Positions 1 to 64,000 of a stretch of 64,000 bases of DNA are shown piece after piece. Position 1 is the stretch's first letter; the number at the start of each line of letters is the position of its first letter. The stretch is from Membranipora membranacea (Eukaryota; Bryozoa; Gymnolaemata; Cheilostomatida; Membraniporidae). The notes under the pieces are model-generated. The model ran no database searches. It was not told the DNA's origin and saw only the letters and a program-made list of their open reading frames with translations. The DNA is taken from NCBI GenBank assembly GCA_914767715.1, contig OU612073.1, forward strand, positions 9,982,001-10,046,000, in the 5' to 3' direction. The position numbers and the translations under genes are program-made.

Positions 1-41
1 AATTGTGATAGATAAATATATTTGTTGTTCCTTGAAAATCA

Positions 42-5073
<5,032 letters not shown>

Positions 5074-6322
5074 CTTCTTGTTGTTTATTCACTGCAACAG
5101 GGTACAGTCTGAGCTATCATAAGCAAGTCAATGATCAATTTGAGTGTACTTTGTTGAGAAGAAGAAAATCGTATTTTCCTTCTCAAACTGTAGTGCCACA
5201 ACTTAGCGATAATGTCGCAAAATTGAAATAAATAGACAAATCGGATGGGTTGTGATGTAATTCAATAGCAAGTTGTCTTCTTTTGTAGGCAACAAAATTA
5301 GAGAAGACGACTTGACGGTTTGTATACACATATAAGAATAATTTTGGTATTGCCTGCCTTTGGTTCGCATGATTGTGATCATACCTGACAAGTCTCCCTT
5401 TTTGGTAGGGAGCCTCCCAGCTTTTAGGTGTATTTTCTACCTCCTCCCTATCTCCCTTTTTCCTTCCTTTTTCAGCTTCCTTCACCCAGAAGACTTTTTA
5501 AGCTTCTCGTTGCAAGAAAGACTATGTTTTCTTTCCCCAACAGTACATATACCTATATATAATTGTCTATTAACATACTATCTCTCCTCTTTCGGATAAA
5601 GTGCAACAATATAATTTGTAAAATCAGGTAAAATTACGCATTTCATAATATGAACGCTCTAGTTTTGGCTTTAAATAAATGACAACAAGGGCCGAATTAC
5701 ACCCCCCCCCCACTGCGGGACGCGCAGAGTGGTACTTCGGGTCGGAAGTTCGTCCGCCGACACCTCCTGATTTCTTGGTCTACCAACTTGTCATGTATGA
5801 TTGTGATAAGTTTCTCACCTTTGTTTTTCTGAACAGAGGAGCAATGGAAATAATCTGAAATATACATGGCATTTTGTCACTAAGACTGTTTATCTCTGAG
5901 ATGTTGTGGTTATAGCGCTTTTGGAGTTCTAACTCTCAAATATTGGGGCAATGTCATGGGTGTTGTGCCTCAATACTAAAAGTGTTACTTGTGACTTGAT
6001 CATGTGTTTAAAAAAAGTTAGAATTGATTTTACTCCTTGAATTGGCGCAGGATCACCTCAAATAGCCGCTTATTGAAGTGCCAATACCTACCTCTAGCAA
6101 TATCACTCAACAACCACATAGGCAACAAGCTGGGTTCTAGATTGAGTATTGATGACCCTTTCCTAATTCCCTTGCTAAACTCAAACCAACAATATTTTCA
6201 TGACAAAAGAAAAATATGTCAATATAAAATGCTTCACAAGGGACATACTTTTTTAGAGTTCTATGCTTTGATTCATATCATGTTGAAATTTCATCAGTTT
6301 TGGTAACATATATCGATGATTA

Positions 6323-6356
<34 letters not shown>

Positions 6357-8346
6357 AATGTTAATATCAATAATGATATATTCAGTTTTGTCTCTTATTC
6401 ATTGAATTTAGGGTTGTGTATTGTGTTAAAATACAGTGGCAGTTTGAGCATACAGTAATAGTCAGACAGCCTCCATCCTACTGGGATGCAGAAAAGGTAG
6501 CTGAGAAGCTTTCCGGAACATCATGATCTACAATTAGATTGGTAGCTTGAGCTGAATATTAAATTATTTGGAATATTCATGAGTGTGGTGATGAAACTTG
6601 GTAAAATATGCATGTCAGCAAAACTTTACAGTAGACTTGTCATCTGTTTTCGCACACTGATAAATTATATACAATACACAATATATGAGTGTCAGTAACA
6701 CCAAGGAGTAACGCTAAGATCAATGTGGTGGTTGACCACATGACATGTCTGCCCACCGGTGAATTTGTTCCATGTGCACTGGGCACTCATTTCTGCATGT
6801 GCGTGAAACTGAATAACTCTTCCTTCTTTAAAAAAATAGAAAGCCTCTCAAAGTTTAACAAGGTCTCATAGCATCCTGTCAACCTGGGCAGGCTGTCAGG
6901 GTTGGGGACCCATCCCACCCAACCAGCCAATACAGCCTGCTAGTGGTCTGTTGAATGGTCATTTTTTTGTGGTGTGGTTGGATCTTGACAAGTTTTGTTT
7001 AAAAAAACTCAACTGATAAACACAATGAGACATGCGACATTGGGGGGGGGGGGGGGTTTTGAGGTAATATAACCTAATATCTTAATTCTCCATGTCTGTT
7101 TAGATCTGTATAGCTATTATTCTGTTATATAACAGAATAGTATAAGAGATAATATATAGTTATATATTTTTTGTATTTAAAAACATCAGACACCAGTGCT
7201 CCCTATGATCAGAGAATCCTCTATAAGAAATCTGATGATTAAAAATAAGAATTATATTCCTCTCTATTGCGTAGCAAAGAAGCTATGCTTTGATTGCCTA
7301 AGCTAGTATTTGATCTCATTGCCCAGTTCACAAAAACTATGCTGTAAGTGGTTATTCTTGGGATGACAGGCGCTGAGAGAAACGTTAAATTAACTTAGGA
7401 GGTGAGGTACCACTACCATGTGAGTTCGGCTTCAAATCGCATGGAAATAGTAAGACTAAGAATAAGGAGATCACAAAAATAAATGAAGACAAACCTTTTC
7501 TCATATAACCATGAACATAACCGAAATCTCATTATTATCGATCTGTCATGATTGAATGACCGTGAATAAATTATGCTAAGTTTGCTCTGTCTGTAGCTCG
7601 CCTAAAATGCCAATGGAGCTGGGTACCATATCCTACTTGCTATGCCAAGCGGTAGCAAGTGCTTTACAGGGTATCAGGAATCTGCTGAAAACTTCACCTG
7701 TCATTCTGAAAACTCCAGCTATCATTATGATAATGACATGTTAGTACTGCGGATTAACACCAGCCCAGCTAAGAAGACACAGTTTCGACTCATGTGAGTG
7801 AATTAAGATATGAAAACATTATAAAGTTTCTTTACAGTTAAGGAAAACAAAATCTGACCGATTTACAGAGACCATATCTTCTTTTCCAGTGTCTGAAATA
7901 TTTATTTGGCAATGTTTGACTGGCAAGATTGGTTTTAATTAAGTCCATGGAGGAAGTAGATACACCCAATGGTGCTGGGGGCCAAAACATCAATCAATCA
8001 ATCAAAAATTTGTATAATAAATTGAGAACGTTCAGTTCCATTGATGCATGCATACATTACATCTACTACTTCCATGTTGCTGTTAGTCTGCTGTGGACAT
8101 AACAATAATCATTACTGTCATATAAGTTTTATGACTTACTTAATGTTTAAATTACCATTATTAATTAACATGATTGTTAATTAATGATAACTCTTATCAT
8201 TAACAATTTGTTTTCATCTGCAAAAAACATAGCACTGTTTTCCTTGGTGTGGGTTTTCTAATGATTATGGAGAGTATCTAGATAGTATTTAACCGATAGT
8301 GAGATTGCAGCTCATTAATGCGGAGCTTTCTAGGCTTGTCGCTTGT
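5074..8346. other. Intergenic region upstream of CDC5L, no gene recognised
   Basis: No exon of a known family was seen. The stretch holds low-complexity sequence: a pyrimidine-rich tract near 5440-5500, a short poly-C run at 5702-5711, an (AT)n microsatellite at 6323-6357, and a poly-G run at about 7042-7056. A GC-rich imperfect palindrome at about 6880-6945 (CCTGGGCAGGC ... CAGCCTGC) has a relative at about 16266-16320. A fully self-complementary motif, TATTCTGTTATATAACAGAATA, lies near 7118-7139. The open frame at 6037-6306 resembles nothing I know. CDC5L promoter sequence should lie just above 5073 but no TATA box stands out. Confidence 0.6.
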
Positions 8347-8350
8347 TTAA

Positions 8351-8640
8351 GGTAGAGACACAGGGGGGGGTCAGCAAATATTGACTTTCTGTATACCGTT
8401 TGAAAGCTCTTGATACAAGGAAGATGTTAATTAAAATTAAAACTAATTTGCATCATTTGGCGTTGCGCTATTCACCAAAGCACTGCTATTTTGTGTCAAT
8501 AGTTCAGGTGATTGAAGCAGTATGGTGGCTGTGGTGGTGGAGATTGATGGCTGAAAATTGGTTGGTATATTTAAACCATCAAATGGTACAACCATATGAC
8601 CTGGTTATATTGTGGAAGGCTGCAATTTGCCATATTGACT
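8351..8640 (+). mobile_element. Fragment of TTAA-type MITE family 2 (left end only)
   Basis: Starts at TTAA|GGTAGAGACACAGGGG and continues GTCAGCAAATATTGACTTTCTGTATACCG. It is the same left terminus as the complete element at 58789-59562. Weaker similarity to the interior of that element continues for about 150 bases (GCGCTATTC region). No matching right terminus is visible downstream, so the copy is truncated or decayed; the end point is approximate. Confidence 0.65.
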
Positions 8641-9121
8641 AAGAGTCCTTGATTTTGGATACGACATTATGTAGAAACATGAAAGTAATTATAATTCTGA
8701 CAGCGTTCTAGTGTTTTAGTTTGTGTCATGCCCCATCATGCAAAAAATTCTCAGTCAGAAAAGTCTCAAACTAAGATGATATTGATGAATATTCTTGGGA
8801 CGGGTGTGGTCTGTCATATTGAGTTGCTAGGTGACAACCACAGACATAAATAGGTGAGATTGTCGACCGACCGGGACTTTCTGTAAAACTTCAGAATCTG
8901 TTTCTGCTCTTGTGCCCTTGACTACCGGTACATTTTATCTTAGACTTCATTTAGATGCGACTCCAGGGGCAAGGTCTCCAACATCTGCAGAACAAATTGT
9001 TTCCATATCGTATACTTGTTTCCTTGTATTAAGCAGTCGATGTTTTGGATATTTTTCTTCACTAAATCATAATCATTAGTTGTTAATGCAATGCAATGCC
9101 ATTTTACTAATTTTCTGTAAA

Positions 9122-9303
9122 AAAGCAGTCCCAATGTTTTCATATATTAAAAAAAAAAAAAAAGAACAAAAAATAAAAAAAGTATTTACTGTCCGTATTG
9201 CTTTTGTTGACTGTTAAAAATCCAGTCCCAATGTTTTCATGTATTAAAAAAACCAAAAAAATAAAAAAAAAGTATTCACTGTCTGGATTGCTTTTGTTGA
9301 CTC
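9122..9303. repeat. Tandem duplication, two units of about 90 bp with poly-A centres
   Basis: The sequence CAGTCCCAATGTTTTCAT(A/G)TATTAAAA, then an A-rich tract, then GTATT(T/C)ACTGTC(C/T)G(T/G)ATTGCTTTTGTTGACT occurs twice in a row. The units differ in the length of the A tract and at a few positions. It lies about 330 bases upstream of the metalloproteinase gene. Confidence 0.8.
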
Positions 9304-9636
9304 AAGCTACTTAATTCAGGAAGCCAATGCGTTTTTGTTAAAATTAATGAAATTTTTGCATATTTACAAGGAAATTTCCATAATCAGAATCAAGTCAATG
9401 AGAGAAAAACCTATACGTACGCAAAATCCTGCCGTTTTTCAGGTTGACTCACTGAACTACACCGTCCGGCACTGCAATATAAAAGCTGCTTTTTTGTATC
9501 AACAGCAAAGACTGATGCTCCATCTCTACCATAGCCAGCAGCTCCATTTCTAGAATAATTTAACTGATGATTATTGTCTTATATTATAATTATTATGTTT
9601 TTAATTTCAATAGTCACTCAAACAAAGACAATCGAG

Positions 9637-12120
9637 ATGAATATGAAAACATTAGGATACAAGATGATTGTTTGGATTGTGTTGGATATAGCCGTCATCA
9701 ACTATATCAATGGAGCAGTAATTTCTGTTGGGAAAATTCCAAATCAGCCCGTTTCTGCAGCTGCCGCTACAGTTCCAAAGCAAGGAGTTGTCTCCACATA
9801 CAAAACAATAGATGACACTGTAGCTGCACCATCACAGATAACACTAAGCGCTAATTCACCGTACCACACCCAATCAACGGCAGCCATTACAAAGGCTATT
9901 GGGTAAGAAAGATAACTCAGTGATGAGTTGTGCATAGTTTAGGGATCTGATGCAAAAGAGATCGTTGGCTACATGAGGCCTTGTTCTAGTCTTTCTTATA
10001 AGTGGTGAGTGGTGACGCTGTAAACCGTAACACCTTGCATGGCTAGTGGTGTTTTACAAATTTAAGTTATTTAAGTTTAAGTTATTTTACAGTTGGTTAG
10101 TCGAGTTTGGGTACATGCTCCGTCCGACAGCAAATATAAAATCAGGGAGAACTATAGCAGCATTCAGGAGAGCCATAACTAAAATGCAACAATACGCCAA
10201 AATACCTGCAACAGGTAAGCACAACATCTCGGCAGCAGCATTCTGATGTTTTGTGATATCAAAATGTGAATGCGATTTAAATAATATAACTTTTTCGCTG
10301 TGATGCATAACTGTTATTTTACTTGTTATGCGCTCATTTTTTGACTGTATTTGCTCAGCAACGGAAAATCAGTTTATGTTAATGTAACCATAACCTGTGG
10401 AGGATGGGTTTTATTTCATATTAATTTTCTCTTCTATGGAGAAACTTCACTGGAAGTGTGGCACAAACCGCATGCAACATCCTGATACATAGCAAAGTAA
10501 ATAGTGACATTGCCCTCCAGTAATTTATTTTGGATGAATGGATTATTCTAATTGTAGAAAGACCAGCCCTGCGCGGTCCTGCATGGAGTTGGAAACTGTG
10601 CATGTTCTGGGATGAATGTATTAAAGCAAATCGCTAACGATTAAAACATTCAACAAGAAAATAATGAAATTTTACTATCCCCAATGCTTACTGGTTCTGT
10701 TGTAGGACTATTAGACTCAGCCACCTTGAGAAAGATGTCGACTACGCGCTGTGGGCAGAGTGATTTTATAACCGATGGAAGGAGACACCGTAGGTTTATT
10801 CTAGTCAGCCGGCGATGGCCAAGGTCTCAGGAGATAGATGTGCAGTTTGCGAATTACACAAAAGATTTACCGATAGCCAATCAGGAAGCTGTGATGCAGT
10901 GGGCTGTTGATGTAAGTGAATAGTATGTTAGTCAGGTGTGGAACTTTAGAGAGAATTTGGGCTTTGAAGGGACTTAAGAGGGAATTTATTGTTTGTATGG
11001 TCTGTGATACATTAGGTTGGATTCTGGAAGTAAAAGTGTCCTAATGCAACCAAAGAGTAAGAACACTTGCTGTAACTAACTGTTATTCTTGAAATGGGAA
11101 AACGGGTTGCTATTCCCAAAATAGTAAAGCCCCTATCATCTGGAATTATTGATGCCGGTCATGAACTACTGAAAACATTTTGACCAGCAAGACTGAAGCT
11201 GAGCAGAACAAAGTTACGATATTTTGAAATAGGGTATTTGATTCAAAAAACAGTTTCAAAAAAGAAAAATTCAATTAGCTATGAATTGTTAACCACCTAA
11301 TTGACTTCGAATAACAATTTAGAAATGATGAATCGTTGCTGACAATAAGTGTATTATTATCATTCATAGATTATTATTTATATATTCATTCAGGAATGGG
11401 CCGATGCCGCAGACATAAGATTGACTTTTCACCCTTTTGGGAGTCACATAGCTTCTCCTGAGATAAAAATCTACCACACCAGATACGATGCTTTAGGACA
11501 ACCATTCAAGCGGTACGGAGTGCTAGCGTATGCTGCTCTACCCACCAATGGTGATATGTTCTTTGATGATACAGAGATCTGGGCCGAGTATCACAGGACA
11601 AAACCACAAAGTGAGTTCTCAGCTGTAACATGCTGCTCCAATATAGATTCGAAATTCAGGTTCTATAGGTTCAGAATAAGCTCAGTGATTAACAGAAAAA
11701 AATTTTATCTGCAGAGTTGAAAACAGAAATTGTTAATCTGACGTCTATCTGCCTGCTTTCTGACCTCGTACATTATTAAACCCATAGGTCCATATTAGGG
11801 TAACGAAAATTTAGATGAATATGTTAAGAGGGTTTCAGAGGGACTTTGTTAAGATTTATTATGTGTGGTAGCCTCGGTTTTATAGCTTAAATCAGAAATT
11901 CAGTGATGTCATGTAAAATTAATTATTCACCGATATTCACTTTTGATTTTTTTCAGGATTCAGCTATCGTACAGTGTCTCTGCATGAGCTAGGACATTCA
12001 CTCGGCTTCGCTCACTCAGATGTACCCTCGGCTGTGATGTATGCTTTCTACGGCCCTACCAGGCATCAACTCACCCCTGATGACATCGCGGGAGCAGAAC
12101 ATATGTTTGGGCCTGCTTAG
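9637..12120 (+). CDS. Matrilysin-like matrix metalloproteinase (propeptide and catalytic domain only)
   Basis: Secreted zinc endopeptidase of the M10A (matrixin) family, expected to cut extracellular-matrix or cell-surface proteins. Exons 9637-9902, 10093-10214, 10706-10911, 11394-11610 and 11957-12120 join in frame to 324 residues. The start at 9637 is chosen because a hydrophobic leader (MIVWIVLDIAVI) follows it; an in-frame ATG at 9574 is the alternative. Exon 2 is the peptidoglycan-binding-like prodomain (WLVEFGYM, RRAITKMQQYA). Exon 3 has the cysteine switch in the divergent form TTRCGQSD (usual form PRCGxPD), followed by the basic site RRHRR, a possible furin cleavage point. Exon 4 has the structural metal region GVLAYAALP and FFDDTEIW. 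Exon 5 has the zinc site HELGHSLGFAHS and the Met-turn SAVMYAF. The protein stops soon after LTPDDIAGAEHMFGP, so there is no hinge or hemopexin domain, as in MMP7/MMP26. Introns lie at positions typical of the family. Confidence 0.95.
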
Positions 12121-13114
12121 ACAGCGGTCGTCGGGCTGTGGCTCAAACTAAGACAATACTTGATATAGTTCTAAGAAAAGTTGTAAATTGTAATATGATC
12201 TCTTGCTTAGCACTTTTTATACCAATATCATATTTTTTTATTTAATTTTCTCCAAGAGCTACATGCTTATCTGATGCTATTTGTTTCACTTCTGCAATAT
12301 TTACTCATTTCTTTCAATTACTGTTGATTTAATTGTTATCCCTGAAAGAGAAACAGATTGAATTCCTAAACTATCACGACTGAGATACAACTATGAGTGG
12401 AAATGACACTGAAAAGTCTAATTAATCCCATCCAAATTATCTTTCTAGAATAGAGCCACCTCAGGGATTATCTGCTAAACTGATTGACTTACAATCAGAC
12501 AATTAAAGAGTGATTTATAATCTACCAACAGCTTTGTGATCCTTTGATTAGAAAATTCCTGTAAAACGAACAATCTCCACTAAATAGCAGCAACTGTCCT
12601 TTTTTTATTAACACTTTTCAAGCAACAGGAGTTAACAATAGGTAGGATTACAGTTTGCGTGTAAACTCGGTGTCTAAATTATTGTACAGAACTTTGTCTA
12701 TTATTGAGTTTAACTCCACCACGGCGATCACAATAATCACATTATGACGGTCGAACGCTGCATAGAAGTTCTGTACTCTGCCTATCTCTTGTTTTTGGTT
12801 GTACCCCATCTTCTGATTCGGTTTGTGGCAGTTTTCAATGACAGCAATAACTTCTATAATGGGAGTTCTCCTTTCTTGACTGGTTCTACATTCCTAGGGC
12901 AAATGACAACCTTTTAGATATGTGAGTATGTATTGTTTAATCGCTAGTCCATTTATATCCTGTTGTTGAGGGTGTTATAGCTTTAACTATCGAACAATTC
13001 TCCAACGAGCTAACCTAGCTTTTTGGAGCTGCACATTGTGGTGTTGTGATAGTAGTGATTAAGAATTACAGCGAGTGAGTAAGTGTAAGACATTTCCCAT
13101 ACAGCACGTCTCAG
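12121..13114. other. Intergenic, 3' flank of metalloproteinase gene
   Basis: AT-rich sequence with no recognisable exon or repeat family. No strong AATAAA close to the metalloproteinase stop was seen. It ends at the SINE target-site duplication. Confidence 0.55.
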
Positions 13115-13128
13115 AACACCAGAGTATT

Positions 13129-13365
13129 CTCGCTTCTCGCTTCTCGGCCTATTGGCTAAGATCAAAGTGTCACTGCCAATGGCCGATTAGTGCCAGCTCA
13201 GTTTTTGGCAGCTTGCTGCACACTTATGATTAGGAGGTCCTCTATGGCCTCACCTCTAGGATGCATTCTAGTTTTTTAGAATGTATCACATTCTCAGTAT
13301 GAGGATTGGGGCACTTTGCGTCCCTCTTTAGGGGCAGCCCAATCTTCTGTTTCTTAGCAAACAGC
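13129..13365 (+). mobile_element. snRNA-headed SINE (U2-derived 5' end), copy A, with 14-bp TSD
   Basis: The element begins CGCTTCTCG then CTTCTCGGCCTATTGGCTAA and GATCAAAGTGT, which follows the first 30 or so bases of U2 spliceosomal RNA (ATCGCTTCTCGGCCTTTTGG, CTAAGATCAAGTGT) with very few differences. After that it no longer resembles U2: the branch-site-pairing segment GTAGTA is absent. It continues into a body of about 190 bp shared with the copies at 40171-40401 and 40413-40650. The 3' end is a small hairpin, CTGTTT-loop-AAACAG, with no poly(A). The 14-base string AACACCAGAGTATT is present at 13115-13128 and again, perfectly, at 13366-13379. This is the target-site duplication left by LINE-type retrotransposition. 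A short CGCTTCT duplication occurs at the 5' edge. SINEs with snRNA heads (SINEU) have been described in crocodilians; this one appears to be an independent family. Confidence 0.88.
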
Positions 13366-13550
13366 AACACCAGAGTATTGGGTCGGACTAATACCTAAAA
13401 TTTGTCTTAGCACGTGACATGGCCTGCAGCAACAAACCCTCTACTATGATTCTTTCATTAAACCGGCTACTGCCCTTGCAGAACTGAACTTTTTCTGTAA
13501 CAGGGTCAAAATTAAAATTGCAGTGATCTGAGCTGCTACTGGCTGTTGTC

Positions 13551-16500
13551 ATGGTCATTAAACTAAAACAAAGAATGGTGATGCCACACATGATGTTCTG
13601 TCGTATAATCCTTATCCTGTCGCTCACTGCCACGTGCGCTGCATTGCAATGGGATAAGGGTTCAGAGAAGACAACTCCACCCTTCGGTAACCTCAACGAT
13701 AATGGACAATGGGGTATGGATATGGACGATGTTGATGATGAGAAATTTAAGCAAGAGGACCGAATTCTTCATTGCCCTCCTGATTCGGCAGGTAAAGTCC
13801 TTGTAACTTATCTGTTGCCAGTATTTTTTAAAATATTCTATTTACATATTTTAAAATTGATGGAACAATGTTACAGACTTCTTATGGATTTGAGGAATTC
13901 TCAAAAAAAACAAAGCTTCACACCACTTCCTGGGTTTGTGTGATGTCGAGAGCGTGATGTGTGGTGTGTGGTGCGTGATATGTGCTGTGTGATGTTGTAT
14001 ATGGTCAGTGGTATGATGTCGTTTTGTGTGGTGAGTACTTTAAGTGGTGGGGTGAGCAGTAGGCTGTGTGGTGTTGTATTTAATGTGGTGAGCGTTGTGA
14101 TAAGTAGGGCAACAGTATGATGAAATCCTGCTCTCACACAATGACATATGCTGTTTTCAGGAAACAAAGAGACACAGCATGATGAGCTGGCTCATGCGTA
14201 TATAAATTACGTGACCAAGACCATTCTATTTGGTCTGTTGATCGTAATTGGACTTCTTTCAAACATCTCCATACTGGCAGTCATCCAGTACTTTCAGGTA
14301 AAAGTGTGTTCTCCCCATATATGAGAATCAATGAATTAAAAACTATCAGTTATAACACAGCTAACCTAGAGTGAGAATATAGGACCTTGTGGGTCTCTTC
14401 TCAAACATATTGAGAGCGATCGGCCATCACCACCCAAGTGATCAGCAAATATCTGCAAATCCACTCTCAAGTGACTATTTTGAGCTATTAAACGTTTGAT
14501 TGATTCACAAATAACAACTATAAGATGCTGAGATGGAGTGATATATTCCCAACGGCTTCGGTTCTGTATCCCTGTAGGCAACAAAACACTAATAGTTGTC
14601 CACTCTCGTTACAAGGTAAGACAACTCCTCACCTGGTCTGGATGTTTTACTTAGACACAAATGCCGTTCCGCAAATTTATGTATATACATAGCTGGCATA
14701 ATGTGTGTAGTAAATCATTTATTATGTTACAGGTGTCACCAATGAGAGCTGCAATGAGTGCTGAGATTGTGGCCATCATAGCTTACCTAATATTCCTAAT
14801 TCCTCTCTATCCCGTAGCCAACTTTCATCCTTATACGGGTATGTGTGGACTTACCTCTGCTTATTCTCTCTACCTTGTAGCCAATGTGTTGGATCTGATA
14901 TGATTGGCTGTTGGGTGGGGAAAACCCACCAGCCAATCAGAAGCAACACATTGCCTATCTATTTCTTGGGTCACAACATATGCTCTTTCTCACTCAGCAA
15001 TGCATATATGATAAATTTCTACTAAACTGATGATATAGTTTGCCAAATAACAAGCATGTAGTAAGGTCGTCTATGTTCAAACATAAGGGTACTTAATTAT
15101 TTTATACACTAAACCAACCGACAGTAGAACACATGGACTGCTTGATTCATGCAGAGTCCAAAGAAATATCAAAGAAGTGTTTTGAGGTTTCATCTTACAA
15201 CCATACAATCAATTGTACAAATGTTCTGGTGAAGTAATTCTATAATCTTTCTCTTTGTATCTTCTCTTATCAATTTTGCAGGTCAATTTGAGCTGTATGA
15301 AGTGGCCAAGCCATATGTTACACCTTTCTTCACTACATGTAATGAGATATGTGAACTTCTCATGATTTGGATATTTCTCTGGTTGAATCGTATCAGACAT
15401 ATTTTGGTTGCAAAATGGGATAAACCAAGGGCGGAAAAGTGAGTGCTGCACAATTACCTCTAAATTACTGTGTACTGCGAGTTTGTGGCAAAATATAAGC
15501 AACCACTCAAAATCACCTCGTTATACCACCAACTGGCATTACAGCTGTCTGAGCATTAAGGTTACGGATGGAGCCTCCCTGTGTATGAAGAGTAGGCTGA
15601 AGATTTCAAGTTTTTCACCGCCCAAGTAACATTATAACCTGGGTAACAATATTACTCTAATGGCATAGATCCCCCAGTGTGGTTTTCATCTCTACAAGTT
15701 TAAACTACCATCAGGTGCACAACGAAGGCAGTAAGAGACGAGTTACGACTTCTGACTGCCCTGGCTGTCATTGTTAGCTTACCAAAGTTCTTTGACTCTG
15801 AGATGAAGGTCCGAGCTGATCCTTGTAACCCAGGACAGATTCTTGTTCAAAGTGAACCCAATGGACTTGGTAAGCCATTTTAATCCATAGGCATAAATAT
15901 TTGGAAATGGCATATTTTCAGTTGGCGTGTAGTGCAATTGAATAGAATATGGAATGTGACCGGATTGTAGAAAAGAAGCAAAATACAGGCACTTCTACAT
16001 ACAATTACATAAGGAATTATTTTCCTACAGCCTCGTACTGATATATTATTAAGGATACATCTGCATTCACTGTCAGTAGAGAGTACCGCAAACTCTCATA
16101 TTCATCCAATTTGTTTGTGTCAGGATTTGTCCCTTATTATAGGGACGCTAGACAGATGAAACCATGAATTTGCAATATTTTATACAATTGCTAGCGTTTG
16201 ATCAGATCACACTTTTTGGTCTGGCAGGTAGGGAAATTAGGATAGAAACAAAATGAGGGAAATGTCAGCCTGGGCAGGCAGTCGAAGGTGGGTGGTCCCC
16301 CTACCCCAAACAGCCTGCCAAGGCGATGGGTAATGTCATAGGCACCTAATGCTGACCTACGTTTTGTTTTCCTTTCTTGTATACAGGTGAGAATGTGATA
16401 TATGAATTAGTGTACAAAGTTGGAGCAATGACCTTACTCTATTATATCATACCGTTCATATGGCTGGCTAAGTTAACTTATAAAACACATCACGTATTGA

Positions 16501-19035
16501 GAAGGTCTGAGAGGCCTGCTGGTGATACTAAACAGGATATCATGAGAGAAAGGTGACTACTTTACACACTGTCATCGATTTTGCTAACAAACCACACTGA
16601 TCACATGATGCACTATTGCATGTATATCTCTGATCGATAGAGATTAATTCACTGAGCATGAGTACCATCACAAGAAACTTGGTGTAATGACCTTGCTTCA
16701 ATTTTATCACAGAGTAAGGATAAGCAGAGGGGACACTTCAATGATCGTTATAGTGCCTGCGGTTTTTATCCACTGGGGGAAATTCATCAATCTGGCCACC
16801 TGCCAATTTCAGAATATATATAAGTTACAGTGGAGTTTTGTCATGCAGACATAGCCACCTTTGATAGGTCATAATTCATTCTGTATTTATCCTAAAGACT
16901 GATTTCTAACTTTTCTGAAATGTCCAATCTTCGAGCTATACACCATATTATTGTCATTTTTTGCTAGGATACATGGGCTATGAGTAATCCAGGTTTTTAA
17001 AATGAGTTTTATCATATAGATTTACATAGGGCTTAGGTCAATGCACGGACATTTCCTAATTTTGATGACCAGCCGTCTATCAATTGTCACATGTAAATCT
17101 ATATGACAAAACTCATTTCAAAAACCTGGATTACTCTTAGCCTATGAATCCTAGCAAAAAATGACAATAATATGGTGTATAGCTTGAAGCTTGGACATTC
17201 CAGCAAAGTTGGAAATCAGTCTTTAGGATAAATACAGAATGAATTATGGCCCATCAAAGGTAGGGATGTCTGCAAGAAAAATGCCATTATAACATATAGA
17301 GATAATGAGTTTTTGGCATCCAGCTGTGCACAATTTTCCCCCAGTGAATCAAAAACCGCAGGCACTATAACGATCATTGAAGTGTCCCCTCTGCTTATCC
17401 TTACTCTGTGATTTTATTAATTAGTGGGGGGGGGGGTACGTGTTAGGAACTCGTACTAAATTGACTCTAACTATCAGAGATACACTTGATAATAGTGTAG
17501 TCTCAATGTCAGCGTGCTAACAACCTGTTGATATTATCACAGAGTAAGGATATATCCTGACTCTTACTCTGTGATATCCTTACACATATCCTTACTCTGT
17601 GATATTATTCTAATAGTTAATCAACTTTAAGCCCTTTGCGCACTTAGGAAAGTTGCCGTTAGGTGGGAGGCCGATGTTTTCACAGTGGTACGTACATTTG
17701 ATATCATCTTTACAACTTCAATCTGCTAATATATTCTTATAGCATGCTAAGCATGTGAAGTTTTCCCTCAAAGTTTTCCCTAAAAGTTTTCCCTCAAAGT
17801 TATCTGCAAAGTGTTTCCACAAAGTTTACCCAGACTTACACTGTAGTAATATTCTCAGAGATGATGCCATTTTATCTGTTTATTGTAGAGTGAAGACACG
17901 AGATGGGATAACGACCGAGCTCGATAAAAGGATCCTTCTATTTTATATTCTACTTGTACCTGGAGCCTTGTATAGCATAACAAAGAAAGCACTCTACACA
18001 GTTCCCGATATTAAACAGTGAATATCTTTTTATATTTATCGAGTTAGGGAACTAAAAGTTGTCCTTGCTGTTGATTCAACCCTGACCAATTGCTTGGCTT
18101 GCTATGACCAGTTAAATTATCTAACCTACCAAAGTTCTCTTGTTTGTGTTACGCGACAATGACAGATTATCTGTACAATTTTCAAAACGAAAGTTTCAAC
18201 TCCTGAAGCACCTCTGCGTTTGGGTCGCCTCTTTAGCACGGTAAAACGAACGATGTGAATTATTTGAATACTTGATTCTTCCATCAGTACACAAGGATTT
18301 TTGGGAAATGTGTTGGTTCTGATTGGTCCCAACCAACAAATCAGAGCCAACACAATGGCTAACCAATCATATCTTTCATAATATTTCTGGGATTGTTTTT
18401 TGCTTTACCATTAAATCTTCTGAAGACCTATCGGCAAATCAAAAACTCTTTTACGTGCTACAGCTGATTTGTTTCATCCTCACAGGATCTATTTGGAATT
18501 AGTGGAAACTGTCCATGTGGTGGCCATTGCATTCTCGCTGACATACGCTGCGTTGTCACCAATAGTTGTCTACGCTACGATACTGGAGCCATTCAGGGCA
18601 AAGGTGAAGGAGAAATACTGGAACCGAGTTTTAGAAGTCCGTCAGAGAATTAAGAAGTATGGAATTATTTACACCCGAGGGTGCTTGGGGCTGGAACATT
18701 GAATCTAGAGATCGAATTAAAGGCTTTGGCAGAAGAAGAGGATGGAAAAACTTGCTGTTGATTGGTTGAGAGGTTGACTGCAAATGCTGTAATTTGGAAG
18801 CAATTACTGCACTACTCTTGTGATAATTCACTCTGATAAATTGCATATTGCATATCAGAGCCATTAATGAGTACTTTGATTATTTTTCTATTGTGATTTC
18901 AGGCGGAAAAAACTTGAGAGTGCATATAGAGTGGTTAAGGAACGGCTAAAACAGCAGGAGAGAAATTCTAATACCCTTACAATAAAACTTGATAGTGAGG
19001 AGAGGTCAAGAATGACTGTGGAATCAAAATTATAA
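13551..19035 (+). CDS. Divergent rhodopsin-class 7TM receptor, FMRFamide-receptor-like
   Basis: Predicted plasma-membrane G-protein-coupled receptor. Exons 13551-13791, 14161-14297, 14733-14838, 15282-15438, 15715-15869, 16387-16552, 17889-18017, 18486-18656 and 18903-19035 join in frame to 464 residues. Exon 1 carries a signal peptide (ILILSLTATCAA) and an acidic N-terminal domain; in-frame ATGs at 13551, 13575 and nearby are possible starts. TM1 has the conserved Asn (GLLIVIGLLSNISILAVI). TM3 ends LNRIRHI in place of DRY. TM4 ends SLPKFF, comparable to the LPRFF of FMRFamide-type receptors. TM5 is YYIIPFIWLAKL. TM7 ends LSPIVVYATILEPFRAKV in place of NPxxY and is followed by a basic, coiled tail (about 70 residues). 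Loss of the DRY and NPxxY residues suggests altered coupling or a very divergent subfamily. Ligand unknown. The family call rests on topology and these motifs. Introns 3, 6 and 7 hold palindromic elements. Confidence 0.82.
14884..14953. repeat. Short foldback repeat (AATGTGTTG ... CAACACATT), intron 3 of the 7TM gene
   Basis: The string AATGTGTTGGATCTGATATG is followed, after a GGGTGGG-AAAA-CCCACC loop, by its imperfect reverse complement ending CAACACATT. A related but shorter foldback is at 18305-18357 in intron 7 of the same gene. Two copies with the same ends suggest a very small MITE. Confidence 0.65.
16262..16325. repeat. GC-rich palindromic repeat, related to 6880-6945
   Basis: AGCCTGGGCAGGCAGTC ... 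CCCCAAACAGCCTGCC is an imperfect inverted repeat related to the one near 6880. It occurs in intron 5 of the 7TM gene. It is a short dispersed repeat of unknown origin. Confidence 0.5.
16707..17411. mobile_element. Long foldback transposable element with 5-bp TSD, in intron 6 of the 7TM gene
   Basis: A near-complete hairpin. The left arm (16707 to about 17027) starts TCACAGAGTAAGGATAAGCA. The right arm (about 17090-17411) is its reverse complement and ends TGCTTATCCTTACTCTGTGA. The spacer is only about 60 bases. The arms diverge by scattered substitutions and one larger indel near 16800/17300. The pentamer TTTTA flanks both sides (16702-16706 and 17412-17416), consistent with a target-site duplication. 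There is no coding capacity. Because it lies inside a transcribed intron, the pre-mRNA would form a long double-stranded stem. Confidence 0.85.
17535..17606. repeat. Cluster of solo ends of the foldback family
   Basis: Three copies of ATCACAGAGTAAGGATA or its reverse complement (TATCCTTACTCTGTGAT) occur within about 70 bases, alternating in orientation. They match the terminal inverted repeat of the element at 16707-17411 and probably are relics of a second insertion or of an abortive rearrangement. Confidence 0.65.
18305..18357. repeat. Short foldback repeat, second copy
   Basis: AATGTGTTGGTTCTGATTGG folds onto AATCAGAGCCAACACAAT with a loop of about 10 bases. The arms are shared with the foldback at 14884-14953, including the terminal AATGTGTTGG and the TCTGAT segment, but the centre is different. 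Confidence 0.6.
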
Positions 19036-20243
19036 ATATTGCTCTGGTCTTGAAAATGAATCACAATGAAAGCAAATTATCGAAGTTCAGCACAGATAGT
19101 CCAATGAACTCCCTCTCATTGGATAGTCATCATTTTGCAATAAATACCTGGTATTTAAATAGGCAGTGTTACACATACATTCAGTACGAACAGTAATGGG
19201 TAAGATTTTAGCAAACTGTGTTGTATAATTCATCAGAGAATCTCACCAAGCCTACTTATGATTATAACAAATGACATGATGCCATCATTTACTTTTTAAA
19301 TTTAGTGGTTCTTTGAATAAAATATACCGAAATAAAATTCGTAAAATTATTAATCAACATTTACAATTTTCTGAAGTTGATAGAAGAGGGAGCTTGATGG
19401 GCCTATTCAGCACTAGGCATAAACACCCCATACCATAAATACAAGCGTTTATTTGTAAAATCAATTTTTTAGAGGAATAATTTGTAGCAAGTTGTCTTCT
19501 TTTTTTACAAGGAAATACAACTCTGATTCATACTGCAAGAAGTATTACATTGACACATTCTTATTCCTAGTGGCTGTTGAGTGAAAGCCAGTTGCGTGAA
19601 TCATGCTTATGCCCAGATATTTCTGAATCTTGTTCACAGTCTATGAATTGGGAGATAATCTTGCATATCTTGAATGAATGCTCACATTTTTCTACTCAAG
19701 AGTTATTACCTATTTCCTTATATAGACTCACGTATGAAGATACATTATTCTTGGTGAAGATCCTCTTTTCTCTAAGTTAACCTTTTATGCTGGTTTGCTC
19801 TGATCGGGCAGGAAGACCTAACTATTCTCTGCAACTGTGTAAGTCAGGTGACCTCATGCTCTGGTATGTTCTGCTTGTATCTTAGGACCCAACTATTCCC
19901 TGCGCTAGTAAAGATCGGGCACCTCGAAGAAGTATGCCTGGGGCTACAATTCACATTTGGAGTGGTATAATACCGCTGAACTTATCCTTAAATCTTAGAC
20001 CAGTGGTGATTTGTTCATCAAAACTGTAAGGTACCACATTCCCTATTATTTTATAACACAATTTATATTTTGATTACCAATTAACTCTGAACTGTATATT
20101 CTTATAGTTTGACATATGAAATAATGTATTCATCACACCACCAATCATTTTGTTTTATTGTTACCAATTAGGAAAAATGAAAAAGGGGGGTAATTTCTAC
20201 CACTATACAAAATGTAGCTCCAGGCTATTTTTACGCCAACTGG
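19036..20243. other. Intergenic between convergent 7TM and sulfotransferase genes
   Basis: This is the 3' flank of both neighbours, which converge here. Polyadenylation-type hexamers occur at about 19138 (AATAAA) and 19315 (AATAAA) after the receptor stop. An open frame at 19577-19780 contains a HILNECSHF string, slightly reminiscent of the zinc-knuckle end of LINE RNase H regions (HxLxxCPxF). It is too weak to annotate. Nothing else is recognised. Confidence 0.5.
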
Positions 20244-23200
20244 CTATATAGGATTGCTTGGAAAGCCAAAATATAAAAAGTCCCTTTGATAAATCGTTTG
20301 AAGTTTTTTGATAAGCTCTGATTCTATAGTCTTCCAATAATCACCATAGGATAACTTCGTAACACCAGATTGCTCGTTCGGCTTGCGATGTTTAAAAGAA
20401 GCTTCTAGCAAACTCTGAGGTTTCTCTACTCCATACATCTTTAGCAGAATTCCCATGTCGTCATTGTATGTATCAGTAGTACCTGAAATTGGAAACGGGC
20501 GGTTTTCTAGCTCTAAATCTACCAAATCGAAAGCAAAGACATTTACGGGACATTAACAGTTTTTGCTGACTTAACAAGATATTCATTTTGCTAGTTCTGA
20601 ATATTGTGGTTCTGTTGATTATATTATCAAATAAGCTCAGTACTCCTGTTTTGTTTTGTTTTCAAGGATGGTCCCCGACTTCATGTTTGAAGGTACTGGC
20701 CATAGACAATGGTACTGGCAATATGGCAAACCCTTTATCCATAAATCAATCCAGGTCGGCTAGGGTGAATGGTGAATGGGGCTTGAACCGAGGACCTTAC
20801 GATCCCAAATCAGCTGCCCCTAACACTGAGCTATCTCTGATCCCTACTCACCTATGTAGCTGTAATTAGCATCACACATTTCGGAGAACGAGTATTGAGG
20901 CCTCCAGTGAGGCTCCATCCGATGGAGGCCTACTCTTTCATATTCACCAATCACACAACGAGTCAGGAAATCTCTAAATGTCCATGTTTCGTTAGCAGCC
21001 ATCTTCGCCCTATTTTTAGAAATCATGGAAGCTATTTATATTTTTACCACTATTTGCGAAAAAGGATTCGAAAACATTAATTGCATTAAGTGTCAACTTC
21101 TCTTAAGAATATCACACTAGATTTCCTGAATTATACATAACCAAATTGAAAGAAGATTAGAAAAGGTCCCAGGCAATAAGAAGGATCAACATGCACATGT
21201 AAACCCATCCAGATTAAACTGCTCTGATTTTGAATTGCAATGCATGCTCAATTTGATTGTGACCATAGACTTAATAATAAACCTAGACAGGACACTGTAT
21301 ACGGAGCATTATTGGCAGTGAGGCACTTAATTATGGTGACGCGACGTCACTGGAGGGTGTAGAAACAGTGATTTTTACTCAAAGCCATCATTGATTTACC
21401 TGTCCCAGCTCTGGTCAAATGTTGATAACTCAATTGGCTTCAATCGAAATTTAAGTTTGAAAATTGCAATAGACTCAGCAGCTTCTGATGATCATTTTGA
21501 TAGTCTGTTTAGCTTCGTTGCTTAAACATTATCAAATAAGCAAGCTATTGAAAACGGTGCATAGACTTAAGCTATAATTTGTTTTGCAGTTTCAACCCTG
21601 ATTTAGAGTTTAATTCCTAATCAATTTTAATGGGATTTTAATTTTAAAAATTGCAATAGACTCAGCAGCTTGTGGGGCTCATTTTGAAGGTCTGTTCAGC
21701 CTTGTAGCTCAGGTATAACCAGGGAGTTAAGGACTTTCCTCCTTGGTATAACAGAACAAGCATGGAAAATACCTAGCAGGCAAAGGAAAGTATAGTCATT
21801 GTATCACAGTTACATACTGGTGGTTCGGAAGATCCGCTCTGGCCTGGCTTATCCATTGTGAACAAATAGTGCTTAGCTTGATGAGTGCTGTGTACTCAGA
21901 AATCTAGAAATCTGTTGCTCTATTGCTGACTCCAGCAGACCACAATAAACCTATGTATTTCAAAAGTTCGAATGATTGTGTTTCGTTGTCAGAATTGATG
22001 TATTATGATTTCCTTAATTACCGGATTTAGCTATTGCTTGTTTCATCAGGCTGCTAATTTAAGGTAAGAACAAGGAGTATGCTGTCGGGGCAGGAGGTCT
22101 GCCTTTACTTTTGACCCACCAAAGTGACCATTATATTAGCTACACAGAATATCATCTACTATGAACTTCAATTTTATTTGAAGCTTTGTGAGGTCCGGCC
22201 TTGACTTGTTTACTTCCCACTGTCCCTGTTGGTCACGTTTCCATAATGTTGGTGGATATTTTGTCTAAGGACATGACATTTATTATTGTATTGTGTATGC
22301 AGGCTCAAAATGAGCAAAAAACATTGAAAAAAACCAAAGATGAAAATAGTTATTTCTTTGGTAATTGTGTATTCACCAAGTAATTCAATTTCTTGCTTCC
22401 TCAGTTATTCCAAGGAAGAGAGTCCTGAACTTCCTGGTTATACTTGAGCTACAAGGCAGAACAGACCATCAAAATGAACTCCACAAGCTACTGAATCTAT
22501 TGCAATTTTCAAACTTAAAATCCCATTGAAATTGATAAGGAAATAAACTTTAAATCAGAGCTGAAACTGCAAAAAAATTATAGCCTTGAGTCTATGCACC
22601 GTTTTCAATAGTTTGCTTTTTTTTTATAATATTTAAGCTACGAAACTAAATAGACAATCAAAATGATCGCCAGAAGCTGCTGAGTCTATTGCAATTTTCA
22701 AACTTAAATTCCAATTGAAGCCAATTGAGTTATCAGCATTTAACCAGAGCTGGGACAGGTAAATCAATGATAGCTGTGAGTAAAAATCACTGTTTCTACA
22801 CCCTCCAGTGACGTCGCGTCACCATAATTAAGTGCCTCACGTCAGCTATATACAGTGTCTATGATTGTGACTCATGATTGTTTTTGACAGCAAGAAATTA
22901 AAATCAAACACGCACTGCTGAACCCAACCAAAACATTTCGATTCATTCTTACATTTTCTGATTTTTGTGAATCTTAACGTATCACGTTTCCTTTCTCTAT
23001 ACCATATGTATTTAGACACAAACATCAAACATCTCTCACTTTCCAACTGGAGTATTATTGTATTATTTTTCTACTCACTTGTGAAACTGGAGATGTTTAG
23101 ATTTCACATAGCATACTCCAAGGTACTCGTCGCTGTATAGGAACTTCTGTATATAGGTACTCACAAGTCTCTCCCAGGGATTCCTCACAAACGCATAGGT

Positions 23201-26200
23201 GAAAGCTTGCTTGTCAATGTGCATATACGAGACTCGCTGGACAAATCTGTCAGAAAAAAACGAATATTATATATTATAAATGTATTATATATAATATATT
23301 TTTTATTATATTTTATATATATTATAATTACGTGTTTTTATGTTTCTGCAGTTATCTTAACTCGCATGTATCATTACAAGGTATTCATGTAGCCTCAATA
23401 GGTCAGGAACTGGGAAATTTAATGAAACAATGATTGAACAACTGGGCTCCCCGAGTATTTTACTGAAAATTGAAGAGTGGTTTAAAATTGAAGAAAAGAT
23501 TCAAATGAAAAATCAATAGAAGATTTCCCCATTTCAAGTAGACTAGATTCAGCTCAACAACTTGGAGTTACCTACTCAAGTTAGGTTTGTTGGTTTGAAC
23601 AGACATCTCCACACAACGACAAACCAAAAACCATCAGTGTTTTGGATCACAGGATCCTGGGTTCGAGCCCCACCAGGTGCATTGTTTGTCTAGAGAAAAG
23701 TGATCACATTCATTAACTATCAAACTTGCTGGCTCAGTTCTCACAGTCATTTAGGTACGGCAGTTTTATGTCGAGTCCAGTAGTTGCGAAGAATTAATTC
23801 AGAAGATTAAAGTTTGTAAATTGAAGATTACTCTATTTTCTCTGAAGAAATTAAAGACAGCATTGTGTGCAGGGAGCCCCACAACTTGGCAATGATGGTG
23901 TCCCGCCAAATAAATAATGGCGCTGAGTGCCATGTGTGAACAATTAAAGTGCATTTAATTTAAAATAATTTTGATGAAAGATAAATCTATAATCCATTCC
24001 AATATCTGATGATGAATTAAATGACGGCTGGAGATAGAATAGCGCCAAAGCAGAAAGTAGGGAGGGGGGGTAATCTAACCCGATATTATCAAACTACCAT
24101 CCCAGAAATCATCCCAAGATATGTATATATATATGTATATATATCAAAGAGGCGATCGTATGCCGCATCTCAATACGTGGAATACTAAACGCTACTTGTG
24201 TCTAGGGTGAGGCTGATGATGCACCAATTTTGTTGAGTTTGAATATAGGTTGGAAACCCCCTGGGGTCCAAAGAGGAGTCATTGGAGCTGATAGCGTATC
24301 TTGTCACTGTCATGAAGTGTTAATCCTAACATTGTATGGAAATGAATTTCTATCAACTCTTTTAACCAGTTTTCAGTTGTGAGGCAAAGCTGTAAATGTA
24401 AGCTCTTATCGTCATCTAATGAAATGAAAGCACCACAGGATATCTGTTTTTTTACATACCCACGAACAAACTTGCATGCTTTCCTTCTAGGGGTTTGAAG
24501 TTCAAGGTTTGGGGTTTTGTGCTTGGGGTTATGGGTTTGGCTTTAGGGTTTAGGGTTGGGGTTATATATCTGTTTTTGTACATACCTACGAACAAACTCA
24601 TGTTCTCCTCCATGGGCAGTGGGGATCTTATCTGTGCAGTTTGAACCTATCATCAGGCAGACTAGGCGGAGGTTGTTGCTAGTTCCAGTCTTCGGTACAC
24701 TGCACCATGTGACGTTACGAAATGAAAAAAACACCTGGTGAGCTGGTATACCATTCTGCTCACTCTTTGCTTCTGGGAGGCGCTGACATCCCTGAATAAA
24801 AATTTACTAAAACTGCTTCAGGCTACCCAAAGACCAATGCATGTTTTAGTCAGACGGTTACCTATGATACATTTATGTCAGATTCGCATGGTAAAAAATG
24901 CAATGCTTTTTTAGTATGAATGACGGTGGAAAAAGTGACCCTATAAGGGAAGGTAACTCTCGTTCTCTGCATTATGATGTCACAGTCTCCAGAAAGTGCT
25001 GTGAGATAACATCGTCACAGCTCACTCATATTGTGTAAACAAAAGCAATTACACTAAACCTGCTAATTCATTGTATAATGTCCTAACTCATTGAATAGCA
25101 GGTTGACTACTATACAACATATTGAATAACAGTTTTATTAGAGATGAGATATGAGATGCAACGGAAACTTTTTAGCTAATTGAGTAATTTGTTATATCAT
25201 TCGAATTGTGGAAATATTTTAGCTAATTGGATAATTTATTGTCATTTGAATTTTGGAATTGTCTTAGCTTATTGAATAATTTGTTATGTCATTTGAATTG
25301 TGGAAATGTTATAAAACCCACGTTTTTAATTGTTCAAGTGTTTAAACCAATCAGATTACTTTTTGATGTTGTAAGGTGCATTTTTTAACAGCCCCGATGA
25401 TATAAAAGGGCGGGGGAACAAAAGAGGGCAGTTCTTGTTGGAGAGCCCTTGGAGCATGTTTTTCTGGTATGGTATATATTGCTTTTCTGGTATCTAACTT
25501 ATTATTCAAGAATACAAATTGATTTTAATGTCGAAGAGGCATCTCAACTATGAGTCATTAATAAATTGAGTTTACTCCTTTACGTAACAAAGTTTAAAAA
25601 CAAATGTGTATAAATTTGATTAGATAAACAAAAGACTTTTCGTATGGAGTTGCCTTCTTCCTCAACAGGAAGAAGTTAACTCCATCCAAAATAAACATGA
25701 GTGATAATGAGAAAAAGAGAGGCGTCCGTTCTGCTTGGGTATTTGGCCCCAAGTGGGTCGAATATGCGACAGTGCATGTTTCTTATATTGCACTTCCTGA
25801 CTATAACATGCGTTGGTCTTTGGGTAGTCTTTAAAGTGATGTGGTCAATGACACTTTCAAAGGACTTAACAGACAGCGATGGAAGTTAATAAGGTCATTT
25901 CGACAATACTGTATACGTAGTGAAAATTCTGATTCCGATATTACAACGTTGGGCCAGTATTAGACACACCATTATACAGTGGTGTGAGTTGTGAGCACAA
26001 GTATATGGTGTTGGTCAAAGTGCTCAGATGGCTGCAATGCAAGTTAGTGGCACTACATTATCAAAATCGCATTGCCGCCATCTGAAACACAACCAAAATA
26101 CTAAGGTGGTGTGTATATAGATTACCCATATCAATCAAATATTTTTTTACCAAACTAAAACCAAATTAGACTCTCGCGGGCAGGAATGCAGATTTTTCGG

Positions 26201-29200
26201 CTAACCTGTAGGATTCGAGACATGCGCTCAATCTGTAACTTTACGGTCTGCTGTTTTTCTTGTTCAGAGAAGATTGGGTTATTGAGCCATTGAAGTCTGC
26301 TATGGATTATTTGCATCATATCATCATGTGACTTTGCTCCATTTCTGTAAAGATAAAAGAACAAAAACAAATAAAAACTTCAATAATTGTAGTACCGCAT
26401 TTTAATGTAAATATATCATGTATCATTTACCTAAAAGCATATGCCGTCAATCTTTTGTACTTCAAAATGGCTGAATATCTTACAAATACGCTTCACTCGT
26501 ATTGTGCAATATCAGAAAACTGGTGTGGAAGTGAAATCCTCATTAAAACCTTACAACCAACAAGTTAAAAAGCGGTCATTGCTTTTTTATCTTACTGAGC
26601 AGAAAAATTTTGCGATCGACATAGATAGATTAAGTAATGTTTTTCTCCAGTCAACATCACAAGCTGTAGGGGAGGATTCAAGTTAGGATAATCGATAGTT
26701 GATAGACCTCAACAGATGCAAGTGCGAGAGAGTTTGGGACACAACATTAATGACATTATTTCGAATTAAAGTGCTCAAGCGATGGTAAGTTAGTTATCAA
26801 ACACGGCTGCTTACAAAATGGCACAAACTCTCTCAATTGCAGGATTAAGAGCACTTAGTAATTCAAAGCACTTCTCTATTGGGCCATCAAGCTTGGAGAA
26901 ATTCAGGATATATTATATGACGAGATAATATCAAGTTTTGTTGCTTTGTCTATGTTTTGATAAGTGTCGATAGACATGGGTTAATTGAACATTAATTGTT
27001 GCTATGTATAAAAAAAAGACTACACATGCCTCCCCCCCCCTCCATCTTCGAAAGAGCTGTTACCATAATTTTTCAAAGCTCATCATGACGCAAGATGACA
27101 AATTTTTTATTATAATGATTAAAGTGTCTAGGAAAGCAAAAAACAACCACTGTTCATATTAAAGTTTTGCCATTGCAATAAACAAAAGTGATTTTTTTGC
27201 ACAAAGACATTGAATGATGTAACCTAATTTAAAGCGCGAAAATCCAGGGTCTAGAAGGGTCTACAGTATATTATCTGCCCTGTCACGTGTTAACACTAGA
27301 ATATCTTTGACTACGCTACCGTTGTCCAATACTGTTTTTTGATCACTTCTAGTGTAAGAAGAGCAGCCTTGCAACTGTCCTAGGTAAGCCCGGGCTAGGC
27401 TTACTGTTTTACTGTAAGTGGATCATCATTTAAATGTGAATTTGTGACAGTGGAGATAACATACTGTAGACCCTTCTAGACCCTGGATCTTTGCACTTTA
27501 AATTAGGTTAAATCTTTCAATAATGTCTTAGTGCGAAAGAATTAACTTTTTTTGTTCATTGCAATGGCAAACCTTTGATATGAACAGTGGTTGTTTTTGC
27601 TTTCCTAGACACTTTAATAGTGTAGTCTCAACGTCAGGGTGTCAGGGTAGGAAAGTGTGAGCAACCTCAAGTGTAACACTCGTGTATTAGGTGGGGTCTC
27701 TACCTGCTACAACACAGCACAATATATTTCAATGTTCCCTCATGTTTCTTGACCTGCAACCTGCTTCTTTATGTCATGGTTTTCAAGGCATGCTGGTTTG
27801 TAGAAAATTGAGGGATGGTCTGGAAAAATTTTTAATGATGCGATCTGATTGCAAAAAATCCTTTCACAATGTATGGCATGACAGAAAAAAATATCAATGA
27901 GCATTCAGATGGGTGGTCACCCTTAGGGATACAGGTACGCCCCTAGTCTGAGCCCCCCCCAGATTCTTGCCCATCGTCCGACGTGACCTAGCGACGCCCG
28001 TCCGCCGCCCTTAGCGAGGGGCTCATTTCTCAGAATCAAGATACACAAATAGATTTATTTTGCTCACCCGACACTGTTTTGGTTGGTGCTGTTCATTGTG
28101 TTCGGGATAGCTTGCCCCTTTTCTATCAAATTTGGGTTTGGGATAGCTTGATCCTTATCTTCATGGTCCGCTACAGCGTTTGATCTAAAGAAGAAGAAGG
28201 GGGTTTATAAGAGTGTCAAAAGCGTTGTTTTATTAGATTTGTACGAGCATTTCTAATAAGAAGATCATGGTACTCAGAGTCTTGGACTGGAAAAGTTGGC
28301 TTGAATAGGTAACATCAGCATGGTAATTGGCAACTTGCACATATCTGACTCAATTCTTGGAGTGTTTTCATCTTGCATGAACGTGTACGTGAAGCATGTA
28401 CGTCGGCTAATAATCTCTTGGATAGCAATGTTTGCGGGATAAACATATAAGGGGACTTAGTGTCGTTTGTTTTTCATTTTAGCGCACTGATGTTAAAATA
28501 TAAAAAACAGGTTTAGCCCGAGTTACTCAGATTTTGGGTTCAACTCAGGCTACTCAGGGGATTTTAGAATGTAAGCTAAAAACTCAGATTTTACTCGTTG
28601 GCAGAGATGAATAATATATAAACAATGCTAAATGTTGCCTTACAATAATTTATGCCACATTATTAATGAATGATCCAGTATTAGATTCTAGTTGTGATAA
28701 GCTATGTAAATAATACTGCACTGCCTGTACTAATACCTGTAACAATACTCACTGCACTGCCTATTCAAGTCATTTCTAAATCAATGATCAAACAATGATC
28801 CCAGAGATCCCAAGAGATTATTATGGCTAAATAGAAATTGGAATTTTAGACATGTTAAAAAAGTGATTTTGCAGGTGAACCGGATAAATCCAGGCAATAA
28901 TTTCAATAGCATCACATTACATTAGCGTGATATATCGCTTTGTAAAACTTCTTAATATTGTATTGGTGATCATGTCTAATAGTTTAATTCCACAGTTGAA
29001 ACCTCCCAAATATTTGACGTTGAGTCGCAGCGACCTCTGGAAGTTTATTTTGGGGCAAAAAGTGCCCTTTTTAAATTGAACTCTCTGTGCTTTGTTTTTG
29101 AGGTATTTGATTAGTTTATGCTTTCACCTTATAGAGGAGGCATGGTACTAACTGGAGGAGTGAAATTGATTTTTGCAATAGTAATAGGGCCATTCCTGAC

Positions 29201-31967
29201 CTCTCATTACATGCGACCCCAATAGTGCAGAAACCAAAATTTCCAATGTATTATATCATTTTGGTCTTGTACTGCCACTTCCATCAATAATCTTACCAGC
29301 TAACAGATCCTGGTTGTCACAACTGTAACAGATAATAACCCAAATTTTAACTAATTTTGGTCAAAATTTTCCAGCCAAAATTCAGAAATTCAGAAAGATG
29401 TCAGTCAAATTTGTTGTCAGCATGATGAACAGCAGGAGATTGTCTAGGTTTTGATCGAAGCGATTGTTGATTATAGCTTTACATTTCGAGATATTTGGAT
29501 TGTTGTGGCTAAACAAGCTTTATTTCGTCCAAGAAATGCACTCCTCTCCAGCCAAAAAACTGAAAATAGGTTAAGGAACTTGTTATATACACTAGCTTCC
29601 ATTAAACTAGAGAGTATTTCCGAGGTTTTGTCAGTAGCATTTGATGATAAATTTAATAGTTGGAAAGTTTAAGAGCATAAACATTTCTCTTTCGATGCTA
29701 GACAATCACTCAAAATAGGTGATCCATTGTTGTACACAATGTGCTTTGCATGTAATACTGCATAGATTTTCATCACGCTTTTGCATAACGTAATTTACTG
29801 CATCATTTTGCCATTTGCTGCCCATATGTTTTCAATGTATTTTAGTTAATGCACAATTAATCAAGTTAGGAACATGCGGTTTAAATAAATTGCAATGTTA
29901 AACATAAGCCAGACTGTGAAGGAATTTTTGAGGTGGACAAGTAGTCCCTGAGAAACTGAAAAGGCGATATATCACGTTAATTATGCCTTTCTACCTTGGC
30001 GCCTCGATTCAGAAACTGAAAAGGCGATATATCACGTTAATTATGCCTTTCTACCTTGGCGCCTCGATTCCATTATTGTGCTGCTTATACTAATAATACT
30101 GTAATAATACTCTCACTGCACTGCCTATTCAAGTAATTTCTAAATCAATGATCAAACAATGATTTGTAGCATTATAGAATATCAACACTTTACACCCCAA
30201 CTGAGATGAATAATAAAGATATCATCAATTTTTTGCATGAGAATAATGTGTGGTATTTGTTGTGGGTATTTGCTTTAATTTGTGATAAGCTATGCTCTTA
30301 TTGAACTGCCAATCCCAGAGATCCCAAGAGATTATTATGGCTAAATAGAAATTGGAATTTTAGACATGTTAAAAACGTGATTTTGAAGGTGAACCGGATA
30401 AATCCAGGCAATGATTTCAATAGCATCACATTACATTAATTATGCCTTTCTACCCTGGCGCCTCGATTCGTCAGCCTTAAAATCAATATTTGTACAAACA
30501 TCATATTTTAACATCATGGGGATTCATTTTCACCTGTGGTGACGGCCTTGGTTAGTCCATAAGAATTGGTTCATCTGGATCAAATCTAAAATTATTTACG
30601 ATTTTATGTTTACAAGAAATGCTCTAGGTTTTTATTGATTTACTTGCTATCACAAACATGAAATCCCTTTTTGGCAACCTCTTCCACCGGTCCATATGGC
30701 ATACAATTGGCAACAGTGTTCAGCCTCTTCCGGTAACCTCTTTCCAATTCAGTTTAGACAACTATTTGCCCGCTGGGTATTGACTTCAAGCTGTTTATGG
30801 CATATGGCCAAGGAGCTATTGGTGACTGCATATGAGAAATTTCTAGCTCAAATTAAGCTGCAAAACAAAATCCCTGATGCCTTCTCTGGTGTTTACCTGA
30901 TCATAATCAAATAGAACCTGAACTATTTTATATCTGATATATTATGCCTTTATAATAACAAGACTACTACTATAAGGGCTTCTTTGAGGGAATTTGGGAT
31001 TTGAACGAGACATTTTTGCTCAAATCAGCTACACTGGCCAACCTATTCTTAAATATTGTGCTTAAAAATTTTAATTTTGAAACAACCCTATAACCCGATA
31101 ATTTTCAATTGACATCGTTTCCTTGGTTAATCCTTGTTTGAAATATGATAGTGTCAGGCCTTCTTGTGTATTTCTTAGGATTGAAATATTCCATTATTGT
31201 TTGATGGGTATCCCTGGCTCAAATTTTGTACATATCACTGGATAAGGTGGGTTGATTCAAGTACCAGTTATGCGTCCTCATTTAATCCATCCACTTAAAA
31301 ACTTTGACCCAGTCCAGCAAAAATTAAAACCAGTAGTATTGAATTTGAATCGGAAATAGTAAACCAAGAATCTATCGCAATCTATTTTATTGCTCTCTTG
31401 CAAGTATAACAGTTTTTGGAGAGTTATTTAACGAGATTGACACAATTGATTGTTCTGCTTGCTGCTTGGAGTTTGAAATAATACCTGTATACAGGAAGAG
31501 CTTGTATGCTGGTAAAATTTCTGATATTTGAAGACACTCAATTTTAGATTGAAGATGAAGATATCCTAGATTCCGCTTCTGTACAAAGTTGTTTGAATGT
31601 TTAGCCGAATACAAGGACGGGATTTTATAACCCGGGCAAAGTGGGATAATTTCTGATTCATAACGAGAAAGTGAGAAAGATAACTCTATAGCAACTTGAA
31701 GCCAAATACCAAAAACCAAATACTTTTATTGAACTTAGAAGAGGGTGACTTAATTATAGCTAACAGCATACTAATTCAACATTGTGAAAGGATGAACTTC
31801 CTCCTGCAAATAATGTATTCCTCTAGGGTATGTTAATATGACTTGAGTCTTACCTGACAGTCACGCTCAGGCCAACAGTCGCATCATCTGGTTTAGTGTT
31901 TATGGCCTTGTTGATAGCACTTCGACTAGCTTGTTCGGTTTCTGTGAGAAATGCTGTGGCGTTTGAT
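20244..31967 (-). CDS. Carbohydrate sulfotransferase (sulfotransfer_2 family, CHST8-14-like); 5' exon(s) not found
   Basis: Expected Golgi type II membrane enzyme that moves sulfate from PAPS to a sugar on glycosaminoglycans or N-glycans. Exons in transcript order: 31967-31854, 28184-28068, 26344-26206, 24791-24586, 23246-23079, 21009-20852, 20482-20244. All junctions keep frame, giving about 380 residues. The first two listed exons encode a low-complexity stem with several NxS/T sites. The PAPS 5'-phosphosulfate loop is WCSVPKTGTSNN (family pattern VPKxxCTNWK, with Cys replaced by Thr and the Trp-Lys changed). The 3'-phosphate loop is FVRNPWERLVSTY, close to consensus. Then follow MEPHWRPQYSF, MCDANYSYIG and the C-terminal FLYFGFPSNPI, all in family order. 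The first exon found begins mid-codon, so the start Met and the membrane anchor lie further upstream (above 31967) and were not recognised. The gene is swollen by transposons in its introns. Specificity cannot be assigned. Confidence 0.88.
20645..20843 (-). mobile_element. tRNA-derived SINE in the last sulfotransferase intron
   Basis: Read on the minus strand the element starts GGGATCAGAGATAGCTCAGT with a pol III A box (TAGCTCAGTGTTAGGGG). About 45 bases on comes a B box, GGTTCAAGCCC (consensus GGTTCGANTCC). It ends in an A-rich tail, AAAACAAAACAAAACAGG. The head begins only about eight bases after the exon 6 splice donor (20852|GTGAGT), so the insertion nearly replaced the start of the intron. 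The intron is only 369 bp and the SINE fills over half of it. Confidence 0.8.
21293..22857. mobile_element. Large inverted-repeat element with long terminal arms, in a sulfotransferase intron
   Basis: The outer arms are inverted copies of each other. The left arm, about 21293-21560, starts CACTGTATA. It contains GAGGCACTTAATTATGGTGA, CGTCACTGGAGGGTGTAG and TTGCAATAGACTCAGCAGCT. The right arm is about 22610-22857. A second inner pair repeats the AATTGCAATAGACTCAGCAG motif at about 21575-21730 and its complement at 22430-22580. This makes a nested structure of about 1.56 kb. The centre (about 21740-22420) is unique and encodes nothing recognisable. The structure suggests a non-autonomous foldback transposon; no target-site duplication is clear. 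Confidence 0.8.
25168..25310. repeat. Three tandem units of about 47 bp
   Basis: The unit TTTTAGCTAATTG(A/G)(G/A)TAATTTGTTAT-TCATT-GAATTGTGGAAAT occurs three times in direct tandem with substitutions and small gaps. It lies in the interior of the family 3 element, immediately before TATAAAA at 25310. Confidence 0.75.
25344..25410 (+). promoter_or_regulatory. Promoter-like CCAAT and TATA motifs inside a transposon
   Basis: CCAATCAG at about 25347 is followed 50 bases later by GATATAAAAGGGCGGGGG at about 25398. Spacing and order are those of a pol II core promoter. It could be the promoter of a transposon transcript or of an unseen gene. A strong short hairpin (GGAGTTGCCTTCTTCCTC with its complement) follows at about 25646-25684. 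No downstream coding exon was recognised, so function is inference only. Confidence 0.35.
27118..27618. mobile_element. Foldback MITE, about 500 bp, in a sulfotransferase intron
   Basis: The left arm starts ATTAAAGTGTCTAGGAAAGC and includes ACAACCACTGTTCATAT, then ACCTAATTTAAAG and CCAGGGTCTAGAAGGGTCTA. The right arm (about 27468-27618) carries the reverse complements in reverse order and ends CTTTCCTAGACACTTTAAT. The arms are about 150 bp each around a unique centre of about 200 bp. No coding capacity. TTAA lies at both termini but is part of the palindrome, so it is not proof of a TTAA target. Confidence 0.8.
28700..28935. repeat. Repeat segment, copy 1 (partner at 30110-30470)
   Basis: This block contains ACTGCACTGCCTATTCAAGT, TCAATGATCAAACAATGAT, then CCCAGAGATCCCAAGAGATT, GGAATTTTAGACATGTTAAA and TTCAATAGCATCACATTACA. 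It recurs at 30110-30470 in the same order. The second copy carries an inserted stretch of about 140 bp (30165-30305). Both are in the large intron between the sulfotransferase exons at 28184 and 31854. Confidence 0.8.
29951..30070. repeat. Perfect 60-bp tandem duplication
   Basis: A 60-base unit beginning AGAAACTGAAAAGGCGATAT and ending GGCGCCTCGATTC is present twice without a mismatch, 29951-30010 and 30011-30070. The last 40 bases of the unit occur a third time at about 30434-30470. The identity suggests a very recent event, or an assembly artefact. Confidence 0.9.
30110..30470. repeat. Repeat segment, copy 2 of 28700-28935
   Basis: Same order of blocks as 28700-28935 with an internal insertion, and it ends with a partial third copy of the 60-bp unit (TTATGCCTTTCTACCCTGGC). 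The whole 28.7-30.5 kb interval therefore looks like one dispersed repeat that has duplicated and recombined. Confidence 0.75.
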
Positions 31968-33009
31968 CTGGAGAAGGTCGACAGGCTGACATGTTAATTG
32001 AAATATGAATGTTGTTATTTATTGGGACCATAAATAACTCGCCAGGTTCGATGATACCTGTTTTCTGTTTATATAACCGCAAACTTTCTCCTAAATCACC
32101 AAAGTTTGTTGAATTTGTTGAGAAAAGAGTGCAATATTTTTTTCGATATTAATGGTTATGTTTCAATAGATTTCGATAGCGAATTCACATGTCATACTTT
32201 CCATAGAAGCTGTATCAAATCTATCATAAACTAGCCAGGTTTAAGTGTAATAGGAAAGTCAAAGAATAAAATTTATCCGGGTTGAATGATTTGAAGTTAA
32301 TGGCCAGTGGTTAGCTTAGTATTTTACAATTTCAAATTTTCAGAAGGATTGGAAATTTGAATGTCAACAATCATGTTGAAAAATTAGGGATCTTTTCGTG
32401 ATTAAGTCATACTCTATAGAAAAATTCCTGGGGAGGGTGTACACGGCGGAATAATTTGAGTACACTGTTGATCAGTTCCACACTGACAGTACATCTATTT
32501 TTATGAAGGAGTGGACACTGACAATTAAAACCAAAGTACCATAATCTACTTACGGAAAAAATGAAAATTTCTGCAGGGAAGAATGCTGTGTATTGTATAC
32601 AGTCCAAATAATGTTGATCATGAACATAATTGCAATACTTGATCCATAAAAAGAGGGCGTCTTTCTCGGCCAACCCATCTTTCAGCTTCCCTCTATGTGC
32701 CCAACTGTTTACTAAAGATTTTTTTGCAGCAAACTGCCTACACTAGTCAACTAGTCAAAAATGTTTGCAATCAATAGTCATAAGTCATACAACCAACCAT
32801 ATTGGTTATCGAGGTCATGTGATATGATTATGTATCAGATTCAGATTCTGAATCAACAGACCAGCTAGGAAACCTGAGCTAATAAAAAATATAAAGAGCT
32901 TGAAATTCTATAGGTTTGCTTATTATCTTCTCATCTTTCACTGCAGACACAAAGCGTGTTTACAAGCTGCGATAGTTATTATTGATTCTTGATCTTATTT
33001 AGTTTAACC

Positions 33010-33780
33010 CCTCAGGCTAATGCCACCGCCTCTGAAGCAAACAAAATGGTCTATTTGTTATCGAAACCAAAAAATACATGACAGTAAACATCTCATTGAA
33101 GACTTACAAATCACTGATCAGACCTGTAGTACAATACTGCTCATCATCGTACCTTGATGGTTTGGCCAAAAATTCAGAAACATTAGAAAAAGTACAAAAT
33201 AAAGCAATCAGAATCGAAACTCCAGCCCCCAAACAATTTTCTGTCATATCTGGTCGCTTACTCCTAAATTTACATACTCTCCACAGTAGAAGGAATTTTC
33301 TTTTTCACAATTTTGTCAACTCGAGGGTCCATAAAGGCCATGCATCCAAGCACATACTTCATCTCGTTAGCAAATCAAACAGACATACACAATCACTTCT
33401 TAGCAACTGTGCAATAATTAAACCCTCATTTAGATCAAACCTAGGCAAATCAACCTTTTTAAATATTTTTCATACATTTGTAACTAAATCAACCAAGCCT
33501 CATGAATCATTATCATTTAATCCTACCTAATGTTGTTAACTTGTATTTTTGTTTGCCACTCTCTGTTTCTTCTTTTCTTTTTTCATCTTATTCATGCAAT
33601 TTATGATACCATACTTTCATTATCCTACACACTATATAGTATGTAACACCCTACCACTTATAACTTTTTATTCAAGTCATTTTTTGTATCTATGTTAATG
33701 TGTGTGAGGTCAACAAGTTATTTTTAATTTGCTTTAATTATAAAATTTTAGAAAACCTCAATAAATAAATAAACAAATAT
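33010..33780 (+). mobile_element. 5'-truncated CR1/L2-type LINE, C-terminal end of reverse transcriptase
   Basis: The open frame at 33078-33530 (150 codons) has the post-catalytic signature of non-LTR reverse transcriptases: TYKSLIRPVVQYCSS, then LEKVQNKAIRI and SRRNFLFHNFVNSR. Upstream, in another frame, ANATASEANKMVYLL resembles the preceding helix, so at least one frameshift separates the two parts. The polymerase motif with the catalytic Asp pair is missing. After the stop the sequence runs into an AT-rich 3' UTR and ends in the simple tail AATAAATAAATAAAC, as these elements do. It is a dead copy between the sulfotransferase gene and the 42-kb receptor. Confidence 0.85.
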
Positions 33781-35039
33781 AATCATAAGGTTAGCTATCA
33801 GCCAATGATATTCCATAGACAAAGCCTTTTAATGATACCCGTCATAAACATCATGAAAAATACAACTGGTGACTGTTAATTAACCAATGACACTATTCTC
33901 TCGCTGTTCAACGATTGCCCTAGTATAATCTGCTGCGAGAAGCGTTGTAGCGTGAAATTATAAGCCGCTTACCATAAAAGGGGCGGAACTTAGACCACTA
34001 AACAAACAGCTTTCCCTCGCTAAGCTGAAAATAATCGCACGTGTGCAGTCCCTCTACAAACAGTGACTCCGAATTGCAGATGAATTTATGGTAACAATGG
34101 ATTTAGCAATTTATACTGTGCTGAATAATAGCCTATCAAATTCAGGGGTTGATAACTCCAAGGCCAGATCATAGCCTATTTTCATCTTAGTCACTGAGTT
34201 TGCAAGCTTATACTAGACCGTCAGGAATCGTCATTTTTTATGACTTTATAGATGAAGTTACTACTTCATGTATGAAGCACAGTTTAGTATTCTCGTGTTA
34301 CTTTGAATACTGAATATCAATTATCGTAATTTTTCAACATTCAAAATACCTCTGCTGTAGTAAAGCTTACTCGAACCGCCCATTTCTTTCCTTTGTTTGA
34401 TTTACTGACTGCATAAACGATAAATTAAGAAGTTGTTTTCTCTTTTAGCAAGAAGAGATAACTCATAATGAAATTGATGCAATGGTAAAATCAAATGAGA
34501 GTTTTGTGTCCAGATAATAAGAATGCCTTCGAGAGCAACAAAGTTATTGAATAAAACTGTCCGCTATTTTAATGCCACCAAATAAGTTAGATATGCTCAT
34601 TACGAGATACCTGGGCAGACTACGGACAAATTGCAAAATCAGAACAGGCATATTGAAAGTTATCAAAAAATGGAGTGGGAAGCATCAATGATAGTATTGG
34701 AATGTTTACAGCATTTAAATGCGACTAATATTTGTGTCCAGATTTATATTAATTAAAAAAAAATGTAAAAACAACTGCTATTCCTCTTCTCTAAAAATCC
34801 ATAATAACAGTCTTTTCAGCATTTAAGAGTATGCGATTGTTTGCTGATCATAGAGCAGTCTATTCAATGACTGGCACAGTGCCTCTCTTAAGATCATATC
34901 ATATTCATAACACCGCTTTAGTTTGACCCAAACTCTCTGGGAGATCCAGAGTAAAGTTGCATTATGGGAATATTGTAGCTAGATATGCTAGATATGCTAA
35001 GTGATCAAACTCAAAGCTAGTGTAGTCACACGCTAACTC

Positions 35040-35455
35040 TTTCTGATTCGGAGTCTGGACACTCATTCAGAACAAATTTCGGAAAATCAGCCTTTTTAAA
35101 CTTACTTCACCAATTTACACTTAAAGATAAATCAGCTAAAATTCTTCCGACTTTTGATTTACCAGGAACATGATACAGTCAACTCATAGATTTATATCTT
35201 AAGCATTCTTTCATATATTTCTTATTTTCCTAATTATTCTTCAATACTTTTTTACCTCATAACTCATAACCAGTATTGCCACATGTTATTAGTTATAATT
35301 AACTCTGTGTTTAACTTTGGTCGTAAGAGTAATATGTTTTTTTTGCTATTTTCAGAGGTCAATAAGTCACCTATAATAGAATTATTTTTGTTATCTGTAC
35401 ACTTCTAAGACAATCTCTATAAATAAATAAATAAATAAATATATAAATAAATAAA
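35040..35455 (+). mobile_element. LINE 3' end, second and shorter copy of the 33-kb family
   Basis: The bases CATTCAGAACAAATTTCGGA and AAATCAGCCTTTTTAAACTT correspond to 33429-33470 of the larger copy (SFRSNLGKSTFLN-type peptide). After a stop comes a related AT-rich 3' UTR, and the copy ends in ATAAATAAATAAATAAATAA repeats. The 5' truncation point is approximate. Same orientation as the first copy, 2 kb away. Confidence 0.72.
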
Positions 35456-38400
35456 TATAAACAATTAGACACAGGAGTCACTTGATTTCTGATATGTCTT
35501 TCAAGATGAAGATGATGACTGCATCAACTCCTTGCCTTTCTTAGTCCAGCCTTACAAGTCTGCAAGTCAGAGATTATAATTCAACATATATGTTTGCAAA
35601 AAAATATATGGAAACTTATTGTTTTTACTTGTTCAATGAGGTGAATGAAATGGAAAATTATTTGCGTTGTGTAAGCCATTTTTCTGGTCAACAGGGAAGG
35701 TTACTGAAGACCTTTTATTTATGAGAAATACCAACAACTAAAGATAAGCTAAACAAAATTAAAAAGAGGGGATGATCGGTGATTAAAAGTTAGTTGTCCC
35801 CTCTCTGTTAAGAGGGCCTAGATAACTATCGTTATCATTTTTATTACAATGAATATCATATTTATAGGATGTTTACCATAATATGTCAAAGAAATGAGGA
35901 CAAATGTAGTGAAACAAGAGAGAAAGCAATGGAGAAATGGGAAAAATTTGAAGATCTGAAAAGACCAGTTCTGTAATCTTAGCCCTGGATTTGCAAAGTC
36001 GCTCTCTTAGAGCATGCAGGAGAATCTTTGGAGAGGAAATAACATCATAGGCTTACACTTGATCAGTCAGCGAAGTGACTCTCATCACATCCTTTCTGCA
36101 TTTAAAGAAAGGTTTGGTCTTGGATGACATCGCACATAGACAATTTACAAACTTGCCCAATGTTGTTCCCCAACCGGGGGCCGTCGGGCAGTTTCAAGAG
36201 CCTAGGGGAGGGGAAGCTCAGACTAGTTCAACATTAGCGAATTAATGAATACTTAGAAGTTTTAACAGCTCATTGATAGCTCTCAAGTCAGATCAGTCAT
36301 AACATGGCTAGCCCTCAAACAAAAGATTACAAGCCTTCTCCACAGAACTTGAGGAGCTGACCAGCACCATTTTCCACTGGGGATTCTGCAAAACAATACA
36401 CAGTTTGAAAATTAGATCTGGATCAATTATAACTGACTCATTGACTAACTCTTTGTGTCCTTTAGGGACGTATTGACCATTGAACTACCTTGCCACATGT
36501 CATGTTAGGTGTTTGATTTTCCTGCAAAAAGAAAATTCATCATTAAATTAGCAAAAAAAAGTTTATCGAGTAGTTGTAACAGCTGAAGAGCTCTGTCAAT
36601 GCAATTGTTTTGGTGAATCTTCTTCATATTATCATTTATTAGTCTATATGCGATCAGATTGGAAGATGCGTTTGATAAAAGATTGTTGATATATTAAGGG
36701 TCTGAGCATCGGATAGAGATTTAATGAGATAAAACATATCACCATGTACATTGACATAAAAGCAACACCCATCTCCATATGAGTCTTAAATAAATGTTTT
36801 CCAGCAGGTAGGATCTACACTTCTATTATGTCATTATATACATATATATTCCATATTTATTCTGGAGCAGCTTAAGTCAGGGACTTTTATCCAGAAAGGT
36901 ATGTAAACAGTTGTGTCCTCATTCCAGCACTCAAACTCTGAAGAAAAATCAGACAAACAAATAACTATTCATTTATTTCTGGGTAAATATGTAAAACATG
37001 GTATAAGTATTAAATTTTGCCGTATATATCTAGCAAATAGTTGTTCTGGTAGGCAAAGATACAAAAAACATTTTTGGGTCGATTATCTATCAAAGTTAGT
37101 TGAATTTATTAAACAATTCTGTCATCATCTCATAAAAAAAACTCATGTCCATTTATAGTCTCAATGCCCTGTTATACAGTAGTAAAAACCTTGATGTTGC
37201 TTGGTGTTTTTTGTATACGGTAACATAATGTCTACGGACTACATGCTGCAGCCATGACAACACATGGATCTTAGCCGCCTTAACATCTTTAAAATTCCAT
37301 CTGTAATCCCACTTGTTTTGCGATGCCTACACCCCATTGAAATCCATGAGAAGAGTTTAAATCTGTGCTTCACCCCCAGCTCTTTGTCTTATAGTGACTG
37401 CTTAGGGTGTCAGGCAGTTGTCAGATTTTAGGTTTTGTATTTCTTACTACCATAATCTCTCATCAATATATCATTTAATGTTAAACTTTAATTACATTTT
37501 GTATATCTGCTACAAGCTTATCATTAGAATACTACCATTGATTAAGTTTTTCATCTCATGTACAAAGCTTAGAAATCATTGTTCTAGGCAAGCTTACTAA
37601 GTTTTGTATAAATAAACTCATTATTAAAATTAAAACAATTATTATTAATTACTGCCCTAATACTAACTAGTAAATCAATGATAATTAAAAATAAATTGAT
37701 AAATTATAATAATCAATAAATTAATAATATTGATTATTGATTTCTAAGACATGATCATTGTCATTTTCATTGTTTTCTGTGTATGGTCTATGTCTATTAC
37801 CTTGTACTTTATTTTTATATCCCATATACAACGCTTAGAAATCATCGTTCTAAACAAACTTCTATAAATGAACTCATAATCAATCATAATTAGGTATTAA
37901 TTCTATATTAATTAATAAATCAACAATATTTAACAAATTGATTATTATTTATTTTTAATTTCATTACTAAGTCGTAATCATTTTATTTGTGTTTTGAGCC
38001 GAGTCGTCTATGCCTCACTTTAGTTTTTTTTATTGTTTTCATAAAAACAATTTATTTTTGTTTTCAAATTGTCAATTTTCTCATAAATGAATACTTCAGC
38101 AGCCAAATCAATCAAAATGGCCTTCACTCTCAGGGAATGTCTTCAGTCATGCATTTAGTAATCCACAGCAGTGATAGATTTGGTCACAGCAAGCTTAGCC
38201 CTTCCTACCTCTCCATTAGACCCACATTGCCCTTATAATGAGGCTACCATCTGCCATCCCTGCCCAAAATGTAGTTGGTTTCTGCCTTCTAAAATTGTTT
38301 CTGGGGATTTCCCCAGATGATGTTAAGGGAAAACGATTTTTTAATCTTCTCAGGGTGGTCGTAATAGATGATAGATAACGATTGGTAGCATACCAATGAT

Positions 38401-40170
38401 AAGCCATGGGTCAGTCTACTATTGTCGGCCTCAGTTTGTGAAAATGAATCAGAATGCACGGAATAGAAGGCTCTAAGCCCAAAAAGACAGGCATAATGAA
38501 GCTTACAGATTTTTTAAGGTGGGTATGACTTAACATAAGTAATAACTATTATGTATTATGGAATTGAAAAGTAAAATCGTTCATAGATACCGTGTCTTCT
38601 AAAATTTTTAAAATATTATACCAATGGGCTAGCCCTCCAGACCTCTGTTGAACCTCCCTCATTGATTAGCTAGACAAAGCAGAAGTTCATTTCAAACTAT
38701 TGATACACCACTGTAAAGAGTCAGTTATTCCAACCTCTGTCAGATTAAAAGAGAACTAACTAACCGCTAATCGCCCTCCAACCGCCCACCCCCTTCCATT
38801 AACCGCTAACCACTACGCCCTAATCTACAGAAATAACTTTCTGATAACCTCTAGCAGAGTGGGACATGACAGGGGTTTCGTTAGGGCAAGTGAGTCCAAT
38901 TGGAAGACAAGATAATCAAGAGTTGAGTTGAGATGTTATTATGATTCAAAGAGCATCGCACACTGCAGATTTATTTATTTTAGTTTTTTAGATTTGGCAA
39001 TCTAAATCCTTTGAGGAAATCTTTTTTCATATTAAGTGTCAAAACTAAAGAAAATGTACAAAAAAGAGAAAAATGTATAATAGTGAAAGAAGATCTGCAA
39101 TATGGGCATACATATTAAATGGTAAACCTTGTTAGGATGTGAATGCTGGCCCTAAGTTAAGTTTAACACTGTATACCATGCAAAGCCAGCTGTGCTGTCG
39201 AAGTTTGACGTGACATATCATACCTTGCCCCACAAAGTCGCAATAAAATTTAATGATTGTTCCCATTGACGATTGAGCAAATTGTTGAGACATAGTTTGA
39301 ATTATTCATAGTTGAATCGATAATCTCTATATTATGTCTAGTGAATACTTGGTTCGTTCTATAAACACTTAGCAGCACAACCACAAAAAAACTCATTTAT
39401 TTTGAATGTCATCTGACATGCATCTACTATCTACTATCTCCATAGTATTCAATAATTTAAAAAGGCTTCTGTCGATCGAGTGATGCCCTATTAAAACTTG
39501 GTATTATGAGCGCGCAATACAATTTTTAGAGAAGATATGACACCTATTGTTTTCTGTGTATTTAGCCGAGCGGTCATGTCTCACTTTGTTTTTCTACAGT
39601 GCCCCAGCAGCCAAACCACTTAACTAAAAGCAATTCGGTTACAGTAGGGTAAAAACCAGGTCTCATGACAGCGGGAAAAGCAAATAACATCTTACTAAGC
39701 TCTTAGATGCAAAAGTTGGATGGGTTGTATGGTCACTTTGAATCATAAGGTAACTATTCTGAATATCTGATGTTAACCTATACCATAATAGGAGTGCTCA
39801 TTATATATGTTACAGTATGTTTGATTTTTCAGCACAGATTTGTCAACCAAATAGTCATGTTATACAGTTACTTAAGGAGACAGTCATTCATCAACTTCCC
39901 ACTATGAAGCCTGGTAGCTTCAAACAGTATGCATATGTTCGAATGAGAGCTGATCAAATTAGGTCATGACTCGTCAAAACTCTTTTGGGGATACTAATTC
40001 TTCATTATCTACATGCAACAAATTTTGGCAACAATATATCACATATATATATACTCTTTAAGAAAAGAGCAGGGACTGAGCTGGTTACCCAGCCCCCACG
40101 TACTAAGACGTGAATGACTTAAAAAAGGCATAAATTTAAGGTATCATCACATCATCACACATCATTATCT
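35456..40170. other. Gene-poor, AT-rich stretch with local duplications
   Basis: No exon of a known family was found on either strand. A motif, (A/C)GCTTAGAAATCAT(T/C)GTTCTA, with its flanks occurs at about 37565-37620 and again at about 37830-37880. This indicates a tandem duplication with a period of about 265 bp. Another pair, TAGCCGAG(C/T)GGTC-type sequence followed by CAGCAGCCAAA, occurs near 37995-38110 and 39565-39615. The open frame at 36913-37158 resembles nothing I know. Confidence 0.5.
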
Positions 40171-40401
40171 TGCTGTTTATGACAAAACAGAGGGTGGGCT
40201 GCCCCTGAAGAGGAACGCAAGTTGCCCGAAGTCCTCATACTGAGAGTGTGATACATCCTAGAGAACTAGAATGCATCCTAGAAGTGAGGCCATGGTGGAC
40301 CTCCTAATCATAAGTGTGCATCAAGCTGCCAGAAACTGAAACAGGCACTAATCAGCCATTGCCATGACGCTTTGATCTTAGCCAATAGGCCGAGAAGCGA
40401 T
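40171..40401 (-). mobile_element. snRNA-headed SINE, copy B (best-preserved U2 head)
   Basis: Read on the minus strand it starts ATCGCTTCTCGGCCTATTGG then CTAAGATCAAAG. This equals the U2 snRNA 5' end except for one substitution and one inserted A. The body then follows copy A at 13129-13365 (GATTAGGAGGTCC, GGATGCATTCTAG, GGGGCAGCCCA). The 3' end again forms CTGTTT-loop-AAACAG and has no poly(A). ATCATTA flanks both sides (about 40161 and 40400), a possible short target-site duplication. A second copy abuts it at 40413. Confidence 0.85.
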
Positions 40402-40412
40402 CATTACATCGC

Positions 40413-40650
40413 CCTGTTTATGACAAAACAGAGGGTGGGCTGCCCCTAAAGAGGGACACAAGTTGCCCGGAGTCCTCGTACTGAGAGTGTGATACATCCT
40501 AGTAACTAGAATGCATCCTAGAGGTGAGGCCATGGTGGACCTCCTAATCGTAAGTGTGCAGCAAGCTGTCAGAAACTGAAACAGGCACTAATCAGCCATT
40601 GGCCATGACACTTTGATCTTAGCCAATAGGCCAATAGGCCGCTATGCGAC
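40413..40650 (-). mobile_element. snRNA-headed SINE, copy C, head-to-tail with copy B
   Basis: The body is nearly identical to copy B over about 200 bases, including the 3' hairpin. The head has decayed: the minus strand reads GTCGCATAGCGGCCTATTGG with an extra CCTATTGG duplication before CTAAGATCAAAGTGTC. Only about 12 bases separate the two copies, and they are in the same orientation, so either one inserted beside the other or the pair arose by tandem duplication. Confidence 0.82.
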
Positions 40651-42030
40651 ATCAAAATATTAGACTTTGACAACAAACCATAAAATATTGCACGTACTGT
40701 TCACATGGGTGGACATAGCCAGTGCTGGTTGTTTCCATAAATCCAGTGAATCCATTAAGGCCTCCCCTGTATGTATCATGTATGGTATGGCTTGATAAAA
40801 TTATGCCTTTTCACTCATTTATGTTGCTACACATTATTATTGATACTGCTATAAAGAAAGTGAGTTGTGTTTATTGTCGGTTGAGGGAGACAAAACCAAA
40901 TACCTTGTTGTGAAAGAAATGATGTTCCAGTTAGAAGATTTAATTTATTTGTTGTATAAAGGAGGCAAATTATTGTTTATGATGTAATGGATAGCAATTC
41001 TTTCGGTGCTATTGACAAATCTTTAGACTGACAGTGTAAATTGCCCCTTGTGAAAATGAAGCTCTGGACAGTCTAGAGACAATAATGTGAATGTTCACCC
41101 GGGGACCTTTATCCAGAGACATAAAGACACATATTTCACAAAAAATCAGGGCAAAATACAAACCAAAAACATTATGTAAACATTTGTTGGACATGATGTG
41201 ATGACACTATCGAAACTATTGTCTGCATCTCTTTAGAGTCAAACTCCACCATTAAGTTGTAGGCTCGCAAAATCCAAATTTTGGCACTGAGAGAAATCCA
41301 GTGGTAACAGGAGACAGGATTGACATCATCAAACCAGAAGGTCTTTTATAAAGAAATTCATCAGTGATTACAAAGAGTGTTATAATGAGGATTGCCCCAT
41401 CTATCGATTGAAAAGTGTTTTTTTTCCGCTTGCAAAAACAGTATTAATGGATGAATCAAGCAGACACATTTTAGCAATATTGCATTATTATAGCTCAATC
41501 AATATTTCCCCAGTATTCTGAAGCTGGCTTCATATGTGTCATCATTATTAGAAATTATATTTTACATATTTTCCTTTGTGTCATATCAACAGGCCAACTC
41601 AAGATGATTTTAATGTTTCACAATCAAACTATTAAATAATATGAATTTTATTTTCCAATAAAGTCACCTGGACATATATCTATGATACAATGACAATAAA
41701 AAAATCAAAGTGAATTTAAAAAAGAATTTTCACAATAATCACCAATGAGTAAAATCATCCAATAGATGGTGCAATAAAAGGAAAAAATATTCATCACGCA
41801 ATGCAATTAAGCTCAGCCAAAAGAAAAAAAAAAATTTTTCAAAATACATTTTATCATTTGGGTTGACGATTCAATGTTTTGTGAACAGATATTCTATGTT
41901 AATTTATGTGCTGAATAACAACATAAAAAATCCAATAATGGCCTATAATTTTTAGATGGGTGAATTCTTGATATGATATCTCATATTGATGGCCAACTAC
42001 CCCACTTCGATCAGCAATTCAAAAGAACAA

Positions 42031-43193
42031 TCAATTTTGACATGGAAAAATTCTAAAAACCAATTTCAACGTCTCTCTGTATTGTTTGTTCATGATGCCA
42101 TAGATGATAACATTCAAAATAGCATATGCATCATCGTGTAAAAGCCTGGCTGTTTTCTTAACCGCCTTTGGCAACTCATGATTCCTTCGTATAATGTACA
42201 GGGGAATGAGGCAGAGCAGCGAGATAACACCAATTATCATTATGTAGATGACAGCTAGTACTAACCCACGATCTCTGGGTTGGCCAGCTGATAGGTTGCC
42301 AACTTTCCTCATGGATATAAGTTCTCTCAATGTCAAAGGTATGGTAAAGAGCATGACAAGAAGTGCTGGGAGCAGCTGAGCTTCATACTCGATAAAGACT
42401 TTCTCAACCAAGGATGTCTCTTCATGTCTCCTTCTTACTTTTCTGTCATCACTTCCACCACCATCTGGTTTGATGGTGTTGTTTCTGTCACTGATTCCTC
42501 CTCTGTCAAATATCCCTCCTTTTTCTACCTCACCTCCTTGTCCTCCCCCACCACCTCCTCTTCCACCACCACGTCCTCCTGGGCCTCCTCCTTCACCACC
42601 GCCTCCTCCTCCCGGACCTGGTGGACCTCCTCTTCCACCACCACCTCCCAGACCTCCTCTTCCCCCTACACCTTCTCCTCCTGTGCTGGGTCATTAGATC
42701 TCATACCTATCTCTTTGGTCACAATGAGACCATAACACAGGGCATGCAGACAGACAGCCAAAACCAGCACAATCTTACCTACGTTTAACACAACTAAATT
42801 GGTTGGATGCTTAAAAGGGTAGCATAACGCCATGTAGCGCTCGAAGCAGCCTAGAGCAGTGATGTAGTAGCGCATATGTGTACTACTGCGAAGGCAGGTA
42901 ATCCAGAGCGACTCGACATACAGTTCTTTCGACATATAACGTTCATAAAGTCCACTATCCTCAACAGTTTTCAATGCACTGAAGTATATGTCAGTCAAGG
43001 CCATAGCTACTAAAACTTTTCCGCTAGGTCTAGACCAGAGACCAGGCATCTTCAACAACAAACCTGTGTGCAGTATATTTGCCACCATCACGAAGCCATG
43101 CCAGACTGCTGGGATGATGGTCCAACCAAATGTAGATGGCATAATCAAGTCTGTGAATGAGTTCTTCTCCAAATTTCTTATCAGTGTTATCAA
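42031..43193 (-). CDS. Single-exon rhodopsin-class 7TM receptor with Gly-rich loop and a frame break
   Basis: Predicted G-protein-coupled receptor in two pieces. The first piece, 43193 to 42666, gives TM1-TM4: VLVAMALTDIYFSALK is TM2, and TM3 ends GCFERYMALCYPF, with ERY for DRY and the usual hydrophobic ICL2. The second piece, in another frame from about 42690 to 42031, gives a loop of about 85 residues. It starts with almost pure Gly (GGRGGLGGGGGRGG), then acidic and basic residues. TM5 (LLPALLVMLFTIPLTL), TM6 and TM7 follow (AILNVIIYGIMNKQYRETLKLVF, with NVIIY for NPxxY). The loop sits where extracellular loop 2 should be. The first frame reaches a stop at 42666, inside the GGA-repeat tract, so an indel there or an unusual splice is required. 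It lacks introns otherwise, unlike its neighbours. Similar in style to FMRFamide-type receptors; ligand unknown. It may be a recent pseudogene or an assembly error. Confidence 0.75.
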
Positions 43194-43314
43194 ATGATGA
43201 TGGGATCATTCCTAGTGTCTTTATATACTATGGGCAAGTAATTGCTAATGATGTAAAATACTAATTATTAGAATAATAAATGAACACCATCAACATGTTT
43301 ATAAGGTTAAGTTG

Positions 43315-43684
43315 TGGCTACACACGCCGTATTTTCCACAGGATTGGGGCATCTGTAGCTCTGCCAGATGCATAGGATAGCTAGGTTAGCTCTGCCAGAT
43401 GCCTCAGATGGGCTAACCAACTTGTTGGTTCTATCCTTAGCCGTAGCCATAGTACGGCCAGCTATTCCTTTGTTATTTGTGAAAGAGGCGGGGCTTAATT
43501 AAATTACTAAATAGTGATTGGTTTAATTCATTCAAGTTGAACAATAGGAAGGCAAAGCAGACCCAAATTGTATTCTTATTGAAAGGAATAGGCCTATTAA
43601 TTGGCGTGTGTCGCACCCTGCCCAATCCGTAGCCTTACTAATAAAAGTTTCCCAATCCTATGGATAGTACGGCGTGTGTAGCCA
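43315..43684. mobile_element. MITE family 4, TIR TGGCTACACACGCCGTA
   Basis: The left end TGGCTACACACGCCGTA is an exact inverted match to the right end TACGGCGTGTGTAGCCA. A further inner pair is CAGGATTGGG/CCCAATCCTA. The interior of about 330 bp contains short inverted motifs (AGCTCTGCCAGATGC twice) and no gene. No convincing target-site duplication was seen. It lies about 120 bases from the start of the single-exon receptor, in its presumed promoter region. Confidence 0.8.
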
Positions 43685-43901
43685 GAGCTTTAATCTTTCA
43701 TTTGAATTTACAGTTATACCAATAAGAGATTGCTTCAAAACAAATGCGATTCATATATAGATATGATAGAGCTCAATTCAGATCACTCTCTAAATAACTC
43801 CTCACACAAAAATCAACTCACACAGAATAGCCATTGTACATGTCACAGTACCTTGTACCTTGCCGATACCAGAAGTCAAATCCGCTACATGACACCAATG
43901 G

Positions 43902-44029
43902 TCATTTTGCCAAACAAAGACATTTTGCCAATCCCATTTTGCCAAACACACTTTGCCAAAGACATATTGCCAATCTCTTTTTGCCAAATGTATTTTGCCA
44001 ATCACATTTCGACAACCCCGATTGCCAAT
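43902..44029. repeat. Degenerate minisatellite, unit about 14 bp (ATTTTGCCAANNNN)
   Basis: The core TTTTGCCAA recurs about nine times at intervals of 11-18 bases with varying spacers (CAAAGAC, TCCC, ACACAC, AGACA, TCTC, TGT, TCAC). The last units are mutated (TTTCGACAA, ATTGCCAA). It is not an exon: the frames conflict and the spacing is irregular. Confidence 0.75.
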
Positions 44030-44793
44030 TAAGGTGTACATATATTTCCTCCCAAAATTAAGACTTCATGATGATGGTAAGGAATGGATTCCCAGTAAAC
44101 TGTAGGGCTGGGACAATTCTGACTGGTTTTGAGCAAGCACATTTGGCATTCATTGAGTGTTACCATTATCATGGCGCTGGTTTCACTATCCTTATCCCCT
44201 TTTGCTGTGACCATTACCGATATCAGCACCCGTGTTTTAATCAAAAACATTCAGATTCCAGGCATGCTCTAGACAGTCGACCGCAAATCTGGGTTTTTCA
44301 TTGCTATTATCAAAAATGTAATTTCAGATGGTTAACCATATAGTTTGGTATTACAAACCATATCTATTCAGGAAAAGACGTTGAATGTTTATTGCGCTAT
44401 TCGTTCAAACATTAATTAAGAACTTATTGAAATCATTATATGTTGCACACAGTGACATAATATATTTAGTCAATGGTTTCACATCGGATGCCAGAGGAAA
44501 GGAAAATCTTTCCTTTCACATCCATCCTTGACTGTTTCCCGTCAGTCGATGCAACTCTTGCTCAGATTGATGGCTCAAAGGGATGCAACTCAAATTTCAT
44601 TTGACCTAGGTATACTTCCAATCTGAGATTGTCTTGTCTTATGACTATGAGGGGGACTGAGATAGAAGGGAATAAATCAGTTGAAATACAGGCGTTTTAT
44701 GGCACCCATTGATTCAGAGGCCCCGGACAAATTTGATTTAGCATATATTGGTAGTAAATCTGTCCGAAAATTTTATAAAGTCAGCCAGATCCA

Positions 44794-45370
44794 TCACCTT
44801 AATGCAAATTGTGTTTTAGGGTTTCGATATGAATCTATTTTGAGTGTTTTCTCTCTGATTTTTGAGTAATTTGGGCAGTCAAAAATAAAGTGAATATTTG
44901 TATCTGATACCGCACCACATTTAGGACAGGATGACTCGTCAGCGATGTTCATTTGGTTTAAGTGTTCTCTGAATGCACCATGACCTGTGATAGTGTTTAC
45001 AACATATGACGGAAGTGGCTTTCTGAGTTGCAACAGGGGTTTCGATAATTGACCCTTGATATGTCTAGTAATGGTTTTGTTTTTGAACATTTCTTTGAGT
45101 TGAACCACTCATCTTCAAAAGAGCTGATAGCTTGTTGTTTGATCATTTGTTTTATGACTGTTTGAGCAATAGGGGGTGAGGGTTCAGCTCATCAGAATGC
45201 TCATTACCATCAATCCCAGAGTGCGCAGGGACCCAGATAAGAGTGATGAAGTTACTCTTCACAAGGGTATTTAAGTTGTGTATGCATTCGTGTTTGGTTT
45301 TCGTTCTAACTTCAGGGTTTTGAAGGGACTGGAGTGAAGAGAGACTGTCTGTAATTATAGCTATTTTTCT
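44794..45370 (-). mobile_element. Decayed LINE fragment: RNase H domain and C-terminal Cys/His motif (I/R1/Jockey type)
   Basis: Minus-strand reading from 45370 down gives KIAIITDSLSSLQSL, then LIWVPAHSGIDGNEHSDEL, the RNase H core with TDS and the WVPAHxGxxGNExAD pattern. In a different frame from 45108 come TITGHGAFREHLNQM, then CPKCGAVSDTNIHFIFDCP, the typical C-terminal CCHC end. Frameshifts separate the parts and the reverse transcriptase is absent. RNase H is found in the I, R1 and related clades of non-LTR elements, so this is a different LINE from the CR1/L2-like one at 33 kb. Confidence 0.82.
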
Positions 45371-45399
45371 ATTCCTGGAACCAACCTGAGATATTTATA

Positions 45400-46210
45400 T
45401 TGATTGTGGGTGCTAACTCCTCATTTCAGTCAACACTAAGTTAACCTTATCACTCAATGATTGTATCTTATGTTCATTCGTACATTCATGAATTATTTGG
45501 GCCATAAAAGATTATATTCAATTGCTGATCTTATTGAACATGTTCGTATGGCAAAAGTCAGTAGTGATAGTCATTAATTCCTGGATTTCTTTTCCGTAGT
45601 TAGATACTCTAATCAGTACCCACATCTTTAAGCTTTCAGTCAACAACTCTCATTATTATCATAAGTGATCAATTTCCTCATTTTCACATGTCTTGTTTGC
45701 TATATAATGTTTTGGCCTGACAGTTACGGCAAAACCCTGCCAAACCGTCATTTTTAAACAAATTTTGATAAAATTGTCTGAAATTATAAGCTGACAGTCG
45801 CCGAATTGATGAGCTGACACTCACAATCTATGCACTGATCTTTGACAGGACCAGCATCAGGAAAAGAGCAAAGTACAAGATAAAATCTACAAGGAAGATG
45901 TCTGAATCAGTGGTGGATGTAAATTAATGCAAGGGGATAAGCGGCTGTCGTACAGTTTGTTACTCAAGGTGAGAAATGCATTGCTATTCTCTCAAATTCA
46001 TTCAAAGTTCTGTGTATATTACAAATATTAATTTTGAGATATAAGAGCAGGATGCACTTGACCTGTTTTTAGGTGGTTCTTTTAAAGTGGGCAGCTCATG
46101 CCTCATTTGCCACTGCCTGCTTGCATAGTGTTAGAACATACATTTATAGATGAGTTTCAAATCAACTCCTAACAGTTGATCTCCATCTGGTGGATATCAC
46201 ACAAGCAGTC
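45400..46210. other. Intergenic, upstream of the Cys-rich secreted protein gene
   Basis: No further LINE protein or other gene was recognised. It is AT-rich, with no clear TATA box close to the predicted start at 46211. Confidence 0.4.
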
Positions 46211-48622
46211 ATGGCTTATTTTAAGGTTGCTATTGTCTTTGTTTTAATACAACTGACTCTGTGTGAATATCCAGAAAACACCGAGATTACTGCAAATATT
46301 GCGGAGGGAGAAAGAGTCATTGCTGAGTATGAAGCCTTATTGGCAGACGAAAATGTTGGAGACATGGCAAAGGTTAGAATTTGTGTGGGCAAGTCAACGG
46401 TTGTCTCTTTATGACATTTTTTTCATAACACATATTAGATATGTTATGTTATGTTATGTATATGTCATGTTTTGTATAAATATCTTGTGATTTATTTTGA
46501 TAATATGTTGTTCAATAGTTAGACAAGAAATGTGAGATTGGTTGAATGCACCTTTCCTTCTCAAATGTGCTGACCAATAAAAGTACAAAACTTTTCACAT
46601 TTTTTGCAGTTAACCTCGGTGATAAAGGTGGCCGCTCTGATGAATGAGGCACAGAGTGTTGAGCTCCACTTGGCAGGAAATCTTCAGCTGGAAGCTAGCA
46701 GTGTTTCGAGCAGTGATTGGTACGTACCAAATAATACAGAGTTTTTACATTAGTAGCAAACGTGAAGGGTTTGTTGAAGTCATGCCCTCTGCATTTGCAT
46801 TGCATTGCATTACCTTACATAACATTACATTACATTACATAACATAACATTACATTACATTACAATACATTTCATTACATTACACTACACAACATTGTAT
46901 TGTATTGCATTACATTACATTTTATTGCATTGTATTTGTATTGCAGTGTATTGCATTGTATTTGCATTTCATTTGCATGCACGCAATTCTGTTTTAAGAC
47001 AACATCGAGTTACTCTATAGGAGCTTCTCTTGTCACCTAAAACTCTGCGCATCTCAAAATTTTAAACTAGTAGGCTGGGGCAGGTTTAAAGTTAAAGGGC
47101 ACAACTAGTGATTCAATTGTAAACAAAAGTTTTGTTTTCTTCTATAGAATATTGTTTATTGAGTCATTCCCCAACACATTGATTGACACCAGATTGAAAA
47201 TAAAAAAACTCTTTCACCAAAAGACTCATTTATATCTACTATTGACAGGAAATGTGAACTAAAATGTTGTAAAGTAAGAGCTGAAGCACTGGAGACAGGA
47301 ACACACATTGTTAGGCAGTGCACAAGGTATAAATCGTACAGCTGGAATGATTGGTGTGGTCCCGGTACTTTTGGACGCTGTACCTTTTATGGCAAGATAG
47401 CAGAGTAAGTATAATACATTGATCGTGAGAGTTTTGTAAGAGAATTATCACTTCCCAATATCACCCTCATACCCAAAACAACCCCTTTGCTCTGATATTC
47501 GAAACTCTAGTCATCACTATGTTCGAAAACAACTCGAGAATAAAAAAGAGTGGCCGTTTCAAGCTAGCTTAAACTGATTTTCATCGACTAAGTTGGTAGT
47601 TTATAGAAATTAATGAGGTAGATTAACGCTAGATGGTCTAAAACTTAAACCGTGGTAATTCTGAAGTCAGAAGTCTGAAGCAATAATAAGTACGCACAAA
47701 TGTTTGCATACATTTTCATTATAAAAAAATGTAGGTTGAAGGTCCAAAGAAATATTGATTTCATGAGGTTACATTCAAAATTGCATAAACTACTTTTACT
47801 GTGATATTTAAGTGACCTACCATCTTGTATTTGTACCAAGATGGATAATTTTGACGATTAAAATGTCAATGCACTTAGTGCATCTTACAGTTTCCCCTCA
47901 TGCAAGCTTTATTATATACATTTAAAAAATAATTTAGTAACTTTGTGCTTCATTTCACATTAAAAGATAACAAATCTTACTGCAAACAATCATCTATATA
48001 TTCTCGACACCATTGTTGCTTAACTCAGGCTGTATAGGATGCCAAAAACCGCCTGCCACTTATCTGGCCTTCCTTTTCATTGTACATAGTCAAATTAATA
48101 AATATCTATATGAATATACTTATATTTATATGAATATAATTTTATTTTATGAATTTATTTATGTGAATATATTTACATGAATGTACTCATATTTAAATGA
48201 ATATTTGTATATTTTAAGTCCTACCCATGATTCAAATTATCTTTTTTAGGACTTATGAGTGTTACAAGACTAGTGTCATATACAAGCTGGTGCCGAAGCC
48301 TTGTCCAGAAGGTCGCAGCACATGCTGTGTCGGACATGTGTGGTATAAATTGTGCTGTATAAGTATGTATTTATTATTTCTTTAAGTCTTATTGCATTTA
48401 ATTTAACATCATCATCGTCAGATCAATTTCTACGGGATCGCATAAAACTTTTGATAAAAATGATCTTTGATTTGTTATGGTATTTGAGGTCTGAGGAACG
48501 TTATGCGGTGCATGGTCAGATGTTATGAAGTTGCTACCTGCAATTAATATTAATGACTATGCATTTGTTTTCTAGGTATAGCAGAGCTGAGGCGGATCAT
48601 AGATGAAGCATACGGGAATTAA
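46211..48622 (+). CDS. Small secreted cysteine-rich protein, family unknown
   Basis: Exons 46211-46372, 46610-46719, 47249-47404, 48250-48362 and 48576-48622 join in frame to 195 residues with GT-AG introns. The start at 46211 is chosen because MAYFKVAIVFVLIQLTLC is a clean signal peptide; an in-frame ATG at 46190 would only lengthen the leader. The mature part begins with an acidic, helix-like region (EYPENTEITANIAEGERV, EAQSVELHLAGNLQLE) of about 75 residues. A disulfide-rich region follows with CELKCCKVR, QCTRYKSYSWNDWCGPGTFGRC, YECYKTS, PCPEGRSTCCVG and KLCC. The CC pairs and the WCGPG turn suggest a compact fold of six or so disulfides. I do not recognise the family. The short basic-acidic tail ends IIDEAYGN. 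Role unknown; extracellular by prediction. Confidence 0.78.
46796..46985. repeat. ATTAC/ATTGC microsatellite in an intron
   Basis: Imperfect tandem CATTA/CATAA/CATTG pentamers run for about 190 bases within intron 2 of the Cys-rich protein gene. Simple repeat with interspersed TTTGCATTGCATT units. Confidence 0.85.
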
Positions 48623-50494
48623 GTGGAGTTGAATGTTTCCATCTTGACCAGATAAGGCTGAAACTGTAAATCCATGAAAGTGAATTCCAAAACTTATGTA
48701 TTTGCTTAGTTCAAACTTCAAGCAAGATAATAAACAAATATACAAAGATAATAAACAAACAAACATCCATTTTAGATCTTCCAGATTATATTTCTCGTCA
48801 ATTACGCATAAACATCTTTGTGCCTTTATTTCTTTTCTTTCCAACAAATGAATACTATCCAAAATAAATTTAATATAAAAGACTAAAGTTCATACATACA
48901 TATATATATATATATATAAGATAAATTAACATTTACATATTTTTAGAAATCTGTAGTATGATCAAGAACTGTGTGTATAATTATCACAGTATACAAGGTC
49001 TTGTGACTGGTAGGTGGCGGATATTTGAGATTATCCCTAGGGCTATGGTGGGGGTAGTTTTAATGCTGATGTTGCCGACATCAATGCTGTTTAATTTTGA
49101 TGCATTGTGCTCTGACCTGCCTGCAAATTGAAAGCAACAATGGTGCCAAATATGGCTGCCACGTCCGTAGATCACCATAGTTTCTCTATCCTGTGAGTTT
49201 ATACACTGTTCAATTTTTCTAATACAAGCTATCAATTATTGCCCAAAGCTGGCAAAACACAGTAACTGACAAAACTTCACTGCTTTGTATGAATATTAAT
49301 ATCATAGGAAAGTTTCTGATAACTTATAGCAATCCGCTACTTTTTCACCCATTACCTATCCAGCCTTTATCCGTGTATTTATTAGCTCAGCTTGCAGACA
49401 AAGTAGCTTGATAATCTCTGTGGAGTTGTGGCATATTTTAGGAGAAAATGACATTGTTCATGTGAAGGTATGGATGTCTTGTGACTTGATTCAAGTTCAA
49501 GTTGCACAATCAACTAGTATTCTATTTCAATCAACCATTTGTTCTGTCACTGCATGAACATCATTCACGAAGTGATTGTAGATCGACAATAAAAGTATAT
49601 ATATGTATATATATAATGAGATAGAGTAAGGAGTATATGGGATATTTGTTGAGCCTCTCTATTTTTGCTTAGAAACTCAACCAGGGACTTATCAGCCACT
49701 CGTCTGCCCTCAGCAAGTTGGCTAGTGAGCAGGCAAATAGTAATAAAATCTCTAATAGAACAAAAATAGTTATTCAGTCTCCCCATGTCCTAGTTTTCCC
49801 AATAGCCTGGTTTGAGCGCGGTTTTACCCAAAGCTCGGTTTTCCTGATAGCTTGGGTTTCCCCATAGACTGGTTTTTCCAATGGTATTGTTTTCCCAATG
49901 AAGGAAGTTTGACATGTACCAGATTCTACTGGTACTCTAAACTAACTAGACAACCTCGTTTTCATGGTAGTCATTTGCATGAGTGTTTCAAATTTGGTAA
50001 TAAAACACAGACAATCCATGCGTTACATTATCTGACCAATCACAAAAAAGCAGTAACAACAATGTGGGCGGTGACTAAGCCGCGCTGCACTGCCTCATGT
50101 ACAGCGTAGTCATGTTGCAAAACAACTCCATACATGAGCTACTGTATAATCCTTTGCTTTCTCATCATGATCAATTCAGACCGGCCTGTCACTGTATGCT
50201 AGACATGTTAGGTGTGTGTGTGCGTGAAGTTACTGGCGTTAAGGTCGGATTATACAGTATTTTATCTCTGAATTTTGGCATCAGTTTACTATTAAAGTAT
50301 ACTATTCTGAAAGCTGCTCATACACATGCTTAAGCTCCTAAAAAGGATTTCAATTTTTGGACGTGAATTCAGTGGTCATGCCTATCTAACCTTGGCACTG
50401 AAAGGGAACTATGCTACAGTAATAATAGATCGGAAGAATCATATGACCAGTCTTTGAAGAGAAAGCGAGGAGGATAGTCCTATTAAATAGCACC
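48623..50494. other. Intergenic between the Cys-rich gene and the first WAP gene
   Basis: Contains an (AT)n tract at about 48896-48918 and a degenerate tandem repeat at 49791-49903. Polyadenylation-type hexamers after the Cys-rich gene lie near 48729 and 48750 (AATAAA). No gene recognised. Confidence 0.45.
49791..49903. repeat. Degenerate minisatellite, unit about 17 bp (GGTTTTCCCAATAGCCT)
   Basis: TAGTTTTCCCAATAGCCT, GGTTTTACCCAAAGCTC, GGTTTTCCTGATAGCTT, GGGTTTCCCCATAGACT, GGTTTTTCCAATGGTA and TTGTTTTCCCAATGAAGG follow one another, one after a short interruption. It lies about 600 bases upstream of the first WAP gene. Confidence 0.7.
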
Positions 50495-52663
50495 ATGACA
50501 AAATCACTAGCTCTTGTTCTTGCTTGTTGTATACTTGTTCTGGCTGTTAATTCAGGTAAGGGTTTTGTTACTGTACGGCTCACCTATTGAATTAGCATGG
50601 ATGAATCCACACTGCAGTCTCAACCATCCATAAAATGAGTACTGATGCTAATAATGGCACAAAATCTTATTTTTGAACACAGCCTTACTGTATATCTCGT
50701 GTTTTGTATGGTTTGAACTACTGGTATTTCTGTTGCGCTTTTGGTGAAAAAGTAAAATTCAAGGTATATTTGAGGTGGCGATCGAGTAGATTTCATGACG
50801 GTAGGTTTGTTGCGCAGACACTAAAACTGTAATATGTGATTTGTGGTAGTTGTTTGCTAGTCGGGATAATATCGAGAATACCAAATTGATACTGCTGTAT
50901 CACCAAACAAAGCAGGGGCACGGCAATTGTGGTTGCCTGCAGTGAACTTGTTTTATGATCATGTTTTCTGTTTCTGCGAAACTCCCCAAATTTAAACTCC
51001 GCTGTCCAGCCATTACTTTCAAGAACTCAGTGCTTTGCAAAGGGTCGATAACTTTCTTCAATTGCTTTCAATCTCAATTATATTATAAATTTATGTAATG
51101 TATTCCTTTAATCTCAGTGAGTGCTAAGAAGAGATGCCCAGCTGTTAATCCATTCCAAGTAGGTATCTGTGAACATGGGTGTGGATCAGATGCTGACTGT
51201 GGAGATGGTAAACTCTGCTGCAGAAATGGTTGTGGAACTGTCTGCAGTAATGGTGTAGAAGGTAAATACAAATATCATGTCGTATGACCTCATTTAAATG
51301 TGTACCATGAGGATTGCTAGAATTCTGTCTTGTTTACATTAAGCTATTATATATATATATATATATATATATCATACTTATTATATATAATAACTATATG
51401 GTTGTATATGAACTCCTAAATAGTTGCACCAAACAGTGCCACCTATAAGGTCATAATTTGGAGTTTTGGAGTACTTTTACCAGCTATGAAAAATTATATA
51501 TCTAGTTTTCTCACAAACCATTATTTCAATGTCCCAACAAGCTATCTCAGCACCAAAGACTTCGCAAAAATCCATGATGTCAGTTCATTTTTTATTTTGT
51601 GTTCCAATTCGACTGGCTCTAACTCTAACCCTGAATGCTAAAGCGATGATCATCGTTCACCACAACTGAATAGAAATCAAGATAAATAAAGGGAAACCTT
51701 TCCTTGTTTTGAGTTTTCAATTATCTTATTTCAATCTGTTTACTTCTGAACATTACACCAGATATCTATTTCAGAAGCTGATATTCTTGCGCTACCACAA
51801 TTATTTATCAGTTAAATCTCATTAGTTTGAATCTGTCATCAAAACCATTGACACCATTGGAAAACCATCCACGTTGCTGTTAGAATCAGTCCTGAGGTTT
51901 CTATTTTGGTATTTATCTGCGTTGCAATCACAATGAATGAGGGTGACACTTCCGAAAACTTAAACTGCCACTGTATCGAAATTCTGAGTTGCTGGTATTG
52001 ATTTTGGTACCAGATAAATTGCCATTTAACTCAAGTACAGCTAGTTTGTCTAGCACCAGCTAAGAATTAAATTTAGCAAGTTTATATTTATTTTGCGGTG
52101 TTTGGTGTGGTGAATTCTATGCGAGATATCAACTGCTTTTAGGGCAAGGCTGCAATTTCTGCGCTAGTTTGCTCTTCGTTTGTAGTTTTACTTGAGTCAG
52201 GAGCACATCTGGGGGCCAACCAAACCCCAGTATCTGATGGACTGCAATGGGACTCGCGCCCTTGATATTCAACACTTGTGTGCTGAAGGACCAGCGGTTT
52301 AACCAACATAGCCACGTCCTACTCCAAGCATGTGGAGCGTATCAAACCTGCTGAACCTCAAACATCTTAGCTTGTGGCAAAAAACTGCCACGCAGGAATC
52401 ATTTGCACTGCCTTTTATTTTCAAACGATAGAATGAGGAAACAGAAATAACCACAAGTTATTTGTAAAATGAACTGACCATGAATATGATCCATTTTTAC
52501 AGATGTTGCCGTATCAGGAAAATGCCCGAAATCTAGCGGTTTGGGTGGATTCTGTGTATTCAGACCAGGAGTCAACTGTCTAAGCCACGATGAATGCCAG
52601 AGCCAAGGCAAGCTGTGCTGTTCAGAAGGCTGTGGAAAGGTCTGCAAAAGTCCGGTTGCCTAA
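50495..52663 (+). CDS. Secreted double-WAP-domain protein, copy 1
   Basis: Three exons, 50495-50555, 51118-51261 and 52503-52663, join in frame to 121 residues. Exon 1 is a signal peptide (MTKSLALVLACCILVLAVNS). Exon 2 is one WAP/four-disulfide core: KKRCPAVNPFQVGICEHG, then CGSDADCGDGKLCCRNGCG and TVC. Exon 3 is a second: SGKCPKSSGLGGFCVFRP, then NCLSHDECQSQGKLCCSEGCG and KVC. Each has the full set of eight cysteines in the order C-C-C-C-CC-C-C, and each domain is encoded by one phase-1 exon, the usual arrangement. WAP proteins are extracellular and commonly inhibit serine proteases, act on microbes or join shell and matrix proteins; which applies here is not shown. AATAAA motifs follow the stop (about 52667 and 52694). 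A near-identical gene lies 0.9 kb downstream. Intron 2 holds a tRNA-like repeat. Confidence 0.95.
52245..52324 (-). mobile_element. tRNA-like repeat (SINE head or tRNA relic) in WAP intron 2
   Basis: On the minus strand GTGGCTATGTTGGTTAAACCG resembles a pol III A box region and GGGCGCGAGTCCCA a damaged B box, about 50 bases apart. No complete cloverleaf was traced and the acceptor ends do not pair convincingly, so a decayed SINE head is more likely than a working tRNA gene. The element may extend further to about 52195. Confidence 0.5.
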
Positions 52664-53584
52664 GCAATAAAATGCAATGAAATTTTATGAGAATAAAACA
52701 TAAATATAATCATAAAATTTCAAACATACAGTCTTGTCTAAATTTCAAAGAAATTACAAGATCCAACTTGGGCTCTTACTTGAGTCTTACAGATTACTGC
52801 TACGATGATAATACTGAGCTCTAGACCTTACCTTGCCCCTATATTGACCTATCCTTACAACCAATAATTGACATCCTATCCTGAGTAAATACGATCATTG
52901 TTGGCGCTTTCGATCATAGATAAGACCTCTATTTGTCGAAAGATCAAATTACAAAGGGAATAGTGGCCCTATCAACTATCTGGACCCTCCATGGGTAAAA
53001 AGAATGAAAACTGATTCCAATTAACTACCAGAACAGCCTTTTTATAAACACCTTGAAACAACTTTTTGGTTGAGCTTTGATTCAGGGCTAGCTGACACAG
53101 AAAAAAAATACATAATTGCTCCTATAAGCTGGCAGGATAGGACCATTGATATCAATTCAAACATCAGTGAAAACACTCGGTACTGCTATTCTGGGCGAAA
53201 TACCACCAATATCATACCTAGTATGTTGTGCTGATATCATTTCTAGCCCAGTTTATAATACTACTTTTGTTATGTGAAATGACATTATTACAATTTGATT
53301 GAGTCACTCAGTCATACCATATCATACCATAGGCCAGTATCTCATATCAAACTTCAGTGGCGAGATCAAATTTACTCATGAGCCCAACATCTGCTCATAG
53401 ACATGCTTGAGTTCCTGAAGATTAATTAGAGACTGCAGCGGGACTTTAAGCAGTCCTGACGATGAATATGCGCCACAGTAAGGTTCATTTGCCATATTTA
53501 CTGCAAATATTAAGAGGTCAAGAGAAAATATGTGGCCATTCTTGATAGAGAAAGCAAAGAGCCTTGTCCTAGCAACAAAACATC

Positions 53585-55078
53585 ATGACTAAATCCCTAA
53601 CTCTTGTCGTTGCATGTTGTATAGCTGTTCTGGCTTTCAACTCAGGTAAGTTTCTTTTGTTGCTGCTACCCTTCAGCTTTTTAATCATTACGAACGTATG
53701 TATCAACGTATCAAGTACTCAGATTGCCTGATCTGATGACATGGCAGTGTTGGTGATTAGTACCAGACTATTTGTTCCGAACTTGTTAAAGGGTCAGTCC
53801 TATTAGAAAAATTGATATATTACCCCAGTAATTCAAATGTTGTGAGTTCATATAGAGCAAATAAAAAATTTTTTTAAATGAAAATTTTGGAAATTAGCAA
53901 TTAGTCTTTTTATATTATTTTTGCAAGGATCATAGAGAATCATAGTGGTCAGGGGGAGGCAATAAATCACTATGATACACTATGATCCCAATTTTCAGAC
54001 TTTGCAGCAGTTTTACTGCAATAAGGTTCACAGGCTGTTTCAATTCATACGCCGTAATGACTTTTCAGCCTGAGATCTTTAAAACCATACCAAACATGGC
54101 CTAGTAGGACTGTCACTTCAAGATTCCATCACTGAATTAAGCAATATGGTGTATCTAATACATCACATTTTATGTATTAGGCACAGCAAAAGCCTTATTT
54201 GTTGGAGACAAAAAAATAGTTAATCAATTTGAAGTGTTAATGGTAGTTGTTTTTCCGGAGAGGATACCAAATATCAATTCTGTTTCATTAAAATAAAATA
54301 GAGGCTTGGACAATTTGTAAGCCTTCAATGAGCATGTCAAATCTTGTGCATTTTTGTATCTTCATAAAACCCAAATCTTAACCTTGGCGCCAAGCCCCTG
54401 TTACCAAACCGCTGCTATTAAGAACCTCTAAATAACTACATGTACATAGCTTGCCCAAAACATAAACTGTGGTCACATGTTTTTCGCTACCAATCCATCC
54501 AATTTAGGAAAAAAGAGAAGTTGTCAGTGTTTGAAAAGAGGAAGAAAAATCTAAATATTTTGTCTTATTGATTCTGATCTAAAACAAGTTTGATCATTAA
54601 AATATTTCAGTGAGTGCCAAGAAGAAATGCCCAGCTGTGAATCCATTTCAAGTTGGTATCTGTGTACATGGCTGTAGATCAGATGCTGACTGTGGAGATG
54701 GTAAACTTTGCTGCAGAAATGGCTGTGGAACAGTGTGTTCTAATGGCGTAGAAGGTAAATAAAAACATTATATCATATGATCTGATGTCGACCATGAGGA
54801 TTTCCAGAATGTAGCTCTAACAAGTTTGGTTCCTACATTTTATTAACCTCCAAGCACAACCTATTACCAAAAATAAACTAACGGTGAAACAATGATGAGC
54901 ACCGTTTTTTGTTGCAGATGTTGCCGTGTCAGGAAAGTGCCCCAAATCCAGCGGCATGGCTGGAATCTGTGTGTTCAGACCTGGAGTCAACTGTTTAAGT
55001 CATGATGAATGCAAGAGCCAAGGCAAGCTGTGCTGTTCAGAAGGCTGTGGAAGTGTCTGCAAAAGTCCTGTCTTTTAA
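53585..55078 (+). CDS. Secreted double-WAP-domain protein, copy 2 (tandem duplicate)
   Basis: Exons 53585-53645, 54611-54754 and 54918-55078 have exactly the same lengths (61, 144, 161) and phases as copy 1 and give 121 residues. Signal peptide MTKSLTLVVACCIAVLAFNS. The two WAP cores keep all sixteen cysteines; differences from copy 1 are scattered (for example KKKCPAVNPF, CVHGCRSDADC, CPKSSGMAGICVF, the tail KSPVF). The proteins are about 90 percent alike by eye, pointing to a recent local duplication, while introns differ in length, mostly because copy 1 carries inserts. AATAAA at about 55102. Extracellular; same possible roles as copy 1. Confidence 0.95.
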
Positions 55079-55284
55079 TCACAATCGTTAATTTTGTCAA
55101 AATAAAACATGAAAAGTTATGAAACACCGGAATTACTGTTCATATATGTTTGATTTTCAGGTTTTGCTGTTCAGGTCCAATACCACTATATCACAAGGCA
55201 TCTATCACACCTTTTGTGTTAGTGAATAAGATATCAATCCTCAGAACCTTACCAAGTTGATGCTTGAAGATCACAAAAATAGAA

Positions 55285-55339
55285 GGCGAAATAAATTGTA
55301 CAACAAGTAAAATTTACTTGTTGTACAATTTACTTTGCC
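55285..55339. repeat. Near-perfect hairpin 3' of WAP copy 2
   Basis: GGCGAAATAAATTGTACAAC and AAGTAAA are followed by the reverse complement TTTACTTGTTGTACAATTTA then CTTTGCC. The stem is about 27 bp with one or two mismatches and a one-base centre. It is too tight for a microRNA precursor loop and has no relatives in the window. Confidence 0.75.
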
Positions 55340-55830
55340 TCCCTTTTATTATTGATTTAGAAATATAATATGATTGCAGAAAAGTCTAAGCTACAAACAA
55401 AATAAATAAATAACAAGCAGCCTCAGACCGATTAAGCTGTGTATGAATGGAATGAATCATGGTTATTTCATCAAATCTATCTAAAATACATTATTGGACG
55501 ACACAAGCCTCTGAAATTTTACTACTGTATTAGTTTGAACTGAATTTCTTTCTCGCTTAGCTCATTATTTCTCTCCCCTCATCATAAATATCATAAGACG
55601 TTTTATTGAGGTATATAAGTATGTATTGAAATAATTGGAAATGACAAATTGTTAACCTCATAAACAAAGAAAAAAACCATATGTACAAAAAATTAGAATT
55701 CTTAGATGGAGAATTATAAGTGTTGCTTTAAGTGAACGATATTACACATAACTGATAAGCAACAGTCAATGTAAGTCATGTAACATGCAAAGTAATCAGT
55801 AATCGTGACAGAGTAAAAAATAAGTTTTAA

Positions 55831-56470
55831 TTAATTTTTAGATCTCCATCGTCGTCTGTGATTACGGCGTCTGTTTGAGGTGTGTGACCGAGTTCGACTT
55901 ACAGGTCTCCGTACAGGTTTTATCTGCACTGGTGTCCTGCTATAATGAGTTTGTTTCTTATATCCTTTGGGCTTATTGCTCTGAGCCTGCCTCATCTGTT
56001 GACGTACTGCTGGGTTTGTTGAAGTCAGTTGTCTCCGCAGGGATGGCCATCTTTTCTCAACATATTGTGATCGAAAGGAGTGGTTTGGTACTGCATCAGC
56101 TAATTTGTTCTCAAGTCTCGTCAATATGTTTAGTAGGCCTACATCAGCCAAGTCAAAAGAATCTGTGGTTGTGGTATGAAGCCTAAAAAATCCAATGGCA
56201 GCTTGTAAAAATTTGAGGTAGAGATCAGACTTAACTTTGTTGACATATTTTCGAAAAGTATAAGTGCATCATAGGCTAAGTAGTTACTAGTTTCAGTGCA
56301 CTAACCATACATCTAGGACAAAACTTTACCCACCTGGGTCTCGTTGATGTCTCATATGGGAGAATAATCAGGTTTTCGTCCCCGGTTGTCCTAGTTCTAG
56401 CTTGTTCCGATGCTGAAGTTAACACCAGTAACATCTGTAACACCAGGAGAATACTCTGTAATATATCCAT
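55831..56470 (-). CDS. Small secreted, strongly basic protein, family unknown
   Basis: Two coding exons, 56470-56334 and 56182-55831, join in frame to 162 residues. The start MDILQSILLVLQMLLVLTSA is a signal peptide. The ATG lies ten bases after ATTGTAG, which looks like the acceptor of a 5'-UTR intron, so the transcript starts further upstream. After a short acidic part (TTGDENLIILPYE) comes a helix-like segment (ADVGLLNILTRLENKLADAV). The C-terminal half is rich in Arg, Lys, Ser and Thr, ending RRRNHRRRWRSKN. Dibasic sites abound, so it could be a prohormone, a matrix or polyanion-binding protein, or an antimicrobial; none is shown. Transcribed towards the WAP pair. No cysteines in the mature part. 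Confidence 0.72.
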
Positions 56471-58172
56471 TGTTATTCTACAATGAAAAGGAATAACTAT
56501 TGTCAGCAGCTTTCTCCTCATCTGTTGTTGTCAGTGAAGTTGTGTTCCAACGTCAGAGGAGAAGGCAAAACTTAGGAAAAGATTGTGATGCATTGAAAAG
56601 TCTTGAATAAGAAACATGTAATTAGGTGAGTTCACAGGTTGTATGTTGTATGTTTGTATTTCTGTTCCTCCTAAAATCAACAGTGCGATGTACCGGAGTG
56701 AATTCCACTATAGCAAAAAAGAGTAAGTCAGTAAAATACACAGCAATAAAATATAAAGTGATAAAGATGGTTACCAAAAATTATGTTAAAAATTAGAGTA
56801 TTTATAAAGAAAAAGTATTGTGTAGGTTCTCTGTCCTACAGCGGGGCATCTGGGTGGCGAGCGACACCCGAGTCTGTCGCCAACTCTTTCTTATTATTAG
56901 CTTGTTGAGTGGGTGTCCCTTATCATTGAAAAGATTATATATAAGGTTAAAATATTTGAGAGTTGAGACACCCTCATAATAATCATACAAATAGATTTAT
57001 TTCATTTTCTCACCTGTATTTATATGTGCTGGAAATCACAAAGACATAAACGTTTTAGATCAATATCTACACCTGCACTGACGCTGAAACGTGTCCTGTG
57101 TGCAAGGAAGAAAAGTAAGTAAGAAAGTCTTAAATCAATTCAAGTCTCTCATCTATTGCAGATGCTAATTGCTTTGCTAGAAAATATATAAGGTTGGAGG
57201 GTAAAAATTACTCCGCTACACCTTTTAGTTCTATTAGTCTTAATCACTACACTATAAATGATTAAAATATCGCAACTTTTGTCTCATGACGTCAGTCGAC
57301 CAATCTTGCTAATGAAAAATTGGTTAGACTGTGAGAAATTGCATGTCTATGCTGGCAATATTTGTCTCCAACTTTATTACACAAAATATAATTGGCAAAT
57401 TAATTTTCATTCTTATGCCTGAAAATAAATCGTCTAAAATTGTTTTACATGGAGAAACAAAAGAAATGAAAAAGAGAAACTATTACATGATAAAATTTAA
57501 AACAGGATTTAAAAAAAATTAATTGTTAGCTATTGGAATGGAATGGGATGTTCAAAATGAAACCTAGCCATGGTGTATGATACCTAAAATCTTACAGATA
57601 CAGGATTTTTGTCTTTTGTTGGTTTTACACCATGACTTCATGAGCTGTAAATCATTTTCAGATGACATTTGCAGATCAGTTCGGTCAGCTGAGTAACATG
57701 CTAAGTGCAAACACCATGAGTCAATAGCCAAGCAAATGAGGTAGAGAATTTGGTGAGAACATCATCGATATAATTATTGTATAAAAGAGGGAGTTGGAGC
57801 AAAAATGGATAGTGTGGAGCTCAAACAGTAACTGGCAATAACATTGTAGCTGATCAACTCAGGTCAGAAATACAACTTAATTTTAAAAGGCCTGCTATTG
57901 GTCATGAATGAGCGCTGGCCTTAACGCAAGCCGCTTTATTTTGAACCCTAAGGCTATGATCATTAGGTACGGGTCCTTCAGTAACTCCTCTCAAATAATG
58001 TATTAGGGTTTGGGGTAGGCAAACATATTCCTTTAATCATACGACCGAGTTTACAAAAATAAATTGTCACATGCTTGCTTAGAATTACAAAATTTAGTTC
58101 TTGACAAAGCCCTTCAGGTCAGGCAAAAGAAACAAAAGTCAGACCTAAAACCTCTTTCCCTCACAATTGTCG
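56471..58172. other. Intergenic between the basic-protein and PAN/FReD genes
   Basis: Should contain the 5'-UTR exon and promoter of the basic-protein gene and the 3' UTR of the PAN/FReD gene. No coding exon, repeat family or RNA gene was recognised. AT-rich. Confidence 0.45.
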
Positions 58173-61100
58173 TCAGTTGTCCCGGCTCAGCATCATCTGC
58201 ACAGCTTGGAGTGAGTGAGATTTATCCTTCCATGATCTCCAGTATATCCCAGCGGGCTCTCCAGGAGGTACAGTTTCAGTAGGATACCATTTACCATTCA
58301 GATTAGACGCGTAGTCACAACCATTTATCCACCAATCTCCTGCAATCATTAATAAACAAATTTTTGAATTTATCATCCCACTGAGTACTGATATTAGGGG
58401 TTGATGTCAGCTTATAGGTGACAATCTGTTGTCGCGTCTCATTTATACGTCCTGGTGCCTTTTGGCAGGAAAGTGGGACAGCTGTCACTCTAGTCCCTGG
58501 ACTGTCTAGCTGTTCCCATGCTTTTTATTCTATATATTTTATTTCTTTCCTTAAAAAGCATTCTTTTATATCCGTCCTTTTAGCAGAACAATAAAAAAAT
58601 AAAATAAAAAGAGGCTTTTTGGAAATTGAGGTTACATTAACCTTGAGAAGCAAATATTAGCTAGAGTTTTGCTTGGCTGTTTTGGGGCTGACCAAATGAT
58701 GTCACCAAATTTCACTAGTAAAGGTGTTAGTTTTTATAAAGTAAGGAGGTCAATTAAAATAAGCTAGCCATAAATTTCACTATTTTAAGGTAGAGACACG
58801 GGGTGAGCAAATGTTGACTTTCTATACACCGTTGGAAAGCTACCGAGCTGCTAATGCTAATACCACAGAAGGCCCTTAAAATCCCCTTTAATTTGGCTGT
58901 TTTGGATGTTCTTTGGTGCGCTATTCGAGGAAAACAGATAGGCAGTGCCAAAGTCTATTGGCATTTCCTGTATGCACCATGCTTAATCAAAGCGGCTTCG
59001 TATGTGAGAACTTCCAAAAAAAAATTGTGTGACAACAATAGTGGTCATTTCAAGGGTATGTTTGATGTTCTGTAAAATTGACACAAAACCTATTTACCTT
59101 TTAATATCCGTGCTGATCTTGATACATTAGTTATACTGCTGAAATATGGTGTGTGTGTCATTTAAAGACCATTTCAGGAAAAACTAGCAAAAATCTTGAC
59201 CACAAAATTTTTTATCTGCCCCAAAGTGGTGCTTAAAATTTCACATTTTATCATCAGATTTAAAAATCAGGCACATTATTGCGTGACGTAAAAAATCATA
59301 TTAGGCTCTTTATATATTGTTTTAAGCCATTAAATATGATGAGCTATACCTTTAAGAATAAGTACTACCCGCTTAGAAATTTCTTGCAATCAAATTGTCT
59401 CAGCCATCCACTTTTCTAAAAACAATTTATGGGCTTCATTTCCTTGATAAAATGACGCAACGCCATCCAATGACATTTTTGATGAGCTATTAAGCATCAG
59501 TAGCTCGGCAGCTTTCCAACGGTATATAGAAAGTCTATATTTGCTGACCCCGTGTTTCTACCTTAAGCCTGTGGCTATTGGAATATTAGTCCTCCTGCAA
59601 AAGTTATAATCCTGGAGTTAGTTTATAGTATGAACATTAATATTATCTGAACTATATTGGGAACATTTAATAGTTTTGATTTTTTCTTAATTTTTATCAG
59701 CTTATACAGCTTTTATCTGCTTATTTTAAGTTTCAAGTCGACGCCAGAGATATAAACCTAATCAGTACTCACCATAGAGTGTATCATTACAGCTGGCGTC
59801 ATAGTCAAATCCCAAATCATTGAACATATAATTCTGCTGTGTATGCTGGGGAGTGAGGCTATCTCCTCCAGATGCGTCCCCAGAATATCCTCCAACCTGT
59901 AAAACGTCAAGGAAACTAAGCAAAGTTAATATTTTATAGTCCTGATTAAATATAATGAAATACCACTTGATATGACAAACTGACAGCATCCATTACATAT
60001 TATTTAATCAAAAATTGGATGAATAATTTTATAAACATGAAACTCAAATTTTTATGATACAAAATTTCACTTACAACCATTCATCACCTGGTGATTACAG
60101 ATGATACTAACTCAGCAAAAAATAATTTAATCAGACTTACATTAAGGCTGTGTTTAGCGGCTCCATCAATTTTAAATTTAGTATAATTGGCGTAGAAGAA
60201 TTTGCCGTCAAACGTCCTCATTCTAATTGTTAACTTGTATTCTCGTCCCGGATGGTTACTATAGGATAGCATATATAACATCCGATATCCTTGAAAAACA
60301 AATAAAACTTGTTATGGCGATGAGCCCGGTTATTACCCCCACTCGTGTCAGCCTCAGCAACGTTATTGCCTTGCTTGCATTTATAATGCAAATAAGTTGG
60401 ATAGATATTAATTCAGTCTCACAGTGATTTAAGGTAGATCACCGTAACATAACTCCTATTTGTTGTGAGGATCTGTGGTCTACTTGGCAGTGAAAAACCC
60501 TGGGCTCAAAGACTGACTGACTGACACGCATAAAGATTAATCTTACCTACTTCTTACAAGAACAGACTTGATTGGGAACTGACTCATTTTGTTAGGTCTT
60601 ATGTGTGGATGAGAGATAAAAAGGCTACAACATATATCACCAGAGGGAGATGCAGACCAGAATCTGCACAGATAATTTTTTGCCGCTAATGATGGTTTAT
60701 AAAATAGAAAATTCTAAACCAATTAATCTGATGGAGTAATCTGTCCTAATAATTTGCAGTATGAGAAGAATCAACCACCGAATTACACCCACATGCTCAA
60801 AACTCACATGATACCAAAGTTTCAATATCTGAATCAATATTACTATCTCAAGTAGAGCGGTGAAACTCGGATATTGCACGTCATCAGGCTATACTGGCTT
60901 ATCATAATGGCTTCTAAATATCAAACTTGATTATAATGTATGTAAACATTTTTCTGCGATTTCGGGATGTGATCATTCTTTCCTGTCATATTTTATCTAT
61001 TAAAGCCATATGCATATACACATATTTAATTTATTTGTTTAAAGAGGTTTCCTTTTGGGGGGGGGGGGGTCTTTCAATTAGAATGAGCGATGCTTTACTA

Positions 61101-63457
61101 AAGCAGGTTATCGCTATCACATCAAAGCAGGTTATCGCTATCACATAGCACAAAATTATCACTCACTTTGTCTTTCAATTAGATAATAATGCTCTATAAT
61201 CGCTCACTCAGAATGCATAGTTCCATCAATGACTGGGCGATTTGAAAGCAAGAGCCTAGCAGGTACCACTCACTCATTGAGTGATCAGATTGCAATTTTG
61301 GCTGTCTCTAATTGAAAAACCCCTGGAAAGTTTACAGATAGCGAAGTAGTCAAAGAGTAACTTCTGGACCTCTATATCCACACATACCTATCCAGAACTC
61401 ATCATTCAGATTACCAAAGCCATGCTGGTATCGGTCTTTGCTTCTATCAAAATTCTGTCTGCCATCAAATCTGTTTTGGATGAGCTGCCATCCGTTGCTT
61501 CCATCAAAGATGCATCGAGCTCGGTAAAAGATGTCTAGAGTTAATCTCGGCTTCAGAATGAATTCTTTATTTTCATCCCTCTCACCACTCCTGAACGCAT
61601 GTTCACAATCTTAAAGCAAGTAAACAGTACACAAAAATAAATATGAAATTGTTATAAGAATGATAACTTAATCATTTTTATTATCCACCTTTCCTTTCCG
61701 GTGCTTCTATTATCAAAACAATAATTTTGCATTTCTTCCCAGTTTCCATGGTTAGAATGGTTACATAACTTGAATAATAGTTGTTTCAAATCATTTATTG
61801 CAATCAGTCACACCATAACGTGCAATCAATCTGGCACCACAACCTCAAAAAAAATCAGTAATAAAATACGAATAATTCCAAAAATTCCATAAATAATATT
61901 ATCAAGAGTGTTACTTCTTTATTATGTTATTGTTAATCCATTCTCCCACTCCGGTATCAATTATTTTGTGCCTGCATGGAAGAGCTTGCGTTATCCCTAT
62001 TTACTATAAATATTATAATAGAAATATGACCACTACGGCTTATGTCATTAGTTTGATAAATGGTACCATCTGGGAATGAAATTGTCCATTTTTTTGCCCA
62101 GATAGCAGTTAAATACTTTAAGACAACCCAAAGACCGATGCATGTTATAATCAGCCTGTTACTCATGATAAAGTTTTGTCAGATTTGCATGGTATAAAAA
62201 TTCAATGCTCTACTTGAAATAAATTATTGATGGTGGAAAAAAGTGCCTCCCATAAGGGAAGGTAACTCTCATTCTCCGCATTAGGATGTCACTGCCTGCA
62301 GGGAGGGTATATCCCCCCCCCCCCCCTGCTACCTGACATTAACATGCATTGGTCTTTGAGCATTCTTTAGTCTTTTTAGTTCTATTTCTTTTTCTTTTTA
62401 GTCTTTTTTAGTTTAGTAGTCTTTAGTCTTTTTTGCCATTGATGTCACATCATGAAAAATATAAGTAATAATGAATTGTTGCTGACAATAAAAGTGTTAT
62501 ATATGTATAATTGAATTAACAAGCACTTACCATCATATACAGGTTCGGTGGCACAGCTACTGGAGTAACTGAAATACATGCAGGTCTGAAATGAAGGAAA
62601 TTGATGTTTAACAATTAACAGTGGCTCAGTAAATCTGTGATTTAAAAAAATATAACAATTCGCTTTTATTAAAGCTGGATCCGAAGAAAACAGAGGACTG
62701 CTTAAGATCACACCAATATCTTGCCCTTTAAATACTGCATCTCAGATTTCAAAATCTAGCAAGTTTTGTTTAAATTTATTTTATATATATTTCAACAAAG
62801 TTTCATTTTTTAATTTACAAATTCATATTTTGACAAGAAAGTATTGCCTTACATATATTATATGTATATATATAGTATATGTATATATAGAATATATATA
62901 AATATTCGTTATTATTAGAAGCAATAATAAAGTGCAATCTTTTACCTCATTTTCAGGTGTAGATTCACACGAGAGATGATAGCACTGATTGTGTGCGAGT
63001 ATCAGAGAGCTATTTTCATCTTGGGCTACATTCACCGGCCAGACAGATTCGTACAAATCACATATATTTAATGTGGCATCAAAGCTAACAAAATTACATC
63101 CGATCGTCACTGAGCATTCATGAATGCAGTGCTGCATGAGCGGCACACCTAAAATGTTATGTGAGGCAATAAATGTTGTGATTCTAAAAGGGTAAATTGA
63201 ACGTATTGTAAGAAGGAGTGAAGTGAAAGATGCAAATAAAAAAGTTGATTTAGACAAAAAAATAATAATGGTGTTTTGCAAAATCTAATTACATGAAAAA
63301 TTTGGAAAGATTATAGTTTCTTACCTTCAACCCTGCGTGTATAAACACCTCCCCGATCTTTTAGATAGCCATGAACAATGTTATAAACCTGATGTTTTCC
63401 CTCTACTTTGTTGCAAAAGAGATTCAAAATCAAAATTATTAGAGCAGCAGCCCTCAT
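58173..63457 (-). CDS. Secreted PAN/apple plus fibrinogen-related domain protein (lectin-like)
   Basis: Seven exons in transcript order, 63457-63325, 63148-62946, 62585-62531, 61609-61388, 60289-60141, 59896-59773 and 58339-58173, join in frame to 350 residues. Signal peptide MRAAALIILILNLFCNKVEG. Exon 2 is PAN/apple-like: CIHECSVTIGCNFVSFD, then NICDLYESVW and the closing Cys, a fold that binds proteins or sugars. From exon 4 on is a fibrinogen C-terminal (FReD) domain: CEHAF, WQLIQNRFDGRQNF, HGFGNLNDEFWIG, then YKLTIRMRTFDGKFFYANYT. The Ca-site and ligand-pocket region follows (YSGDASGGDSL, DYDASCNDTLYG), then GDWWINGCDYASNLNGKWY and GIYWRSW. The order and Cys positions fit ficolins and other FReD lectins; the pocket C-x(n)-C pair is kept. 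The usual GGWW is GDWW. Likely a secreted recognition or matrix protein. Introns 3 and 4 and the last intron hold MITEs. Confidence 0.92.
58789..59562. mobile_element. MITE family 2, complete copy with TTAA duplication and about 80-bp TIRs
   Basis: TTAA (58785-58788) is followed by GGTAGAGACACGGGG, TGAGCAAATGTTGACTTTCT and ACCGTTGGAAAGCTACCGAG. The right end, 59480-59562, is the inverted copy of this and is followed by TTAA (59563-59566). The terminal repeats extend about 80 bases with several mismatches. TTAA target duplication is the hallmark of piggyBac-type transposons. There is no transposase, only a short open frame at 58854-59075 that looks like chance. It lies in the last intron of the PAN/FReD gene. 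A truncated relative is at 8351. Confidence 0.85.
61060..61328. mobile_element. MITE family 1, copy 2
   Basis: Ends GGGGGTCTTTCAATTAGAAT and TCTAATTGAAAAACCCC; the interior matches the copy at 4211-4463 (GCGATGCTTTACTAA, CGCTCACTCAGAATG, ATAGTTCCATCAATGAC). A 27-base segment, AAAGCAGGTTATCGCTATCA and what follows, is tandemly duplicated at about 61100-61147. It lies in intron 4 of the PAN/FReD gene. Confidence 0.75.
62112..62372. mobile_element. Terminal-inverted-repeat element family 3, short copy
   Basis: The ends CAACCCAAAGACCGATGCATG and CATGCATTGGTCTTTGAGC are inverted copies. The left interior (GATGGTGGAAAAAAGTG, CATAAGGGAAGGTAACTCTC) matches 24900-24965 of the long copy. A poly-C run follows at about 62313. 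The interior of about 750 bp in the long copy is missing here. In intron 3 of the PAN/FReD gene. Confidence 0.7.
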
Positions 63458-64000
63458 AACGTTTTACCGGACCTATCATAAATGGTATTAATTGTGAATG
63501 GGCCCCAATATTCAAAGCAGATTCTGCATTATCTGTTTTATGAATCTGTAATGTTGGCCCATATGGCATTTAAAGAGGCCGGAAGTTCAATTCAATGACC
63601 TTGGTTAATGTTTATAAAGCAAAGTTGCCTTATCGATGTAAGGCAAGTTTGAAGAGTTCAACAACACCATCACTATGATAATGATGCAAGTGCAGGCAAC
63701 AAGTTCCCTTGATCAAATTAGGTTTATATTTTATGCAGTTGAGAAAAAGATTTAATTGACACTTTGACAAACACTAAGGCCAGGCTAATCAATACATCAC
63801 AGCAAAATAAGGATTAACCTTATTCTGAAATGTCAGTTTGTATAAGAAACATCCTGTATTCAAGTGATGCTCTTACTCAAATATCCTTCATGTGGGAAAG
63901 CTTCCTTTCATTAAGGAATTGTATCATCTAACTCCTTAATCAAAGTAAACAAATATGTTTGCACATTATTGAAGTCAGGTCAGTTTTGAGGATTTTAGTT
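63458..64000. other. Upstream flank of the PAN/FReD gene
   Basis: Should hold the promoter. No TATA box or second gene was recognised; the sequence is AT-rich and unique within the window. Confidence 0.4.

Follow-up and report, generated by a model that had tools for sequence, protein, structure and literature searches.

Does the short element at 13129-13365, whose first bases resemble U2 spliceosomal RNA, belong to a family of mobile SINEs with an snRNA-derived head, or is it a decayed U2 gene? And if it is a SINE, how did U2 sequence come to stand at its 5' end? An earlier note on the same DNA had proposed a U2-headed SINE family. We addressed these questions computationally in the window, i.e., the whole 64-kb stretch of DNA that was analysed.

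An exact 14-bp duplication bounds copy A

The element at 13129-13365 (hereafter copy A) consists of a U2-derived head followed by a body of ~195 bp, and is flanked on both sides by an exact 14-bp duplication. Its features are as follows:

13115..13128, plus strand: left target-site duplication of copy A, AACACCAGAGTATT (sequence, flank comparison)
13129..13135, plus strand: extra CTCGCTT (7 bases), a tandem repeat of the head start (sequence)
13136..13170, plus strand: head of copy A, derived from U2 (nt 1-34 followed by a single A), with stem-loop I kept and an end at GTGT before the branch-site segment (cmscan, ungapped match)
13171..13365, plus strand: body and tail of copy A, unrelated to U2 (no U2 match when searched alone)
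13260..13287, plus strand: inverted repeat in the body, a predicted hairpin in the folds of copies A and B (RNA folding)
13347..13364, plus strand: 3'-terminal hairpin, CTGTTT-loop-AAACAG (alignment of the three copies)
13366..13379, plus strand: right target-site duplication of copy A, identical to the left AACACCAGAGTATT (sequence, flank comparison)

The perfect target-site duplication claimed in the earlier note is present as described, AACACCAGAGTATT being identical at 13115-13128 and 13366-13379. When random flank pairs were drawn from the window with the slack of copy A, duplications of at least 14 bp arose in 6 of 20,000, at least some of which are probably overlapping or repeat draws, and by a plain offset count we estimate the chance of such a duplication at about 1e-6. 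The layout previously proposed for the element holds as regards the exact duplication and the U2 head, but the head does not abut the left duplication, as seven bases (CTCGCTT, 13129-13135) intervene. Short tandem repeats occupy the first bases of two of the three heads found in the window (a 7-bp repeat in copy A, 13129-13142, and an 8-bp repeat in copy C, 40628-40650), and they look as if they had arisen by copying slippage at a U2-like stem.

Three copies of the element lie in the window

BLAST within the window revealed two further copies, neighbours on the minus strand (40173-40650) and 87% identical to copy A. Since copies B and C were found beside copy A by both BLAST and profile search, the existence of three copies, as stated earlier for this DNA, is confirmed. 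The additional features are as follows:

40173..40401, minus strand: copy B, with a head that matches U2 nt 1-30 at 29/30 positions, followed by body and hairpin (cmscan, ungapped match, profile)
40400..40406, minus strand: candidate 7-bp duplication TAATGAT at the 5' end of copy B, the last two bases of which coincide with the U2 start AT
40161..40167, minus strand: candidate 7-bp duplication TAATGAT at the 3' end of copy B
40414..40650, minus strand: copy C, whose head, judged by eye, is complete and contains an 8-bp tandem repeat, GGCCTATT (cmscan, profile)
40649..40653, minus strand: weak candidate duplication GATGT at the 5' end of copy C
40406..40410, minus strand: weak candidate duplication GATGT at the 3' end of copy C

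Copies B and C share head, body, and 3' hairpin with copy A, and the pairwise identities of the bodies are 166/198 (A/B), 163/198 (A/C), and 181/195 (B/C). A profile of the three copies retrieved no fourth copy within the 64-kb window. Next to the exact 14-bp duplication at copy A, the 7- and 5-bp candidates at copies B and C are weak, being short and situated in GAT/ATG-rich sequence. With the slack of copies B and C, lengths of at least 7 bp occurred in ~0.4% and of at least 5 bp in ~4% of random flank pairs.

The arrangement of copies B and C could also reflect one tandem duplication or one dimeric insertion, so that only two events would be seen in the window. This account is possible, and we lean against it. 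The two copies are adjacent, share the same orientation, and are closest to each other (181/195), and a 6-bp repeat, TGATGT, flanks the B-C pair as a unit; yet they differ at the 5' end (the 8-bp repeat occurs only in copy C) and in their 3' flanks, and copy B has its own 7-bp candidate duplication.

The head corresponds to the 5' end of U2

The Rfam U2 model begins at 13136 in copy A (38.9 bits, E = 1.3e-6) and at 40401 in copy B (35.6 bits, E = 1.4e-5), with copy C giving the weakest U2 match (21.7 bits, E = 0.03; all by cmscan). All three copies score under the Rfam U2 gathering score of 46, because only the first ~35 nt fit U2, and scanning the whole 64-kb window against Rfam at gathering level gave 0 matches to any family. 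Among genome contigs, the exact head 28-mer occurred 0 times, and a looser head pattern was found in two contigs, L001 and L002, with neither match being a SINE. L001 (1-5648), a eukaryotic-looking contig in a bacterial MAG, holds U2, U1, and 5S genes together with three histone 3' stem-loops.

With the U2 gene on L001 as reference, ungapped matches to U2 nt 1-30 amounted to 28/30 in copy A, 29/30 in copy B, and 23/30 in copy C, compared with 18/30 for the best unrelated sites in the window and 21/30 for the best of 100 Markov-1 simulations of 128 kb. The start of the element therefore follows the U2 5' end almost base for base in copies A and B, as had been proposed. The low count for copy C is due to the 8-bp tandem repeat (GGCCTATT) inside its head, as read by eye; with that reading, copy C starts where copies A and B start, and all three copies reach the first bases of U2. 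The further proposal that the head keeps the first stem-loop of U2 without the segment that pairs with the branch site also agrees with our data, the head ending at GTGT before that segment.

The head-body junction is common to all copies, reading GTGT/CA in copies A and C and GCGT/CA in copy B. One junction in three copies suggests that the head was acquired once, before copies A, B, and C spread, and was then inherited within the family. The head loop reads UAUU in all three copies versus UUUU in the Rfam consensus and in the U2 5' ends of L001 and L002; this loop proves little and is weaker family evidence than the junction, as the comparison is with Rfam, L001, and L002 rather than with the host's own U2. 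Furthermore, the extra A in GATCAAAG is not specific to the SINE: the U2 end on L002 likewise reads GATCAAA before the record stops. Identity between copies A and B was 31/32 in the head versus 166/198 in the body, a difference that is not significant (p = 0.057), and the idea that the head is more conserved than the body was dropped.

The body is unrelated to U2 and ends in a hairpin

Searched alone with the U2 model, the body (13172-13400) gave no match at E <= 10, indicating that it is not a diverged 3' part of U2. Consistently, the branch-site segment, Sm site, and 3' stem-loops of U2 are absent from the copies. The body is thus unrelated to U2, in line with the earlier reading, and the possibility that was named there as a refutation, namely, a full-length U2-like gene or pseudogene whose 3' part has diverged, is rejected and has next to no probability left: although cmscan aligns whole copies end to end with U2, the isolated body has no U2 match, the intact U2 gene on L001 scores 172 bits versus 38.9 bits for copy A, and the three copies have body and tail in common. 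Neither a tRNA-derived part nor, at E < 1 by cmscan, any other Rfam head was detected in the copies.

The 3' stem (CTGTTT/AAACAG) is identical in copies A, B, and C, with only the loop of copy A differing, and no poly(A) follows this terminal hairpin. According to a passage in PMC5135761, stringent-type LINEs recognise a 3' stem-loop. When copies A and B were folded as whole RNAs, z was -4.37 for copy A and -1.43 for copy B, and we therefore do not claim a conserved overall RNA fold. An inverted repeat between the head and the start of the body was dropped as well, given that shuffles were as good in 26/2000 cases for copy A, 625/2000 for copy C, and 1992/2000 for copy B. Scanning 13000-13500 for bacterial promoters and terminators gave 0 sites, a result that is uninformative for animal DNA.

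Transcription may start at the first base of U2

Using the full consensus boxes, we obtained a best A-box of 7/10 and a best B-box of 6/10 in every copy, values that are frequent as best scores among 500 shuffles of copy B. As these matches are not above those of the shuffles, an internal Pol III promoter is unsupported. The shorter B-box consensus GWTCRANNC matches inside the head at 7/7 positions in copy B and 6/7 in copies A and C (counts without a shuffle control), and this match lies a few bases after the A-box-like TGGCTAAG; the usual spacing from A-box to B-box is larger than that. A Pol III promoter could still be provided through this short B-box match.

Pol II transcribes U2 genes from promoters that lie upstream of them, so that no known promoter comes with the head. 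That the copies begin at the first bases of U2 suggests transcripts starting there. Because of this start, and because a good pair of Pol III boxes is lacking, we prefer an upstream Pol II start over an internal promoter: the RNA would start at U2 +1, driven by an upstream snRNA-type (Pol II) promoter of the source locus.

The element very probably represents a LINE-moved SINE family

We conclude that the element is very probably a SINEU-like (snRNA-headed), LINE-moved, non-autonomous SINE family, built from a U2 nt 1-34 head, a ~195-bp non-U2 body, and a 3' hairpin. Within the one window, short dispersed copies with shared ends are present (three copies of ~230 bp in two places with different flanks); against this reading, only three copies are seen in the window, two of them adjacent. 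The original proposal of a LINE-driven, U2-headed SINE family thus stands with respect to more than one genomic place, a common U2 head, an unrelated body, and one clear target-site duplication, whereas we infer the LINE step. More specifically, a LINE enzyme would copy the SINE RNA, for which the 3' hairpin or the tail probably serves as recognition signal, and insertion by target-primed reverse transcription would leave the duplication that is clear once, at copy A.

A tail-profile search of the window for a helper LINE with a matching tail returned only the three copies, the next match having E = 16. LINE remnants are nevertheless present in the window, namely, an RNase H domain at 45155-45394 and a zf-RVT domain at 44797-45108, the latter below its cut-off; the ORF at 33036-33527 resembles a LINE end by eye and matched no Pfam family. 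Copy A had no match in plasmids and phages, and body and head patterns gave 0 hits in viral contigs. If the window, which was picked because the element was noticed, were typical, extrapolation would give ~9,700-137,000 copies/Gb, or ~3,800-113,000 copies/Gb if copies B and C were one event.

Origin of the U2-body junction

The second contig with the looser head pattern, L002, is catalogued as part of the MAG of a symbiont of the lucinid bivalve genus Taylorina. It carries a LINE at 1600-5340 with RVT_1 and zf-RVT domains, whose A-rich end abuts a disrupted U2 gene and whose ORF runs off the record with no endonuclease seen, and a second, cut-off U2 5' end lies at 1-31. L002 is probably bivalve DNA with a molluscan U2-specific LINE at or near the Keno/Utopia site. 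When this LINE was searched in viral contigs, 1 stretch matched the pattern and none was confirmed.

The junction itself is reasonably well accounted for by template switching, which we consider the probable origin, albeit with moderate confidence: a LINE enzyme copying an older SINE RNA would have jumped to U2 snRNA near nt 34 and run to its 5' end, or the two RNAs would have been ligated. Kojima reportedly described in 2015 that U1 and U2 pieces were repeatedly added to crocodilian SINEU. After a template jump onto U2, the 5' end of the product falls at U2 nt 1, as observed here, and both template switching and RNA ligation are proposed for U6/LINE-1 chimeras in a passage of PMC13174262. In contrast, no headless relative of the SINE body was seen within the window, and template switching by itself leaves unexplained why the join lies at the U2-LINE site.

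That site bears on read-through, which we judge to be an unlikely origin model within the SINE reading. Here, a U2-site-specific LINE of the Keno/Utopia type, or a derivative of it, would have resided in a U2 gene, and the U2 promoter would have produced a fusion RNA, with U2 nt 1-34 joined to the element, that gave rise to the SINE. The SINE head ends at U2 nt 34 and the A-rich end of the L002 LINE borders on U2 sequence that continues from nt 35 or 36, so the head ends directly at, or one base before, the L002 LINE/U2 junction. The start at the first bases of U2 and the absence of a full box pair fit read-through too, and a passage in PMC4640811 places the start of the Utopia 3' flank at U2 nt 39, that of Keno being identical. 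Such agreement suggests read-through without proving it. However, the published Utopia/Keno site lies 4 nt beyond the end of the SINE head, and the coincidence of head end and LINE site was noticed after the fact and has, by our estimate, a 3-5% probability by chance. Moreover, the SINE resembles the 3' UTR of this LINE no more closely than shuffles do (265 to 496 of 500 as good), for which reason we rejected that 3' UTR as the source of the SINE body; no relative of the L002 LINE protein was found within the window (best E = 0.76); and U2 nt 1-38, expected upstream of Utopia, was not found in Phytophthora according to the same part of PMC4640811.

Somewhat harder still to credit is the full scenario in which a U2-specific LINE broke a U2 gene and the Pol II promoter then made a U2 +1 fusion RNA, yielding a parasite able to spread with no need for an internal Pol III promoter. 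If true, a site-specific LINE would be an agent creating new SINE families.

Relation to known elements

SINEs with an snRNA head are rare, most of the known cases being crocodilian. Kojima is said to have described SINEU for crocodilians in 2015; crocodilian SINEU has a Tx1-Mar helper and a target preference for Mariner. In our window, minus-strand ORFs near the window start best matched the CDC5L chain 5mqf, which we take to be human, among the 5 and 12 chains listed, with 53/80 and 49/60 identical residues; crocodilian CDC5L is expected to be far closer to the human protein than the CDC5L of the window is. The host thus looks invertebrate, which supports the claim of a U2-headed element outside crocodilians.

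The defining passages in reviews describe SINEU as a SINE with a U1- or U2-derived head. Our element resembles SINEU in that the 5' portion of an snRNA (U2 here; U1 or U2 in SINEU) forms the head and other sequence follows; unlike in the crocodilian case, the host looks invertebrate. The U2 part of the element is nearly the same as the U2 stretch upstream of the Keno/Utopia insertion site, whereas Keno and Utopia are autonomous LINEs inside U2 genes and the SINE is short, non-coding, and outside U2. As in mammalian U6/LINE-1 chimeras (as outlined in part of PMC13174262), an snRNA is joined to the 5' end of a retroelement, but the snRNA is U2 rather than U6 and one junction is common to three copies. 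Like tRNA-, 5S-, and 7SL-headed SINEs, the element is short, non-coding, and presumably LINE-dependent; unlike them, it has no tRNA part, no other Rfam head at E < 1, and no full A/B-box match above shuffles.

A SINE_U class is named in Daphnia in a section of PMC11963560, with no sequence given there. The word snRNA is absent from the main text of the bivalve-element paper PMC10294476, PMC10886601 contains neither snRNA nor SINEU, and searches of open-licence PMC papers for snRNA-derived SINEs by phrase and for strings of the element found none. Should the family be borne out across the genome, SINEs with an snRNA head would not be peculiar to crocodilians and would have arisen on more than one occasion among animals. 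The element would then allow one to ask how a SINE persists when it has no clear Pol III promoter, and whether snRNA-headed families originate from U2-targeting LINEs.

Other content of the window

A stretch of CDC5L exon is present twice, at 351-476 and 1543-1668 (90% identity), which suggests a local duplication within the gene. A fibrinogen-C domain scored above its cut-off in the window, with matrixin and PAN just under theirs. On the minus strand at 42034-43205 lies a GPCR-like gene whose two frames have a glycine-rich stretch between them; seven relatives of its protein were found, and the closest public one is 46% identical. Two tandem copies of a 60-bp unit lie at 29951-30070 (100% identity), and a 75% copy of this unit at 30410-30469 overlaps a separate repeat pair (28798-28924 and 30312-30438, 98%). 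Lastly, dispersed repeats occur as two pairs within 51111-55071, one of 183 bp and one of 163 bp (87-88% identity), possibly a further repeat family.
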